A DNA stretch of 64,000 nt, from assembly GCA_025462735.1 (NCBI GenBank), contig JAOAPC010000024.1, forward strand, positions 248,001 through 312,000, in the 5' to 3' direction. This document shows positions 1-64,000 of this stretch, piece after piece (position 1 is the stretch's first letter; every line of letters begins with the position of its first letter). Made by a program: the position numbers and the translations under genes. Under the pieces are notes generated by a model, which worked only from the letters and a program-made list of their open reading frames with translations, was not told the origin of the DNA and did no database searches. The DNA comes from Acidobacteriaceae bacterium. Its GTDB lineage: Bacteria; Acidobacteriota; Terriglobia; Terriglobales; Acidobacteriaceae.

Positions 1-2
1 AA

Positions 3-539
3 GTTAGCGATCACGGAAGCACTATCGTGATCGAACCAGCCGACCCTCAGGTTGTTTACGTGCCTGAGTATGACCCTTGGCTCGTTTATGGAGCGCCGAT
101 CGGGGTGTGGCCGGGCTGGTATTCGTATCCTGGACTTTATATCGGAGGGCCGGGGATTGCTTTTGGCTTGGGTTTTGGAATCGGCTTCTTTGGCGGCTTC
201 GGTTGGGGCTGGCACCACTGGGGATCTGATTGGCATCACGGTGTCCAATTCGACCACCACGGGTTCGTGTCCCACAGCCGAGTGTTCGCCAACAGAGGTG
301 GATTCAATCGTGGCGGCGGCTTTCATGGGGGTGGAGCGAGAGGATTCGGGGGTGGCCAGCATGGATTCGCGGCACCGCATGCCCAAGGGGGCACCCACTC
401 TGGCGCGTTCAGCGGCTTCAATCATGGAGGGGCCACTCGAGGCTTCTCGGGACGTGGACAGTCGAGCTTCGGTGGTGGCCACGGAGGTGGAGGCTTTCAC
501 GGAGGTGGCGGTGGTCACGGGGGCGGCGGTCACCGGTGA
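3..539 (+). CDS. DUF3300 family protein, C-terminal part (5' end outside window)
   Basis: The frame is open to the first base of the window, so the N-terminal part is missing. The visible part begins in a conserved-looking segment (TIVIEPADPQVVYVPEYDP) that I recognise from DUF3300 proteins. It continues into an aromatic and glycine-rich hydrophobic stretch and ends in a low-complexity tail of Gly, His, Phe and Arg. DUF3300 proteins are exported or envelope-associated and have no assigned biochemical role. The gene lies 48 bases upstream of a DUF2950 gene on the same strand, a pairing I recall from other genomes, so the two probably form one transcript. A GTG at 27 could be read as a start, but the coding sense continues upstream of it. 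Confidence 0.8.
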   Translation, partial: VSDHGSTIVIEPADPQVVYVPEYDPWLVYGAPIGVWPGWYSYPGLYIGGPGIAFGLGFGIGFFGGFGWGWHHWGSDWHHGVQFDHHGFVSHSRVFANRGGFNRGGGFHGGGARGFGGGQHGFAAPHAQGGTHSGAFSGFNHGGATRGFSGRGQSSFGGGHGGGGFHGGGGGHGGGGHR

Positions 540-587
540 TTCGAGTCCACTTTTACAAAGGCAAGTTAGAACACGGAGAACAAAATC

Positions 588-1445
588 ATGCGCATTACGA
601 ATCTGAAATCCACGATATTCCCCGGACGGCGGTTTAGCTGGATTGCTGCGCTGGCCTTTACTCTGCTGGTAATCGGACATGCTCGATTGAGTATCGGTCA
701 GACGACACAACCCAAGTCGCAACCAAAGACCTTCGCGTCCGCCGGAGAAGCTTGTACCGCTCTCTATCAAGCTGTCGAGAAGGACGATGAGCAGGCGGTG
801 GGAGCGATCCTGGGAGCAGGCGAAGACGTGACTTCGTCAAGCGACGAGGTCGAGGACAAACTGGAACACGAGCAGTTCAGTAAGAAATATGAGCAAATGC
901 ATCGTCTGGTTCGTGAACCCGATGGACGCACCATGCTGTACATCGGCGCAGAAAACTGGCCTTTCCCCATTCCGTTGGTCTCCAAGAATGGTAAATGGTA
1001 CTTCGATTCTGATAGTGGCAAGCAGGAAATCCTGTTCCGCAGAATTGGAGAAAACGAGGCGACCGCAATTCAAGTGTGCGAGGAATTCGCCATGGCAAAG
1101 AATGACGCGGGCGCAAAGGCAACTAGCGAAGACCCGATCACCCGATTCGCCGAAAACCTGGCCGCTGCCGGCGCGACAAATACCGACAATCAGGAGCCGA
1201 ATTTATTTCATGGGTACTACTTTCGAATTGTCAGGCCGAATTCTACGGCGGGAGCAAGTAACAGCAAAGGGATGGGAGGCTTGACGTTGGTCGCGTATCC
1301 AGCGGAGTACCGCGGATCGGGAGTCATGACCTTCGTAGTCACCCAGCATGGGGCCGTGTACGAAAAGAACCTTGGGCCCAAAACAGCCACGGTCGCACCA
1401 CGAATTAAGGGCCGTGCCGGTTCGAGTTGGCACCCGGCGGCATGA
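588..1445 (+). CDS. DUF2950 family exported protein
   Basis: This 285-residue protein has a basic N-terminus and a hydrophobic segment at about residues 17-37, consistent with a signal peptide or anchor. The rest matches the DUF2950 pattern as I know it: an early GEACTALYQAVEKDD segment, a central part ending KNGKWYFDSDSGKQEILFRR, and the late GYYFRIV and GVMTFVV blocks. The function of DUF2950 is not known. It follows the DUF3300 gene closely and probably shares its transcript. A GGAG sequence lies just upstream of the ATG. The family call is from memory of its sequence pattern. Confidence 0.85.
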   Translation: MRITNLKSTIFPGRRFSWIAALAFTLLVIGHARLSIGQTTQPKSQPKTFASAGEACTALYQAVEKDDEQAVGAILGAGEDVTSSSDEVEDKLEHEQFSKKYEQMHRLVREPDGRTMLYIGAENWPFPIPLVSKNGKWYFDSDSGKQEILFRRIGENEATAIQVCEEFAMAKNDAGAKATSEDPITRFAENLAAAGATNTDNQEPNLFHGYYFRIVRPNSTAGASNSKGMGGLTLVAYPAEYRGSGVMTFVVTQHGAVYEKNLGPKTATVAPRIKGRAGSSWHPAA

Positions 1446-1502
1446 CGCTAAACAAACGGGTCCGCGATCACGCTTTGGCCTGAACTTTTTTCTCCCAGGT
1501 GA

Positions 1503-2264
1503 ATGCTAACAGTGCGCGAGGATATTTTGCTTGAGAACGATGTGACCACGGAAAATCAGACTATACGGAAACAGACGGAGGCCCCGCTATTTCCTTTTTG
1601 GATCGAAGATCGGGGATTAAGCTTCTTCCTCGCGTTTCTCGTTCTCGTGACTGTTTTTGTTCCCATGGTTACCTTGTCACGCTATGGACGAATCGGACTC
1701 GGCCTAATTTTTGCACTCATGCTCTTCTCAGGGGCGGTCGCTACCATTCGCAAGAGAGTCCTGATGTATCTGATCATCGCGCTGACTGTCCTTGAGTTCA
1801 CAGCGGACTTGATCGTGGAATTCAATCCGTCGTTCGGCCACCAGGGCTGGGATACGGCGCTCAAGATATCCGGCCTCACCATTCTGGTGGTCATGACCTT
1901 GAGGCAAACGTTTCGTCCAGGGCCCGTTAATGTACACCGGGTGATGGGTGGGGTCGCTGCCTACCTGCTGATCGGAGTTACCTGGGCTTTCGCATATAAG
2001 CTTCTGATGGAGGAGCGGCCAGACGCCATCCATTTCCAGACATTCCTTGGCGGGCTTCCCACGGGTGAGCCGAGCCTTCTGATCTATTTCAGTTTCTCCA
2101 CCCTGACCACCGTTGGCTATGGCGACGCTTACCCGGTACATCGGGTTGCGCGGTCGCTGGCGACCGCAGAAGCGCTTATCGGACAACTCTATCCCGCGAT
2201 ACTGATCGCCACGCTAGTCGGGCTATCGTTGCAGGCGCGGTTTAGTGGGGATACGGGAGGCTGA
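1503..2264 (+). CDS. Potassium-channel-like membrane protein
   Basis: The 253-residue product has several hydrophobic segments (about 38-58, 64-82, 86-105, 118-134 and 146-168) followed by a pore module. The selectivity-filter signature TTVGYGD is at residues 202-208, followed by a last membrane segment (about 217-245). This is the Ion_trans_2 / voltage-gated-like K+ channel architecture, acting in the inner membrane. No C-terminal RCK or cyclic-nucleotide domain follows the pore, so gating cannot be read from the sequence. The gene follows DUF2950 by about 60 bases and precedes an aldo/keto reductase. The filter motif makes the channel call secure; ion specificity is inferred from it. Confidence 0.85.
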   Translation: MLTVREDILLENDVTTENQTIRKQTEAPLFPFWIEDRGLSFFLAFLVLVTVFVPMVTLSRYGRIGLGLIFALMLFSGAVATIRKRVLMYLIIALTVLEFTADLIVEFNPSFGHQGWDTALKISGLTILVVMTLRQTFRPGPVNVHRVMGGVAAYLLIGVTWAFAYKLLMEERPDAIHFQTFLGGLPTGEPSLLIYFSFSTLTTVGYGDAYPVHRVARSLATAEALIGQLYPAILIATLVGLSLQARFSGDTGG

Positions 2265-2319
2265 GCTGCCGTAGGGCCCCGGTCACATCGGGCGATCGAT
2301 GAGAACACAGAAGGACTTT

Positions 2320-2324
2320 GGAGG
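2320..2324 (+). promoter_or_regulatory. Ribosome binding site that selects the ATG at 2331
   Basis: GGAGG ends directly against an ATG at 2325, leaving no spacer, but stands six bases from the next in-frame ATG at 2331. The second ATG is therefore the better start for the aldo/keto reductase. Confidence 0.6.
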
Positions 2325-2330
2325 ATGAGT

Positions 2331-3218
2331 ATGCACGAGAAAAACGGGAACAACAGAAGTTTTTCGGCCGTTGCTAGTGGAACTGTTTCGCTTGGCGGTG
2401 AACTCACAGTCAACCGTCTCGGTTTCGGAGCTATGCGTATTACCGGCGAAGGAATCTGGGGACCACCGAAGGATCAGTCGGCAGCAATTGCTGTCCTCCG
2501 TCGTGCTATCGAACTGGGAGTCAACTTCATCGATACCGCTGACTCATATGGTCCCAACGTGAGTGAAGAGTTGATCGCGGAGGCGCTGGCACCCTATCCG
2601 AAGGACCTCGTGATCGCAACTAAGGGCGGATGGAATCGTCCCGGACCAAACCAATGGACCCACGATGCCAGCCCAGCACACTTGCGCGCTGCGGTCGAAG
2701 GCAGCCTGAAGAGACTGCGCCTTGATCGAATCGACGTTTACCAACTACACGTGCCCGATCCAGTGGTGCCTCTCGCTGCATCGATTGAAACTCTGGCGAA
2801 TATGCAAGCGGAAGGAAAGATCCGCTTGGTCGCGTTGTCGAACGTCACGGTCGAACACATCGAGCGTGCGCGCAACATTGTGCCGATCGTGTCGGTTCAG
2901 AACCGGTACAGTTTTGCCGATCGTGAATGGGACAACGTGGTTGATTATTGCGAACGCAATGGGATCGCATTCATTCCGTGGTTCCCGCTTGGAGCTGGGA
3001 CTGTGGCCGCGCAGGCGCTGGACAGGATCGCGAAGACACGACACGCGAAACCCATCCAAGTCGCGTTGGCATGGTTGCTGAAGCGGTCGCCAGTCATGCT
3101 GCCCATCCCGGGAACTTCCTCAATCGGACACCTTGAGGAAAATGTTCAGGCGGCGGGGTTGCAATTGACTGACGAAGAATATCTGGCACTCAACGGGGTT
3201 GCCATACTGGCTGCCTGA
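2331..3218 (+). CDS. Aldo/keto reductase (first of a tandem pair)
   Basis: This is a TIM-barrel NAD(P)H-dependent oxidoreductase of the AKR superfamily, about 295 residues. The family's active-site elements are visible: the Asp and Tyr of FIDTADSYGP, the Lys of VIATKGG and the His of YQLHVPD. The C-terminal region has the cofactor-binding pattern (PIPGTSSIGHLEEN). The short type of about 300 residues resembles broad-specificity cytoplasmic carbonyl reductases. The substrate is not predictable. The start is taken at the second ATG because of the Shine-Dalgarno spacing. A second, longer AKR follows on the same strand. Confidence 0.9.
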   Translation: MHEKNGNNRSFSAVASGTVSLGGELTVNRLGFGAMRITGEGIWGPPKDQSAAIAVLRRAIELGVNFIDTADSYGPNVSEELIAEALAPYPKDLVIATKGGWNRPGPNQWTHDASPAHLRAAVEGSLKRLRLDRIDVYQLHVPDPVVPLAASIETLANMQAEGKIRLVALSNVTVEHIERARNIVPIVSVQNRYSFADREWDNVVDYCERNGIAFIPWFPLGAGTVAAQALDRIAKTRHAKPIQVALAWLLKRSPVMLPIPGTSSIGHLEENVQAAGLQLTDEEYLALNGVAILAA

Positions 3219-3297
3219 ACCGAGCCAGCTTCGGGTAGCGCCGAGTGAGTTATTCGCGTTAAACAGCCAGAGAAAACAGCAATACTTTGGAGGAATC

Positions 3298-4335
3298 ATG
3301 CAGATAAAGAAACGTCCGCTTGGTTTGAGCGGGCTCGAGATTACGACGGTCGGTTTTGGAGCCTGGGCAATTGGAGGCGGCGGGTGGACCTACGGATGGG
3401 GACCGCAAGACGACAAAGAGTCCGAAGACACAATGCGCCGCGCCATTGAGCTGGGCGTTAATTGGATCGATACCGCCGCGGTATACGGCTTAGGCCATTC
3501 GGAAGAAGTTGTGGGACGTTTTGTGCGTTCACTGCCGGCTTCTCAGCGGCCGTTCGTCTTCACCAAATGCGGCCTGATTTGGAACGAGCAGAATCGAATG
3601 GAAGAGCCAAAGCGAGTGCTCAAGCCGGAATCCATTCGCGCCGAATGCGAGGCTTCGCTGCGCCGGCTCGGCGTTGAGCGCATCGATCTATATCAGTTCC
3701 ATTGGCCTGACGAGACGGGTACGCCGGTTGAGGATTCGTGGGCTGAAATGTTGCGCCTGATCGAAGAAGGAAAGGTGAGGCTTGGCGGCGTATCTAACTT
3801 CGACGTCGGTCTACTCGACCGCTGCGCTGCCGTTCGCCACGTGGATTCGTTGCAGCCACCTTTCTCTTTGATTCGTCGGGAGGTTGCGGCGCAGCAGATC
3901 CCGTGGTGCGAAGTGCACAAAACTGGCGTGATCTGCTATAGCCCAATGCAGTCCGGATTGTTGACGGACCGATTCAGCGCCGAACGGGTAACTCGAATGG
4001 CCGACGATGATTGGCGCCGCCGCTCTCCAGAGTTTAACCCACCCAACCTAAACCGAAATCTTGCGCTCCGCGATGCTCTGAAGCCAATCGCACAGCGACA
4101 CGGAACGTCGGTTTCCTCGATTGCGATCGCGTGGACGCTCAGCTGGCCTGGAGTTACGGCCGCGATCGTCGGAGCTCGCTCCCCTGAACAGGTGGATGGT
4201 TGGATCGGTGCCGGCAACCTGGAGTTGGGTCCGGCTGACCTCGACGAAATCGCTCGCGCGATCGAGCGAACCGGAGCGGGAACAGGTCCGTCGACACCGA
4301 ATTTGGAAGTTGCCGGACACAGGGATGTCGCGTAA
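3298..4335 (+). CDS. Aldo/keto reductase (second of a tandem pair)
   Basis: The 345-residue product is an AKR superfamily reductase with the Asp/Tyr motif WIDTAAVYG, the Lys of VFTKCGL and the His of YQFHWPD. It carries the longer loops of the Tas/AKR11-12 style proteins and a C-terminal AIVGARSPEQV cofactor segment. The start is set at the ATG that follows GGAGG by four bases; the frame stays open upstream but lacks family similarity there. It is clearly different in sequence from the reductase before it, so the two are neighbours by function rather than a recent duplication. The substrate is unknown. Confidence 0.9.
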   Translation: MQIKKRPLGLSGLEITTVGFGAWAIGGGGWTYGWGPQDDKESEDTMRRAIELGVNWIDTAAVYGLGHSEEVVGRFVRSLPASQRPFVFTKCGLIWNEQNRMEEPKRVLKPESIRAECEASLRRLGVERIDLYQFHWPDETGTPVEDSWAEMLRLIEEGKVRLGGVSNFDVGLLDRCAAVRHVDSLQPPFSLIRREVAAQQIPWCEVHKTGVICYSPMQSGLLTDRFSAERVTRMADDDWRRRSPEFNPPNLNRNLALRDALKPIAQRHGTSVSSIAIAWTLSWPGVTAAIVGARSPEQVDGWIGAGNLELGPADLDEIARAIERTGAGTGPSTPNLEVAGHRDVA

Positions 4336-4369
4336 GGCAGGATGAAATTAGTCAAGGCACAGTAAGCAA

Positions 4370-4855
4370 ATGTTAGTGATGTATCCAGGTGTTTTTCGTT
4401 TTCGTTCGACGGAGCTTCGACTGAGGTTGGGTCTTTCATGTGCGGTTATTCTCATGCTGGCTATCACTATGCTGGGAATAACCCCTCCCGCCGTAGCTCA
4501 GGACAATGGGGCGCAGCCTTCAGCGCGTCAGCGGCTTCAAGATATTCATACGCCGCAGTCGATCGACCAGGAACTCGCTCGTCTTACGAAAGATCTGGAG
4601 TTGACTCCGAAACAGCAGCAGCAGGTCCGAGCTCTGCTTCAGCAGCACCACGATAAGATTCAGGCGCTGCTCGATAAGAATCCGAAGGCTACCCGGCAGG
4701 AGCTCGGTCCACAGATTCACGCGATCAGCGACGAAACGCACCGCCACATTCACGCTCTGCTTACCGATCACCAGAAGGGATTGGAAAAGGCGATGCAGCA
4801 ACGTGAGCATAACGGGGACGAAAACAGGAGATCTGCTCCGCCTGCCGGCGATTAG
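4370..4855 (+). CDS. Spy/CpxP-like periplasmic helical protein (hypothetical)
   Basis: The 161-residue product has a long N-terminal signal-type region (hydrophobic to about residue 40, ending PPAVAQDN). After it comes a highly charged, Gln-rich helical region. The pattern TKDLELTPKQQQQVRALL is like the LTxxQ motif of Spy/CpxP-type periplasmic proteins, and a second helix carries HRHIHALLTDHQKG. I do not recognise a precise family. A role in envelope stress or metal handling would be in line with the family and with the multicopper oxidase two genes downstream, but this is inference. Confidence 0.65.
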   Translation: MLVMYPGVFRFRSTELRLRLGLSCAVILMLAITMLGITPPAVAQDNGAQPSARQRLQDIHTPQSIDQELARLTKDLELTPKQQQQVRALLQQHHDKIQALLDKNPKATRQELGPQIHAISDETHRHIHALLTDHQKGLEKAMQQREHNGDENRRSAPPAGD

Positions 4856-4867
4856 GAGGAGGAAACG

Positions 4868-5434
4868 ATGCCAAAAACTCTTTGTGTTCTGGCATTGATC
4901 GCGATCACAACCCCAGTTGGATATTCGCAGGGGACGGCAAGCGAATATGTCTCACCATCGGAAGCCGGTCCGCGGGGTAAAGCCCCAAAGATGCAGGTTC
5001 AATTGCTGAATCCGGGAGAACCTACGAAACAATATGCGGTCATCTTCTACCAGGGAGACGAGGCTTTTTCCGGACTACTGGAGTTCGCGGAGGAGTATCA
5101 CGTGACGAGTGCTCATTTCACTGCTATCGGGGCGCTGAGTGGAGCAACCTTGGGGTGGTTTGATCCCCAACGAAAAATGTACAAAAAGATTCCTATCGAC
5201 GGTCAGCACGAAGTGATTGGGATGAGCGGAGATATCGCGCTCTATCAAGGAAAGCCCGTGGTCCATGCGCACATGGTGGTGGGGAGTCCGGATGGAACAA
5301 CGCGCGCTGGCCATATTCTTGCTGCCTATGTATCCCCGACGCTGGAAGTGATGGTCACGGTCGATCCAGTAACGATGCAAAAACGGCTTGATCCGGCAAC
5401 CGATCTGACGTTGATTGATCCAGCTTTGAAGTAG
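4868..5434 (+). CDS. Secreted PPC/DUF296 domain protein
   Basis: The 188-residue product starts with a signal peptide (about residues 1-20, ending TPVGYSQG). Most of the rest, about 55-180, is a PPC (plants and prokaryotes conserved, DUF296) domain. The core features are present: YAVIFYQGDEAFSGLLEFA, TAIGALSGATLGWFD, and the His-containing VVHAHMVVGSPDG metal-site region. Bacterial PPC proteins are usually small cytoplasmic trimers, so the export signal is unusual. A strong AGGAGG precedes the ATG. The stop codon is two bases from the ATG of the multicopper oxidase, which implies co-translation and a shared compartment. Confidence 0.85.
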   Translation: MPKTLCVLALIAITTPVGYSQGTASEYVSPSEAGPRGKAPKMQVQLLNPGEPTKQYAVIFYQGDEAFSGLLEFAEEYHVTSAHFTAIGALSGATLGWFDPQRKMYKKIPIDGQHEVIGMSGDIALYQGKPVVHAHMVVGSPDGTTRAGHILAAYVSPTLEVMVTVDPVTMQKRLDPATDLTLIDPALK

Positions 5435-5436
5435 GT

Positions 5437-6948
5437 ATGGAGTTGTCGACAACGAATCACAAGACGACTAAATGCGCCCCTATCGCACTACTCACAGCCG
5501 CGCAGATACTACTCACAACTTTTGCGTTTGCACAGAGCGGTTCTTTGGCCGAGCCTCCGCAGGTGCGCGCAAAGAATCACGTTGTATCCCTTACTCTGCA
5601 TGCAGTGAATGAGAATGGGCGCGATGCCTTCGCTTTTGACGGCGCGAGTGTGGCTCCTGTGATCCGCGCCTCCCCTGGCGACATCCTCAAAATTACCTAC
5701 GTGAACGACCTTCCTGCCAAGTCTCCGGAGACTTGCGCGGTGAATCCCTGCATGGACATGACGAACTTGCATTTCCACGGAATGACCGTCTCGCCGAACG
5801 CGCCGCAGGATGACGTGCTCGGAATGCTGGCAATGCCTGGGCAGATATTGCACTACTCAGTTAAGATTCCGCGCGGCCATCCGCCGGGCTTGTTCTGGTA
5901 CCACACCCATCCCCACGGCGAGAGTCACCGACAAGCCTTGGATGGAATGTCCGGAGCAATCGTCATAGAGGGAATGGAACGTTATGTCCCCGAAGTAAGG
6001 CGGCTCCGTGAGCGTGTGCTGGTTGTGCGCGGCCGCTCCATTGAGCATGATCCGAATGCAGCTGAACTCAAGCACGACGTTGAAATCCCAGCTAAGGGAT
6101 GTGGAGGAGAAGCGGAGAAGGTCGAGGAAATCTTCACGGTGAATGGGACCCTTCGCCCGCGAATCGAGATTGCTCCTGACGAGCGGCAGTTCTGGCGCAT
6201 CGTGAATGCCTCCGCAGATCGCTACTTGGATTTGCAACTCGATGGGCAGACTTTAGAGATCGTGGCGCTTGATGGGATGCCGCTCGCATACCACCAACCT
6301 AAAGTTTCAACACGCACCACCAATCACTTACTACTCGCACCTGCGGGACGGCTCGAAGCTATCGTTACTGGTCCACCGCCGGGAGCACATAGCGCTTTAC
6401 GTACGCTTTGCGTAGATACTGGGCCCGACGGCGACCCCAATCCGGAGATGGTGCTGGCAGATGTGGTGCCGCCCACTTCAGATCGAGCGACTTCAAATCG
6501 GGCGCCTGAGCAGGCGCACGCTGTCGATCACCGTCGGCCGGCTTACAAGCCGATCGACGTTGAGCCACTCAAAAAGGTTGCGCCGGACTTCACCGTCACG
6601 TTTACGGAGGATAAAAACGGCTTCTACATCAATGGCCGCAAGTTCGCGGCAGATGCACCTCCAATGACGACCGCTCGCATAGGCACTTATCAGCACTGGC
6701 GTATCGTCAACCAGAGTCGAGAACTACACCCCTTCCACATACACCAAATCCATTTCCTGGCCTATGCAGAGAATGGAGTTCCGATCGCACATCCTGCTTG
6801 GCTGGATACGGTGAATGTTCCTGTTCGCGGCTCCGTTGATGTGATCTTGGACCTTACCAACCCCGTTATCAAAGGTATGGCGGTATTTCATTGTCATCTG
6901 CTGAATCACGAAGACAAGGGAATGATGGCCAAGATCCTGTTCAAGTAA
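5437..6948 (+). CDS. Multicopper oxidase
   Basis: This 503-residue exported cupredoxin-type oxidase has an N-terminal hydrophobic stretch (about 14-32, ending FAFAQSG). All four copper-ligand motifs are present: HFHG at 112-115, WYHTHPHGE at 154-162, HPFHIH at 431-436, and HCHLLNHEDKGMM from 485. Cys486, His491 and Met496 are the type 1 copper ligands. The Met axial ligand is typical of metallo-oxidases and CotA/CueO-like enzymes. The substrate could be Cu(I), Fe(II), Mn(II) or phenolics and cannot be decided from this sequence. It directly follows the secreted PPC gene, so the two are probably one operon. Confidence 0.92.
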   Translation: MELSTTNHKTTKCAPIALLTAAQILLTTFAFAQSGSLAEPPQVRAKNHVVSLTLHAVNENGRDAFAFDGASVAPVIRASPGDILKITYVNDLPAKSPETCAVNPCMDMTNLHFHGMTVSPNAPQDDVLGMLAMPGQILHYSVKIPRGHPPGLFWYHTHPHGESHRQALDGMSGAIVIEGMERYVPEVRRLRERVLVVRGRSIEHDPNAAELKHDVEIPAKGCGGEAEKVEEIFTVNGTLRPRIEIAPDERQFWRIVNASADRYLDLQLDGQTLEIVALDGMPLAYHQPKVSTRTTNHLLLAPAGRLEAIVTGPPPGAHSALRTLCVDTGPDGDPNPEMVLADVVPPTSDRATSNRAPEQAHAVDHRRPAYKPIDVEPLKKVAPDFTVTFTEDKNGFYINGRKFAADAPPMTTARIGTYQHWRIVNQSRELHPFHIHQIHFLAYAENGVPIAHPAWLDTVNVPVRGSVDVILDLTNPVIKGMAVFHCHLLNHEDKGMMAKILFK

Positions 6949-7067
6949 TGGGAAACCGGGACCGCAGTGTTGATTGCAGGCCGAACCTCGAGTGAGACTC
7001 ACGAATACAGTAAGGTGTGAGGCGCGCTTTCTTATGCGTTGCAGTGAAACGGCACGAAACAAAAACT

Positions 7068-7157
7068 TGGCGGAGAGAGTGGGATTCGAACCCACGTTAG
7101 AGTTTCCCCTAAACACGCTTTCCAAGCGTGCGCCTTCAGCCACTCGGCCATCTCTCC
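7068..7157 (-). tRNA. tRNA-Ser (anticodon GGA)
   Basis: Read on the minus strand it begins GGAGAGATGGCCGAGTGG and ends in a T arm (GGGTTCGAATCCC) and the matching TCTCTCC strand, discriminator G and an encoded CCA. The anticodon loop CTTGGAAAG gives GGA. A long variable arm (about TTTAGGGGAAACTCTAA) is the class II feature expected of tRNA-Ser. Confidence 0.96.
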
Positions 7158-7390
7158 GGCGCTATTACCCTAACGGCTGATCACGCGTTGGGCAAGAAGG
7201 AGCTTCGGTCGTCAACCAGAAGCACTGGACAAGCCTGCTGATCTCGATTCTATGGGGATGAGTCTCCGGTCGCAACCCGCCCCCAATTTGCCCGCGTTGG
7301 ATACAAATGGAATGCGATCAATATGGAGAATCGACAACTCTTTTCGCGAAATTTTGACTAATTTGACTGTTGCGAGTACGCGAGATTCAG

Positions 7391-8197
7391 CTAGGAGTGA
7401 TTCTTCGTCTCAGCTGTTTCGGCATCGGCAGGCTGTTCTTTAGTTTGGTTTGACGCTTGCGTCGGCTGGACAGGTGCGACTTTGGGCTCGAGCAATACCC
7501 GGTTATTCAAGCAGTAGAGCGCCAGCTCGAGACGGTCGGCAACACCCAGCTTGTCATACACTTTGCGAAGATAATTTTTTACCACCTGCTCAGTCGTGCC
7601 GACGCGGGCTGCAATTTCTTTGTTTTTCATTCCCTGAGTGACGCAGGAAACGATCGACGATTCCTTCGGAGTGAGCTGCACTTTCGAGCGCCCGCTATGA
7701 GTCCTGCCGCCCTGTGAGCGAAACGCTTCCATCACCCACTTCATTGCATGAGCCTCGAGCCAGGGCTCGCCTTTGGCGATGGTGCGCAGGCACTCGACAA
7801 AAATTTCAGAATCGATCTCGCGGGAAACGATCGCATGCGCGCCGCGCCGGAAAAGTTCCAGCGTAAGCTCCTGGTCGGGCGCCTCGGTCACCACGGCCAT
7901 GCGCAATCCGGGAGCACTTTTCAGGATCTCCTGCACGGCATCGATCGGGTTCTCGGCCAGAGCGGATTCAAAGATCAGGATTTCAGCAGAAAATTTCTTT
8001 GCCGCCGAAATCGCTTGTGGGAGTGTTTCGGCTTGTCCGACTACGCGAATATCATCTTCCACCGCAAAAATTTTGCGCAGCCCCGCGCGGAAGATCGCCT
8101 GCGAGTCGGCCACGATCACACGTATGAACTGTTCTGTGCTCTCCATCTCCGGAGTGGCCACTCTTGCTTCTCCCGTGCCTAAAGCAACGCTTGCCAT
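7391..8197 (-). CDS. LuxR/NarL-type response regulator with degenerate receiver
   Basis: The 268-residue product has a receiver-like domain at about 25-150 and a LuxR-type helix-turn-helix at about 173-232 (LTPKES, GMKNKEIAARVGTTEQVVKNYLRKVYDKLG). The receiver lacks standard phosphorylation residues: the expected phospho-acceptor Asp is Glu77 (ILIFESAL), the conserved Lys is Arg126 (IVSREID), and only one of the usual N-terminal acidic pair remains (Asp31). It is probably an aspartate-phosphorylation-independent transcription factor. AAAGG stands near the ATG at 8197, supporting this start over the internal Met18. A PilZ gene lies just upstream on the same strand, so the two may be co-transcribed. 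Confidence 0.88.
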   Translation of the reverse strand: MASVALGTGEARVATPEMESTEQFIRVIVADSQAIFRAGLRKIFAVEDDIRVVGQAETLPQAISAAKKFSAEILIFESALAENPIDAVQEILKSAPGLRMAVVTEAPDQELTLELFRRGAHAIVSREIDSEIFVECLRTIAKGEPWLEAHAMKWVMEAFRSQGGRTHSGRSKVQLTPKESSIVSCVTQGMKNKEIAARVGTTEQVVKNYLRKVYDKLGVADRLELALYCLNNRVLLEPKVAPVQPTQASNQTKEQPADAETAETKNHS

Positions 8198-8220
8198 GAG
8201 TTACCTTTTCCTGCCACTAC

Positions 8221-8577
8221 TCAGCGGCGTTCAAAGCGATACTCGTCAATTACTACGCCAACTCCGCGGCGTGCGCCGTCTTCACTGGTGCGTGCCACGC
8301 GTCCACGACATTGCACCTTCACGTCCGCGGCGGAGCCGACAACGTCTGCAGGAAATGAAATTGTGAAATCAACCATCGAGCCGATCGGCATATCCACTTC
8401 GTGTTGAAACAAAACACCGTTGGCGGAAATGTTTTCGCTTTCGGTGTCCGACTCGCCCGCCTGCGACTTCACGTGCATGGGTAGCTTGATGGGGAAACGC
8501 GGTGCGCTCTGCACTTCTGTATAGCGCGACCGCCCGGTCTTCGCAGTGCCAGATGACTTGCCCGATTGGTTGGACAT
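8221..8577 (-). CDS. PilZ domain protein
   Basis: The 118-residue product (from the ATG at 8577) has a short polar N-terminus and a PilZ domain. The c-di-GMP-binding pattern is seen as an Arg-containing element (SAPRFPIKLPM) followed by ENISANGVLFQ, the family's [DN]xSxxG box with Asn for Asp. The domain closes with GVGVVIDEYRF. PilZ domains bind cyclic di-GMP and alter motility, export or regulation. The frame is open upstream to 8688, but that part reads like non-coding sequence. The gene is 23 bases before the LuxR-type regulator, so the pair may link c-di-GMP to transcription (inference). Confidence 0.82.
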   Translation of the reverse strand: MSNQSGKSSGTAKTGRSRYTEVQSAPRFPIKLPMHVKSQAGESDTESENISANGVLFQHEVDMPIGSMVDFTISFPADVVGSAADVKVQCRGRVARTSEDGARRGVGVVIDEYRFERR

Positions 8578-8831
8578 CAGGGGCAGATTACATGGCAAAG
8601 TAAGGCGGCGAAAGTTACCGAAGTCATTGGCCTTTGAGTTGTAAGTATTTGCGGTACATGGACTTGCGGGTAACAAAGCAGTTAGCACTCAGCATTCAGC
8701 ACTCAGCAGGCAGTGGATAGCACGTAGGAACTTGAGTTGGCGTCACGTTTCGATTTCAGAAGAGTTTTAGAGGCTGGTACGGAAGGAGAATGGCTTGGTT
8801 AATTCCAAGGTTTTAAAGTGATTGCTCGAAT

Positions 8832-9200
8832 TCAGCTGGCCAACCTTTCCTTTTCTACTTTGAGGATCAAGGACGCCAACATGCGTTTCAGCTCCAGTAC
8901 TGTGGAATTGAGGTCTTCATACTGGTTGCCTGGAAGTAGGCCGAGGTCCCTTGCTAACAGGAAGTGATATTCCAGTTCGCTTGCTGATCCGGCCGCAATC
9001 GTGAGAAAACGCTGGAACTCCCCGTTGCTGCGCTTGCCGCAGCCTTCGGCAATGTTTGCAGGAATTGAAGCCGCGCATCGACGTATCTGGCTAGTGATTC
9101 CGTACAGCTCGTGCTTTGGAAAGACGTCGGTCACTTTATAGCAACTAAGTGTCAGTGCGTGAGATTTGCCCCACACTTGGAGGTCGCGGAAGTTTTTCAT
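8832..9200 (-). CDS. Four helix bundle protein (23S rRNA-IVP/S23 family)
   Basis: The 122-residue product matches the four-helix-bundle family often annotated as 23S rRNA intervening-sequence protein. The signature parts are present: FRDLQVWGKSHAL at the start, YGITSQIRRCAASIPANIAEGCGK in the middle, and FLTIAAGSASELEYHFLLARDLG after it. Function is not established; many copies lie in ordinary chromosomal sites, as here, and not in rRNA genes. The start at 9200 is chosen because AGGAAAG lies upstream and homologues begin near here. A further in-frame ATG lies at 9236. It stands alone between short repeat-like intergenic stretches. Confidence 0.85.
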   Translation of the reverse strand: MKNFRDLQVWGKSHALTLSCYKVTDVFPKHELYGITSQIRRCAASIPANIAEGCGKRSNGEFQRFLTIAAGSASELEYHFLLARDLGLLPGNQYEDLNSTVLELKRMLASLILKVEKERLAS

Positions 9201-9417
9201 TGTCGGACGTTTCTTTCCTAGTTGTAACAAGCTCAAAAGTTAATTCGGATAGCCCTGTCTTTCAGTGATATGGGTCACCGTGAAATTGTTCGTCTATCAC
9301 AAGAGGTGAGCACTATAAAGTCGAAACGCTGTGTAAACCGCTGTCGGGTGGATTAGTGTCGAAACTGCGGCTTTGTTTGTGGCTGAATGCTGAGCGCTGA
9401 CTGCTTGCTTGCTGCGG

Positions 9418-10803
9418 CTAAAACTTTGTTACTTCGGTGAAGTTGAAGTCGCGTACCTTCATGGCAGGAACCACCATATCGAATGATTCTTCTCCGCTGG
9501 TGCGTACCGGCGTGCTCATCTGCTCGACCTTCGAGAGCATCTCAATCAAGCTTTGATTGAAGCGGAAGTTGAGGACCCCACAAACTATTTTTCCGTTCTC
9601 AACCAGGAATGTTCCGTCGCGGGTCATACCAGTCAGGATTTTTTCATACGGATCAACTTCGCGGATGTACCACAGTCGCGTAACCAGAATGCCTCGTTCG
9701 GTTGAGGAGACCATCTGATCGACGGTCTTCGGATCGCGCGGCGACTCGAAGACGATATTCATCGGGCCTTCGCCCATTTCGTTGGGGATTGGAAACCCGT
9801 GGCCAGTCGGCTCGATCGGACCGACTTTACCGGCATATTCTGACTTTCGCATTTTCTCGGCGGTGGCCCGCGCGTAAACTACGCGTTTCACCACTCCGTT
9901 CTCGACTAGCTGGACCTTTTGCCGGCGCACGCCTTCGCCATCGAAAGACGGTCCCGATTGCAGAGGGTGAGCCACATCGTCTCGGATGGAAATGTTTTCG
10001 CCGAATAAGCGTGGGCCGATTCGATTGTTGAGAAATGACCGCTGATCCAAAATCGCCAGACCCCCGAAATCGAAGAACGCGAACCCAGTCATGTCGAGCA
10101 CCGCGGCTGGCTCAAGAATTACAGTGTACTTTCCTGGTGCGATCTCCCGCGGTGAGGCGGACTCCACGGCTTTCTTCGCCGCGATTTCAGCAAGCGCTTT
10201 CGGATCTAGATTGGCGACGTTGGGAGAGTTCGCTTTTTGCCATCCGGATGAATCCGGCGCGAGCATGGTGATCGAAACTTCTGCGGACGTCTGCGTGTGC
10301 CAGTTACTCAGCCCGCGAGAGTTGAAAAGGCCTTCAACACCTTCAGCGCTGGAGAAAATTCCCGCCGTGGTGAGTTTATGTCGCTGAGCAATCGAAACAA
10401 TTTTTCCGACAGCTTCCGCTCGCTGATCCGGAGTGAGCGCTGCGGTGACTGCAAAATGGCGGCTCGGTATTTCCTGTGTGGCGCGGCCGCCCTCGGCCGC
10501 GTCTGGAACAGGGAGCAAATCCGGATCTGGTTCCTGCACCCTGGCCAAATCCTCGGAAGCCTTGACTACGTCTTTTAGGCTCTGTTCGTCAAATTTGTTG
10601 GTCGTGGCGCGGGCGGTGCGTCCGCCGAAGACGGTCCGAACCGAGACTCCATAATTCTCTTCCGCCACATTCTGATGAATGGTGTTGTTGGCAAAACGCG
10701 TGAGTGCCGACCGCCCGCCATAAAAGAGACACTCCACCTCATCCGCATTTGACTGCTTCTTGATGCGGGAGAAGATATCGGCGGCTTGATCTTGTTTCAG
10801 CAT
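9418..10803 (-). CDS. tldE: TldE/PmbA-type metalloprotease subunit
   Basis: The 461-residue product is the partner subunit of the TldD/TldE protease, which in other bacteria trims modified peptides and contributes to antitoxin turnover. It has the family layout: an N-terminal domain with ECLFYGGRSALTRFANNTIHQN, a middle IFSSAEGVEGLFNSRG segment, and a C-terminal domain with ERGILVTRLWYIREVDPYEKILTGMTRDGTF (split here only by reading frame length, not broken). It lacks the zinc motif, as expected for TldE. The ATG at 10803 (MLKQDQAADIF) is used because homologues start so; an ATG also exists at 10851. It is transcribed after tldD, with a palindromic repeat between them. Confidence 0.9.
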   Translation of the reverse strand: MLKQDQAADIFSRIKKQSNADEVECLFYGGRSALTRFANNTIHQNVAEENYGVSVRTVFGGRTARATTNKFDEQSLKDVVKASEDLARVQEPDPDLLPVPDAAEGGRATQEIPSRHFAVTAALTPDQRAEAVGKIVSIAQRHKLTTAGIFSSAEGVEGLFNSRGLSNWHTQTSAEVSITMLAPDSSGWQKANSPNVANLDPKALAEIAAKKAVESASPREIAPGKYTVILEPAAVLDMTGFAFFDFGGLAILDQRSFLNNRIGPRLFGENISIRDDVAHPLQSGPSFDGEGVRRQKVQLVENGVVKRVVYARATAEKMRKSEYAGKVGPIEPTGHGFPIPNEMGEGPMNIVFESPRDPKTVDQMVSSTERGILVTRLWYIREVDPYEKILTGMTRDGTFLVENGKIVCGVLNFRFNQSLIEMLSKVEQMSTPVRTSGEESFDMVVPAMKVRDFNFTEVTKF

Positions 10804-10857
10804 TGCGGATTGCTCACAGTTCGGGTCACTCGGTGAACTCGCCTCATTCAAACTTCG

Positions 10858-10933
10858 CTCTGTGAACCTCTGTGTTCTCGGTGGTTAAAAGAACAAACAG
10901 CGATTACCACGGAGGGCACAGAGTTACACAGAG
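10858..10933. repeat. Long palindrome of the 'accacagaggacacagag' type, copy 1
   Basis: Two arms of about 30 bases (10858-10887 and 10904-10933) are imperfect inverted copies around a short spacer, built on the words CTCTGTG and TGTGG/CCACGG. The same element occurs at 24963-25012 and 39178-39253. It lies between tldD and tldE and could form a strong hairpin in their transcript. Confidence 0.85.
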
Positions 10934-10967
10934 GAACGCACAGAGCGGACCGATCTGGTGCAATCCA

Positions 10968-12434
10968 CTAAGTGCCCTTATATGCACTCCCAACTTTCAC
11001 CTTGCGAAATCTGGCCGGCGCTGCTCCGTGGCCCGTTCCCATGACTTGCTGCGGTTGGCCCTTGCCGCAATTGGGCGTGCCCCACAATGTCCACTCATCG
11101 CGCGAGCAGATCGCATCCATTGAATTCCAAAATTCCGTTGTGATCCCGCTGTAGGAGGGATTCTTCAACATGCGGGCGCGCTTGCCGTTCTTGATCTCCC
11201 ACCCAATTTCGGTGCCGAACTGGAAGTTGTAACGCTTGTCGTCAATAGACCAGGAGCGGTTGGTCTGGAACAGAATTCCGTGATCGGTCGAGGAAATCAG
11301 CTGCTCGAACGAAAGCGGCTTTTCGCCCGGGAGAATGCTGATGTTGGTCATACGAATGATGGGCAGGCGGTTCCAGCTTTCGGCGCGCAGGGTGCCGCCG
11401 GAGCGCTCTAAGCCGATCAGAGCGGCAGTTTCACGAGAGCTTAGATATCCGGTAAATAGGCCGTTGCTGATGATTGGTGTGCACTGCGCCGGAACTCCCT
11501 CGTCGTCAAAGGCAAAGGTACCCAAGCCGGGGCCGTGCTCCTGGCGCGCATCGGCGACTACGTTCACCAGTTCACTTCCGTATTTCAAAGTGCGCAACTT
11601 CTCCAGAGTTAAAAACGAAGTTCCGGCAAAATTCGCTTCCATGCCCAGCACGCGGTCGAGCTCAATGGGATGACCGACCGACTCGTGAATCTGCAAACCA
11701 AGCTGCGAACTTTCTAGAATTATGTCGAAGGCACCTTCGGGACACTGTTCGGCACTGTGCAGCGCAACTGCTTCTTCGCCGATCCGTCGGGCGTTCTCGA
11801 GTAGTTTCAGCTCGTCGATTAATTCATAGCCTTTGTTCTGCCATTGCCCGCCAAAAGAGTTGGGATACGACCGCTTCTGGATCTCACTGCCGGCAAAGCT
11901 GTAGGCAACGTATCCCGCGCCGGTGGTGAACTTGGTCTGATGGATGTTCGCTCCTTCGGATGAAAAGAACCACAGCTCCTCGCGGCGGAAATTCATGTTG
12001 GTCTCCGCCAATGTGACGCCTTTAACCGACCGCAGTTCGGCGTCGATCTTCTGGAGTAGGGAGAGACTCTGTTCGATGGAAATGGAGAAGGGATCGATCT
12101 TGTGCGGCGTGGTCCATTCGGCCGTGACCGCCTTCTCGGGAACCAGCTTTACGTCTTTTTGTTTTACCTTTGCAGAGGCCTTTGCGATCGCGACCGCCTG
12201 CACGGCAGTCGCATCCACGGACGCACGTCCCAAGTCTGCCGACGAGGCGAATCCCCAGGCGCCGTCCACCATCAGGCGGACATTAAATCCTTGGGATCGC
12301 GAATCCGAAGCATTGCCGATTTTGCCGTTCTTAGTGGCAAGCGCCCGGCCGCGTTCATCCACGACGCGCACGTCTGCATAAGTGGCGCCGCGTTGGGTGG
12401 CTGTGTCGAGTGCCCAGGAGGCGAGCTCTTTCAT
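10968..12434 (-). CDS. tldD: TldD metalloprotease catalytic subunit
   Basis: The 488-residue product contains the zinc-protease motif HESVGH at residues 250-255, in the usual context LGLQIHESVGHPIELDR. The C-terminal part carries the family signature (LFGTEIG-like GTEIGWEIKNGKRARMLKNP and the final GTPNCGKGQPQQVMGTGHGA). TldD and TldE form a heterodimeric cytoplasmic protease in which only TldD has the metal site. The genes are in the order tldD-tldE on the minus strand, which fits joint expression. Length is normal for the family. Confidence 0.94.
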   Translation of the reverse strand: MKELASWALDTATQRGATYADVRVVDERGRALATKNGKIGNASDSRSQGFNVRLMVDGAWGFASSADLGRASVDATAVQAVAIAKASAKVKQKDVKLVPEKAVTAEWTTPHKIDPFSISIEQSLSLLQKIDAELRSVKGVTLAETNMNFRREELWFFSSEGANIHQTKFTTGAGYVAYSFAGSEIQKRSYPNSFGGQWQNKGYELIDELKLLENARRIGEEAVALHSAEQCPEGAFDIILESSQLGLQIHESVGHPIELDRVLGMEANFAGTSFLTLEKLRTLKYGSELVNVVADARQEHGPGLGTFAFDDEGVPAQCTPIISNGLFTGYLSSRETAALIGLERSGGTLRAESWNRLPIIRMTNISILPGEKPLSFEQLISSTDHGILFQTNRSWSIDDKRYNFQFGTEIGWEIKNGKRARMLKNPSYSGITTEFWNSMDAICSRDEWTLWGTPNCGKGQPQQVMGTGHGAAPARFRKVKVGSAYKGT

Positions 12435-12481
12435 GGCGGAGATTAAAATTTATCACACGAACTTGGGACGGAGTTCCTGGG

Positions 12482-12892
12482 CTACAGTGCGGGAGATGCT
12501 GCAGCTTTCACTTGGACACGACGCGCAAGCAGAGTTTCTATCGCATCGAGGAGTGTACCGGAACCGTTTTCCAGTCTGAGCAGCGACTTTTCGAAATACA
12601 GGCTCGCGCCTTCCCCCAAGAGCTTTTCGCGGTTGGATTCAGGAAGGCTGGTTAATACTATTACCGGAGTTGACGCGGAGGAAGGGTGAGTTCGCAGCCG
12701 TTGCAGAACTTCTTGGCCTGAAAGCTTCGGCAGCATCATATCCAGCACGACCAAATCAGGGTCACTTTCTAAGGCCAGGCGAAGACCCTCCTCGCCATCC
12801 GCAGCGGTAATCACTTCGTATCCTGCCTTAACGAGCATGCGCTCGTTTGCGGTACGCAGGAGCCGGCTGTCATCTAGTATCAAAATTTTCAT
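12482..12892 (-). CDS. CheY-like single-domain response regulator
   Basis: The 136-residue product is a lone receiver domain. The conserved acidic pair Asp7/Asp8 (LILDDSR), the phospho-acceptor Asp51 (LVVLDMMLP), the Thr/Ser of VIVLTSLPE and the Lys of YFEKS are all present, so it should be phosphorylatable, unlike the LuxR-type regulator 5 kb away. No output domain and no kinase gene lie near, so its partner is unknown. The last 20 residues are a basic and Ala-rich tail. It is separated from tldD by under 50 bases on the same strand, which may be chance. Confidence 0.9.
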   Translation of the reverse strand: MKILILDDSRLLRTANERMLVKAGYEVITAADGEEGLRLALESDPDLVVLDMMLPKLSGQEVLQRLRTHPSSASTPVIVLTSLPESNREKLLGEGASLYFEKSLLRLENGSGTLLDAIETLLARRVQVKAAASPAL

Positions 12893-12991
12893 GTGAGCTC
12901 GTTCGCACGAGCAATCAAACAGAACTGATCGAGCCTAACTGAAAGCAGTCCCCTCAGACCCTTATGGTTTCAGGCGGTGAGTACTCTTGTA

Positions 12992-13120
12992 ATGCTTTCG
13001 AAGCAGACAGTGATTCTCTCCATATCGAACATCGTGGTGATTCTGGAATACTTTCTTATACTCAGCTGCGTTATCGGCAGCGTGAAAAGAAACCTTAATC
13101 AGCGGGCGAAAAAAGGCTAA
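12992..13120 (+). CDS. Possible 42-residue membrane peptide
   Basis: An ATG frame too short for usual gene calling encodes 42 residues. Polar residues (MLSKQ) are followed by a continuous hydrophobic segment of about 22 residues (TVILSISNIVVILEYFLILS) and a basic tail (KRNLNQRAKKG). This is the layout of a single-span membrane peptide. An in-frame GTG lies 15 bases upstream. No strong ribosome binding site is seen, so this is a candidate only. It sits in a 364-base stretch otherwise without a gene, before another short ORF. Confidence 0.3.
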   Translation: MLSKQTVILSISNIVVILEYFLILSCVIGSVKRNLNQRAKKG

Positions 13121-13256
13121 ACCGCGTAGGGCCTCCGCTTTTGAACCGCTTGTTTAGTGCAAATACCCCGAGGGCGGAACTCCACGCCAGAGCGACTTTT
13201 GCCCTTGATGCGGGTTCTTAGCATATAGAGAACGAACTGGCGCGGGGGGCCGAAAT

Positions 13257-13370
13257 ATGGCAAAGATAATTGAGTTTTACGTTCCGCAGGATTTTCGCAA
13301 ACGCCCTGTGAACTCAAGTAAGCGCGGTCAGGTAATCGAATTCGTCGTCCAGCCCAAGAAATCTGCCTGA
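13257..13370 (+). CDS. Small conserved-type protein (37 residues, MAKIIEF)
   Basis: A 37-residue frame runs from the ATG at 13257, directly after a G-rich sequence (GGGGGG about six bases upstream) that can serve as a ribosome binding site. It begins MAKIIEFYVPQDFRKR and ends VIEFVVQPKKSA. The ends contain two related short strands, KIIEFYVPQ and QVIEFVVQP. I recall short proteins of this look from other Acidobacteriota, but cannot check this here. Function unknown. The composition is protein-like and there is no competing gene. Confidence 0.5.
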   Translation: MAKIIEFYVPQDFRKRPVNSSKRGQVIEFVVQPKKSA

Positions 13371-13410
13371 CAGTTTTATCTAACAGTTATTAGAGTAGCG
13401 GCTCTGGGAC

Positions 13411-13458
13411 GGGCTGAAAAGCGACAGGGCTGAAGAGCGATAGGGCTGAAAATGAAGA
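13411..13458 (+). repeat. Three tandem 16-base repeats
   Basis: Three adjacent copies of a 16-base unit starting GGGCTGAA are visible (13411, 13427, 13443), the third more diverged. They lie between two short ORFs, in a region otherwise without a large gene. Confidence 0.75.
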
Positions 13459-13482
13459 GCCGTCCAGGGGGTATTGCCGGGG

Positions 13483-13662
13483 TTAGTCGCCGCTGACTGG
13501 GTTCTGGCTACGGATGAAGAGCATTCCGGGCTGTGGTTTGCGCGAACTGGAACGAAGTGCGTGCAATAGGGCTATAACGCTGGCGTAGGCGGCTGAAACT
13601 CCAAGAACGACTGATCCGGCGACGGTGAAAGTGACTACAAAAGCAACCAACAAACTCCCCAA
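13483..13662 (-). CDS. Possible 59-residue membrane protein (TTG start)
   Basis: On the minus strand a frame starting at a TTG (13662) encodes 59 residues. A long hydrophobic segment ([20 protein letters not shown], then [12 protein letters not shown]) is followed by a basic linker and the tail [17 protein letters not shown] lies upstream of the TTG. A stop codon sits a short way further upstream, so the start must lie in this interval. I recall similar short acidobacterial ORFs ending in a like tail, but cannot verify it. It would be a small inner-membrane protein of unknown function. Confidence 0.38.
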
Positions 13663-13893
13663 GTTCGGCCTGCCCTTCCCGTCACTCCAGCAGCAAGAAA
13701 AGAAACGGCTTATGTCCGGTCATTCGATGCTAAAACCAGCCATGTGGATGGCGACCGGTGCGCCTTCTACTCTACCCGCGTTGACGCTTGCTGCTGTTTA
13801 CAAATAAGATACGTGAGTAAAGCCGCGCACCTTCACTTTCCAACATTTCTGTGGACCCGTCCACGTTACCAAGGTTCATTATCCAGTCGCACA

Positions 13894-16704
13894 ATGGCCA
13901 TTAAGGAAATCTCGATCCGGGGCGCCCGGCAGCACAACCTGAAGAACATCAACGTCGACATTCCGCGGAACACGCTGACCGTGATCACCGGACTTAGCGG
14001 GTCGGGCAAGTCCTCTTTGGCTTTTGACACGATTTACGCCGAGGGGCAACGCCGGTACGTGGAGACGCTTTCGGCCTATGCGCGGCAGTTTCTCGACCAG
14101 ATGGAGCGCCCGGATGTCGACGCCATCGACGGCCTGAGCCCTTCAATTTCCATTGAACAAAAAACCACTAGCCGCAGCCCGCGCTCGACGGTGGGAACGA
14201 TCACAGAAATTTACGACTATCTGAGGCTCTTGTTTGCCTCGATTGGCGTGCCGCATTGCCCCAATTGCGGACGAGCGATTTCGCGGCAGACGGCGGCGCA
14301 GATTGTACAGCGAGTGATGGCCTTGACGCCCGAGGACCGAGTCATGGTGCTCGCGCCGATTGTCCGTGGACGGAAGGGTGAATTCAAAAAAGAGTTGGAG
14401 AAGCTGTCCGAGCACGGCTTCACTCGCGCACGCATCGATGGCGAACTAGTCAGTCTGGAAGATGAACATGAGATCCAGATCGATAAGCGCAAGAACCACA
14501 CGATTGAAGTCGTGGTGGACCGCTTGCTGGTGAAGCCGGGAATTGAGCAACGGCTCGAAATGTCTGTTGGGCTGGCGATGAAGTTGGCAGGCGGCCTGGT
14601 CCAAGTTGCGGTGGTGGGCGGAGAGGAACAGCTTTACTCTGAGCGGCTGGCTTGCCCCGATTGCGGAATTGACGTTCCCAAGCTTGAGCCACGGTCATTC
14701 TCGTTTAACAGCACGTACGGCGCATGCCCGGAATGCCATGGGCTAGGAAGCACGTATGATTTTGATCCGGCAAAAGTAATTAATGACTGGTCGAAGCCCT
14801 TGCTGGATGGAGCGTTGGGGCCGGGCTCCGCCTCCCAGAACTTGATTCATCAGATCAAGATTGTTGCAGCGGCATATGGCATCGATTTGAGCACGCCTTT
14901 TGAGAAGCTGCCGGAGAAAATTCAGAATTTGTTTTTGTATGGCGAACCTGAGCGTCGCGGCAAAACTGGCTTCTTTGGAATCTTCGGCTATCTGAAGAAC
15001 GCAATGGATGAGTCTAGTTCTGAAACCTATCGCGATTGGCTGATGGAGCATATGTCGGCGGCCGAATGTCCGGCGTGCCATGGCAGGCGGCTGCGCCCCG
15101 AAAGCCTGGCTGTGCACGTAGAAGGTATGTCAATTGCCGACTTCACGGCGATGCCGGTGTCGCGGGCGTTGGAGAAGGCAAGGACCATCAAGTTGGCCGG
15201 GCGCGAGCTGCAGATTGCCGGGCGGATTATGAGTGAGATTGTTGAGCGCCTGCAATTTTTGGACGCGGTTGGACTCGGCTACATTTCGCTCGACCGCTCG
15301 GCGGCAACTCTTTCCGGAGGCGAAGGACAGCGAATCCGTTTGGCTACGCAAATTGGGTCGAAGCTACGCGGAGTGTTGTACGTTCTGGATGAGCCTTCCA
15401 TTGGTTTACATCATCGCGACAATGGGCGTCTGTTGAATGCGCTCGAAGAACTGCGAGATCTGGGGAATACCGTGCTTGTGGTGGAGCACGATGAAGAAAC
15501 CATTCGTCGAGCGGATTACGTAGTAGATCTAGGCCCGGGTGCCGGACGTCACGGCGGAGAAATTGTGGCCCGAGGCACACCGGAAGAAATCACTCGTGTG
15601 CCGGAATCGCTAACCGGCGCTTACATGTCGGGAGACAAGCGGATCGAGACCCGTCCCGAACGGCGCAAGGTGAACGGAAACGCGATAACCGTGCTCGGCG
15701 CACGCGAGAACAATTTGAAGAATGTAGATGCGACCTTTCCTCTGGGGCTGATTAACGTTGTGACGGGCGTCTCAGGATCGGGGAAATCCACTTTGGTGAA
15801 CGACATCCTCTATCGCGCGCTGGCGAAGGCGCTTTACCGGTCCCGTGAACAGCCAGGCGAGCACAAGACGATTGCAGGCACCGAGAACATTGATAAGGTC
15901 ATCCGAATTGATCAATCGCCAATCGGTCGGACGCCGCGATCGAATCCGGCTACTTACACGCAGGTCTTTACGCACATCCGCGATCTCTATGCCATGCTGC
16001 CGGAGTCGCGCGAGCGCGGTTACAAGCCGGGACGTTTTTCGTTCAACGTATCGGGCGGGAGATGCGAAGCGTGCCAGGGTGAAGGTCAGCGGCGCATCGA
16101 GATGAACTTCTTGCCCGACGTTTATGTCGTGTGCGAGGTGTGTGGCGGAAGGCGCTATAACCAGGAAACGTTGGCAGTGAAATACAAAGGCTATTCCATT
16201 GCTGATCTGCTAGAAACTCCAGTTTCGGAAGCATTGCCGATTCTGGAAAATATTCCGCAGGTCCGCCAGCGGCTGCAGACGTTAGTCGATGTGGGACTCG
16301 GATATCTGCACCTGGGGCAATCGGCGGTGACCCTCTCAGGCGGCGAGGCGCAGCGCATCAAGCTCGCAAGGGAGTTGAGTAAACGGCAGACTGGGCGAAC
16401 GTTGTACCTGCTCGATGAGCCTACAACCGGCCTGCATTTTGACGACGTTCGCAAGCTGCTCGACGTTCTGCACCGGCTTACCGACCTCGGTAACACCGTC
16501 ATCATTATCGAGCACAACCTGGACGTGATCAGGAACGCCGACTGGATCATCGATCTTGGTCCCGAAGGCGGCGAGGAGGGGGGCAGGATTGTGGCACAAG
16601 GCACTCCCGAGCAAGTTGCGCGGAACAGAAAATCCTATACCGGACAGGCGCTGGCGGAGTATGCGGCTGCGGCGCTCGGTCATCCGCAAGCAGCTGTTAG
16701 CTGA
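13894..16704 (+). CDS. uvrA: UvrABC excinuclease subunit A
   Basis: The 936-residue product is the DNA-damage recognition ATPase of nucleotide excision repair. It has two ABC modules: Walker [10 protein letters not shown] (about 33-41) and GVSGSGKST, with signature motifs [13 protein letters not shown] and [13 protein letters not shown]. Zinc-binding CxxC pairs are seen (CPNC, CPDC/CPEC, CEAC/CEVC). The start is placed at the ATG before [17 protein letters not shown], the conserved UvrA N-terminus. The frame is open upstream to 13744, but those residues have no UvrA similarity. The length is normal. It acts in the cytoplasm with UvrB and UvrC, which are not in this window. Confidence 0.97.
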
Positions 16705-16787
16705 ATTACTTTTCAGCTCCGTTGCTGCGTTGCGATTCGGCATAGCGGTTTCAAGAACCCCGCAAAGTTTTCGTGTAGATTCAAGTT

Positions 16788-17627
16788 ATGTCGTCAAATT
16801 CAGGATGGAGCGGACCGGGGCTGGAGGATCTTTCGAAGCCGCTCGCCAGCGACGCTCCTTCTAACGTAATCTCCCCTAAGGTAAACCCCCCGCCTGCGGA
16901 AAATCCGCCCTTCTCCGGCGTGGACGTCCTCCAGGTTGGGCTGCTGATATTTGTTGTGCCCATTATCCTTGCTCCGTTCGTCGTGGTATTGGTCCAGAAA
17001 CTCCTTTATCCGCACTTGTCCTTTGCCGCAGTCGCGCTAAAACCTTGGGTCCTCTTAGGTCCGCAATTTCTTTGGTTCGCGGTGGTGGCATTGTTCTTGA
17101 TCGACTATACGAAAGCGCGATTTCACCAAACGTTGTGGCAAGCGGTCCTGTGGAATTGGCCAAAACGAGGCTGGCCAGCGCTGGTAGGAATCGGCGTGGC
17201 GACATTGCTGGTCTTGCAAGGACTTGAGCATCTTCTGCCGCTGCCTGCGAAAAGTCCCTTTGACCAATTCTTCAATCGCCCACTCGACGCTTATGCCTTC
17301 GCGTTCCTCGCGATTGCATTTGCTCCGTTCATGGAGGAGTTATTTTTCCGCGGGTTTCTATATCCAGTGCTCGCGCGGCGACTTGGAGTTGCGGGAGGAG
17401 TTCTCCTGACGGCATCCACCTTCGCCTTCATCCACGTTTTTGAGTACAAGGCTTGGGCGCCGGTCCTCATAATATTTCTCGTTGGCGTGGTCTTGACGCT
17501 GGTGCGCGCGAAGATGAAGTCCGTCGGCGCGAGTTTTATCGTGCACTCGATCTATAACGGTATACCTGTCATCGCTGCAATCATTGCCAGCCACGGCTTC
17601 AAGCACCTGGAGAAGCTGGCCAAGTAA
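16788..17627 (+). CDS. CPBP family intramembrane protease (CAAX type II)
   Basis: The 279-residue product has multiple membrane segments and the three motifs of the CPBP/Abi family: EE at 183-184 with Arg188 (FMEELFFRGF), FAFIH, and HSIYN. These residues form the glutamate-type active site of intramembrane endopeptidases such as Rce1 and bacterial MroQ-like proteins. The first 40 residues are a Pro-rich cytoplasmic or disordered leader. It precedes pyrE by 20 bases on the same strand. The substrate is unknown; roles in peptide maturation or bacteriocin tolerance are known for relatives. Confidence 0.9.
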   Translation: MSSNSGWSGPGLEDLSKPLASDAPSNVISPKVNPPPAENPPFSGVDVLQVGLLIFVVPIILAPFVVVLVQKLLYPHLSFAAVALKPWVLLGPQFLWFAVVALFLIDYTKARFHQTLWQAVLWNWPKRGWPALVGIGVATLLVLQGLEHLLPLPAKSPFDQFFNRPLDAYAFAFLAIAFAPFMEELFFRGFLYPVLARRLGVAGGVLLTASTFAFIHVFEYKAWAPVLIIFLVGVVLTLVRAKMKSVGASFIVHSIYNGIPVIAAIIASHGFKHLEKLAK

Positions 17628-17647
17628 CTCTGTTATCTTAGAAATTC

Positions 17648-18232
17648 ATGATTTCTCCGCGTCAGGAATTACTGCGCTTGCTGGCCACTAGGTCATTTCG
17701 TTTGGGCGATTTCAAGCTTTCCTCCGGCGGCCGCAGCGACTACTACATCGATTGCCGGACCACCACTTTGGATGCGCGTGGCGCGCAACTGACTGGGCAA
17801 GTGTTCTTAGAGGAAATTCAGCGCCGCGGTTGGAAACCCGAGGCAATTGGCGGGCTCACCATGGGTGCAGATCCAATCGTAGTTGCAGTGGCGGTCACAA
17901 GCGGGACGTTGCACGGCTTTCTGGTGCGCAAAGCCGAAAAGCAGCACGGGACCGCACAGAGAATCGAAGGTTTTCGCGGGAAAGGCGCGCGAGTGGTTAT
18001 TGTCGATGATGTTTGCACGACGGGCGCGTCGACCATTCAGGCGATCGAAGCGTCGCGAGAATTCGGATTCGAAATTGTAGGCGTGATGTGCCTGGTGGAG
18101 CGGGAGGAGGCGCATGGTCGCGCAGATGTAGAAAGGGCAGCCGCGCCGGCGCCGTTTGTGGCGGTGTTCACGGCGGGCGACGTGAGAAAGGAACATGTCG
18201 CTCTCAGCCGTCAGCCATCAGCCATCAGCTAA
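17648..18232 (+). CDS. pyrE: Orotate phosphoribosyltransferase
   Basis: The 194-residue product catalyses orotate + PRPP to orotidine 5'-phosphate in pyrimidine synthesis. The PRPP-binding motif is VVIVDDVCTTGAST, and the N-terminal FKLSSGGRSDYYIDCRTTTL block is diagnostic for PyrE. The C-terminus runs into a short repetitive tail (SRQPSAIS) encoded by CAGCCATCAG-type simple repeats, so the last few residues may come from repeat sequence. It follows the CPBP protease gene and precedes a palindromic repeat. Confidence 0.95.
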   Translation: MISPRQELLRLLATRSFRLGDFKLSSGGRSDYYIDCRTTTLDARGAQLTGQVFLEEIQRRGWKPEAIGGLTMGADPIVVAVAVTSGTLHGFLVRKAEKQHGTAQRIEGFRGKGARVVIVDDVCTTGASTIQAIEASREFGFEIVGVMCLVEREEAHGRADVERAAAPAPFVAVFTAGDVRKEHVALSRQPSAIS

Positions 18233-18293
18233 ATAGCCGCCGGTCTTCGGCTTTTTGTCGTCGGCCCGACTGTGTTTGGGCAATACCGGGAAG

Positions 18294-18358
18294 GGCACGG
18301 CTTTCAGCCGTGCCGAACATTTTGCGACGGCGGTAACGGCACGAGTGGAACTCGTGCC
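18294..18358. repeat. Two adjacent perfect short palindromes
   Basis: A hairpin of GGCACGGCT/AGCCGTGCC (18294-18314) is followed 23 bases later by GGCACGAGT/ACTCGTGCC (18338-18358). The two share their outer GGCACG stems. They lie upstream of mtnA and resemble dispersed intergenic palindromes rather than a terminator, as no T run follows. Confidence 0.8.
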
Positions 18359-18434
18359 CTTTCCGATTGTGAGTACCGAAATTCCGAGGCGAGGACCGAC
18401 GCGATTTCACGGCCAACGGCCAACGACAGATTCT

Positions 18435-19499
18435 ATGATCCAAACTCTTGAATGGACCGAGCGCGGCGTGCGCTTCATCGATCAAACCAAGCTGCCGACG
18501 GAAGAAGTCTACGTCGATTGCACGACCTACCAGGAAGTTGCGGACGTGATCCGCAACATGGTGGTGCGCGGCGCGCCGGCGATTGGTGTAGCGGCAGCAA
18601 TGGGAATTGCGCTCGGGGTCAAGAATTCCAAAGCTGAAAGCGCGGGCGAACTGAGGCGCGAACTCGATCACATTTGTGATGTGATCGGCAAAACCCGTCC
18701 GACGGCGGTAAACCTGTTCTGGGCGATCCGCCGGATGCAGCAGAAATTCGAAGCGGTTCGTATGCTTCCTGCGCAGCAAATCAAACAGGCTCTAATCGAA
18801 GAGGCGCAGCGCATGCACGCGGAAGATATTGCGATCAATCGCGCGATGGGCCGTCACGGCTCTGCCCTGATGCCGGCCAGCGGTGGAGTTCTGACCCACT
18901 GCAACGCGGGTGCGCTGGCCACGGCTGGCTATGGGACTGCGCTAGGCGTGATTCGTGCCGCTATTGAGGACGGGAAAAAGATCCACGTCTATGCCGATGA
19001 GACACGTCCGTTTCTTCAGGGATCGCGGCTTACCGCCTGGGAGCTGATGAAAGACGGCATCGCAACGACGGTCATCTCCGACAATATGTCTGGCGCGATG
19101 ATGCGTCAGGGAAAAATCGGCGCGGTAATCGTGGGTGCGGACCGCATCGCCGCCAACGGAGACGTTGCCAACAAGATTGGGACTTACACGGTCGCGGTGC
19201 TGGCGAAGGAGCACAATATTCCCTTTTACGTAGCCGCTCCAATATCCACCATTGATCTTGCGACGCCAGATGGCAGCGAGATCCCTATTGAACAGAGGAA
19301 CCCGGCTGAGGTAACGCACATTGCCGGCAAGGCGATCGCTCCCGAAGGAGTTGGGGTGGAGAATCCGGCGTTTGACGTTACACCTGCGAAGTACGTGACC
19401 GCAATTGTGACCGAGCGGGGTATCGCGCGGCCTCCATACGATCAATCACTAGCGACCCTCGCGGACGACGCGAGCCAGCCCACCAGCACTGCAAGCTAG
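18435..19499 (+). CDS. mtnA: S-methyl-5-thioribose-1-phosphate isomerase
   Basis: The 354-residue product isomerises methylthioribose 1-phosphate to methylthioribulose 1-phosphate in methionine salvage. It carries [14 protein letters not shown], the catalytic-Cys segment [14 protein letters not shown], and the catalytic-Asp region [18 protein letters not shown]. The ATG before [13 protein letters not shown] matches the family start; the open frame extends 180 bases upstream through repeat sequence and is not used. No other mtn genes are in the window, so MtnA may serve with distant genes or in a shortened salvage route. Confidence 0.95.
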
Positions 19500-19637
19500 A
19501 CAAAAATAAACAGCTTAGCCACTCTGTTTTGCGTTCCTTACGAAGGTAATTGACGCGGTTGGCTTTTCCACGACTTTAGCCGCCGAATCAAGTAAAACCT
19601 ACATAGCGTTGCTCGAAGTGTCTTCGCGAGGGTGATG

Positions 19638-20453
19638 ATGTCTCAGGTAAGACAGGAACAGCCGTCGATGTTGGCGCGGGCCGAAGCCATTCAAAGGCAA
19701 ATCCACGAGCTTTCGAGCCGCGATATTCAGCTGTGGTCAATTGTAAGTCTGATCATTCTGGTTTTGACTGCAGGTTTTCTTGCGCTAGTGGCTCCGAACT
19801 TGGCGGTGAAAGAACGCCTGATCCGGATCGAGCAAGGGTATTTGCCGCAACTTTTCTTTGGCCTGATCTGCTTGATTGTGCTGTTCAACATCTACTTGCT
19901 GTCACAGCGCGTCAATCTCAATTCGACGCGGAAGGCGCTAATCAGCGAATTAGTTTTGAACGAACGACTGGAAAGCCTTTCGCTGATAGATCCGCTTACA
20001 CAACTGTTTAACCGCAGAGCGCTAAATGAGCTGATTTCCCATCAGGTGGCACGGGCAAATCGCAACGGTGGTCCGCTGACGTTTCTGATTATGGACATCA
20101 ACGGCTTCCGAGAGCTGAACGCCAAGCTGGGAAGCATGGAAGGCAATCGGGTGCTTACCGACTTTGGGAAAATGCTGAAGAAGGTATTCCGCGGCGGCGA
20201 CTTGGTCTTCCGCCAGGGCGGAGACGAGTTTTTGGTGGTCATGCCCGACACTCCTGAACAGCAGGCCGAACATCCGTTGAAGCGTTTGATGGGCTTGGTT
20301 GAGCATTGGAACCTGGAGAACGGGAATCACTTCCAGCTTTCGTTCACCTGGGGTCTAGCGGGATACGTCACCGGAACTAGCCTCGAGGATGTGCTTCGGA
20401 CCGTGGACCGAAAGCTCTATCAGAAAATGCACAACCTAGCGCCAGTGTTCTGA
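19638..20453 (+). CDS. Membrane GGDEF protein with altered nucleotide pocket
   Basis: The roughly 271-residue product has two membrane segments (about 36-54 and 72-92) and a C-terminal GGDEF domain with the intact motif QGGDEFLVV. An I-site RGGD stands five residues before it, so it can bind c-di-GMP at the inhibitory site. The substrate pocket is altered: the usual DIDxFK, ND and GHxxGD are DINGFR, NA and GSMEGN. The residue equivalent to the guanine-binding Asp in PleD is thus Asn. It could be a weak diguanylate cyclase, use another nucleotide, or act as a receptor. GAGG before the third start codon selects 19638. Confidence 0.85.
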   Translation: MSQVRQEQPSMLARAEAIQRQIHELSSRDIQLWSIVSLIILVLTAGFLALVAPNLAVKERLIRIEQGYLPQLFFGLICLIVLFNIYLLSQRVNLNSTRKALISELVLNERLESLSLIDPLTQLFNRRALNELISHQVARANRNGGPLTFLIMDINGFRELNAKLGSMEGNRVLTDFGKMLKKVFRGGDLVFRQGGDEFLVVMPDTPEQQAEHPLKRLMGLVEHWNLENGNHFQLSFTWGLAGYVTGTSLEDVLRTVDRKLYQKMHNLAPVF

Positions 20454-20527
20454 TAGGCGCACTTGGCATTTGGCACTGGGCATTCAGTCACTCACTCATT
20501 CATTCAAGGCACATTTTAAGAGCTTCT

Positions 20528-20609
20528 GTCATTCCGAACCGCTTTAGCGGTGAGGATCTCCTGCCACAAAGAATGCAGATTTATCGGACCTAAAGGTCCT
20601 CGGAATGAC
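20528..20609. repeat. Dispersed 'gtcattccgaa' palindrome
   Basis: Outer arms GTCATTCCGAA (20528-20538) and CTCGGAATGAC (20599-20609) enclose two smaller hairpins, ACCGCTTTAGCGGT and GGACCTAAAGGTCC. I recall elements of this layout scattered in acidobacterial intergenic DNA. It lies between the convergent GGDEF and pgl genes, where it may also help end transcription. Confidence 0.8.
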
Positions 20610-20617
20610 ATCAGTGT

Positions 20618-21352
20618 TCACAGCCTCAGCGCCGCGCCTTTATCCAGGTACCACAACAGTTCCCCATCGACGGGACGCACCTTTTGGCAGGGGAGATTCG
20701 CCGCCGGATCCTTTAGCGCTCTGCGGACCATTTCAGCTTTCTCGTCGCCGCTCACCAGAAACATCACACACGCGGCATGATTCAGCACCGGATAGGTGAA
20801 GGTAATACGAAATGCGTTCAGTTTCTCAACCCAGTTCGCGACCACAAGATGATCTTTTTCCTGCAACGCTGCAGTGCCGGGAAACAGCGATGCTGTGTGG
20901 CCGTCCGGACCCATACCAAGAAGAATGAAATCAAATCGGGGAAATGAATCGGGCTCCAAACGAAAGAACTTTTGAATTGTCTGTTCGTACTTTGCAGCCG
21001 CTTGCCGCGCGTCGGGCAGCTCCGCCGGGACTCGAAAAATATTGTCAGGTGGGATTGGCAACTTCGAGAGCAACGTTTCCTTCGCCATGCGATAGTTGCT
21101 GTCGGAACTGTCTGGCGGGACGTGCCGCTCATCACCCCAGAAAAAGAAAACTTTGTCCCATTGCAGCTGCGAAGAAAAATGTGTGGCTAACTCCTGATGC
21201 AGGCCTCGGGGCGTCGAACCACCCGAGAGCGCGACCGTGAATCTGCCGTGGTCTTGAATGGCGCTTGATCCAGCGTTGCAGAATTTTTTCGCGGCGGCTG
21301 CAAACAACTCTTGCGGAGAACCGAAAATTTCTACTTGTGGTTCTGAAGGCAT
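20618..21352 (-). CDS. pgl: 6-phosphogluconolactonase
   Basis: The 244-residue product hydrolyses 6-phosphogluconolactone in the oxidative pentose-phosphate pathway. It is of the DevB/SOL type, with VALSGGSTPRGLHQELA, the active-site GDERHVPPDSSDSNYRMAKE and LLGMGPDGHTASLFPG. It is the last gene of the minus-strand operon tkt to pgl, three bases after glk, which implies co-translation. It ends close to the convergent GGDEF gene. Confidence 0.95.
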   Translation of the reverse strand: MPSEPQVEIFGSPQELFAAAAKKFCNAGSSAIQDHGRFTVALSGGSTPRGLHQELATHFSSQLQWDKVFFFWGDERHVPPDSSDSNYRMAKETLLSKLPIPPDNIFRVPAELPDARQAAAKYEQTIQKFFRLEPDSFPRFDFILLGMGPDGHTASLFPGTAALQEKDHLVVANWVEKLNAFRITFTYPVLNHAACVMFLVSGDEKAEMVRRALKDPAANLPCQKVRPVDGELLWYLDKGAALRL

Positions 21353-21355
21353 TTC

Positions 21356-22336
21356 TTATGCTGCCATTTCGACCAGCGCGCAGCGGGCAGCGCCGAGCAG
21401 AGCAAGCTTGTCGTCAGTGATCACTTTAAGAGGAATAATTTCCATCAGCCGGCGTAATCGCCCTTTGTCCAAGAATGGCTGCAGGAAATTCGACGTCGCA
21501 AGCTTGGGAAGAATTTTCGGTGCGATCCCGCCGGCGAGGAAGACACCACCAACCGCTTTGATTTTAAGCGCTAGATTTCCTGCCTCCGCCCCGAAAACCG
21601 CGACGAAGATGTCCAGCGCCTGTTCGCACATTGAACACTTGCCGGTTAGCCCAGCTTCGGAAATCGCCGCTGCCGCATCGGATTCAACCATCTCGTTGAC
21701 TAGCCAATCCGGCGGCTTGCCCTTTCCTGTGTCGCGCAGGAAATCGAAAACATTGACCAACCCTGGCCCGGAAAGAATGCGCTCATAGCTGACGTGGTCG
21801 AAACGGCCGCGGAGGTATTGAAACAGCTCAACCTGAATGTCGTCGAGCGGACCAAAATCGCAGTGCCCGCCTTCGGAGGCGAACACGTGATGGCGTTTGC
21901 CGTCCCAGTAAAGGCCGGCTTCGCCAAGCCCAGTGCCGGCAGCGATCACCGCCTGATTTCCCGGCGTAATGCTGACCTGGTTGAGAGAAACCAAATGCTC
22001 GGGGGAGAGCGCGCCAACACCCCAGCCAGTCGCCTCGAGATCGTTGATTAAGAGCGCATGATCGATTTCGAGTTCGTCAGCCAGCCGTCTTGATTCGATA
22101 ATCCACGGCAAGTTTGACGCTTCGACGCGGCCGTTGGTGACCGGACCAGCCACGCCAAAGCAGGCCTGCGACGGATGCGCTCCGGAGTTGCTGACGAACT
22201 CCTTCACGATTTCGTCAAGACCTGAATACTGGCGGCTGGGGAAAACGGTGGATGAGACCAGGTTAAAGCGCCCATTTTTCACATCAAAGAGGGCCAGTCT
22301 AGCGTTGGTGCCTCCGATGTCGCCTGCAAGAATCAT
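21356..22336 (-). CDS. glk: Glucokinase
   Basis: The 326-residue product phosphorylates glucose with ATP to glucose 6-phosphate. The phosphate-binding motif [18 protein letters not shown] is at the N-terminus and the sugar-binding [10 protein letters not shown] segment follows in the middle, so it belongs to the bacterial Glk (pfam02685) type, not ROK. The start is the ATG whose bases overlap the TGA of zwf (ATGA at 22333-22336), a classic coupling arrangement. The frame is open upstream inside zwf but without similarity. Its product is the substrate of Zwf, so gene order follows the route. Confidence 0.95.
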
Positions 22337-23877
22337 CGATCGAAATTCCTCCAGTGTCGGCCGTCGCGCTCCAGCAGTTCGTCGGCTTCTTTCGGCCCCC
22401 AACTGCCTGAGGGATAATTCGGGAAATTGCGTGGCGGCAGTGCCTTCCAGACGTCCAGCACCGGGCTGACCACACACCAACCGGCTTCGACCATGTCTGC
22501 CCGCTGAAACAAGGTGGCGTCGCCGATCATGCAATCGTGCAACAGCCTCTCGTAACCGGTGCTGGGCTGAGTGCCGAAATAATCAGCGTAATTGAAATTC
22601 ATATCGACTGCACCCAAGCGCATAATGGGACCGGGAACTTTGGCCGCGAACTGCAACGAAATTCCTTCCTGCGGCTGGATATGTAACACCATTTGGTTCG
22701 GCATCAGGTTCTCGACAGGCGTGTCGCGGAATAGAACAAACGGCGCTCGCCGGAATTGGATGACAATCTCTGTGGTCTGTGCAGCGAGGCGTTTGCCGGT
22801 TCGTAAATAAAAAGGAACGTCGGCCCATCGCCAGTTGTCTATGGCGAGCTTCATGGCGACGAACGTTTCCGTGCGCGAGTCCGGCGGAACATCTTCCTCT
22901 TGCCGGTATCCAGGTACAGGATGACCGTCTTCGACTCCGGACCCGTATTGTCCACGTACCGTCCGGCTCAGGACATCTTCCGACGAGAGCGGCTGAATGG
23001 CATGCAAAATCTTGGCCTGCTCATCGCGCAGCGCATCGGGCCGAAACGAGATCGGCGGCTCCATCGAGGTAAGGCTGATGAGCTGCATGATGTGGTTGGG
23101 AACCATATCGCGCAGAGCGCCGGCGGTGTCGTAGTAGCTGCCGCGGGACTCCACCCCAACCGTTTCCGCCACGGTGATCTGCACATGATCGATGTAGCGG
23201 CGGTTCCATATCGGCTCGAAAATTCCATTGGCAAAACGAAACGCCAAGATGTTTTGGACGGTTTCTTTTCCCAAATAGTGGTCGATGCGGTAAATCTGCT
23301 TCTCGCTCGCGCAGCTCAGGAGTTGCTTGTTGAGCGCCCGGGCAGATTCAAGATCATGCCCAAATGGTTTCTCAATGATTACCCGCCGCCAGTGGTGATT
23401 ACCACTTTCATCCATTAAGCCGACAGCGGCTAGTTGTTCGACGATCTGGCCAAAGAACTGCGGGGCTGTCGCCAAATAGAAAAAGAAATTCTGGTGGGTC
23501 GAATGATCTTTGTCCAGCTTATCGAGGGTGGTTTTGAGCTTCGGATAGAGGCTCTTGTCGTCGAATTCGGAAGCGATGTAATAAATTCGTTGCGTGAACC
23601 ACTCCCAGATTTTAGGGTCAACCTCGCTGCCCGCGAAACGGCGGATATCTTCCGACAACTTGTTACGAAATTCCTCAGTGGACATCGCAGTGTGCGCGAT
23701 CCCGATGATGGCAAATTCGCGCGAAAGCAGTTGGGCCTTTGCGAGGTTGTAGAGGGCGGGGATCAGCTTGCGGCGGGTGAGATCGCCGGCCGCGCCGAAG
23801 ATGACCATGATGCAGGGGTCGCCGGGGCGTCCCGGGGTACGCTGCTGAGTTTGCGGAAGCACTTCCACTTGTGCCAT
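22333..23877 (-). CDS. zwf: Glucose-6-phosphate 1-dehydrogenase
   Basis: The roughly 514-residue product oxidises glucose 6-phosphate with NAD(P)+. The nucleotide-binding [18 protein letters not shown] and the active-site [13 protein letters not shown] are present. AAGGGG lies about ten bases before the ATG at 23877, so this start is chosen; an in-frame ATG at 23904 is an alternative. The stop overlaps the glk start by four bases. Length is normal. It is the fourth gene of the pentose-phosphate operon. Confidence 0.95.
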
Positions 23878-23939
23878 AGGCAATTTTCCCCTTGGGGTCG
23901 CCATTGCGGAGCGACCCTGCCGGATGGGATGGTCTGATC

Positions 23940-24932
23940 TTAAGCGGTCTTTTTCTCGGTCACAGGTTCAACGTGTCCGCCGAATTTCTGCCGCATTGCG
24001 GAAAGCATTTTTTCTGCGAACGTGTGTTCCTGGCGCGAACGGAAGCGCACGAACAACGCAGCCGACAAAACGTCCACTGGAACAGCTTCGTCGATTGCGG
24101 CCTCAATTGTCCAGCGCCCCTCGCCGGAGTCCTCCACGAAGCCGCTGTATTCGGAAAGGGTTGGATTCTCGGTCAAAGCCATGGCGGTCAGATCCAGAAG
24201 CCAGGAACTGACGACGCTGCCGCGCCGCCATACTTCTGCAATGTCGGCGAGGTTCAGGTCGTACTGCTGCTCCTTCGGCAGCTCGGGCTTATTGGCGTTG
24301 CGGAAGATGTCAAAACCTTCGCCATAGGCTTGCATGATTCCGTATTCAATTCCATTGTGGACCATCTTCACGAAATGGCCGGCACCGGAGGGACCACAGT
24401 GTATGTAACCCTCTTCAGCGCTACCGGGTAATTTCTCGCGGCCCGGAGTGCGAGGAATATCGCCGCGTCCGGGAGCGAGGGTTTTGAAAATGGGATCAAG
24501 TTGCCCGACGACTTCTTTCGGACCGCCAATCATCATGCAATATCCGCGCTCCAGCCCCCAAACGCCGCCGCTGGTGCCAACGTCAACATAATGAATTCCC
24601 TTTTCGCCGAACATTTTGGAACGGCGAATGTCATCTTTGAAGTAGGAGTTGCCGCCGTCGATCAGAATGTCGCCCGCTTTCATCCGTTGTGCCAACGCTT
24701 GTGCGGTAGATTCAGTCGGATCGCCCGCAGGAATCATCAGCCAGGCAATACGTGGAGAGCCAAGCTTCGAGCAGAAGTCGTCCAGTGAGGTAGATGGAAT
24801 GGCGCCTTCCGAGGCCAAGCCCTTCACGGTATCAGCAGTGCGATCGGTGACAACAACTTCATGTCCGCCGCGTATGAGCCGCCGCGCCATGTTGGCGCCC
24901 ATCCTGCCCAGCCCCACCATTCCGAGACGCAT
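23940..24932 (-). CDS. gnd: 6-phosphogluconate dehydrogenase, decarboxylating (short form)
   Basis: The 330-residue product converts 6-phosphogluconate to ribulose 5-phosphate and CO2. It has the Rossmann motif [29 protein letters not shown] and the substrate-binding [19 protein letters not shown], with the catalytic Lys in [13 protein letters not shown]. At about 330 residues it belongs to the short GntZ/YqeC class, as opposed to the 470-residue Gnd. The short form often prefers NAD+ (family knowledge). A palindromic repeat separates it from the tal-pgi gene upstream. Confidence 0.94.
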
Positions 24933-24962
24933 GCTTTCCTCCGTGCGGTTTTCTCTGAGTAA

Positions 24963-25012
24963 CTCTGCGTCCTCTGTGGTTAAAAAAAAGCTTAACCACA
25001 GAGGACACAGAG
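24963..25012. repeat. Long palindrome of the 'accacagaggacacagag' type, copy 2
   Basis: Arms CTCTGCGTCCTCTGTGGTTAA (24963-24983) and its inverted match (24992-25012) are separated by about eight A-rich bases. Only one position in the 21-base arms differs. It sits between tal-pgi and gnd, inside an operon. Confidence 0.88.
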
Positions 25013-25022
25013 AGCACAGAAA

Positions 25023-27902
25023 TTAACTCAATACTTCACGAACAACTTTTGACAAAGTAGAAAGCCCGGCGTCGACATCTTTGCCTAAGTGCACACGCAA
25101 TGCGCGACGTCCTCGATCAGCGAGCACTTGGAAATCTCCGCGGGCCTGTGCAGCTTTTACAATTCCGAACGTGTATTTCTGCCCGGGTACTGGGAGATCC
25201 ACCGCGTCGTCACACGTGATCTGCAAGAATACGCCAGAGTTAGGGCCACCTTTGTACGCCTGACCGGTCGAGTGCAGAAAACGCGGCCCGAAGCCAACAC
25301 AGGTTGCGACCCGTTTCGAGTCGCGAACCGCGTGGCGAATTTCCTGAAGCTGCGATTCGTGCTGGTCATTCATTTCGACGTAGCCGAGAACAGCGAAGTA
25401 GTCGCCGCTTTTAATGCGACCCAGGTGCGCACGCAGATATTCGGCCAGGGAACTCTTGCTTCCAAGTGCGCTCGCGTTTTTGGAATCAGTGAAAAGCTTG
25501 ATGCCCTTTTGCTCGAAAATCGGCTTCTCCGGTGGAAGCGAGCCGGTCTTCTCGTACTCGCTTGTCAGCTTGCGAGTTTCGAGTTTGCTGGCTTCAACAT
25601 CAGGCTGGTTGAATGCATTGATGCCAATAATCGAGCCGGCCACCGCGGTTGCAATCTCCCAACGGAAAAATTCCTGACCCAGGTCGTAGGTATCGTTCAC
25701 TGCAATGCGAATGACGGGATGACCTGCTTCCTCGAGCGCAGCGACCTTCGCGTCTTGTTCAGAGTCGGGCGCACCCTCGAAGCGAAGATACCCAAATATG
25801 CGGTCGGTGCCGTAGGTTTCGGGCGCGGCTAGACGTTCGCGATCGACGGGAATAATCCCTTTGCCTTGCTTTCCTGTGGACTCAGCGATCAGTTGTTCGA
25901 GCCAGGCGCCGAGATCGGAAATTGCGGGCGACGTAATAATGGTGATTTTGTCGCGGCCCGATTTCGCGGCGCTGCCGAGAATGATTCCCAGCATGACGCC
26001 GGGGTTTTTATCAACTGGAACCGAAGCAGCACAGGCCTGCACCATTTCTTCGGTACGGTCGAGGAACTTTGCAACATCGAGTCCCATCACCGCAGCCGGA
26101 ACGATCCCGAAGTTCGAAAGCGCAGAGTATCGGCCTCCAATAGTCGGATCACCGTGGAAGACGTAACGGAACTTGTCGGCTTCAGCTTCCTTTTGTAGTT
26201 TCGACCCGGGATCGGTCACCGCAATGAACCGACTGCTGGCTTTTTCCGCGCCGATGGTTTGCTTCACTCTCTCAAAGAAATACTGCTTGAAAATGTTCGG
26301 CTCAAGAGTTGTGCCTGATTTACTGGAAACAATGAACAGCGTATTTGCAAGATCAACTTTCTTTTCAAATGATTTGACTTGCGCCGGATCGGTGGAATCG
26401 AGCACGTGCAACTGAGGGAAGCCCTTGATGCGCCCGAAGGTCTTCTCTAAAACTTCAGGGCAGAGACTTGATCCGCCCATGCCGAGCAGAAGAATGTCGC
26501 TGAAGTTTTCCTTGCGAATCTCGTCTGCGAGCCGCTGGAACTGGTCTTTCTTTTCCAGTTGCTTCTCGGTGATGTCGAGCCAGCCAAGCCAGTGCGATTC
26601 GTCAGTGTTCGTCCACAGCGAAGCGTCGCGTTGCCAGAGCCGGCGAACCTTGCCTGCGGCCCGCCAGTCGCTCACCGCTTGAGCAACCTCTTTCGCTAGT
26701 GGGTCCGGCAATTTCTGAGTTTGCTGGCTTATCTTGGACGTCGTCCCGCCTTGCGTGCTTTTTTCAACTGCGGCGAGGAGTTTGTCGAAGGCTTCTTCGA
26801 ATAAGCGAACGCCGTCATCGGTAAGCTTGTCCGTGACGTCGTCGATTGAGATTCCAACCGATGCAAGATTGTGCATCACCTGCTTGGCTTCGTCCACGCC
26901 TTCGGTCAGAGTTTCGCGCGGCTGGCCGTGGTCGCGGAAAGCATCGAACGTGGCCGGCGGAATCGTGTTGACCGTGTCAGGGCCGATCATCTCCTGTACA
27001 TAAAGAATGTCGGGATAAGCCGGATTTTTCGTGCTGGTGCTGGCCCACAGCACGCGCTGCGTCTGGCCACCCTTCGCGCGCAGCTTGTCCCACTGCGGCC
27101 CGGAAAAAATGTTCAGATAACGCTGGTACGCGAGCTTGCCATTCGCAATTGCGACTTTTCCCAGCAAGCCTTTGAGCTTTTGCTCTTCCTGTGGATTCTT
27201 CGCGGATTTCAGGCGAGCGGAAATTTCCGCGTCTATGGCGTTATCAATGCGGCTGATGAAGAAGCTGGCAACGCTGGCAACTCGCTTCACATCTCCGCCG
27301 CTGGCAGCGAATTTCTCGAGACCGCGAATGTAGGCTTCCGCGACCTTCTGATACACCACCTGCGAGAAGAGCAGGGTCACATTAACGTTGATGCCTTCGC
27401 TGATGAGTTGCTCGAACGCGGGAATGCCCTCGGCTGTCCCCGGAACTTTGATCATGATGTTCGGACGACCGACTGCTTTCCAAAGCCGGCGCGCTTCTTC
27501 GAGAGTGCCTTGTGTATCCCGCGCCAGATATGGGGAAACTTCCAGGCTGATGTAGCCGTCGCGCAGCTTGGATTCGTCGTACACCGGACGGAGGAGGTCT
27601 GCGGCGTCCTGAATGTCGCGAATGGCGATAAGTTCATAGCGGGCTTTGGCGTCGAGATCGGAACGATCTTTCAGCGACGCTAGAATGTCGGCGTAGTCAG
27701 TGCTGCCGGCGATGGCTTTTTCAAAAATCGCGGGATTCGAAGTCATTCCGCGCAGGCCATCTTCTTCGATCAGTCGCTTGAGCTCGCCGCTGGTGATCAG
27801 GTCGCGGCGTATGTAGTCCAGCCAAACAGACTGGCCAAACTTGAGAAGATCTTTAAGAGGATTTGTGGCTTTCGCGGTGTCTAGAACTCCGGTCGGCTGC
27901 AT
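25023..27902 (-). CDS. tal-pgi: Bifunctional transaldolase / glucose-6-phosphate isomerase
   Basis: The 959-residue product fuses two enzymes. Residues about 1-370 are transaldolase, with GMTSNPAIFEKAI, the Schiff-base Lys in IMIKVPGTAEGIPA and EGINVNVTLLFS. From about 400 to the end is a glucose-6-phosphate isomerase domain with SKSGTTLEPN and GGRYSALSNFG. The fusion joins the non-oxidative pentose-phosphate branch to glycolysis by returning fructose 6-phosphate to glucose 6-phosphate. The ATG at 27902 has GGAGG seven bases upstream; the open frame beyond it has no similarity. Fused Tal-Pgi proteins are known in several phyla. Confidence 0.94.
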   Translation of the reverse strand: MQPTGVLDTAKATNPLKDLLKFGQSVWLDYIRRDLITSGELKRLIEEDGLRGMTSNPAIFEKAIAGSTDYADILASLKDRSDLDAKARYELIAIRDIQDAADLLRPVYDESKLRDGYISLEVSPYLARDTQGTLEEARRLWKAVGRPNIMIKVPGTAEGIPAFEQLISEGINVNVTLLFSQVVYQKVAEAYIRGLEKFAASGGDVKRVASVASFFISRIDNAIDAEISARLKSAKNPQEEQKLKGLLGKVAIANGKLAYQRYLNIFSGPQWDKLRAKGGQTQRVLWASTSTKNPAYPDILYVQEMIGPDTVNTIPPATFDAFRDHGQPRETLTEGVDEAKQVMHNLASVGISIDDVTDKLTDDGVRLFEEAFDKLLAAVEKSTQGGTTSKISQQTQKLPDPLAKEVAQAVSDWRAAGKVRRLWQRDASLWTNTDESHWLGWLDITEKQLEKKDQFQRLADEIRKENFSDILLLGMGGSSLCPEVLEKTFGRIKGFPQLHVLDSTDPAQVKSFEKKVDLANTLFIVSSKSGTTLEPNIFKQYFFERVKQTIGAEKASSRFIAVTDPGSKLQKEAEADKFRYVFHGDPTIGGRYSALSNFGIVPAAVMGLDVAKFLDRTEEMVQACAASVPVDKNPGVMLGIILGSAAKSGRDKITIITSPAISDLGAWLEQLIAESTGKQGKGIIPVDRERLAAPETYGTDRIFGYLRFEGAPDSEQDAKVAALEEAGHPVIRIAVNDTYDLGQEFFRWEIATAVAGSIIGINAFNQPDVEASKLETRKLTSEYEKTGSLPPEKPIFEQKGIKLFTDSKNASALGSKSSLAEYLRAHLGRIKSGDYFAVLGYVEMNDQHESQLQEIRHAVRDSKRVATCVGFGPRFLHSTGQAYKGGPNSGVFLQITCDDAVDLPVPGQKYTFGIVKAAQARGDFQVLADRGRRALRVHLGKDVDAGLSTLSKVVREVLS

Positions 27903-27908
27903 ACGGTA

Positions 27909-27913
27909 CCTCC
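27909..27913 (-). promoter_or_regulatory. Ribosome binding site of tal-pgi
   Basis: GGAGG on the minus strand stands seven bases before the ATG at 27902. It fixes the start of the fused enzyme and rules out the 58 extra residues of open frame upstream. Confidence 0.65.
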
Positions 27914-27925
27914 ACTTATATTGTC

Positions 27926-30010
27926 TTACTTCGCTCGCGATATTACTTGCTTGGCGGCTTGGACGACATGATCGACGGTGAATCCGAATTTCTTGAACAG
28001 GTCTTTCGCCGGGGCTGATCCGCCGAACGTGGTCATGCCGATGATTGCGCCTTCCAGGCCGACGTACCGCTCCCATCCGAAAACTGACGCGGCTTCGACG
28101 GATACGCGTGCCTTTATTTCCGGCGGGAGTACAGATTCTTTGTAAGCCTCATCTTGCATATCGAAGATATCGGTCGAGGGCATGCTGACTACGCGCGCGC
28201 GAACACCATCGGCTGTGAGTTTCTCGAATGCACTCATGCACAGCGAGAGTTCGCTGCCGGTGCCGATCAGAATGACTTCCGGCTTGCCGCCTTGCGCATC
28301 GGCGAGAACGTAGCCGCCTTTGGCAACGCCCGAAGCCGGTGCATACTTTGAGCGGTCAATGGTTGGCAGCGCTTGCCGAGTGAGAACCAAAGCCACCGGA
28401 TTGTGTTTCATCGGCATGATGACTTTCCATGCCTCGACAACTTCGTTCGCATCGCCGGGCCGCATGACGATAATGTGCGGCATCGCGCGTAACGAAGCTA
28501 ATTGTTCGATCGGTTGATGTGTGGGACCGTCTTCGCCAAGGCCAATAGAATCGTGCGTCAAAATGTAAATCGTCGGAATTTCCGCGATTGCTGCAAGGCG
28601 CATGGCCGGACGCATGTAGTCGGTAAAGTTAAAAAACGTTCCCCCGAATGGCCGGACCTTGATCATGGCCATGCCGTTCAGCGCGGAGCCCATCGCGTGC
28701 TCGCGAACGCCAAAGTGCAAATTGCGCCCCCCGTAATTTCCGGCCTTAAAAACGCCTGCGCCTTCAAATTTAAGATCCGTCTTATTCGAAGTTGCCAGAT
28801 CGGCGGCGCCGCCAATGAGCCAGGGAACATTTTGCGCCACGATGTTCAGCACTTTGCCCGAGCTTTCGCGCGTGGCGAGGCCCTTGGGATCGGGGGGAAA
28901 CGTCGGCAGATTTTTGTCCCAGCCGTCCGGGAGATCGCGACGTTGCATGCGATTGATGTTGTCCGCCAGTTCGGGGAATTGCTTACTGTATTTCGCAAAA
29001 AGGTCATTCCACTTCGAGCTGAGTTCGCGTCCGCGTTTTCCGATTCCTTCGTGGAAATTCTCAAGCACTCCGTCCGGCACCAGGAAGTGAGCGTCTTCTG
29101 GCCAGCCGTAAAACTTCTTGACCAAACGGACTTCATCTTCGCCCAGCGGCTCCCCATGCGCGGCGTTGGTGTCCTGCTTGTGGGGAGAGCCGTATCCGAT
29201 ATGGCTGTTCACGATAACAATGGTTGGTCGATCTTTGGTGGCGAGAAATTCCTTGAATGCTCCTGAAAGCGCATCAAGGTCATTGGCATCCCCGACGTGG
29301 GTGACATTCCAACCGTAAGCACGAAAGCGCATGGCGACGTCTTCGCTGAATGACCAGTCGGCGGGGCCATCGAGCGTGATGTGGTTAGCGTCGTAGATCC
29401 AACAGAGATTCGGCAGCTTCAAGTGGCCTGCCAGAGAGGCGGCTTCGCTACCCACGCCTTCCATTAAGTCGCCATCGCTGCAAATGGTGTAAATGTTGTA
29501 GTCAAAAATTTCGAAACCTGGACGGTTGTAACGGGCCTTCAGCCAATTGCTGGCAATCGACATACCCACGCTGTTGCCGATGCCCTGGCCTAACGGCCCG
29601 GTCGTGGTCTCAATACCAGAGGTGACGCGATACTCAGGATGGCCAGGAGTTTTGCTATCCAATTGGCGAAAATTCTTGATGTCATCGAGTGTGATGGAAG
29701 GACGGTCCAGGACCTTGTATTCAGAATCCACCGCCTTCACGCCGCTGAGGTACAGCATGGAATACAGAAGCATCGACGCATGGCCGTTGGAAAGAATGAA
29801 TCGGTCGCGATTGGGCCACACCGGATTCGCAGGGTCATAACGAAGAAATTGTTGCCAGAGAACATAAGCAACCGGGGCCAGGGCCATGGGCGCGCCAGGA
29901 TGGCCCGAATTGGCCTTCTGCACGGCATCAATCGACAGCGTGCGAATGGTATTTATGCTCAGAGTGTCCAGTTGCTTACCGGTGAGTACTGCCTGATCGC
30001 TAACGGCCAT
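27926..30010 (-). CDS. tkt: Transketolase
   Basis: The 694-residue product is a thiamine-diphosphate enzyme of the pentose-phosphate pathway. It carries the conserved AVQKANSGHPGAPMALAP near the N-terminus, the ThDP-binding GDGDLMEG-type segment (CSDGDLMEGVGSEAASLAGH) and the pyrimidine-region signature THDSIGLGEDGPTHQPIEQ. Length is normal for transketolase. It is the first gene of the operon tkt, tal-pgi, gnd, zwf, glk, pgl. The transcription start must lie in the 186 bases before it. Confidence 0.96.
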   Translation of the reverse strand: MAVSDQAVLTGKQLDTLSINTIRTLSIDAVQKANSGHPGAPMALAPVAYVLWQQFLRYDPANPVWPNRDRFILSNGHASMLLYSMLYLSGVKAVDSEYKVLDRPSITLDDIKNFRQLDSKTPGHPEYRVTSGIETTTGPLGQGIGNSVGMSIASNWLKARYNRPGFEIFDYNIYTICSDGDLMEGVGSEAASLAGHLKLPNLCWIYDANHITLDGPADWSFSEDVAMRFRAYGWNVTHVGDANDLDALSGAFKEFLATKDRPTIVIVNSHIGYGSPHKQDTNAAHGEPLGEDEVRLVKKFYGWPEDAHFLVPDGVLENFHEGIGKRGRELSSKWNDLFAKYSKQFPELADNINRMQRRDLPDGWDKNLPTFPPDPKGLATRESSGKVLNIVAQNVPWLIGGAADLATSNKTDLKFEGAGVFKAGNYGGRNLHFGVREHAMGSALNGMAMIKVRPFGGTFFNFTDYMRPAMRLAAIAEIPTIYILTHDSIGLGEDGPTHQPIEQLASLRAMPHIIVMRPGDANEVVEAWKVIMPMKHNPVALVLTRQALPTIDRSKYAPASGVAKGGYVLADAQGGKPEVILIGTGSELSLCMSAFEKLTADGVRARVVSMPSTDIFDMQDEAYKESVLPPEIKARVSVEAASVFGWERYVGLEGAIIGMTTFGGSAPAKDLFKKFGFTVDHVVQAAKQVISRAK

Positions 30011-30196
30011 AAGAAGTTCTCCCTAGCTTGGATCAATTTTCGCAGGAGAAGGATTCACCCGTGAGGCTTTCCAGTTTATCAAGTTCCGGCGTGTAAAGGC
30101 GGCGTGAGCTGGAGGGCAGCGTTTCTGGCCAACCAGCACACTCGCAGCCTGGGCCCCGGCGAAAACCAGTAGAATGCATTTTCTGCTGGCATTCTC

Positions 30197-31339
30197 TTGA
30201 AAAGAAAAATCGCGGTAGTTACATCGTCGCGCGCGGATTATGCACACCTGCGCTGGTTACTACGAGATCTTGGCGCACATTCTGCAGTCGATTTGCAGGT
30301 CGTCACGCTTGGTCCGCATCTTTCTCTGATATTCGGACATACAGGCAAGGCAGTTACCCCGGCGCAGAAACTGACCATCGAGTGCCTGCTCGATTCCGAT
30401 ACTGACGTCGGCATGGCAAAAACTATCGGAGTTGCCACGCTCGGCCTAGCCGATGCACTCGGCCGCCTGCGCCCCGACATACTGCTCCTGATCGCAGACC
30501 GATACGAAATGCTGGCCCCGGCATCGGTTGCGCTGGCCTTGCGGATTCCTATCGCGCACGTCGAGGGAGGCGAAGTCACATTTGGCGCGATCGACGATGC
30601 GGTGCGCAATGCATTGACCAAAATGAGCCACTTGCATTTCGCCTGCACTCGCCGAGCTGCAGAGCGGATTGCTGCGCTAGGGGAGGAACCATGGCGGATT
30701 ACATTCAGCGGCAGCCTTTCTTTGGACTATTTGCAGAGAGAACGACTGTTAAGCCGCGCGCAGGTACAGAAGAAAATAGCCATGCGACTGGAGAAAGACA
30801 CGGTGCTGTGCATTTATCATCCGGTCACCCTGCTCAACAACACCGTCGAGGAAGCGTCGGAAGTTTTTGCGGCCCTGTGCGATCTCAGGAAGCAAGTCCT
30901 CTTCATTTATCCCAATGCGGATGCAGGCAGCCGCGAATTGATACGGCGCGCGGAACTATTCGTGGTCAAACATCCGGGTTCTCGAGTGTTGGTGAACCTT
31001 GACCATCGGACGTATTTAAGCGTGCTAAAACACGTTGGCGTGCTAGTCGGGAATTCGAGCAGCGGAATCATTGAATCCACATCGCTGGATGTTCCCGCGG
31101 TGAATGTCGGAATTCGCCAGCAGGGACGCGAGCACGCGGCGAATGTAATAGATGCCCCCGCTGAGCGAAGAGCAATTCGCAAGGCTGTCATTCGGGCGCT
31201 GTCCGCAGAATTCCGTCGGGGAATTAGTGGGCTGGAAAGTCCCTATGGCGACGGCAAAGCGTCGCAGATCATTTGTGACGCGTTATTAAAGACGCCGCTC
31301 GGGCCGAAGCTGCTCTTCAAGCGAACTGACCTTGCATGA
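30197..31339 (+). CDS. UDP-N-acetylglucosamine 2-epimerase, hydrolysing (NeuC-like)
   Basis: The 380-residue product begins KRKIAVVTSSRADYAHLRWLL, the NeuC-type start, and has the family HVEGGEVTFGAIDDAVRNALTKMSHLHF and GNSSSGIIESTSLDVPAVNVG blocks. Family members release UDP from UDP-GlcNAc or a diacetamido analogue to give a 2-epimeric free sugar for nonulosonic-acid synthesis. No NeuB or NeuA homologue is in the window, so the product is uncertain. The only usable start in frame is a TTG at 30197. The stop overlaps the next start in an ATGA. Confidence 0.88.
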   Translation: MKRKIAVVTSSRADYAHLRWLLRDLGAHSAVDLQVVTLGPHLSLIFGHTGKAVTPAQKLTIECLLDSDTDVGMAKTIGVATLGLADALGRLRPDILLLIADRYEMLAPASVALALRIPIAHVEGGEVTFGAIDDAVRNALTKMSHLHFACTRRAAERIAALGEEPWRITFSGSLSLDYLQRERLLSRAQVQKKIAMRLEKDTVLCIYHPVTLLNNTVEEASEVFAALCDLRKQVLFIYPNADAGSRELIRRAELFVVKHPGSRVLVNLDHRTYLSVLKHVGVLVGNSSSGIIESTSLDVPAVNVGIRQQGREHAANVIDAPAERRAIRKAVIRALSAEFRRGISGLESPYGDGKASQIICDALLKTPLGPKLLFKRTDLA

Positions 31340-32535
31340 AAGTCCGAATTCCGCTTGCCCAACCAGAAATCACCGAAGCCGATAGGGACGCCGTGCTCAA
31401 CGTGCTTGGCACCCCTTACCTGAGCATGGGGCCGAAGCTGGCGGAATTTGAGCAGGCGATTTGCGATTACACGGGATGCAAATACGCTGTCGCAGTGAAC
31501 TCCGGAACTTCAGCGCTACATGTTGCGGTGCGGGCTCTCGGCCTTGAGCGTGGGGCGGAAGTCATCCTGCCGTCATTCACGTTTTCCGCGCTGCTCAATG
31601 TGATTTTGCAAGAAGGCCTGCGACCCAAATTCGTGGATATTGATCCTGAGACTTACAACATCACTCCTGGGCTGGTGGCTGCTGCGATTACGCCGCAAAC
31701 CAGGCTGATATTGGCGGTGCACACGTTTGGGTTTCCGGTTGACGTGAAATCAATTGGTGAAGTTGCGAAAGAGTATGGAATTTCGCAGGCAAGGCCCCAT
31801 TCGACTTCGTTCAGGGCAGGTCCGCACCACACGGCTCATATCATCGAGGATGCCTGCGAGGCGCTTGGGGCCGAAGTCGGTGGGCGTAAGGCGGGATCTA
31901 TCGGCGATGCGGGACTTTTCGCTTTCTATCCCAATAAACAGATCACGACCGGAGAGGGCGGCGTGCTGATCACCTCCGACAAGGGGCTCGCTGAGCACGC
32001 TCGCCGCTTGCGGAACCAAGGCCGCGATCCCGAACTCGATTGGTTGCAACATGTCGAGGTTGGATTCAGTTACCGCATATCTGACATCAATTGTGCGCTG
32101 GGCGTTTCGCAATTGCAGCGAATTGAAAACGTGATCGAGGGCCGGCAAAAGCTCGCCGAAATCTATGATCGCGAAGTCCCAAGAATGGACGAGATCCATC
32201 GTCCGCCGATCACGAGTGAAGTGGGGCGAATTAGCTGGTTCGTGTATCCGATCCGCTTGGGAAAGGACTTTAGCCGCGCTAACCGAGATTGGATTTGCGA
32301 ATCTATGCTGCGCAAAGGCATAGCAACCGGCCGTTATTTTGCGCCTCTGCATCTGCAGCCGGTGCTCGCGTCGCCAATCGGACAAGCCAAGTCTGGGCTC
32401 CGATTACCTCAAACTGAATTCGTAGCGGACCGAATCATTGCGTTGCCCTTTTTTAATGAACTTACGGAGAAACAAATTCAGGAAGTCTGCGGTGCGCTCG
32501 AGGAGTCAGTCCGCGAGCTCCGGCGAAAGACGTAG
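31336..32535 (+). CDS. DegT/DnrJ/EryC1/StrS aminotransferase with an insertion
   Basis: The 399-residue product is a PLP sugar aminotransferase. It has GSTSALHVAVRAL-like NSGTSALHVA, LPSFTFSALLN, IIEDACEALGA and the PLP Lys in FAFYPNKQITTGEGG. Such enzymes aminate keto-sugar nucleotides for surface glycans. Residues 150-167 (SQARPHSTSFRAGPHHTA) interrupt the usually continuous AKEYGI-HIIEDA region and look like a translated repeat. The gene overlaps the NeuC-like gene by four bases. Its last 58 bases overlap the convergent methyltransferase gene. Confidence 0.9.
   Translation: MKVRIPLAQPEITEADRDAVLNVLGTPYLSMGPKLAEFEQAICDYTGCKYAVAVNSGTSALHVAVRALGLERGAEVILPSFTFSALLNVILQEGLRPKFVDIDPETYNITPGLVAAAITPQTRLILAVHTFGFPVDVKSIGEVAKEYGISQARPHSTSFRAGPHHTAHIIEDACEALGAEVGGRKAGSIGDAGLFAFYPNKQITTGEGGVLITSDKGLAEHARRLRNQGRDPELDWLQHVEVGFSYRISDINCALGVSQLQRIENVIEGRQKLAEIYDREVPRMDEIHRPPITSEVGRISWFVYPIRLGKDFSRANRDWICESMLRKGIATGRYFAPLHLQPVLASPIGQAKSGLRLPQTEFVADRIIALPFFNELTEKQIQEVCGALEESVRELRRKT
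31783..31836 (+). other. In-frame 54-base insertion in the DegT gene
   Basis: These 18 codons have no counterpart in the family between the AKEYGI helix and the HIIEDACEALG strand. The DNA includes CATTCGACTTCGTTCAGGGC, a word resembling dispersed intergenic repeats of the TTCGACTNCGCTCAGG type. The flanks remain in frame and the PLP lysine region is intact. Confidence 0.65.
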
Positions 32536-33311
32536 AGCAGGTTGCCCTGGAACGCAAACCGGCATATTTTGCCGCTTTCGTAATCAATCACGATTCGCTC
32601 CTCGATGCTTAGGCCGGCTCCAGACGCGAGCTGCCGGACCTCGCGGTCGGTGAATACATGTCCGTGTGTGCTGATTGAGCTTCCGCCCAAATCCCATTTA
32701 GCGATAACGTCCGCGTTGGTCTCTTCGTAAAAGATAGAATCGCGAATAAATCGAGCGGTACTCGCCATGACCCCGTAGGAGCGAAGGTTGTAGCGGTGAT
32801 TTACGTCAAGGAAGCACTTTCCCCATGGCGTCAGACACTCTGCCATTCCCTGCAATGCACGCTCGCGATCTTCGACTCTACGAACGTGCCCCAAAACGTT
32901 CCATAGGCATGTGATCACATCAAAGCGTCGCACATTCTTTTTTTCTTTGATTTCGGTTTCGCTCATATCAGCGCGAAAGCTAGAACAATTCGAGGTTTTG
33001 GCCCCTAGCTCTTCCGCGCGGATATTCCATATCTCTATTTTTTCCATTCCTATCGCCCGCGATGCCATTTCCAAGCTCGGCTCAACCAAGACGATATTGT
33101 CGATTCGGCACTCCCTGGCGATTCGCAGCGCGCGTACGCCATCTCCCGCCCCAACATCGAGAAGCGATTTGCTGTTGGGAGGAACACGCGAGGCGATGAT
33201 CTTCTCGATGCTGCGCAGGTAGGGTTCACGGCCGCGGCTGAGATCGGCATAGTGTGGCGCTAGCCGACTGTAAGCCGCGACGGGATCATCGAAGTGCTGA
33301 TTGGGCTTCAA
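32478..33311 (-). CDS. Class I SAM-dependent methyltransferase
   Basis: The 277-residue product has the SAM-binding glycine motif LLDVGAGDGVRALRIA, an acidic motif II (IVLVEPSLEMA) and the downstream FDVITCLWNVLGH segment. The region after it (ECLTPWGKCFLDVNHRYN) is the usual post-core strand. The substrate is unknown. It lies in a glycan-type neighbourhood, so a sugar or lipid acceptor is possible but unproven. Its 3' end overlaps the convergent DegT gene by 58 bases. Confidence 0.85.
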   Translation of the reverse strand: MKPNQHFDDPVAAYSRLAPHYADLSRGREPYLRSIEKIIASRVPPNSKSLLDVGAGDGVRALRIARECRIDNIVLVEPSLEMASRAIGMEKIEIWNIRAEELGAKTSNCSSFRADMSETEIKEKKNVRRFDVITCLWNVLGHVRRVEDRERALQGMAECLTPWGKCFLDVNHRYNLRSYGVMASTARFIRDSIFYEETNADVIAKWDLGGSSISTHGHVFTDREVRQLASGAGLSIEERIVIDYESGKICRFAFQGNLLYVFRRSSRTDSSSAPQTS

Positions 33312-33322
33312 CCGATCATTCT

Positions 33323-33362
33323 AAATACTGTCCGCCGAACGCTGAATACTGCCCGCCGAACG
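33323..33362. repeat. Tandem copy of a 19-base intergenic word
   Basis: AATACTGTCCGCCGAACG and AATACTGCCCGCCGAACG occur next to each other (starts at about 33324 and 33345). They belong to the simple intergenic words that recur in this genome. Confidence 0.6.
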
Positions 33363-33539
33363 ACCGCGCAAGTTAGAGCCAACCTGTCAGCGCGATGGCC
33401 TTGTAGAGCAACCAGTTTTCACGGTTGCCTCGGTAGATCACGGAATGTGGATGCGCCACCAAAGTAACCTGTGCGCCATTGCCTTGTCGGGCTAGACTTG
33501 AGGCAAGTTTTTGCGCTCGGGTCAAAGGGTACGCTTGCC

Positions 33540-34022
33540 ATGAAGTTTTCAAAGTTGCAGATCGCAATTGCTGTGGGTGCCGGCCTTTTAATCCTATTTG
33601 GATTTTTTGGCTATCTGATGTGGCTGAACAGCCAGCCACCGGTACTGGAGAAGTCAGCGGACCTTGATCCTCTAACCAAGATCCCGATATCGATCAGCTT
33701 GAATCCTTTGCGGGACCGCTCATCAGAACGGGCGGCGACTGAGTTCTTACGCGCTATGAGCGACGGACGCTGCAAGGAGCAACTTGTCGATTGGGAGAAG
33801 GACTACCGCAAACGTTACGCTGCTTTTATCTGCGACTCCGAGGCAAAACATCCACTAGTTTCGTGGAAAGTTGTGGATTGGGATGACCGGCCACCGCTGA
33901 GAATTCTCGAGTACAAAGCCAAACGCCAGGGCGAAGGATCCAGCTACGAAGAACTGCTTTCGGTCACCCTCGACAGCCGCGGCGGGGACTGGGTGGTCAC
34001 GAAATACGACTCCCTGTATTAG
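33540..34022 (+). CDS. Hypothetical membrane-anchored protein
   Basis: The 160-residue product has one N-terminal membrane segment (about residues 7-29, IAIAVGAGLLILFGFFGYLMWL) and a soluble domain outside or inside the membrane. The domain has regular hydrophobic spacing, with a Trp-rich part (LVSWKVVDWDDRPPLRILEY) and the end SRGGDWVVTKYDSLY. I do not recognise a family. AAGGG lies about ten bases before the ATG at 33540. The frame is open upstream to 33471 but that is probably not coding. Confidence 0.65.
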   Translation: MKFSKLQIAIAVGAGLLILFGFFGYLMWLNSQPPVLEKSADLDPLTKIPISISLNPLRDRSSERAATEFLRAMSDGRCKEQLVDWEKDYRKRYAAFICDSEAKHPLVSWKVVDWDDRPPLRILEYKAKRQGEGSSYEELLSVTLDSRGGDWVVTKYDSLY

Positions 34023-34169
34023 CTGTGCTTTCATCCTCAGATGAGCAGTATTTCACCGTGTGTTCTCGTTCGGGAAGTAGCTCACGGCCGTTCAATCTAA
34101 ATGTGCGGGTTTGACAATTGAATCTGTGCTCTTTAGGTTACTATTTCCGCGCGCCAGTCTGTTCGAACC

Positions 34170-35621
34170 TTGTCCAAACGAAAAACCACGTTTGCGTTAC
34201 TGCTTCTTACGCTGGCGGCATTGTCCGTTCATGGCTATCATCCCTACGCGGAAGATGCCGAAATCTATTTGCCCGGGGTCAAAAAACTTCTTCACCCTGA
34301 GCTCTATCCAGTGGGGACCGAATTTTTCCAATCGCACGCCAGCCTGACCCTTTTCCCTAACTTGATCGCGGCGTCGGTACGAATCACCCACATTCCGTTC
34401 GATTACGCGATTTTTGTCTGGTACATGGCTTCGATTTTTCTGTTGCTCGTTGCGTGCTGGGAGTTCAGCGGAATTTGCTTCGACTCAGTGATGGCCAGAT
34501 GGGGCGCGGTGGGGCTGGTTGCGGCGCTGCTTACGCTGCCAGTAGCCGGCACAGCGCTGTACCTCATGGACCAGTACCTTAATCCCAGGAACCTGGCTGC
34601 GTTTGCGGCAGTCTTTGCGGTGAGCCGGGTTCTACAGGATAAATATTTGCACGCCAGCATCTGGTTGATTTTCGCCGCAGCCGTCCATCCCCTGATGGCC
34701 TCGTTCGCGGTTGCGTTTTGCGCTGTGCTGATCTTATTGGAAAAGATACGCAAGCCGGTGCCCACCATGGCGGGTCTGCTGCCTTTTGTAAGTGTTTTCG
34801 CGCCGCCGCCGCCAGCCTATCGCGAGGCCATGCGCTTTCATACGACGCACTTCCTGCTGCATTGGCAGTGGTATGAGTGGCTGGGAATAATCGCGCCGTT
34901 CCCAATTTTCATTTGGTTCGGCCGCATCGCCCGATCACGCAATCTCAAAAATCTGGAGCGAGGGTGCCAGGCTGCGGTGGTTTATGAGTTGGTCTATTTT
35001 GCGGTCGCGTTAGTTATTGCTATACCGGATCGCTTCGAGACGCTGGCACGACTGCAGCCCCTCCGAAGCCTGCATCTACTCTACTTATTCCTGCTGATGG
35101 CCACCGGCGGGTTCATGGCGGAGTACGTTCTGAAGAATCGCGTATGGCGATGGATAGCGTTGTTTCTCCCGCTGTGCGCAGGAATGTTCGTTGCACAGCG
35201 CGCGTTGTTTCCCGCGACTGCACACATCGAGTGGCCATGGGCTGCGTCAAAAAATGAATGGGAGCAGGCGTTCCTTTGGGGCCGCAACAATACGCCCACC
35301 GACGCGGTCTTCGCTATCGATCCCTTTTACTTGGGAATCCCAGGCGAAGACACAATCGGCTTCCGCGCTCTGGCGGAACGCAGCCGCTTAGCCGATGCCT
35401 ACAAAGACAGCGGTGCAGTCTCCATGTTCCCGCCCTTGGCGGAGGAGTGGCGAGAACAGTTTCTGGCCCAAAAGGATTGGAAACATTTCACGCAAGCCGA
35501 CTTCTTGCGCCTGCGAGAAAAATATGGAGTGAGCTGGGCGGTCCTACAGTTGCCGGAGAATATTGGCTTGTCTTGTCCTTACAGGAATTCGGCGGTTGCA
35601 GTCTGCAGGGTCGGCCCGTAG
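34170..35621 (+). CDS. Polytopic membrane protein of unknown function
   Basis: The 483-residue product has about nine or ten membrane segments through residue 350, then a soluble tail of about 130 residues (ASKNEWEQAFLWGRNNTPTDAVFAIDPFYLG and following). This layout is like large membrane proteins of glycosyltransferase-C or DUF6798 type, but I cannot fix the family. A stop codon lies 36 bases upstream in frame, so the start is the TTG at 34170 (or an ATT nearby). The neighbouring GT2 gene supports a link to envelope glycans (inference). Confidence 0.7.
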   Translation: MSKRKTTFALLLLTLAALSVHGYHPYAEDAEIYLPGVKKLLHPELYPVGTEFFQSHASLTLFPNLIAASVRITHIPFDYAIFVWYMASIFLLLVACWEFSGICFDSVMARWGAVGLVAALLTLPVAGTALYLMDQYLNPRNLAAFAAVFAVSRVLQDKYLHASIWLIFAAAVHPLMASFAVAFCAVLILLEKIRKPVPTMAGLLPFVSVFAPPPPAYREAMRFHTTHFLLHWQWYEWLGIIAPFPIFIWFGRIARSRNLKNLERGCQAAVVYELVYFAVALVIAIPDRFETLARLQPLRSLHLLYLFLLMATGGFMAEYVLKNRVWRWIALFLPLCAGMFVAQRALFPATAHIEWPWAASKNEWEQAFLWGRNNTPTDAVFAIDPFYLGIPGEDTIGFRALAERSRLADAYKDSGAVSMFPPLAEEWREQFLAQKDWKHFTQADFLRLREKYGVSWAVLQLPENIGLSCPYRNSAVAVCRVGP

Positions 35622-35639
35622 TACCTCTTTGGTTGCCCT

Positions 35640-36449
35640 TTAAGATCGGACCCCGGCCTCCACAGCGCCCCTTGCATAGTAGTCCGCCACACCCGGCTCC
35701 AGCTTCCGTCCGCTTGCATTGAAGATTGAGAACTTCGCCAAGCCCCATTTTTGCAACGCGAACTGTAAAGTAGTCGCGAGCACGCCGAGGCCGTACTTCA
35801 CGCTGCGCCGAAAGTTGATAGACGATGCATCGGGAAAATATTTCGTAGGGCAGGATACTTCGCCGATCTTGAAGCCGAAAAACGCGCACTGCGCCAGCAT
35901 CTGGTTGTCGAACACGAAATCGTCGGAGTTTTCGAGCAGCGGCAGGGTGGTGAGAACTTCACGGCTGAACGCGCGATATCCGGTGTGATATTCCGATACT
36001 TTGATTCGCAAAAACAAATTCTCAAATGCAGTCAAAAAACGGTTGAAAACGTATTTGTAAAGCGGCATTCCGCCGCGCAGCGCCTGCCCGCCGATAATTC
36101 TCGATCCAAGCACGACGTCGTAAATTCCGTACGCCACCATGCTGGCCATCGCGGTCACTAGCAACGGCGTGTACTGATAATCCGGATGCACCATGATGAT
36201 GACGTCGGCGTCCTCGGCCAGGGCCTCGCGGTAGCAGGTCTGCTGATTGCGCCCGTAACCGTAATTGCGGTCATGCACAAAATGCACCAGACCAAGTTCG
36301 CGCGCGACTTCAACGGTCCGGTCGGCGCTGAAATCATCGACCAGGATCCGAATATCGACGATCGCCGGCAACTCTTGTACCGTCGCGGGAAGAGTCTTCT
36401 CGGCGTTATACGCGGGCATTACTACGGCTATACGTTTTCCATTAAGCAT
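35640..36449 (-). CDS. Family 2 glycosyltransferase (DPM1-like)
   Basis: The 269-residue product begins KRIAVVMPAYNAEKTL, the GT-A nucleotide-sugar fold start, with an acidic metal region VDDFSADRT and the polyprenyl-phosphate-like HDRNYGYGRNQQTCYREAL. It contains GSRIIGGQALRGGMPLYKYVFNR and then SEYHTGYRAFSREVL, typical of dolichyl/polyprenyl-phosphate sugar synthases. No strong C-terminal membrane pair is seen. It probably transfers a hexose to a lipid carrier at the membrane. It is convergent with the preceding polytopic membrane protein gene. Confidence 0.9.
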   Translation of the reverse strand: MLNGKRIAVVMPAYNAEKTLPATVQELPAIVDIRILVDDFSADRTVEVARELGLVHFVHDRNYGYGRNQQTCYREALAEDADVIIMVHPDYQYTPLLVTAMASMVAYGIYDVVLGSRIIGGQALRGGMPLYKYVFNRFLTAFENLFLRIKVSEYHTGYRAFSREVLTTLPLLENSDDFVFDNQMLAQCAFFGFKIGEVSCPTKYFPDASSINFRRSVKYGLGVLATTLQFALQKWGLAKFSIFNASGRKLEPGVADYYARGAVEAGVRS

Positions 36450-36517
36450 CGCTGATTATGGCTCACGAGTAAGTGTCCGGTTTGGTCCGGAACACTGGGT
36501 TACACTCATCATAAATC

Positions 36518-37729
36518 ATGGCCTCACGCGTATCCGTACCCAAAAGAGTCCCGGTAGCCACGAACGGCATAGCACTAATTCACGTCGATTTCCTGCTCAC
36601 TGGGATCGTGATGACCTTCATCGGCCCAATGCTGCCGATTCTCTCGGCACGCTGGTCACTCACCGATGCCCGAGCTGGCTCGCTGATTTTCTTCCAGTTC
36701 TTCAGTTCGATGCTGGGAATGCTACTTTCCGGGGTCTTCGTTCAACGATGGGGATACAGATTTACGCTTATCGCAGGTGCAGTGCTGATGGCGTCGGGCA
36801 TGGCGCTGCTGGCATCCGGGCCGTGGTTGTTGGGAATCGCCGCGGTCTGCATTCTCGGTATTGGCTACGGACTCACCACGCCTGCGGGTAACTTGCGAAC
36901 CGCAGAAATTAATCCTGCCCGCAGCGCGTCTGCGCTTAACGTGATCAATGCCGTGTGGGGCGTCGGCGCCATGAGTTCCCCCTTTCTGGTTGCCATCGCC
37001 CAGCGCGAACACCATCCGGCATATTTCTTATACGGCACAGCGGCGGCACTCATTGCACTTCTTCTGCTTCCTCTTCTGTTCACGCGGTTTGTTCCGGACA
37101 CGCACGCGCACGTCGACTCGCCACCGGGGGACACGAGTTTCTGGAAAGACAGCGTCCTGCCGCTGATCTGTCTTTTGTTTTTTGTATACGTCGGAACAGA
37201 AACGTCGTTTGGAGCATGGATCGCGACCTACGCCCGCCGGGTGGACGCGAAGGCCCATGCGTTCGCCACATTGACGCCATCGTTTTATTGGGGCGCGCTG
37301 CTGTTGGGACGCGCCGTCGCTCCCATTACGTTGAGATTTTATTCCCCGATCGCCATAGCGCGGGCTGGTCTGGGGGTCGCAATGCTGGGAGGCCTGGCGC
37401 TTGTCGCGGCTCATGGAATTAAGCTCGTCGTCGTGGGAGCGGTGCTGGCCGGGCTGGGACTGGCCTCAATATTTCCTATCAGTGTTTCTCTCCTTCCTGG
37501 CTGGTTTGGCGCGTCCGCGCGCCGTGCCAGCGGAGCAGTCTTCGCCAGCGGGAACGTCGGCGGCGCGGTTGTGCCATGGTTTATGGGTGAGGTCTCCACC
37601 CATGCTGCCGGCTTACGCGCGGCATTTGTCGTCCCCCTGCTCGGGGTCTCGGCAATGCTCGTTTTTTACCTGACAAACCGGGCTCCGACCCCACGCCTGA
37701 ACAAGGCCGAACCACCGATTTGTTGCTAG
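36518..37729 (+). CDS. Major facilitator superfamily transporter
   Basis: The 403-residue product has twelve hydrophobic segments in two halves, with the linker at about residues 195-215 (DTHAHVDSPPGDTSFWK). The N-terminal half includes the loop GVFVQRWGYRFTL and GIGYGLTTPAGNLRT. It resembles the FucP/GlcP-like fucose or sugar MFS branch (FFQFFSSMLGMLLSG, NVINAVWGVGAMSSP). The substrate is not certain. It ends 17 bases before leuC. Confidence 0.87.
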   Translation: MASRVSVPKRVPVATNGIALIHVDFLLTGIVMTFIGPMLPILSARWSLTDARAGSLIFFQFFSSMLGMLLSGVFVQRWGYRFTLIAGAVLMASGMALLASGPWLLGIAAVCILGIGYGLTTPAGNLRTAEINPARSASALNVINAVWGVGAMSSPFLVAIAQREHHPAYFLYGTAAALIALLLLPLLFTRFVPDTHAHVDSPPGDTSFWKDSVLPLICLLFFVYVGTETSFGAWIATYARRVDAKAHAFATLTPSFYWGALLLGRAVAPITLRFYSPIAIARAGLGVAMLGGLALVAAHGIKLVVVGAVLAGLGLASIFPISVSLLPGWFGASARRASGAVFASGNVGGAVVPWFMGEVSTHAAGLRAAFVVPLLGVSAMLVFYLTNRAPTPRLNKAEPPICC

Positions 37730-37746
37730 ACTAGTAGGACAGCAAC

Positions 37747-39153
37747 ATGCCTCGCACACTCTTCGAAAAGCTGTGGGACGAACACGTGGTCGCCGCGCCG
37801 CCGGGCCAACTTGCGCTTCTGTACGTCGACCTTCACCTGGTACACGAAGTCACTTCTCCGCAGGCGTTCGACGGATTGCGTGTCGCCGGCCGCAAAGTCC
37901 GCGAGGCCTCGCGCACCATCGCGACCGTCGACCACAATATCCCCACCGAGCCGCGCGGCACACCAATTACCGATGTGATCGCCAAGCGGCAAATTGAAGC
38001 GCTGCAGCAGAACTGCCGCGATTTTGGCGTCCGCCTGTTTGACATGGATTCGCCCGAGCAGGGCATCGTTCATGTGATCGGTCCCGAGCTGGGGTTCACG
38101 CAGCCTGGCATGACCATCGTCTGCGGGGATAGTCATACCAGCACTCATGGCGCATTCGGCGCCCTAGCGTTCGGCATAGGAACTTCTGAGGTCGAGCACG
38201 TGCTGGCCACGCAATGTCTGCCGCAACGCAAGCCGAAAACCATGCTGATCCAGGTAAAAGGCAAGTTGGCCGAAGGCGTGACCGCGAAAGATCTGGTTCT
38301 CGGCATTCTTGGCAAGATTGGGACCGATGGAGCTACCGGCCACGTGATCGAATATGCGGGCGAAGCCATTCGTGCGTTATCCATGGAAGGCCGAATGACG
38401 GTCTGCAACATGAGCATTGAAGCAGGCGCGCGCGCCGGAATGATTGCGCCGGATGAGACCACGTTTGCCTACCTCAAAGGCCTGCGTTACGCACCGAGTG
38501 GCAAGGACCGGGACACATCGGTCGCTCGATGGCGGAAACTGACCTCGGATCCCGGAGCCAAGTACGATGCGGTCGTCGAAATCAGCGCCGCGGACTTGGC
38601 GCCGTTTGTGACCTGGGGAACAAGCCCCGGGATGGTGGTGCCAATTACCGGGCGCGTTCCTGATCTTCCGGCAAACGGGACGGAGCGGCCGAACGCGCAA
38701 CGCATGCTCGGATACATGGGCCTTGAACCGGGCACCCCAATGGAACGGATTCGCGTTGACCGCGTGTTCATCGGTTCCTGCACCAATTCACGTCTGGAAG
38801 ACCTGCGCGCCGCGGCCCGCGTTGCGAAAGGCTACAAGGTCGCGAATGGCGTTCGCGCCATGGTGGTTCCGGGATCGCAGAAAGTAAAGCACGCGGCCGA
38901 GCAGGAAGGCTTGCACAGGATTTTCCAGGACGCCGGTTTCGAGTGGCGCGAGTCTGGCTGCTCGATGTGCCTGGGCATGAACCCGGACATTCTGAGCCCC
39001 GGCGAGCGTTGCGCTTCTACCAGCAACCGTAATTTCGAAGGACGCCAGGGCCGTGGTGGGCGTACGCATCTGTTAAGTCCCACGATGGCAGCGGCGGCGG
39101 CGATTGAAGGGCATTTTACGGATATTAGAAACTGGAAATTTCACGGCGAGTGA
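37747..39153 (+). CDS. leuC: 3-isopropylmalate dehydratase large subunit
   Basis: The 468-residue product isomerises 2-isopropylmalate to 3-isopropylmalate in leucine synthesis with LeuD. The iron-sulfur Cys ligands are visible in [15 protein letters not shown] and in [10 protein letters not shown]. The substrate motif region [31 protein letters not shown] matches LeuC. AGGA lies eight bases before the ATG. leuD follows after 128 bases that contain a long palindrome. leuA and leuB are not in the window. Confidence 0.97.
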
Positions 39154-39177
39154 TAATGGAAGTGACTCTGCGGGGTT

Positions 39178-39253
39178 CTCTGTGAAACTCTGTGTCCTCT
39201 GTGGTTAATGTGTTTCAAATCCTTCACCACGGAGGACACAGAGTTTCACAGAG
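39178..39253. repeat. Long palindrome of the 'accacagaggacacagag' type, copy 3
   Basis: Arms of 29 bases (39178-39206 and 39225-39253) are inverted copies with two differences, separated by about 18 bases. It lies in the leuC-leuD spacer and would form a large hairpin in the shared transcript. A further partial copy of the word follows at about 39257-39267. Confidence 0.9.
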
Positions 39254-39281
39254 TCAAGACACAGAGGATTCGGCAAAAGTT

Positions 39282-39902
39282 ATGCAGCCATTCCGCAAAC
39301 ACAAAGGTAAAGTTGCCCCGCTCTACCGGGCGAACGTCGACACCGACCAGATCATTCCCAAACAGTTCCTGAAGAGAATCGAGAAGACCGGTTTTGGCGA
39401 ATTTCTTTTTAACGACTGGCGCCGGTCGGCGCAGGGCATAGCCGATCCCTCATTCGTGCTCAACCAGCCGAAGTATTCGGGAGCAAGCATCCTAGTCGCG
39501 GCAAAAAATTTCGGCTGCGGGTCATCGCGCGAGCATGCCGTTTGGGCGCTCGCCGACTTCGGATTTCGGGTTGTGATTGCGCCATCGTTCGCAGACATAT
39601 TTGCTAACAATTGCGTGAAGAACGGGGTCCTCACCGTCGTTCTCAAGGAAAACGAAGTAGAAGAGATCGCCCGCCGAGCATCTGATGTCCCTGATTATCG
39701 GTTATCGGTCGACCTGGAAGACCTCACGGTCCGAGACGATCTTCGAGATGGCAAGGGCTTCGCCGGACGGTTCCAGATCGACGACTTCACCCGTCAATGT
39801 TTGCTCGAAGGTCTGGACGATATCGCGTTAACGCTGCAGCACCAGGCTGAAATTTCCGCTTACGAAGCCAGGCATCCCGTCCCCGCCGCCTGGAAATCAT
39901 AA
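39282..39902 (+). CDS. leuD: 3-isopropylmalate dehydratase small subunit
   Basis: The 206-residue product is the swivelling subunit of isopropylmalate isomerase. The conserved start PFRKHKGKVAPLYRANVDTDQIIPKQFL and the segment AAKNFGCGSSREHAVWAL are present. The ATG at 39282 is chosen; the open frame reaches back to 39192 through the palindromic repeat, which is not coding. It acts with LeuC in the cytoplasm. Length is normal. Confidence 0.96.
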   Translation: MQPFRKHKGKVAPLYRANVDTDQIIPKQFLKRIEKTGFGEFLFNDWRRSAQGIADPSFVLNQPKYSGASILVAAKNFGCGSSREHAVWALADFGFRVVIAPSFADIFANNCVKNGVLTVVLKENEVEEIARRASDVPDYRLSVDLEDLTVRDDLRDGKGFAGRFQIDDFTRQCLLEGLDDIALTLQHQAEISAYEARHPVPAAWKS

Positions 39903-39933
39903 GACAAGCGCACAGAAAGACAGCTCGCCTGCT

Positions 39934-40332
39934 ATGAATCGGCTTTCGGCCAAGACACGTAAAAAGCGAGAAGTCGTCGACATCACTGATCTGGTCGAAG
40001 ATCAGCTAGGAAAAAACGGCTCCGTTTCCGGCGTTTGCCATCTGCTAATTCTTCACACGACAGCGGCCCTAACTACCGCTGACCTCGATCCCGGGACCGA
40101 CCTCGACATGCTGGATGCATTCGAAGCCATGGTTCCGAAGCTGCGCTACCGGCATCCGCACAATCCGGCCCACGTGCCGGACCATATTCTTTCGGCATTG
40201 ATCGGCACCTCGCTCTCGCTTCCTTTTGAAAAAAAGAAGCTGCTGCTCGGCACATGGCAGCGCGTTGTGCTGATTGAACTCGACGGCCCACGCGAGCGCG
40301 AATTGGCGCTCAGCATCTTGGCCGAGCGATAA
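39934..40332 (+). CDS. YjbQ family protein (UPF0047)
   Basis: The 132-residue product matches the YjbQ family, with HLLILHTTAALTTADLDPGTDLDM, a HPHNPAHVPDHILSALIG block carrying conserved His residues, and GTWQRVVLIELDGPRERE. Some members show secondary thiamine-phosphate synthase activity, but the physiological role is not settled. The leader from 39903 to 39933 has no clear ribosome binding site. The family motifs make the call firm. Confidence 0.93.
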   Translation: MNRLSAKTRKKREVVDITDLVEDQLGKNGSVSGVCHLLILHTTAALTTADLDPGTDLDMLDAFEAMVPKLRYRHPHNPAHVPDHILSALIGTSLSLPFEKKKLLLGTWQRVVLIELDGPRERELALSILAER

Positions 40333-40333
40333 C

Positions 40334-40942
40334 TCACTGCACGGTCGGAGACGCGTGCGGGTTGATTGGCACTCGTCCGGGCTTTCCCGGAACACTCATC
40401 CCGATCGGCGGCACCGGGACACCGGGACCACCCGGCGTGGGCGGCTTCAGTTGCTGTTTCACCGCGTCAGAAATCTTGTCTGCATTTGCCAGAAGCAAAC
40501 TCACCTGCCACATCTGAGTGTCATTCAGAATGTGCTTGAATTCCGGCATCCCCGTGAGCCGGATTCCGTTCACCACCTTCCAATAGGTCTCGCCCGCAGG
40601 ATCGTCGGTTACACCCTTGCCTTTGAAAAGCGCCGGCGGCTTGGGGAACATTGCTTTTGCCATTGGCGTTTGCTCCACGTTTGGCAGGCCATGACAAATT
40701 CCACAGTGTTCCTGATAGACCTTTGCGCCCGCAAGATATGCATTCTCATCAGCCGCAATCGGAACTGATGTCGGCATGTCCTTCTTAATACGCGCGTCGA
40801 GAGCGGCGTGAGCGAGGGTGCGCTCAAACGGCAAGGGCTTGTCTTCCACCGATGCCGAAGCGCGTCCAGTGACGAAATAGAAAACAATTCCGAGGGCGAA
40901 CAAAAAGATTCCGATGATTACACCTGTCACGAAAACTTTCAC
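40334..40942 (-). CDS. c-type cytochrome, membrane anchored
   Basis: The 202-residue product has an N-terminal membrane segment (about 4-24) and a monohaem cytochrome c domain with CGICH at residues 80-84 and a probable axial Met in LTGMPEFKHIL. A proline-rich tail of about 35 residues (PPTPGGPGVPVPP) follows the domain. The start is the GTG at 40942, with AAGGAG eight bases upstream. An ATG nearby is out of frame. It would be a periplasmic electron carrier with unknown partner; it lies divergently to the PASTA gene. Confidence 0.9.
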   Translation of the reverse strand: MKVFVTGVIIGIFLFALGIVFYFVTGRASASVEDKPLPFERTLAHAALDARIKKDMPTSVPIAADENAYLAGAKVYQEHCGICHGLPNVEQTPMAKAMFPKPPALFKGKGVTDDPAGETYWKVVNGIRLTGMPEFKHILNDTQMWQVSLLLANADKISDAVKQQLKPPTPGGPGVPVPPIGMSVPGKPGRVPINPHASPTVQ

Positions 40943-41010
40943 GCGGCATTCTCCTTGAGTTGTTCTCTCCGAAAACGCAGAGGTCAGAGAGCGCAAATTA
41001 TAATCTGCGG

Positions 41011-41802
41011 ATGCGCAAGCTGCTGCGATATTTCCTGATGGCGCTGTTGCTGCTTGTGGTAGCGCTGGTCTCTGCGTTGACCGCAATGCGGCTCGCCATT
41101 CATGTTCGGGAGGTGAGAGTGCCCGACTTGCGAAATAAAACTCCCGCCGACGCGCGCCGCATAGCCGAGGAAGATGGACTGGCCGCGCAGGTCGACAGCA
41201 ACTACTACAGTCCAACTGTTCCCGAAGGAAGGGTGCTGTCCCAAATTCCTGCCGGCGGCACGTTAGTTCGTCGCGGCTGGGAAGTGCGGCTGGCGCTGAG
41301 CCTTGGCCCACAGCGCGTGACCATTCCGCAGGTCGTCGGTCAGAGCGACCGCGCCGCCGCCATCACCATTGCGGAGCGCGGGCTCCAGCTTAGTGGCGCC
41401 GATAACGTACAACTGCCCGGGTTCGATGCCGGCCAGGTGGTTGCTCAAAATCCGCCGGCGAATGCCACCGATATTTCTGCGCCGAAGATCAGCCTGCTGG
41501 TCGCGCAGGCTCCTTCGCCTCAGGCGTTCGTCATGCCGAGCTTCATCGGTCAGCCACTGGGCAGCGTGACCATCACTCTGCAGAACGCGGGATTTTTAGT
41601 AGGGAAGATAACGGTTGCGGCACCGGCTCCCGCCACTCCTGTCGCGAACTCGTCCGTGGCCACGCCTCAGGCGACAACCCCGGTTATTCCTGTCAGCCAA
41701 CCGGAGACGGCTCCTTCGGCCGCTTCAATCGTGGTTTCTCAAGAGCCAGCGCCCGGACACAAGGTGCTTGCTGGGGCCGCCATCAACTTCGTCGTCCAGT
41801 GA
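41011..41802 (+). CDS. PASTA domain protein
   Basis: The 263-residue product has a membrane anchor (about residues 8-29) and three PASTA-type repeats on the outside: VPDLRNKTPADARRIAEEDG, IPQVVGQSDRAAAITIAERG and MPSFIGQPLGSVTITLQNAG. A Pro/Thr/Ala linker precedes a last strand (APGHKVLAGAAINFVVQ). PASTA domains usually follow kinases or penicillin-binding proteins and bind cell-wall fragments. Here no kinase domain is present, so it may be an adaptor in the envelope. It meets rsmB tail to tail with only three bases between. Confidence 0.9.
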   Translation: MRKLLRYFLMALLLLVVALVSALTAMRLAIHVREVRVPDLRNKTPADARRIAEEDGLAAQVDSNYYSPTVPEGRVLSQIPAGGTLVRRGWEVRLALSLGPQRVTIPQVVGQSDRAAAITIAERGLQLSGADNVQLPGFDAGQVVAQNPPANATDISAPKISLLVAQAPSPQAFVMPSFIGQPLGSVTITLQNAGFLVGKITVAAPAPATPVANSSVATPQATTPVIPVSQPETAPSAASIVVSQEPAPGHKVLAGAAINFVVQ

Positions 41803-41805
41803 TGG

Positions 41806-43101
41806 TCAGTTTTTCTCGAGGATTGCTGCAAAAAAGCCGTCAGTCGGATGAATTCCGGGAATGGTGCGTAAGTACGGGCCGCTCAGCAGGGATTCAACGT
41901 CGTCGATGACGAGTTCGTGATCCTGCCTTAGCCGCTGTAATTCAATGCGGCAGTCGATTAGGCGAAATTCGGAATTCGCGGCGAGGGCGTGTTCGATGAC
42001 CTCAACATTTTCTTCCGGCTCAAGCGAACAGGTAGAGTAAACCAGTCGGCCGTTAGTTGCGACGTAGTCCATCGCGACTGCCAGGATTTCGGATTGATAA
42101 CTCTGCAACCTCGGAATGTCCTCTGCTTTGAGCCGCCACTTAATTTCAGGATTTCGAGCCAGAGTGCCCGTACCCGAACACGGTGCGTCCAGCAGAACGC
42201 GGTCGAACTTGTGAGCCAGCGGCATTTGCCGCGCATCGGCTGCAATCACACGAACGTTACCAGCCAGAACAAGTTTTCGCAGCAATGCCGCGCGATGAGG
42301 ATGAAGTTCCATTGCGACAACGACCGAGTCAGGATTCTGCCCAGCTATAATTCGCGTTTTGCCGCCAGGCGCCGCGCAGCAGTCGAGAATCGTATTGCCA
42401 TTACCAACCAACAGCGCGACTAGTTGTGAACCTTCGTCCTGAATGATCAGTCGCCGTTCTCGAAAAGCTTTGGTTTGAGTGATGTCGCCTGCATCAACCA
42501 CAAACGCCTTTGCCAACAAACTTGCGGGTTGTGTGTGGACTCCATCACGCTGCAGCTCTTCGATGACGACGGGATCGTTTACCCGAATCGTCGTCTTGGC
42601 ATGGGTTTGGTCATAGACGCAAATTTGTTTGGCGACATCGACTCCGAAGGTCTTTGTCCAGCGTTCGACCAGCCACTGCGGATGGGCAGAGAAGTCGTCG
42701 GCAGGAGGTGCAGTTCCCGTGCCGATTTTTCGCAGCACCGCGTTGACCATGCCAGCAGCAGAACGTTTGCGCGCCTGCTTCACTAATTCGACGCTCTCGT
42801 TGACGGCTGCATGCGTCGGGATGCGATCGAGAAACAGAAGCTGATAAGCGCCGAGGCGTAACGTCGTGAGAACCTCCAAGTCAAATTTTGCGAGGGGTTG
42901 CACCGAGTGCTCCGCAATGCGTTTATCCAGCAAGCTTCGCCAGCGCAACACGCCCATGACCAGCTCTGTCAGTAATCCGTGATCTGCCGGGGAAAGCTTC
43001 GCGACACGCGAAGAATGCAGCAGCTCGGAGGCGTATGCGCCGGTGGTTTCAGTCCGCAACAGAATTTCAAACGCCGCGGCACGGGCAGAGGAAACGGGCA
43101 T
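41806..43101 (-). CDS. rsmB: 16S rRNA (cytosine(967)-C(5))-methyltransferase
   Basis: The 431-residue product has an N-terminal NusB-like helical domain (RAAAFEILLRTETTG to GMVNAVLRK) and a C-terminal Rossmann domain for SAM. The two catalytic cysteines are visible in LLDAPCSGTGTLARNPEIKWR and STCSLEPEENVEVIE. This domain pair defines RsmB/Sun. The gene overlaps no neighbour and its promoter region may be shared with the lipoprotein gene at 43189. Confidence 0.95.
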   Translation of the reverse strand: MPVSSARAAAFEILLRTETTGAYASELLHSSRVAKLSPADHGLLTELVMGVLRWRSLLDKRIAEHSVQPLAKFDLEVLTTLRLGAYQLLFLDRIPTHAAVNESVELVKQARKRSAAGMVNAVLRKIGTGTAPPADDFSAHPQWLVERWTKTFGVDVAKQICVYDQTHAKTTIRVNDPVVIEELQRDGVHTQPASLLAKAFVVDAGDITQTKAFRERRLIIQDEGSQLVALLVGNGNTILDCCAAPGGKTRIIAGQNPDSVVVAMELHPHRAALLRKLVLAGNVRVIAADARQMPLAHKFDRVLLDAPCSGTGTLARNPEIKWRLKAEDIPRLQSYQSEILAVAMDYVATNGRLVYSTCSLEPEENVEVIEHALAANSEFRLIDCRIELQRLRQDHELVIDDVESLLSGPYLRTIPGIHPTDGFFAAILEKN

Positions 43102-43188
43102 GTGGAGATTGTAGAAGCATTAAGTGAACGGATGATCAGCCTTGCCTGGCCTGAAAATAGCTGGTGTAATCGCCCCGGAAGGTACGCC

Positions 43189-43890
43189 ATGCGGCTTGTG
43201 ATGATTACGGCGCTGATAGCTTTGCTCGTAGGCTGCGGAGCTGGAGGCAGTGCTCCAGGGCAGTCAACCTTTACATTTGACTTCGGGCAAGGTGCTCAGG
43301 GCTGGACGACGGCTTTCTCGGACTATCCGGTCGGTGATGAGCAATTTTTTCAACTCCACTCTGGCCTGCGCACTCTTCCGCTTCCATTGGCCCAGAACAG
43401 CACAGGAATGGTTCTTTCTGGAATCAATCATAGCGATGACCTTTTCATGTTGTTGACCGGGCATCTCACCGGTCTTAAGCCAGACCAGAAGTACAGCTTC
43501 AAGTTTCTGGTCGAGTTTGCCACCAATGCGCCCAGTGGTTGTAACGGTGTTGGTGGTTCCCCAGGCGAGGGGGTATACGTCAAAGTTGGCGCCAGCGCTA
43601 TGGAGCCCCAATCGCGGGCTGTAGCCGGTTATTACGCTATGAACATCGACAAAGGCAATCAGTCACAGGGAGGAGCTGACGCCATCGTCATCGGAAACAT
43701 CGCAAATGGCCTAACCGACTGTGTCAACCCGGTCTACACGTTGAAGACCTTACAGACTACACAGAGCAGCTTTTCCGCAAAAACCGACAGCCAGGGAACG
43801 ATCGGGACCATTGTGGGTACTGATTCTGGATATGAAGCTGGGACAACTCTCTACTACACAAAAATTGTCGTGACCCTGAAGCCTTCGTAA
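43189..43890 (+). CDS. Putative lipoprotein of unknown function
   Basis: The 233-residue product has a lipoprotein signal (MRLVMITALIALLVGCGAGG) with the lipobox LVGC at about residues 13-16. The mature part has beta-rich character, with FDFGQGAQGWTTAFSDYPV at its start, Cys residues that could pair, and GTIVGTDSGYEAGTTLYYTKIVV at the end. This suggests a single beta-sandwich domain facing the periplasm or cell surface. I do not recognise the family. The frame is open upstream to 42979 but overlaps rsmB and is unlikely to be coding. Confidence 0.75.
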   Translation: MRLVMITALIALLVGCGAGGSAPGQSTFTFDFGQGAQGWTTAFSDYPVGDEQFFQLHSGLRTLPLPLAQNSTGMVLSGINHSDDLFMLLTGHLTGLKPDQKYSFKFLVEFATNAPSGCNGVGGSPGEGVYVKVGASAMEPQSRAVAGYYAMNIDKGNQSQGGADAIVIGNIANGLTDCVNPVYTLKTLQTTQSSFSAKTDSQGTIGTIVGTDSGYEAGTTLYYTKIVVTLKPS

Positions 43891-43951
43891 AAACTGGCCA
43901 TGTATCGAATTACTAGATCATCGCCATTTGGAATGGCACGACGAAATGCCA

Positions 43952-44080
43952 GGGTGCCCCGTCCTTGTCTCGCGGTTTTTGGCGAGACAGGGCGGGGATT
44001 TTGACTTTGATTGGAGTTAGGGCTGGAGGAAATCAAAATCCCCACCCTGTCGCAAAGGGCGCGACTAGGATGGGGCACCC
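43952..44080. repeat. Nested inverted repeat (intergenic palindrome, about 130 bases)
   Basis: The outer arms, GGGTGCCCCGTCCTTGTCTCGC (43952-43973) and its inverted partner (44061-44080), enclose an inner pair GACAGGGCGGGGATTTTGA (43986-44004) and TCAAAATCCCCACCCTGTC (44033-44051). It fills the space between the convergent lipoprotein and fmt genes. It can form a long stem with an internal loop. Confidence 0.85.
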
Positions 44081-44088
44081 GGCCGCAT

Positions 44089-45030
44089 CTATTCGCCTAC
44101 ACCCTCGCCCGCCTCCGGACGGTACCCATGAATAAAATCTCGGGCTGAAATTCTTTTTTTGCCCTCCGGCTGGACCTCCAGCAGTTCGAGCGCAGTGGAT
44201 TTCCCGCAGCCCACAAACAGGCGATTGTCCTTTACTTGAAGGTGCGCTTGCGGCACTACTTCCGCGGCCGGTTTCGCAGCCGTGATGTTGAGGGTCTTGC
44301 CGCGAAAAGTGGTGAACGCACCCGGCCAGGGCTGGAATCCACGCAGGCGGTTGTAAATTTCCTGCGCGGTGCGGCTGAAGTCGATCCTGCCGTCTTCTTT
44401 TTTCAGGATCGGCGCAAGCGTTGCCTGTTCATTTTTCTGCGGCTGCGGGCTTATGGTTCCTTCGGCCACCCCGCGCAATGTCTCGATCATCAGTTCCGCA
44501 CCAATCGCCGCCAGGCGCGGAGACAAAGTCTCAGATGTATCCTCATCCAGAATCGCCAACTCTTTTTGAAGAAGAATGTCGCCGGTATCGAGGCCTTCGT
44601 CGATCCGCATAGTGGTCACGCCGGTGACAGGTTCTCCGTTTGCTATTGCCCACTGGATCGGCGCCGCCCCACGATATTTCGGCAGCAACGACGCATGCAG
44701 ATTGATGTTGCCGTGCTTTGGGAGCTGCAGCATCCAACCCGGGATAATCCGCCCATAACCCACCACGATGATTGCCGCCGGCGTGATCTCGTTTAGTCTG
44801 GCCCGCAGCTCGGCATTTTCTTTGATTTTCTCCGGCTGATAAACCGGCAATCCCAGGCGAAGTGCGGTTTGCTTCACCGGAGAAGCTACCAGTCCCAGGC
44901 CTCGGCCCTTCGGACGATCAGGCTGCGTGAGCACCAGGCGTACATTGAATCCGGCCTCGGCCAGCTTCTCAAGAGTTGGAACGGCGAATTGAGGTGTACC
45001 GCAGAAAACCAGATTTTCAAGTTGCGCCAT
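44089..45030 (-). CDS. fmt: Methionyl-tRNA formyltransferase
   Basis: The 313-residue product formylates initiator Met-tRNA. It has the N-terminal FCGTPQFAVPTLEKL and the folate-site block NINLHASLLPKYRGAAPIQWAI, then the C-terminal domain with GFQPWPGAFTTFRGKTL. The ATG at 45030 matches family starts; the open frame reaches 45105 through unrelated residues. def (deformylase), a frequent partner, is not adjacent here. Confidence 0.96.
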   Translation of the reverse strand: MAQLENLVFCGTPQFAVPTLEKLAEAGFNVRLVLTQPDRPKGRGLGLVASPVKQTALRLGLPVYQPEKIKENAELRARLNEITPAAIIVVGYGRIIPGWMLQLPKHGNINLHASLLPKYRGAAPIQWAIANGEPVTGVTTMRIDEGLDTGDILLQKELAILDEDTSETLSPRLAAIGAELMIETLRGVAEGTISPQPQKNEQATLAPILKKEDGRIDFSRTAQEIYNRLRGFQPWPGAFTTFRGKTLNITAAKPAAEVVPQAHLQVKDNRLFVGCGKSTALELLEVQPEGKKRISARDFIHGYRPEAGEGVGE

Positions 45031-45128
45031 GGGTTGATCGGGTTTTAAAAAGAAACGAAAACGGAAACGAGAATCAGACCGGAACAATACATTAGACAGA
45101 CGCAAACCAGGATAGGCAAGACCGCAGG

Positions 45129-46724
45129 CTAAGTGCGATCGCTAAAAGAAGGTTCCAAGGGTTCCTGACTGGGTAATGCCAGGCTGATCTCCGCGCGGTT
45201 TCTGCCCTGCCTCTTGGCTTGATACATGGCGGAATCGGCAACCGCAACCAGGAACTCAGGATCGCTATCAGCCGTGCCGAGTGTGATTCCCAGGCTCACG
45301 GTCAGGGTGACGTTCTCGTTCCCAAGCTCCACACTTTCATCGCAGACTGCCGCGCGGATGCGTTCTGCAAGCTTTTGAGTGAGCGCCAGATCGCAACCCG
45401 GAGCAATGACCAGGAATTCCTCGCCCCCGTAGCGGCCGATCAAGTCGTAGGGTCGTAGCGTTGCCGAAATGCGCTGCACTACCGTCACCAGCGCGGCGTC
45501 GCCGGCGCCGTGACCGTAGCGGTCATTGATTCGCTTGAAGTGATCCACGTCGGCCAGCATTACTCCTAGACTGTGGTTTTCGCGGCGACAGCGGGCCAAT
45601 TCCCGGCGTAGCACGTCGCGAATAGCACGGCGGTTTAAAACGCCGGTAAGCGAATCGTGCTCGGCGTGAAACCGCAAGGATTCCTGCGCCTGCAGAAGTT
45701 CGAATTTCGCCTTCTGAATCGCGGTGAGCATCGCGTTCACCGTGCTGGCGAGATCGCTAAGCTCGTCTTTGCCATGCGCATCCAGCCGCAGTGACAGATC
45801 TCCGCTGACTGTTACCTGCTTGATCTTGCGGTTTAACGACGCCACCCGCGATAGTAGTTTTTCTTCCAGCACAATTAGCAACACGGCGCTGTGGACCAGA
45901 CCCGCGAGCATTAGAAGAAGCAGAAGGTAGCGTGTGACCTTTTGGCCTTCCGAATGCAAATCCGATGGGATGCGCGCAACCAACAGCCGTCTAGGGGCAC
46001 CGGAGAGATCTTTCAGCGGAACGTATGCGAGCATCGTGGAATCGCTCTCTTGCGAGACCGAATTCGTTCCATCGCTCCACAACGTCTGGTGATTGGCTAT
46101 GGGCGCGTTTTCTGCCGGCTCCAGCCAAAGCGGCAGGCCCATCGAGTGTGACAAACTGGCGAGTAGGTTCTCGCTGAGCCCCTTGCCCATCACCAATGTG
46201 CCTCGAGGGGAACCCTCACCGCGGCTGTTCAGCACCGGTTCATAGGCGAGCAGGAAGAGCCGGCCGTTGATTTCCAGCAAGCCGCTAAAGGGCGAATTCC
46301 GCGCACTGGCTGGGTTGGAGGTGTACGCTGCTGCAATTGCGGCCAGGTTGTGCCTCCCGATTGGCCAACTCCCCATCTCTTTGCTAAAAGTGGGCCGGCC
46401 AGAGCGGTCCAGCAGCAAAAAGAGATTGATGTGGATGACGTTGAAAGTGTCCTCAGTCAGCTCGGTGCGAACGTAATCTTTATTGCGTCTGGCCACGAAT
46501 TCATAAGTGCGGTCCCATTGCGCATAGTCTCGCGCTACGGTCGCAAGCTGGGTCTGCTCGTTTTCCAAATGGTTTTGCAGGCGACGGACACTCTCATACG
46601 CGTAATTACTCTCCAGGCGGGAAAATCCATTCATTAAAGCGAAACGCGAGACAAAGTAAACCGCGGCAAGGAAGGCGCCCAAGGCAAGCGCGGAGTACAG
46701 CAGTATTCTCTTGCGGATCGTCAT
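45129..46724 (-). CDS. CHASE4-HAMP-GGDEF diguanylate cyclase
   Basis: The 531-residue product has an N-terminal membrane segment, a periplasmic CHASE4-like sensor (ARDYAQWDRTYEFVARRN), a second membrane segment (YLLLLLMLAGLVHSAVLLIVL), a HAMP linker (VSGDLSLRLDAHGKDELSDLASTVNAM) and a GGDEF domain. The domain is canonical: DVDHFKRINDRYGHGAGD for substrate and metal, GGEEF in the loop, and an I-site RPYD five residues before it. It probably makes c-di-GMP in response to an outside signal and is feedback-inhibited. The ligand is unknown. Confidence 0.92.
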   Translation of the reverse strand: MTIRKRILLYSALALGAFLAAVYFVSRFALMNGFSRLESNYAYESVRRLQNHLENEQTQLATVARDYAQWDRTYEFVARRNKDYVRTELTEDTFNVIHINLFLLLDRSGRPTFSKEMGSWPIGRHNLAAIAAAYTSNPASARNSPFSGLLEINGRLFLLAYEPVLNSRGEGSPRGTLVMGKGLSENLLASLSHSMGLPLWLEPAENAPIANHQTLWSDGTNSVSQESDSTMLAYVPLKDLSGAPRRLLVARIPSDLHSEGQKVTRYLLLLLMLAGLVHSAVLLIVLEEKLLSRVASLNRKIKQVTVSGDLSLRLDAHGKDELSDLASTVNAMLTAIQKAKFELLQAQESLRFHAEHDSLTGVLNRRAIRDVLRRELARCRRENHSLGVMLADVDHFKRINDRYGHGAGDAALVTVVQRISATLRPYDLIGRYGGEEFLVIAPGCDLALTQKLAERIRAAVCDESVELGNENVTLTVSLGITLGTADSDPEFLVAVADSAMYQAKRQGRNRAEISLALPSQEPLEPSFSDRT

Positions 46725-46983
46725 ATGGTGGCGCGGCGAGCGAATTGACGCAGTTCCATGCCCAACAGAGCTCTACAGGGCTGCGCGTCCGATCATCCTA
46801 CGGACTTCTGAACCGTACGCCTCCTATGTTATAGGGGTTATAGGGGCTCGTGCGCCTGCAGTATGTATCGGCACAGCGGCCTAACGATAGCATTTCGGAA
46901 CGTGATTTTAGGCCATGTCTCAGGCCCATTCCCGCACTTTGGTAACTGCGCATGCGGTGACTGAGCGTCTTTAGGCGGACGTT

Positions 46984-47715
46984 TCAGGCCGGGTTTTTCT
47001 TTCCCCTCATTGCGGCGAGAATTGCCTTCGGCAAGCTTTCCAGCAGCTTTCCTGGATTCTTCATGCGGGCGACCTGGGCGGTCCATAAAACCGGATGGAC
47101 TAAGGGAAGCGGCCGAACCGGTTCCCCAAAGGGATGGCTGCGACCAACGCGAACGAAGATCATCGAATTCTGGGCATAATGCCAGGCGACACGAGGGTTG
47201 TTCCAGATTCGCGGACGCAGGAAGTCATAGCACTCGTATCGTAGTTCCTGAAACAAGTCCGCCCAATACGCCGGCCATTGCTCATTCACGTGTCGTCTGC
47301 CGCCTTGCCCAGGTATGGCAGCAGAAAAGACGACCAGATCCGCCGCTTCGCAAAGACTCTGCACAAACACCCGCGCGGCCGAAGCAGGCAGATGTTCGGC
47401 TACTTCGAGCGACAGTGCAATGTCGAAACGCCGACCGAGCGCTAAGGGCGTCGCCAGATCATGTGCGATAAACTTTTCTGCCGGAATCGCGAGTTGTGCC
47501 TTGACCCAGGGCCCATCCACGCCGAGGATGTCGTCCACCCCAAGTTCACCGGCTACGGAAAGCCAGTTTCCCGTTCCGCATCCAATGTCTACCGCACTTG
47601 CCGGTTTGACCACGTCGAGAACGAGGGGCAGGATCTCACGGGCCGACTCCTGCGCGGAGGCCAGCTCGCGATAAAATTTCGGGTTGTAATACCGTCCTTG
47701 ATCGTGCGCACTCAT
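46984..47715 (-). CDS. Class I SAM-dependent methyltransferase
   Basis: The 243-residue product has the SAM motif AVDIGCGTGNWLSVAGELG, an acidic motif DILGVDGPWV, and the middle FDIALSLEVAEHLPA signature common to small-molecule methyltransferases. A Trp and Tyr-rich lid (NEQWPAYWADLFQELRYECYDFLRPR) follows, as in the FkbM/TylF-like types that act on sugars. The substrate is unknown. It stands alone, divergent from guaB, with a 259-base stretch on its 3' side where I see no gene. Confidence 0.83.
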   Translation of the reverse strand: MSAHDQGRYYNPKFYRELASAQESAREILPLVLDVVKPASAVDIGCGTGNWLSVAGELGVDDILGVDGPWVKAQLAIPAEKFIAHDLATPLALGRRFDIALSLEVAEHLPASAARVFVQSLCEAADLVVFSAAIPGQGGRRHVNEQWPAYWADLFQELRYECYDFLRPRIWNNPRVAWHYAQNSMIFVRVGRSHPFGEPVRPLPLVHPVLWTAQVARMKNPGKLLESLPKAILAAMRGKKNPA

Positions 47716-47834
47716 TTGAAACGGCCCGCCGGCCTCGATAACCAGGTCAGCGGCGAATTATAAATGTGCGCGTGGTCGACCACATTTGCCTCCGCGTTCA
47801 CACGTCTCTACAATAATGGTTTACCCCGCAATTT

Positions 47835-49340
47835 ATGATTCATTTTCCAGTTCCCGAAGCCCTTACTTTCGATGACGTGTTGCTGCTTCCCGCGCACTCG
47901 GACGTCGTCCCAGCAGAAGCCAACACGCAAACCCAGCTCACGCGCAATATTCGCCTGAACATTCCGATCATCAGCGCCGCCATGGACACGGTGACGGAAT
48001 CTCACATGGCGATTGCGCTAGCGCAGCAGGGTGGGCTGGGCATTATCCATCGCAATCTGACGATCGAGCAGCAGGCGGAGGAAGTCGATAAGGTCAAGCG
48101 TTCGGAAAGCGGAATGATCGTTGATCCAGTCACCATGTCTCCCGACGACAAGGTTTCCGACGCGCTGGAAGTCATGCGCAAATACAAGATTTCCGGAGTT
48201 CCGATCACCAAGAACAAAAAGCTTGTCGGGATCCTTACCAATCGCGATCTCCGCTTTGAGACCCGCTTCGATATTCCGATCAGCCGCGTGATGACCAAAG
48301 AGAACCTGATCACCGTTCCCGTCGGAACGACGCTCGAGAGCGCGGAGAAAATCCTGCACAAGCATCGCGTGGAGAAGCTGCTCGTTGTCGACGATGCCTA
48401 CAACCTTAAAGGCTTGATCACGGTTAAGGACATTCAAAAGAAGCTGAAATACCCAGGCGCGGCGAAGGATGCCCAAGGCCGCCTGCGCGTCGCCGCGGCG
48501 ATTGGCGCAACTGGAGACTATCTAGAACGCGCACAAGAACTGGTAAAGGAAAACGTCGATCTGTTGGCAATAGACAGCGCTCACGGGCACTCCTCGCGGG
48601 TTTTGGAAGCAGTGAAAAAAGTGAAGGCACAATTTCCTGAGGTTGATCTGATCGCAGGCAATGTCGCCACATTTGACGGGGCCTGTGAGCTAGCTCGCGC
48701 CGGGGCCGACGGCATCAAGGTGGGCATCGGTCCCGGATCAATCTGCACCACGCGCGTCGTAACCGGCGCTGGCGTTCCGCAGATTACTGCCATCGCAGAA
48801 GCTTACCGGGCGACGAAAGATGCCGGAGTGCCGGTCATTGCTGATGGAGGCATCAAGTATTCCGGTGACATCACTAAGGCGATTGCCGCTGGCGCTGGCG
48901 CAGTCATGATCGGTTCCATGTTTGCCGGCACGGACGAGAGTCCAGGTGAGCTCATCCTGTATCAAGGGCGCACTTTCAAGTCATACCGCGGCATGGGGTC
49001 GCTCGGCGCAATGGCAGCAGGATCCAGCGAGAGATACTTTCAGGCCGCGGCCGGGGAAGCCTCAGCCGCAATACCGAATATGGGCGGGGACCCCAATCGC
49101 CTTGCCAAGCTGGTTCCGGAAGGAATTGAAGGGCGCGTTCCCTATCGCGGCTCAGTGTCGATGATTCTTTACCAGATGGTCGGAGGGTTGAAATCCGGTA
49201 TGGGCTATTGTGGATGCGCGACCCTCGACGAACTACATCACAAGACCCGATTCGTGCGCATCAGCGGCGCCGGCCTGCGTGAAAGCCACGTCCACGATGT
49301 GATGATTACCCGCGAAGCCCCGAACTACGCAGCGGAATGA
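47835..49340 (+). CDS. guaB: Inosine 5'-monophosphate dehydrogenase
   Basis: The 501-residue product converts IMP to XMP, the committed step of GMP synthesis. It starts with [16 protein letters not shown] and contains the catalytic Cys in [17 protein letters not shown], with the flap region [16 protein letters not shown] pair (about residues 95-205) lies inside the barrel, with [19 protein letters not shown] at its start. It is a soluble tetramer. Length is normal and the ATG at 47835 fits homologues. Confidence 0.97.
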
Positions 49341-49443
49341 AAAAGAGCTACTTCAGATTTATCGCTAGCACGCAAGAAGTTCGCCGGAATTGTACGTTCA
49401 TCGAAATACCGGAGAGTCGAGCGCGCGCAGGGTGTTTTATACG

Positions 49444-50595
49444 ATGAAGCTGCTCCGTCCAATTGCGATTGCGGTTGTTCTCGTTGGCGTTTTTTTTTAC
49501 TTCACCACTTATCGCTCGGGTACATTCCGCACCATAAACTCGCCGGCGGCGCGGATTGAAGTTACTCAGGCCGCCAGTAACGAAGCGCTCGATGCCGACG
49601 AGCAGAACAATATTTCGGTTTACCACAAGAACATCGGATCCGTGGTGAACGTCACGTCTAAAGCAGTGGCTTTTGATTTTTTTTACGGGCTGGTGCCTCA
49701 GGAAGGACAAGGCTCAGGCTTCATTATTGATCGCGCCGGTCACGTTTTGACGAATTATCACGTAATCGCGGACGCAGTTTCTAGCCGCGGCCAAGTTGAA
49801 GTAACCCTGCACAATCGCAAAAAGTATCGCGCAACGGTTGTGGGTATGGACCGGTTGCATGACTTGGCTATAGTCCAGATCAAGGCACCGGAATTGGCTC
49901 CGATGGTACTTGGCGATTCAAAGAACCTGCAGGTGGGACAGAAGGTTTACGCCATTGGCAATCCATTTGGGCTGGCCGGAACGCTGACCAGCGGAATTGT
50001 GAGCTCGATCCGGTCAGTGCAGGAGCCGGACGGAGTCAACATTGACGAAGCCATTCAGACCGATGCTGCCATAAATCCAGGAAACTCCGGTGGGCCGCTG
50101 CTGAATTCACACGGCGAGGTGATCGGGATCAACACCATGATTGCTTCGAATCCGGGGGTTGGCCAGAGCGCTGGCATAGGATTCGCAATTCCGATCAACA
50201 CCGCCAAAGCCGTATTGAACGATCTGCTCACGTTGGGACGAGTACGCCGGCCGGTATTGGGGGTGGTCACAATCCCAATCAGCCCCGATATTGCCAATGA
50301 GCTCGGGCTGGCGGCGGATTACGGCCTTCTGGTCGTGCGTGTTGTGCCCGGCAGCTCGGCTGAACGTGCCGGTTTGCGCGGCGGCACGGAGCGCGCAAAT
50401 CTGGGGAACACACCCATAATGGTTGGCGGTGATCTGATCGTTGCAATCGACGGTCAGGAGGTCCAGGACCAGCAGCAGCTCGCGCAGGTCATGAACAATC
50501 ATCGAGCCGGCGATACGGTTCGCGTGACCATCTATCGTGGCAAGCGCAAGCTGGACTTGAATGTGACGCTTGGAGAAGCAAGGGAGCAAGTGTAG
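49444..50595 (+). CDS. HtrA/DegP-type serine protease with PDZ domain
   Basis: The 383-residue product has an N-terminal membrane anchor (about 6-22), a trypsin-like domain with the triad His106 (NYHVIADA), Asp140 (HDLAIV) and Ser215 (GNSGGPLL), and one C-terminal PDZ domain (about 285-380). This is the layout of single-PDZ DegS/HtrA proteins, which cleave misfolded or signal proteins in the periplasm. The GNPFGLAGT loop is intact. The ATG at 49444 is chosen since the residues upstream lack family features. Confidence 0.94.
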   Translation: MKLLRPIAIAVVLVGVFFYFTTYRSGTFRTINSPAARIEVTQAASNEALDADEQNNISVYHKNIGSVVNVTSKAVAFDFFYGLVPQEGQGSGFIIDRAGHVLTNYHVIADAVSSRGQVEVTLHNRKKYRATVVGMDRLHDLAIVQIKAPELAPMVLGDSKNLQVGQKVYAIGNPFGLAGTLTSGIVSSIRSVQEPDGVNIDEAIQTDAAINPGNSGGPLLNSHGEVIGINTMIASNPGVGQSAGIGFAIPINTAKAVLNDLLTLGRVRRPVLGVVTIPISPDIANELGLAADYGLLVVRVVPGSSAERAGLRGGTERANLGNTPIMVGGDLIVAIDGQEVQDQQQLAQVMNNHRAGDTVRVTIYRGKRKLDLNVTLGEAREQV

Positions 50596-50736
50596 GCATA
50601 ATGCTACGAGCGCATGCTAAACGGTATTAACTCGAGTGCGCTGATTGAATTTGACTCTTGCGCGCGCACTACGCTAGCCTCAACGGTTCCGAATATTTTC
50701 GCTGGCACCTGGAGTTAGCGCTCCGACAAACGACCT

Positions 50737-51558
50737 ATGCTAAGAGCAGTTTCCACCTATATTTTCGTGAAAGAGCGGCTGCATCCCGGCTTACTGGATA
50801 AGCTGGTCAGCGGCGGAGCACAGGCCATCGAAATTTTCGGCGCTCGTCAGCACCTCGACTACGCTAACCGCAAGCAGCATGTGCGTGAAATCGCGGAGTG
50901 GTTTCGCACCAGCGGAATACCGCTGCATTCGGTGCACGCCCCTTTGTATGCTGACTACGAGTGGGGACGCGCCGGCTCTCCGCCAATCAACATCGCTTCC
51001 ACCGACCGGGCCGCGCGTATTGAAGCGATGGATGAGATAAAGCGCGCGATCGAAGTAGCTGAGAATATTCCTTTCAGATTTCTGATCCAGCATATTGGAC
51101 TTCCCAACGAGTCGTTCAACGACCGCAAATTTGAATCGGCCATGACTTCGGTAGAGCACTTGCGCGCCTTCGCCAAGCCGCTGGGCGTGCGAATTCTGTT
51201 GGAGAACATTCCGAATGAGCTTTCGATGCCCGACCGCCTAGTGGAGTTCATCCGCACCAGCCATTTGGACGATGTCGGCGTCTGCTTTGACACCGGACAT
51301 GCCCACATGATGGGCGACGTCGCGTCGGCATTTGAAATCTTGAAGAATCAAATCCACTCCACGCATGTCCACGACAATGACAAAGAGCGTGATTCGCACC
51401 TTTGGCCCGGCGCAGGAACCATCGACTGGAAGTCCACATTAGAACTGCTGAGCACAGCACCGCATAAACCGCCTCTTCTGTTAGAAATTGAGGAGAACGA
51501 GAAGATCAATCCGGTCGAAAAAATGGGCGAAATTTTCGGCAGCCTGGTTCCCGCGTAA
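50737..51558 (+). CDS. Sugar phosphate isomerase/epimerase (TIM barrel)
   Basis: The 273-residue product belongs to the xylose-isomerase-like TIM-barrel family. The metal-binding residues of the family lie in LLENIPNELS (Glu), VCFDTGHAHM (Asp/His), STHVHDND (His) and LLLEIEE (Glu). Members include hydroxypyruvate isomerase, tagatose epimerases and endonuclease-IV-like folds. The substrate is not identifiable. It is the only sugar-type gene in this stretch and may be transcribed alone. Confidence 0.88.
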   Translation: MLRAVSTYIFVKERLHPGLLDKLVSGGAQAIEIFGARQHLDYANRKQHVREIAEWFRTSGIPLHSVHAPLYADYEWGRAGSPPINIASTDRAARIEAMDEIKRAIEVAENIPFRFLIQHIGLPNESFNDRKFESAMTSVEHLRAFAKPLGVRILLENIPNELSMPDRLVEFIRTSHLDDVGVCFDTGHAHMMGDVASAFEILKNQIHSTHVHDNDKERDSHLWPGAGTIDWKSTLELLSTAPHKPPLLLEIEENEKINPVEKMGEIFGSLVPA

Positions 51559-51646
51559 AGCGACTCTCCGCCGAGCATCCCGAGATCCAGAGAGTTTTTA
51601 CTGTTTATCAGCTTCCTCCGCGTTTTCGCGCTGAATGGTTTTAAGC

Positions 51647-52972
51647 ATGACTTCACCCGTAACCACAATTTCTGAAATCGGCAAGCACGAAGGCCAGACG
51701 GTCACTATTCGCGGCTGGCTATATAACTTGCGCGAGAGCGGGAAACTTCTGTTTCCGATTTTCCGCGACGGCAGTGGAACCATTCAGGGCGTAGTCCCGA
51801 AGAATGCCGTCCCACCTGAAGTTTTCGACGCCGTGAAGGGGCTTACCCAGGAATCGAGCGTTATTGTCGAAGGCAAGGTCCGCGCGGACAAACGCGCTCC
51901 CGGCGGATACGAGCTGGACGTTTCGAATGTGCAAGTGCTGCAACGTGTATCAGAGGACGATCCATTTCCGATTTCGTTGAAAGAGCACGGCGTCGATTTC
52001 CTGATGGACAACCGCCATTTGTGGATACGAACGCCCCGGCAGGCAGCGATCTTGCGGACTCGCGCCGAGATCATCAAAGCGGCTCGCGATTTCTTCGACG
52101 ATCGCGGCTTCGTGCTGACCGATGCGCCGATTCTTACTCCGGCAGCATGCGAAGGCACGAGCACATTGTTCCCAGTCGATTATTTCGATGAGCAGGCGTA
52201 TCTCACCCAGTCCGGTCAGCTCTATATCGAAGCCACGGCGATGGCGCTGGGCAAGGTGTACTCCTTCGGTCCGACATTTCGCGCGGAAAAATCGAAGACA
52301 CGCCGCCACTTGACCGAATTCTGGATGGTCGAGCCGGAAGTCGCCTACGCCACACTGGACGACTTGATGGACCTCGCCGAAAACTTGATCAGCTTCTTAG
52401 TGAATCGGTGCCTGGAAAAACGCCGCGCTGATTTGCAGACCATGGGCCGAGATGTTTCGAAGCTGGAAAAAATCGAGGCGCCTTTTCCGCGAATCACCTA
52501 TGACGAAGCGGTAAAGATGCTGCAGGAAGGGCACGCGAAGGGCGCATTGGAAACTAAGTTTGAATGGGGCGGCGACCTGGGCTCTCCGGATGAAACCTAC
52601 CTTTCTGCGCAGTTCGAAAAGCCAGTGATGATTCATCGCTATCCCGCGCAGGTGAAGGCGTTCTACATGGAGCCGGACCCGCAACGGGCTGAGTTGGCGT
52701 TGTGTGTAGACGTGCTCGCGCCCGAGGGCTACGGTGAAATCATCGGCGGGTCACAGCGCATAGGGTCATACGATCTACTGCTTAAGCGTATTCGTGAGCA
52801 CGGGCTTCCCGAAGAATCGTTCAAGTGGTATTTGGACTTGCGGAAATATGGCGGAGTCCCACACGGCGGCTTCGGCATGGGGATCGAGCGGGCCGTCGCG
52901 TGGATTTGCGGGCTTGAGCACGTAAGAGAGACAATCCCGTTTGCAAGAACGCTGCACCGGCTGTATCCGTAA
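51647..52972 (+). CDS. asnS: Asparaginyl-tRNA synthetase
   Basis: The 441-residue product is a class IIb aminoacyl-tRNA synthetase. It has an OB-fold anticodon domain ([26 protein letters not shown]), then class II motifs 2 ([25 protein letters not shown]) and 3 ([28 protein letters not shown]). The motif-2 pattern and [11 protein letters not shown] favour AsnS over AspS. An ATG at 51635 is an alternative start four codons upstream. A direct AsnRS makes the tRNA-dependent Asn route unnecessary in this organism. Confidence 0.93.
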
Positions 52973-53002
52973 GATATTGATCAGTGATTCACGCCTGAAT
53001 CC

Positions 53003-53947
53003 ATGACACCGCATATCTCGACCGACACTAGCATCGCTCCTCGAAAGATCCGCGTAATTGGCGTGCCTCTCGATCTTGGCCAGTCGCGGCGCGGTGTCGA
53101 TATGGGGCCTTCCGCCGTTCGCGTCGCCGGACTGCAGGCACGGCTTGAGCAGCTGGGACATGTGGTCGAGGACGCGGGAAATGTTGCAGTTGCGATACCT
53201 GAGCAGAAGAAGGAAGGCGATCCGCACGCGAAATATCTAAAAGAAATCACCGCAACCTGCACCAAGCAGGCTGAGCTGGTGCTGAAGACTCTGGAAGCTG
53301 AAAAAGTCCCACTCGTTCTCGGCGGAGACCATTCCGTGGGCGCTGGCACGGTCTCTGGTGTGGCGGAATTTTATCGGCGGCAAAACCAAAAGATTGGTCT
53401 CATCTGGATCGATGCTCACACCGACATCAACACGCCTAACAGTTCGCCCAGCGGAAACGTTCACGGCATGCCATTGGCCGCAATCATGGGGCTGGGGCCA
53501 GCGGAACTGGGGAATATCTTCAACTTTTCTCCGAAAGTTTCGCCGGAAAACTGCGTGCTCGTGGGAGTCCGTGACATCGACTCGATCGAAAAGGAAAACG
53601 TGCGCAAGGCGGGAATTGATGTTTTTACCATGCGCGATATCGACGAGCGCGGCATGCGCACAGTGATGGAAGAAGCGCTGCGCATTGCTGCACGCGGCAC
53701 CGCGGGATATCACGTTTCACTCGATATGGACTGGGTTGACCCTGAAGACGCGCCCGGGGTCGGCACTCCCGTTCGTGGCGGCGCAACCTACCGCGAGGCC
53801 CATCTGGCCATGGAAATCATTGCCGATCACGGCCGCATGTTGAGCTTCGAAATCGTTGAAGTAAACCCAGTTATAGATGAGCACAATCGAACCGCTGATC
53901 TCGCGGTTGAGTTGTCGCTCTCGGCATTCGGAAAAAAAATCCTGTAA
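53003..53947 (+). CDS. rocF: Arginase
   Basis: The 314-residue product is a manganese ureohydrolase with the three metal motifs GGDHSVGAGT, IDAHTDINTP and SLDMDWVDPEDAPGVGTPV. The early IGVPLDLGQSRRGVDMGPSAVR and the length of about 310 are typical of arginase rather than agmatinase. It hydrolyses arginine to ornithine and urea. No urease, ornithine or proline genes are near. It sits between asnS and trpE on the same strand; a shared transcript is possible only with asnS (30-base gap). Confidence 0.94.
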   Translation: MTPHISTDTSIAPRKIRVIGVPLDLGQSRRGVDMGPSAVRVAGLQARLEQLGHVVEDAGNVAVAIPEQKKEGDPHAKYLKEITATCTKQAELVLKTLEAEKVPLVLGGDHSVGAGTVSGVAEFYRRQNQKIGLIWIDAHTDINTPNSSPSGNVHGMPLAAIMGLGPAELGNIFNFSPKVSPENCVLVGVRDIDSIEKENVRKAGIDVFTMRDIDERGMRTVMEEALRIAARGTAGYHVSLDMDWVDPEDAPGVGTPVRGGATYREAHLAMEIIADHGRMLSFEIVEVNPVIDEHNRTADLAVELSLSAFGKKIL

Positions 53948-53950
53948 AGA

Positions 53951-54043
53951 ATTGAACCATTGAATCATCGGGGGACTGAATCATTGCCGCACTGTCGCCG
54001 ATTTCTAATTGACTCAATGATCGGATGATTCAATGATTCAATC
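53951..54043. repeat. Imperfect inverted repeat before trpE
   Basis: The left arm ATTGAACCATTGAATCAT (from 53951) matches the inverted form of the right arm ending at 54043 (CGGATGATTCAATGATTCAATCG). An inner pair, around 53975-53990 and 54011-54024, allows a longer nested stem. It lies between rocF and trpE, 35 bases before the trpE start. It may be a dispersed repeat or part of a leader. Confidence 0.75.
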
Positions 54044-54077
54044 GTCCCTATAATATTGATTCCGTCTTTTGTTACTC

Positions 54078-55571
54078 ATGCTTCGTCCCGACTACAAAGA
54101 ATTCTCCCGGCTTGCACGGGAATCAACGCTGGTGCCGGTAGTCAAGTCGGTCATGGCCGATTTGCTCACGCCGGTTTCTGCGTTCCTGGCAATTTCTCGT
54201 GGGGAGAAATATGCATTCCTGCTGGAGTCAGTGGAACGCGGCGAGCAGATTGGGCGCTACACATTTCTAGGCGCGCGCCCATACATGCAATTGCGGGCGA
54301 GTGGCCGTGAGATCAGAATTGAGCGCGGCAAGAAACGGGAGCGACTGGAAGGTAACGTCTTTCATGTTGCCAAAAAACTTCTGCAAGAACACCGGCCTGC
54401 TTCCGTGCCCGGCTTGCCCCCATTTACCGCTGGAGCTGTGGGATTCTGCTCCTATGACATCGTTCGCCAGCTGGAAAAAATCGGCGATGACACTAGGGAC
54501 GACCTGCACCTTCCTGACTGCGTGCTGATGTTTTTTGATCGGCTGCTGGCGTTCGACCACCTGCGCCATCAGATCCACATCATTGCCGCCGCTGACGTTT
54601 CCAGCGAGAGTCCACGTGAGGCTTATGACCGCGCGGTCGCGGATATTACCGTGCTCGAAAAGAAATTGGCTGGTGGTTTACGGTCCGCCGGATGGCAGAA
54701 CGTTCCCGGGAATTCTCGCGGCAAGCTCAAAGTCAATTCAGTAACTCCGCAGAAAGGTTTTGAACAGTCTGTTAAGACTGCGAAGGAATATATCGCCGCT
54801 GGGGATATCTTCCAGGTCGTGCTCTCGCAGCGTCTCGACTTCACGCCAGAAGTCGCGCCGTTCGACATCTATCGTTCATTGCGGGCGGTGAATCCGTCTC
54901 CCTACATGTACTTTCTGAAGATGGATGACACCCACGTGCTGGGATCATCCCCCGAGATGTTGGTTCGCGTGACCGGCCGGAAGCTCGAATATCGCCCGAT
55001 AGCGGGCACTCATCCGCGTGGCAAGGACGAAGCCGAGGACCAGCGGCTCCAAGAGAAGATGCTCAGCGACGAGAAAGAACGCGCAGAGCACGTCATGTTG
55101 GTGGACCTGGGTCGCAACGATCTAGGACGCGTAAGCGAATATGGCTCAGTCAAAGTTAAAGACCTCATGTATGTGGAGCGTTATTCGCACGTGATGCACA
55201 TCGTCTCCGCGCTCGAGGGAAAACTGCGGCCTGAGCTGCACGCCCTCGATGCTTTCGCCGCGTGTTTCCCCGCGGGCACTCTCAGCGGAGCGCCCAAGGT
55301 CCGCGCCATGCAGATTATCGAAGAACTCGAGCCGACGCGGCGTGGCATTTATGGCGGCTCCGTGCTCTACGCCGATTTCGCAGGTAATCTCGACTCCTGC
55401 ATTGCGATTCGCACCATGCTGATGAAAGGCAAAAAGGCATATCTGCAGGCCGGCGCGGGAATTGTCGCCGATTCCGATCCCGCCGCCGAATATCAGGAGT
55501 CCATGAACAAAGCACAGGCGGTGCTGAGAGCAGTGGAGACGGCCAGAACGGCAGAGCAATCGCCGCGATAG
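54078..55571 (+). CDS. trpE: Anthranilate synthase component I
   Basis: The 497-residue product makes anthranilate from chorismate with a glutaminase partner. The chorismate-site blocks IAGTHPRGKDEAEDQ and FPAGTLSGAPKVRAMQIIEELE are intact. The tryptophan-binding LLES (48-51) with GRYTF after it is of the feedback-inhibited TrpE type, not PabB. The ATG at 54078 (MLRPDYKEF) is chosen over a TTG three codons upstream. No trpG follows: the next gene is a tRNA, so the glutaminase must be encoded elsewhere. Confidence 0.95.
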   Translation: MLRPDYKEFSRLARESTLVPVVKSVMADLLTPVSAFLAISRGEKYAFLLESVERGEQIGRYTFLGARPYMQLRASGREIRIERGKKRERLEGNVFHVAKKLLQEHRPASVPGLPPFTAGAVGFCSYDIVRQLEKIGDDTRDDLHLPDCVLMFFDRLLAFDHLRHQIHIIAAADVSSESPREAYDRAVADITVLEKKLAGGLRSAGWQNVPGNSRGKLKVNSVTPQKGFEQSVKTAKEYIAAGDIFQVVLSQRLDFTPEVAPFDIYRSLRAVNPSPYMYFLKMDDTHVLGSSPEMLVRVTGRKLEYRPIAGTHPRGKDEAEDQRLQEKMLSDEKERAEHVMLVDLGRNDLGRVSEYGSVKVKDLMYVERYSHVMHIVSALEGKLRPELHALDAFAACFPAGTLSGAPKVRAMQIIEELEPTRRGIYGGSVLYADFAGNLDSCIAIRTMLMKGKKAYLQAGAGIVADSDPAAEYQESMNKAQAVLRAVETARTAEQSPR

Positions 55572-55767
55572 TCAGATTAAAAATTGCCCAGTCTGCTTCG
55601 CAGCGTATTGACAGTCGATCCAGTAACTCGAATGACTTCCGCGAACATGGTACCCGACGGGGTTTCGTGGAGAGCGACCACGTCCTATATGATAAAACGC
55701 AGCTCTTAGCATTTAGCCTTTAGGAAAACCAGGTGAGCTAACAGCTAAAGAACTATTTCTTGTGTGC

Positions 55768-55843
55768 GGGCCTCTAGCTCAATGGTTAGAGCAAACGGCT
55801 CATAATCGTTTGGTTCTCGGTTCGAATCCGAGGAGGCCCACCA
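55768..55843 (+). tRNA. tRNA with CAT anticodon (Met or lysidine-type Ile2)
   Basis: The 76-base gene begins GGGCCTCTAGCTCAATGGTT and ends with GAGGCCC, A and an encoded CCA. The acceptor, D, anticodon and T stems all pair, with loop CTCATAA giving CAT. The anticodon stem context GGCTCATAATCG and GGTT resemble tRNA-Ile2 (lysidine-modified) as much as elongator Met, so identity is not certain. It is not an initiator: positions 1 and 72 pair. Confidence 0.93.
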
Positions 55844-55858
55844 ACTCGTTCAGTGCAA

Positions 55859-55883
55859 GCTCAAATCCTGGAGGGCCCACCAA
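55859..55883 (+). pseudogene. tRNA-like 3' fragment
   Basis: Sixteen bases after the tRNA lies GCTCAAATCCTGGAGGGCCCACCA, a sequence like a T loop, acceptor strand and CCA. It shares TCNAATCC and GGCCCACCA with the tRNA above, but the rest differs and the T stem cannot pair. It is a relic of a second tRNA, or a partial duplication. Confidence 0.5.
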
Positions 55884-56032
55884 CCAAGAGGTCCCTCGGC
55901 TGCGCTCGGGATACGTTCGACAGGCTCAGTATCTCGGCACGCGGCTCATACGCCGCGTGACGCCTCGATTTCGGCAGCGGGCTCGGATTTCAGCTGCCCT
56001 GAGAACCTTCGCGGCATGCGAAACCTGGAGCG

Positions 56033-56899
56033 TTAGCGCGGGACTGCTAGAAATCCGTTTTGGTTTTTCACCGTCGAATAGTTTCCGACTATCACGCGTG
56101 CGTAGTTGATACCCGAAGCACAAGAGACGAGGCGCTGCTGGGGCGGAAATTTTCCGGCGCTCGCATAATTGCCAACGGCGAAGGAAACAAAACCGGCCTG
56201 AATGTCATGACAGCCTACAATGTCCCCTCGAGAGTTAATTCCGGTCGCTTCGCTGTCGGTCGAGCCAGCTGCTTCAATGTAGTGAATCTGGTTATTGACG
56301 ACCCAGAAGCCGCGCCAGATTCCACCCTTGAATACTTGACCGACGATCCAGCCCTGATCATTGATGCCGTTCAATTGAGTTTGGTGAGGTTCTCCGGGTA
56401 GCTGCGGCGCGTTCAAGGTTCGATAAGTACCGTTCTCGTAGACGAAGCCTTGCGCATTGTCGTAACTGCCGACAATCGTTCCGGCTTTATTTATGCCGAA
56501 CGCAATAGTCCCGAATCCGGCACGTGGATCGTCGATCTTGGTGAATGATCCGTTGTGGCGCAAGAAGCCGTGAAAATTCAAGGCGCCGGATAGCTGGTAC
56601 ATGCCCACGATGTCGCCGTTATCGTTAATTCCTAACACCTCAGTCATGGTTGCTCCCGGAAAGTTGACCGCGGTGTACTTGCCCGCGCGGTATATGAATC
56701 CGTGAACAAAATATTGCGAGTCGTAGTACGAACCCACAATCACATTCGAATTGTTAATGCCGTTTACGTGGGTGACCGGCGCGCCGGGAAACGAAATCGA
56801 AGCGTAGTTGTAAGTTACTGACATGGACGTTTGCGAAAATGTTGCGGGCGCAAGCGTAGCGAATAGGGCAACTAAGAGTGAGAAAAAACGAACGGACAT
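56033..56899 (-). CDS. Secreted HAF-repeat protein
   Basis: The 288-residue product has a signal peptide (about 1-22, ending TFSQ) and six repeats of about 40 residues. Each has a core like INDNGDIVGMY: INNSNVIVGSY, INDNGDIVGMY, INKAGTIVGSY, INDQGWIVGQV, INSRGDIVGCH and INYARVIVGNY. These are HAF (extracellular repeat) motifs, thought to build a beta-propeller-like surface protein. AGGAG lies about ten bases before the ATG at 56899. Function is unknown; a role in adhesion or carbohydrate contact is inferred for the class. Confidence 0.85.
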   Translation of the reverse strand: MSVRFFSLLVALFATLAPATFSQTSMSVTYNYASISFPGAPVTHVNGINNSNVIVGSYYDSQYFVHGFIYRAGKYTAVNFPGATMTEVLGINDNGDIVGMYQLSGALNFHGFLRHNGSFTKIDDPRAGFGTIAFGINKAGTIVGSYDNAQGFVYENGTYRTLNAPQLPGEPHQTQLNGINDQGWIVGQVFKGGIWRGFWVVNNQIHYIEAAGSTDSEATGINSRGDIVGCHDIQAGFVSFAVGNYASAGKFPPQQRLVSCASGINYARVIVGNYSTVKNQNGFLAVPR

Positions 56900-57028
56900 A
56901 GGATCGGGGCTCCTGGTGGAAAATGTGTGTCTTAAAGATGCTGGCAGCCACTCAGGATGATGTACCCGGACGCCAGTTGAAAAACATCGGCGAAACCGTA
57001 CGGGGACTTCGGCGAAACTTTATGGGAA

Positions 57029-57904
57029 CTAAGGTCGTAGTGAGTCTAAGTCAACAATTCGATTTCGCTGAGGAGATATTTTGATATCAGACCTGAAATC
57101 TTCACGTGTCAGGAAAACAAAATCAGGACTCCCAAGGTAAAGCAGGAGTTGAAAATCTGTGTACAGGCCAGCGTTGTTTTTCCGGGGGTTCGCTCCATCC
57201 TTAACCTTTTTCATGCAAGACTGGAGGAACTCTAATGCGGCTGAGAGTTTCTGCGCAACGATCACAGGATTCGGATGGCAACCCGGAACGCCAAATTGTC
57301 GAGATAATCGCCGCGCCACATCCGAGCCAAGGTTTTTCTTTGCCAAGGTCCCCAATGCTGCGAGTTCCCTATCTAGTTCCGCATTATGAATCTCGTCCGC
57401 CCGGTTGACGTCCCGCCAAACCGTCCCCGCAGTCGCCTTGATGAAGGCTTCAAAGTCGCTAGCAGTCGACACCATCTCAATCAATTTCCGGTAGTGAGTT
57501 GGTTCGACACCGCTTCGTCTACGTGCGACTGAGCGTAGAAGGTCAGCGAGGAACGGGTTCGGGAGCGGCAACACTTCCAGATCGTGTCGGCGAAACCACA
57601 TGAATACCTGCTGATCATTATGAAAGTGATTGGGACCTGCTTTGACCATCCCGCGTGTTAGCTCGACAAGTGCGGGAGGCGCTATAAGGACGGTAACTCC
57701 ATTTACCCGAGCACACTCCAGCCGTTGCCGAACAGCTGGATTTCTGCCGTAATCGATCAGGATGTTAGTGTCCAGAAAATATTTGGGCAACTGAATCTCC
57801 CGAAAAAGGTTTCTTGCTGTCGAGTGTTCCCGGATTACGTCTCTTTTTACCCCGGATCGCCTTATCCCGGACCGTGAGCTGCCGATGGGCGCGACCATTA
57901 CCAT
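57029..57904 (-). CDS. PIN domain protein
   Basis: The 291-residue frame contains a PIN-like nuclease core: FLDTNILIDYG at 43-53, PPALVELTRG, and late acidic positions near DFQLLLYLG and FLTREDF. PIN proteins are Mg2+-dependent RNases, often toxins. A TTG at 57790 (LPKYFLDTN) has GGGAG six bases upstream and may be the real start, dropping 38 basic residues. At about 250 residues it is longer than VapC toxins, and no antitoxin-like ORF is adjacent. It stands alone and divergent from the Pro/Thr-rich gene. Confidence 0.75.
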   Translation of the reverse strand: MVMVAPIGSSRSGIRRSGVKRDVIREHSTARNLFREIQLPKYFLDTNILIDYGRNPAVRQRLECARVNGVTVLIAPPALVELTRGMVKAGPNHFHNDQQVFMWFRRHDLEVLPLPNPFLADLLRSVARRRSGVEPTHYRKLIEMVSTASDFEAFIKATAGTVWRDVNRADEIHNAELDRELAALGTLAKKNLGSDVARRLSRQFGVPGCHPNPVIVAQKLSAALEFLQSCMKKVKDGANPRKNNAGLYTDFQLLLYLGSPDFVFLTREDFRSDIKISPQRNRIVDLDSLRP

Positions 57905-58110
57905 TATGTCGTTGGCCCACTAATTTTAGTCCAGTGTTCGATCTTCTTCTTCTCCCCACCAGCAGCTCTCGCTCGTAATTTTCACCAGCGTGGCAAATCC
58001 GCCGTACGGGAACGCTTTGAGAAACCTAGAGCTTCCACCGGATTCCAATCACACCCCACCACACCTACAGTTCCTAATGATGGACATAATTTCGGAGGGT
58101 TGAGACTGCC

Positions 58111-59220
58111 ATGAAATTGAAAGCACCGTTGTTTTCCTTGTTGCTGCTTTCGGCGGTCTGGGTAGCGGCCCAGACTACAACGCCGGACACCACGGCCCCG
58201 TCGGGTTCGACCTCTAACCAGCAAAGTGGTCAGGCGACCGGGAGCTCACAGACATCGACACCTAGCACGGCGCCGCAAACGCCAGACACGACGCCGCAGA
58301 CGCCGGGAGCTTCGCCGCAAACGCCGGGAAGCCCTACCCAAGCCACGCCGGGCAGCGCTCCGGAGCAAAATGCCGCGCCCCAGGGTCAGGCTGCTCCCAA
58401 TTCAGCCGCCCCCAGCGCGACCTCACCGGCCCAGAGCGGCAACGCCTTGACCGGCTGTCTCTCGGGATCGCCAGTTTCGGGCAATTACCTGCTTACTGAC
58501 AAATCCGGCAATACTTATAAATTGACCGGAGATTTGAATGCAGTTCGCACACTGATTGGAAACGAAGTGCAAGTGACCGGGCAAGAAGGCGGGAGCAGCA
58601 TGGGTTCGAACACTTCGACGTCGGGCACTTCCTCAACTGCGAGCTCAGGAATGAATCCAGGAACGAACTCCAATTCAGCCGCGGGCACGATGAAGGCATT
58701 CACCGTAGCCAGCGCCACTAAGGTTGCTGACCACTGCGGCAGCTCATCTCCGGCAGCGGCGCCCACGGCCGGGCACTCTGCAGCCAGAGCGGTTCCGGTA
58801 ATGATGGCCGCACTCCAAACTGCCGGCTCAGCCGGTTCGGCTGGAGCGGGATCAAGCGCGGGACAGACCACTCCGGCACCGGGCACAACTCAGCCAGGAA
58901 ACGCCACCCCAGCCCCGGGTACAGCTGCGCCGACTCCTGGGACTGCGGCTCCTGCGCCGAGTCCGGCTGCTCCTCCGCCGGGCACGGCCACGCCAGGAAC
59001 GACGCCTAACACGACCACAACTCCAACTCCGCAGACCACTCCTAGCGGCCCGACTCCGGAGACAACACCCAGCACGCCGGGAACGACTCCGGGAGCCACA
59101 GCGCCAGATACAAGTACTCCGCCAGCGTCGAATCCAAATTCGCCTGCGCCGAGTACGACTACACCTCCTACAGCGCCACAGAGCACAACCCCTGGGACGA
59201 CACCGCCACCAACCGCATAA
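58111..59220 (+). CDS. Pro/Thr/Ala-rich secreted protein with a small conserved domain
   Basis: The 369-residue product has a signal peptide (about 1-20, ending VWVAAQTTT). A region of about 45 residues near 117-165 is not repetitive (LTGCLSGSPVSGNYLLTDKSGNTYKLTG, DLNAVRTLIGNEVQVTG). It looks like a small acidobacterial secreted domain of the DUF5818 kind, by recollection. The flanks are degenerate Pro/Thr/Ser/Gly/Ala repeats of TPG and APG type. GGAGGG precedes the ATG. A terminator lies directly after the stop. It is probably a surface or matrix protein. Confidence 0.75.
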   Translation: MKLKAPLFSLLLLSAVWVAAQTTTPDTTAPSGSTSNQQSGQATGSSQTSTPSTAPQTPDTTPQTPGASPQTPGSPTQATPGSAPEQNAAPQGQAAPNSAAPSATSPAQSGNALTGCLSGSPVSGNYLLTDKSGNTYKLTGDLNAVRTLIGNEVQVTGQEGGSSMGSNTSTSGTSSTASSGMNPGTNSNSAAGTMKAFTVASATKVADHCGSSSPAAAPTAGHSAARAVPVMMAALQTAGSAGSAGAGSSAGQTTPAPGTTQPGNATPAPGTAAPTPGTAAPAPSPAAPPPGTATPGTTPNTTTTPTPQTTPSGPTPETTPSTPGTTPGATAPDTSTPPASNPNSPAPSTTTPPTAPQSTTPGTTPPPTA

Positions 59221-59241
59221 CTACACAGCAGTCCTCGACAC

Positions 59242-59267
59242 AGGCCCGCTTTATGCGGGCCTTTTTT
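59242..59267 (+). terminator. Rho-independent terminator
   Basis: AGGCCCGC and GCGGGCCT pair over a five-base loop, and a run of six T follows the stem. It lies 20 bases after the stop of the Pro/Thr-rich gene. Confidence 0.85.
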
Positions 59268-59289
59268 ATGTAACGGTCTATCCGGTATG

Positions 59290-59375
59290 AACGGGCGAGG
59301 ACGCCCGTTTCTCCATTTTCGTTTGGGAGTGCATTCTCGGTTGTGGACTTGGAGTGACGGGCGTCCTCGCCCGTC
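59290..59375. repeat. Pair of inverted 'acgggcg' palindromes
   Basis: GACGGGCGTCCTCGCCCGTC (59356-59375) and its like at 59290-59309 (ACGGGCGAGGACGCCCGT) are two palindromes, in opposite orientation, about 50 bases apart. They lie between the terminator and the YggX-like gene. Confidence 0.7.
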
Positions 59376-59459
59376 CTGCACAATCCTTCTCGGGCTGCTA
59401 ACGCAGCATGCGCAGTCCAGTCCTGTGAGATAATTTTTCCGAGCGAACCAAGGAGATGA

Positions 59460-59741
59460 ATGGCGGAGCACCGAGTCAATTGCGTAAAGCTGCATAAGGA
59501 TTTGCCTGGATTGGATGAACCTCCCTTTGACACCGAGCTGGGGAGAAAGATTTACGACAACGTGTCACAGCAGGCATGGAACCAATGGACTGAGTTCTGC
59601 AAAATGTTGCTGAATGAATACCGGCTGAACCCTGCACGGCGCGAAGATCAGGAAGTAATCATCCGCCAGATGGAGCAGTACTTCTTTGGCGAAGGCGCGG
59701 CCCCTCCACCGGATTACGTCGCGCCAGAACAGAAGCAATAG
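59460..59741 (+). CDS. yggX: YggX-like Fe(II) trafficking protein
   Basis: The 93-residue product begins with VNCVKLHKDLPGLDEPPFDTELG and continues NVSQQAWNQWTEFCKMLLNEYRLNP, which matches YggX (probable Fe(2+)-trafficking protein). The Cys near the start (VNCVKL) is conserved in the family. YggX helps protect labile iron during oxidative stress. AAGGAG precedes the ATG with a five-base spacer. The C-terminal tail (APPPDYVAPEQKQ) is longer than usual. Confidence 0.9.
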   Translation: MAEHRVNCVKLHKDLPGLDEPPFDTELGRKIYDNVSQQAWNQWTEFCKMLLNEYRLNPARREDQEVIIRQMEQYFFGEGAAPPPDYVAPEQKQ

Positions 59742-59807
59742 TTCGGGCAGCTATTTCTCCCGCCTAAATCCTAGATTCGTTGGCAGTCACTTTCGGATTC
59801 CAGAAAC

Positions 59808-60428
59808 TCAGAATCGAAAATCAATTCCCGTAGAGAAGCGGAGGTGGTCTTGGCCGCCGCTGAAAAACCGGGTATGCACTTCGTCCGCTTGCACACGCCA
59901 CGCCAGTCCCTTGATAAGCCTGTAATCGAGGCCCCCGCCGATCGCAGTAGCAAATGAAGTATCCGAATTGGAAGTAGCGCCGCTGTCATTGATATGTCCA
60001 GCTCCAAAAAGAGCATGAGCGAACGGGGTGAATTTTCCTATAGGAACCGAAACCCGAGGGCCGATCAAATAAGTGGAAATTGTCGAATGCACCGTTTGCG
60101 GTGAAGCAGGGCACGGACTACCGGGCGTCAGGAAGCACATGACGGTGAAATCTCGCGATGCGTAATGCCGGCTCACATCCGCGACGACTCCAATCCAGGG
60201 AAGGAATTTCCCTTCGAGGGACCCTTCCCAACCGTTAAAACCCGCGCTGCGGTGTGAAGGAACCAAAGCTGCACCGCCCGAAGGACAAATCGGTGGGCAA
60301 CCAGTAGCGGATACGTCTCCGCCCGAATACGAGTAACCGAAGAATATGTTGCCGCTAGTTGGAATCTGAGCGTGCGCAACTCCAGCCGCTAAGACGAGAC
60401 CCAGTACAATGCCTGCAATCTTTCGCAT
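59808..60428 (-). CDS. Outer-membrane beta-barrel protein (paralogue A)
   Basis: The 206-residue product has a signal peptide (about 1-20, ending GVAHAQ) and alternating amphipathic strands ending in an aromatic Phe (FRF), the signature of outer-membrane barrels. Its opening NIFFGYSYSGGDVSA and the repeated WEGSLEGKFLPWIGVVADVSRHY pattern match the next gene. It probably forms an eight-strand OmpA/opacity-like barrel. AGGAG lies seven bases before the ATG at 60428. Function unknown. Confidence 0.85.
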   Translation of the reverse strand: MRKIAGIVLGLVLAAGVAHAQIPTSGNIFFGYSYSGGDVSATGCPPICPSGGAALVPSHRSAGFNGWEGSLEGKFLPWIGVVADVSRHYASRDFTVMCFLTPGSPCPASPQTVHSTISTYLIGPRVSVPIGKFTPFAHALFGAGHINDSGATSNSDTSFATAIGGGLDYRLIKGLAWRVQADEVHTRFFSGGQDHLRFSTGIDFRF

Positions 60429-60520
60429 TGAAAGCTCCTGAATGACCAACGTGATAAATGTGATGCAGGCAAGCGGAACTTAGATGCGGTTATGGCGCAG
60501 CGCATTCCTTTTGCGGGAGG

Positions 60521-61102
60521 TCAGAAACGAAACACAATTCCGCCAGATAATCGAAAGTCATACTGGGATCCGCCGAAAAAACTTGTGTGCACGGAATGGG
60601 CCTGTGCGCGCAAGGCAACGGCGGGAAGTAAGGTGTAATCCACGCCGCCGCCGAATGCGGATGCGAATGTCAGGTCGGAATTGGAAATGCCACCGCCTTT
60701 ATCAGATTGGTATCCCACCCCGAAGAGGACTTCTCCGAACGGTCGGTATTTTCCAAATGTCATTGAAGCGCGAGGGCCGAATAAAAGGGTGTCGCGGGCG
60801 GCATTCAGTCGAAAGTTACGGCAAGCGCCTGCGGGAGGGCAAGTGGTCGTGTTATGACCCCCGTAGTGCCAATCCAGATCGGCAACCACCCCGAGCCAGG
60901 GCAGATATTTGCCCTCAGCTGATGTCTCCCACCCCTGCATGCTGGCTGCGCCGCCGCTGGCTTGAACGGTCCGATTGTTCGAGAACGCTTCGCCGTGAAC
61001 ATACGAGTAACCGAAAAATACGTTGCCTCCAGAGGGAAGCTGAGCAGCGGCAATGGTTGAAAAAATAAGTAAAATGAAGCTGATCGCGCAGATCTTACGC
61101 AA
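60521..61102 (-). CDS. Outer-membrane beta-barrel protein (paralogue B)
   Basis: The 193-residue product has a signal peptide (ending TIAAAQ) and ends in FRF. It is clearly related to its neighbour: NVFFGYSYVHGEA, WETSAEGKYLPWLGVVADLDWHY, GVDYTLLPAVALRAQAHSVHT align with it block by block. It is therefore a tandem duplicate that has diverged. The two are on the same strand, about 90 bases apart. Its promoter must lie upstream of 61102, before egtB on the other strand. Confidence 0.85.
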   Translation of the reverse strand: MRKICAISFILLIFSTIAAAQLPSGGNVFFGYSYVHGEAFSNNRTVQASGGAASMQGWETSAEGKYLPWLGVVADLDWHYGGHNTTTCPPAGACRNFRLNAARDTLLFGPRASMTFGKYRPFGEVLFGVGYQSDKGGGISNSDLTFASAFGGGVDYTLLPAVALRAQAHSVHTSFFGGSQYDFRLSGGIVFRF

Positions 61103-61344
61103 GAATTTCTCCCGCCAGAATGTGTGGCGCCGACAGCCGATGTAGGATGCGCTTTAAACCTGAGTAGGATGCCAGTTACGGTGCGTGCGCTGCAAGACAC
61201 TGTAACAGGCAGCTCTATCCCCTAATCACGGCCAGAAAGCGTTTTTTGCTCAAAAATTGAACCAATAGCCGCAAATTCCGCATCCATGCTGAGGTGCCGC
61301 ACTCAGTGGGTATACTGCTTTAGAACTCTGCTGTGGAGAACGTA

Positions 61345-62592
61345 ATGACCGCCAGCCATGCCGAGCAGTTGGCCTACAGCCCTCTTCGCGAGCGATACCG
61401 GGAAATCCGCAACACCACGTTGCAATTGACCCGGCCGTTTTCGGCCGAGGACCTGATGTTGCAGTCCATGCCAGATGCCAGTCCAGCGAAGTGGCATCTC
61501 GCGCACACCACGTGGTTTTTCGAAACTTTTATTCTCAGTCCTCACGTTTCGGGATACAAGCCCTTAGATCCCCGTTACAAGCAACTTTTCAATTCGTACT
61601 ACAAGCAGCTTGGAGCGCATCCTTATCGCGGCGCGCGCGGATTGATGTCACGCCCCAGCCTGGATGAAGTTTATGCGTATCGTGCACACGTTGACGAAGC
61701 CATGTTGCGCTATCTCGAGGTGGCGGATGAGAGCACCGCAGCGCTGATTGAGGTTGGACTGAATCACGAGCAGCAGCATCAGGAATTAATTCTGACCGAC
61801 GTCAAGCACGCGCTCTGGTCCATGCCGCTACGGCCTGAACGCGTCCAACAGCCACGTGCAATCAGCAAATCCATGCCGATCGAGTGGATCGGCGTTGACG
61901 GAGGAATTCGCGAGATCGGCTACGCGGGCTCAGGTTTTTCGTTTGACAACGAAAGCCCACGCCATGAGGTGCTCCTAAGACCTTTTCGGCTTGCCTCGCG
62001 TCTGACCACGAATGCCGAGTATCTGGAATTCATGAATGATGGCGGCTATCGCCGGCCCGAGCTGTGGCTCTCTGATGGATGGGACACGGTTTGTTCGCAA
62101 GGTTGGAGTTCGCCGCTGTACTGGGAAGAGGAAGACGGACACTGGTTCGAGTTTACCTTCACCGGACTGCGTGAGTTGGACCCGGCGGCACCGGTTTGCC
62201 ATGTGAGTTATTACGAAGCCGATGCGTTCGCGCACTGGAGCAAGGCGCGGTTGCCGCGGGAAGAAGAATGGGAGATTGCCGCAGAACAGTCGAGGTCCAA
62301 AGGCACATTGCTTGAATCCGGCAAGCTTCACCCACAACCTACTTCCGGCACAGGCCTGCAACAAATGTTTGGAGACGTGTGGGAGTGGACAGCGAGCGCA
62401 TACCTCGCCTACCCGGGATTTGAGCCAGCTCCCGGCGCAATCGGCGAGTACAACGGCAAGTTCATGTGCAATCAGTTTGTGCTTCGCGGCGGTTCCTGCG
62501 CCACGGCGTGGAGCCATATCCGCGCCAGTTATCGGAATTTCTTCCCGCCACATGCGCGTTGGCAATTCATGGGCATAAGGCTGGCGAAATGA
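61345..62592 (+). CDS. egtB: Ergothioneine biosynthesis sulfoxide synthase
   Basis: The 415-residue product joins the N-terminal DinB-like helical domain with HLAHTTWFFE and NHEQQHQELILTDVKHAL (the iron-binding His residues) to a C-terminal formylglycine-generating-enzyme-like domain (RPFRLASRLTTNAEYLEFM, LPREEEWEIAAEQ). EgtB uses non-haem iron and oxygen to couple a thiol to hercynine. The ATG at 61345 has GGAG at a good distance. It overlaps egtD by four bases (ATGA), so the pair is coupled. Whether it uses cysteine or gamma-glutamylcysteine is not decided here. Confidence 0.93.
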   Translation: MTASHAEQLAYSPLRERYREIRNTTLQLTRPFSAEDLMLQSMPDASPAKWHLAHTTWFFETFILSPHVSGYKPLDPRYKQLFNSYYKQLGAHPYRGARGLMSRPSLDEVYAYRAHVDEAMLRYLEVADESTAALIEVGLNHEQQHQELILTDVKHALWSMPLRPERVQQPRAISKSMPIEWIGVDGGIREIGYAGSGFSFDNESPRHEVLLRPFRLASRLTTNAEYLEFMNDGGYRRPELWLSDGWDTVCSQGWSSPLYWEEEDGHWFEFTFTGLRELDPAAPVCHVSYYEADAFAHWSKARLPREEEWEIAAEQSRSKGTLLESGKLHPQPTSGTGLQQMFGDVWEWTASAYLAYPGFEPAPGAIGEYNGKFMCNQFVLRGGSCATAWSHIRASYRNFFPPHARWQFMGIRLAK

Positions 62593-63542
62593 TTTCGCGC
62601 GCGCCGATTGACCTTCCCGTCTACACCGACGAAGTTGTGCGTGGGCTGACATCCCGGCCAAAGACTTTGCCGTGCAAACTCCTCTACGACGATCGCGGCT
62701 CGGCGTTGTTCGAAGAGATCACACGACTGCCCGAGTATTATCTGACGCGGACTGAATTAGAAATTTTGCAAGAGCGGGCGATAGAAATTGTGCAAGCGGT
62801 TGGAACGCCAGTCTCAATCGTAGAACTCGGCGCGGGTACAGCAAGCAAGACAGGCACGCTGCTTCGTGCTTTGGCGCGGCGGCAGATGCGCCTGAAATAT
62901 TTTCCCGTCGATATATCGCCGGCCGCGCTAGCCGACGCCAAAAAGAGAATCAGGGGACAGTGTCCAAATGCGTTGGTGCGACCAGTGGTCGCAGACTTCA
63001 GCGACGGCTTTCACTTCTTGCGCGAAATTTCCGGACGCAAGCTTGTCTTATATTTGGGATCGAGCATCGGCAACTTCGAATGGAATGATGCGGTCGCGAT
63101 GCTCAGCAGAGTCCGCGAGCAGCTCATGCCGGGAGATGCGCTGCTGCTGGGCACCGACATGGTCAAGCCGGCCGACATTCTGGTGCCCGCCTATGACGAC
63201 GCACAAGGCGTCACCGCCACATTCAGTAAGAATATTCTGATGCGGCTCAATCGCGAGCTCGGTGCCGATTTTGATCTGGACTTATTCCGCCACGTAGCAG
63301 AGTGGGTTCCCTCGCGATCGCGAATGGAAATTTTTCTCGAAAGCATGCGTCCACAAACTGTCGCCCTACGGATGGCGCACTTGACGATCCGGTTCATAGC
63401 GGGCGAACGGATTCACACCGAAAACAGCCACAAATACACACTGGAAATGATCGAACGGATGCTCTGCGTTTCCGGCTTCAGGCTGGAAAAGACATGGTTC
63501 GACAAGCGCGAGTGGTTCGGGTTGAATCTGGCCCGGGCCTGA
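62589..63542 (+). CDS. egtD: L-histidine N-alpha-methyltransferase
   Basis: The 317-residue product trimethylates histidine to hercynine, the substrate of EgtB. It has the EgtD-type opening CKLLYDDRGSALFEEITRLPEYYLTRTELEIL and the SAM motif IVELGAGTASKTGTLL. It also has the YLGSSIGNFEW segment and a C-terminal ERIHTENSHKYT block of the family. The ATG overlaps the egtB stop. With egtB this gives a short ergothioneine route; egtA, egtC and egtE are not in the window. Confidence 0.95.
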   Translation: MISRAPIDLPVYTDEVVRGLTSRPKTLPCKLLYDDRGSALFEEITRLPEYYLTRTELEILQERAIEIVQAVGTPVSIVELGAGTASKTGTLLRALARRQMRLKYFPVDISPAALADAKKRIRGQCPNALVRPVVADFSDGFHFLREISGRKLVLYLGSSIGNFEWNDAVAMLSRVREQLMPGDALLLGTDMVKPADILVPAYDDAQGVTATFSKNILMRLNRELGADFDLDLFRHVAEWVPSRSRMEIFLESMRPQTVALRMAHLTIRFIAGERIHTENSHKYTLEMIERMLCVSGFRLEKTWFDKREWFGLNLARA

Positions 63543-63557
63543 GCTCAGTAATTTCGA

Positions 63558-64000
63558 TCAACTGAACTTCTCTGCCGTCCAGCTCTGCCACAAGTACCAG
63601 ACGATCACCATCCGAACCACTACCATTGAGCCCGCGACGAAGAACCTTGCCGAAATGTCTGTCGCCGCTGCCGAGACTTTAGGGAGCAGCATCACCATTC
63701 CTGCCACTGCGATCGCAATGGCGGCGCGGCGCGCGAGGTTCTTTAGCCGGAATAACCCAAATGCTACGATCAGGCCAAAGCCGCCTGCCAGCAAAAACAT
63801 GTATGGTCCGTCGATCTCAAGACCGTGCAGCAGAGGAGCGCCAAGGGAAAGTGGGATGGCCTCCGGATTTGCCAGCTTAACTACACCGAGGATCACAAGG
63901 TAGGCCGAAGCGGAAAGAAAACCGATAGAGATGGCCGTGACCCCAGCCGGACGTCCATCGTTTGAAGCGGCGTGTGACAGCGTAGCCCGCCTCAATACTT
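63558..64000 (-). CDS. Small membrane protein (5' end cut by window)
   Basis: The frame runs off the right edge of the window on the minus strand, so the N-terminus is missing; at least 145 residues are visible. Four hydrophobic segments are seen, beginning near VTAISIGFLSASAYLVILGVV, GPYMFLLAGGFGLIVAFGLF, AAIAIAVAGMVMLLP and MVVVRMVIVWYLW. I do not recognise the family. A TTG at 63995 could be a start but reading continues past it. Confidence 0.6.
   Translation of the reverse strand, partial: VLRRATLSHAASNDGRPAGVTAISIGFLSASAYLVILGVVKLANPEAIPLSLGAPLLHGLEIDGPYMFLLAGGFGLIVAFGLFRLKNLARRAAIAIAVAGMVMLLPKVSAAATDISARFFVAGSMVVVRMVIVWYLWQSWTAEKFS

Follow-up and report, generated by a model that had tools for sequence, protein, structure and literature searches.

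Gene neighbourhood and predicted fold of a leader-bearing PPC/DUF296 protein encoded beside a multicopper oxidase gene in an Acidobacteriaceae bacterium

In the 64,000-nucleotide stretch analysed here (contig JAOAPC010000024.1, positions 248,001 to 312,000, hereafter the window), a gene encoding a PPC/DUF296 protein with a predicted export leader is directly followed by a gene for a multicopper oxidase (MCO). This raises the question of whether the PPC protein serves the oxidase, as proposed in the first-pass annotation, or has a task of its own. With moderate confidence, and on the strength of sequence comparison and a modelled structure, we favour the latter: the protein would be an exported, metal-dependent enzyme with the fold of acetolactate decarboxylase (ALDC) and PTD012, and its substrate, outside the cytoplasm, would be a small carbonyl compound or oxo-acid. 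A dedicated partnership of PPC protein and MCO is not likely.

The PPC gene and its surroundings

The following features were assigned in the window:

588..1445, plus strand: DUF2950 protein (Pfam; upstream of the MCO gene in 7 of 33 MCO loci)
1503..2264, plus strand: Ion-channel-domain protein (Ion_trans_2; Pfam; syntenic in L191 and L194)
2325..3218, plus strand: aldo/keto reductase AKR1 (Pfam; recurs beside the MCO gene in relatives)
3295..4335, plus strand: second aldo/keto reductase (Pfam; start uncertain, longest ORF from 3199)
4370..4855, plus strand: Spy/CpxP-like small exported protein, 12 bp upstream of the PPC gene (weak assignment; Metal_resist and Spy profiles)
4868..5434, plus strand: PPC/PCC (PF03479, DUF296) protein, predicted to be exported, 188 aa (Pfam E 2.3e-27; model pLDDT 94.8)
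4868..4927, plus strand: predicted signal peptide, residues 1-20 of the PPC protein (heuristic; cut site by eye; ribosome-binding sequence)
5264..5314, plus strand: codons of the presumed metal triad (His133, 5264-5266; His135, 5270-5272; His149, 5312-5314; invariant in 70/70 rows)
5437..6948, plus strand: laccase-like three-domain MCO with leader, 503 aa (Pfam, PDB matches, copper motifs)

The PPC protein belongs to PF03479 (residues 55-164; 96.1 bits, curated cut-off 25) and is the sole match to this family found by the Pfam search of the source genome. Its leader was called by a home-made signal-peptide heuristic, whose script placed the cut at position 14, whereas S20/Q21 is our reading by eye. 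Due to the sequence aggaggagg located 5' of the ATG at 4868, the start and the encoded leader are credible. The presence of a PPC gene with an export leader is thus confirmed by the Pfam match, the heuristic and the ribosome-binding sequence, and so is its two-base distance from the MCO gene, with the stop codon TAG at 5432-5434 and the ATG of the oxidase at 5437 on the same strand. The mature protein is acidic (pI 5.6) and carries the histidine motif VVHAHMVVG at residues 131-139.

The heuristic was positive for all three products, i.e., the Spy-like, PPC and MCO proteins. A scan of positions 4200-7200 revealed no promoter-like site, and terminator-like sites occurred at the rate of shuffled sequence; a common PPC-MCO transcript is therefore deduced from the spacing only. 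We consider it probable that the Spy-like, PPC and MCO genes form one operon, and the PPC protein is likely co-expressed with the other two in the source genome.

The oxidase is a genuine member of its family, with three cupredoxin domains (Cu-oxidase_2, Cu-oxidase_3 and Cu-oxidase, all over cut-off) and four copper motifs (HFHG at 112, HTHPH at 156, HPFHIH at 431 and HCHLLNHEDKGM at 485). Its top PDB matches are the laccase-like 6wcn, 6w2k and 2xu9 (E 6.7e-41 to 1.5e-38). It is not CueO itself, as the NCBIfam CueO model scored it at 107.7 bits (cut-off 525), and a twin-arginine pattern was not found in it. The product of 4370-4855 stays below the cut-offs of Pfam Metal_resist (17.5 bits, cut-off 29.2) and NCBIfam Spy (E 6.9e-6, 26.4 bits, cut-off 174), and is thus named "Spy-like" without assignment to Spy/CpxP. 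A glycine/histidine-rich ORF (27-539) is situated immediately 5' of the DUF2950 gene, and a tRNA-Ser (gga) gene (7068-7157, minus strand) immediately downstream of the MCO gene.

The leader-bearing PPC subfamily, its invariant residues and its neighbours

When named genome contigs were searched with 13 aligned PPC proteins, 102 relatives were confirmed; the best 80 of these, from Acidobacteriota, Verrucomicrobiota and Bacteroidota, were kept as loci. The leader heuristic was positive in 72 of these 80, compared to 124 of 499 neighbouring ORFs as background, where several starts were allowed for the PPC genes and one for the background. Three of the eight exceptions are cut by a contig end (L105, L149 and L150) and L100 is a fusion; L101, L103, L109 and L112 have no such excuse. 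Since the 80 loci were picked by peptide patterns derived from exported members, they are uninformative on the exported share of PPC proteins. In a phylum sample, a PPC match was observed in 44 of 396 genomes, and 11 of 30 fetched loci, including the window, passed the heuristic (L004 is a likely miss, L025 a doubtful pass). The subfamily with the leader is marked by a GxAPxM motif N-terminal to the PPC domain. The window protein belongs to this subfamily, which was found in three phyla, and the initial view that PPC domains are normally cytoplasmic or nuclear is accordingly too strong.

PPC proteins 75-89% identical to that of the window (L079-L094, L123) come from MAGs that are labelled Acidobacteriota in some cases and Verrucomicrobiota in others, which reflects either phylum-to-phylum transfer or mis-binned contigs. 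L086 contains a second PPC gene (5977-7047; PF03479 E 1.3e-27) in tandem after the exported one, with a relative at the equivalent position in L149. Broken-looking copies were observed in L017 and L049 (in G233 split across two frames, in G420 with two stops inside the match).

His133, His135, His149, Glu115 and Glu160 are invariant in all 70 rows of the PPC alignment A3, 15 of which were chosen as leaderless-looking (five plasmid rows were dropped from A2 to A3). The pattern HxH...GH is common to leaderless members, too. Judged from this conservation, and from a relative of known structure (2h6l) titled "metal-containing", the histidines are likely metal ligands, as the first-pass annotation had suggested, and the metal is probably zinc.

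The mature protein was modelled confidently (pTM 0.88) in the PPC fold, with Z 15.8-21.3 to seven PPC structures. Next in rank are nine ALDC entries (Z 6.8-10.3, 108-120 residues, 2.9-3.9 A), five of them at Z 9.3 or more and four below 8. The ALDC core fold is recovered over the C-terminal half of ALDC only, so that residues of the ALDC N-terminal half are missing. PTD012 follows at Z 5.4, a range that it shares with cupins and lectins. In the Foldseek search, 4bt2 was matched at E 5.4e-4, and cupins, with lower TM-scores, were interleaved by E-value with the later ALDC rows. The His triad can be recognised in all five PDB alignments displayed; hhalign pairs the HxH and GGH of the PPC protein with those of ALDC, at a probability of just 8.8. 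HxH...H is common to eight ALDC sequences, with L159, L161 and L163 left out of that alignment. Membership of the ALDC family was rejected, since PF03479 is the only Pfam report for the window protein at E 0.01 and PF03306 (ALDC) does not match; ALDC is invoked as an enzyme that the PPC protein may work like. L161-L163 are Acidobacteriota proteins with a weak PF03306 match and a THxH...GHV motif, those of L161 and L162 with leader-like N-termini.

Eighteen loci whose PPC protein is roughly 75% or more identical to that of the window constitute a close clade. Within five genes (ORFs of at least 90 aa), 10 of them have an aldo/keto reductase, 8 have a 3-hydroxyisobutyrate-type dehydrogenase, 4 have an ABM monooxygenase and 2 have an MCO; reductase, dehydrogenase or ABM is present in 13 of the 18. 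At the density of the source genome (17 PF00248 matches, some of which are fragments), about 0.7 reductases would be expected, the 18 loci being related and thus not independent trials. The order dehydrogenase-PPC-ABM-reductase recurs in L081, L084, L087 and L092, with two extra ORFs between ABM and reductase in case of L081. Outside the close clade, neighbourhoods are mixed, and any of the three genes was found in 11 of 62 loci. The usual partners, reductase and dehydrogenase, appear leaderless by eye, so their compartment need not match that of the PPC protein. In L100, a single ORF encodes an amidohydrolase domain (106-469) followed by a PPC domain (531-640); this predicted exported fusion (L100:4498-6492) stems from one contig only, of a Candidatus Udaeobacter MAG.

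The invariant Glu115 and Glu160, the decarboxylase fold and the amidohydrolase fusion suggest an enzyme. The protein would be exported via its leader and work outside the cytoplasm; the metal would be bound by His133, His135 and His149, and Glu115 and Glu160 would complete the site. Small oxo-acids or carbonyl compounds are the putative substrate class, in keeping with subfamily genes that occur in carbonyl/redox clusters with aldo/keto reductase, 3-hydroxyisobutyrate-type dehydrogenase, ABM monooxygenase and bicupin genes, and in one case are fused to an amidohydrolase. The conserved triad, together with an activity that is only putative and a Spy-like gene 12 bp upstream, would also suit an exported non-catalytic protein with a metal-binding or structural role, e.g., a zinc or copper buffer or a Spy-like envelope-stress protein. 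We regard this as rather unlikely in view of the two further invariant glutamates, the fold and the fusion; in addition, tblastn at 1e-5 detected no Spy homolog in any of the 80 PPC loci.

Linkage of PPC and oxidase genes

An MCO gene was detected in 2 of the 80 PPC loci, L085 and L088, by an HMM built from 15 sequences that include those of L085 and L088 themselves. Flanks of 4 kb or more on either side were available for 55 of the 80, and one of these 55 contains an MCO gene; altogether, the HMM found none in the DNA available for 78 of 80. No MCO gene was observed in 16 PPC neighbourhoods of the phylum sample (L032-L047, partly overlapping the 80 loci, as contigs of equal length show), and in 7 plasmid PPC neighbourhoods, out of 111 matching records, MCO was neither annotated nor found by the HMM.

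Viewed from the oxidase side, 32 of 398 family genomes, including the source genome, contain an MCO match at E 1e-90 or better. Of 33 MCO loci from the 31 other genomes (23 of these loci are longer than 12 kb), 31 had no PPC gene in the DNA available. It adjoins the MCO gene at L191 (on the contig of L085) and L194 (on that of L088), in the order MCO-PPC, opposite to that of the window. A PPC match is absent from 20 of the 31 genomes and present in 11 (6 of 17 among those of good quality). In the genus of the window, G396, G397 and G399 have PPC matches (two partial) and no MCO match.

More frequent in the vicinity of the MCO genes are an aldo/keto reductase of at least 74% identity (12 of 33 loci), a bicupin (8 of 33) and DUF2950 (7 of 33). 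The order DUF2950-AKR1-MCO occurs in L188, L190, L193 and L195 with no PPC gene nearby, PPC copies being located elsewhere in the genome of L193 (G752). For this reason the PPC gene seems to have joined a reductase-oxidase block at a later stage. Occurrence of the PPC-MCO pair in two different orders counts against this reading and may indicate a functional tie. The resolution of the MCO tree (29 of 34 loci including the window; L198 and L217-L219 left out due to contig-end cuts and L189 due to the length filter) and of the PPC tree (27 rows, one from the window and 26 from the 80 loci) is too poor to tell a single from a repeated origin of the adjacency. In L199, a gene (2281-2682) whose product is 80% identical to the Spy-like protein of the window is separated by some 3.3 kb from that of an MCO ortholog, with no PPC gene present.

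A PPC-MCO partnership as a general rule, tested from both sides, was rejected on these counts (2/80, 2/33 and 20/31), and the conserved linkage or co-occurrence with MCO that would characterise a copper chaperone or regulator was not found (2/80, 2/33 and 11/31). Both Spy-like proteins and MCOs have a link to copper stress. This link, the two-base spacing and the reversed pair in L085/L191 and L088/L194, which amounts to two arrangements, are what could be cited for an exported PPC protein that binds copper through its histidines and delivers it to, or regulates, the oxidase. We nevertheless consider such a role improbable given the scarcity of linked loci on either side, the 20 MCO genomes devoid of a PPC match, the three congeneric genomes with PPC and no MCO match, and a His triad that leaderless PPC proteins share. 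The idea of a metal-delivery or regulatory partner, put forward from the window alone, thus fails in relatives; the survey of secreted PPC neighbours suggested along with it returned 78 of 80 loci with no MCO seen, the very outcome named in advance as speaking against it. That the protein is a cytoplasmic DNA-binding protein with an unused leader, in line with the database label "PPC domain-containing DNA-binding protein" of its relatives, is hardly credible in view of the leader in 72 of 80 relatives, the ribosome-binding sequence at the expected start and the acidic mature protein.

Probably, the position of the PPC gene beside the copper oxidase gene is a local gene arrangement and not a dedicated partnership. 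A spacing of two bases does not count as evidence for a partnership before relatives have been checked from both sides.

Comparison with known systems

Among the matches listed for open-licence PMC articles, some of the queries being loose, no paper dealt with an exported PPC protein or an enzymatic prokaryotic one; DUF296 papers listed there are about AHL genes of plants or other domains with the name PPC, or mention the subject in passing. PPC domains as in the window are present in 3htn (B. thetaiotaomicron BT_1116), 3hwu (R. eutropha), 2dt4 (PH0802) and 2h6l (AF0104), which share its fold (Z 18.5-21.3) and His triad at 24-30% identity over the aligned part. These entries are annotated as putative DNA-binding or hypothetical and carry titles that state no function. 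Residue numbering from 43 in 3htn and from 33 in 3hwu hints that these constructs, too, lack an N-terminal leader. BT1116, the protein of 3htn, appears as an entry in an iron-stimulon table (PMC10434189).

Automatic annotation names prokaryotic PPC/DUF296 proteins DNA-binding, a label that becomes doubtful for a subfamily whose members combine a predicted leader with invariant residues of a metal-type site and the predicted fold of a decarboxylase. In SCOP, the PPC, ALDC and PTD012 folds are placed in one group. ALDC (PF03306; 4bt2, 6j92, 5yho) and PPC have a fold of about 109 residues and the pattern HxH...GGH in common. PTD012/C11orf54 (1xcr), a 3-dehydro-L-gulonate decarboxylase, is far larger than PPC, with 313 residues in the chain; in this decarboxylase, zinc is held by three conserved histidines, and its structure is related to ALDC (PMC12435205, a commentary). 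It is tempting to speculate, though we lean slightly against so wide a claim, that PPC/DUF296 proteins of prokaryotes, including those with an export leader, are small decarboxylases or lyases that depend on a metal and are akin to ALDC and PTD012, and that the name "DNA-binding" was carried over from plant AHL proteins. If so, plant transcription factors would have recruited their PPC domain from an enzyme.
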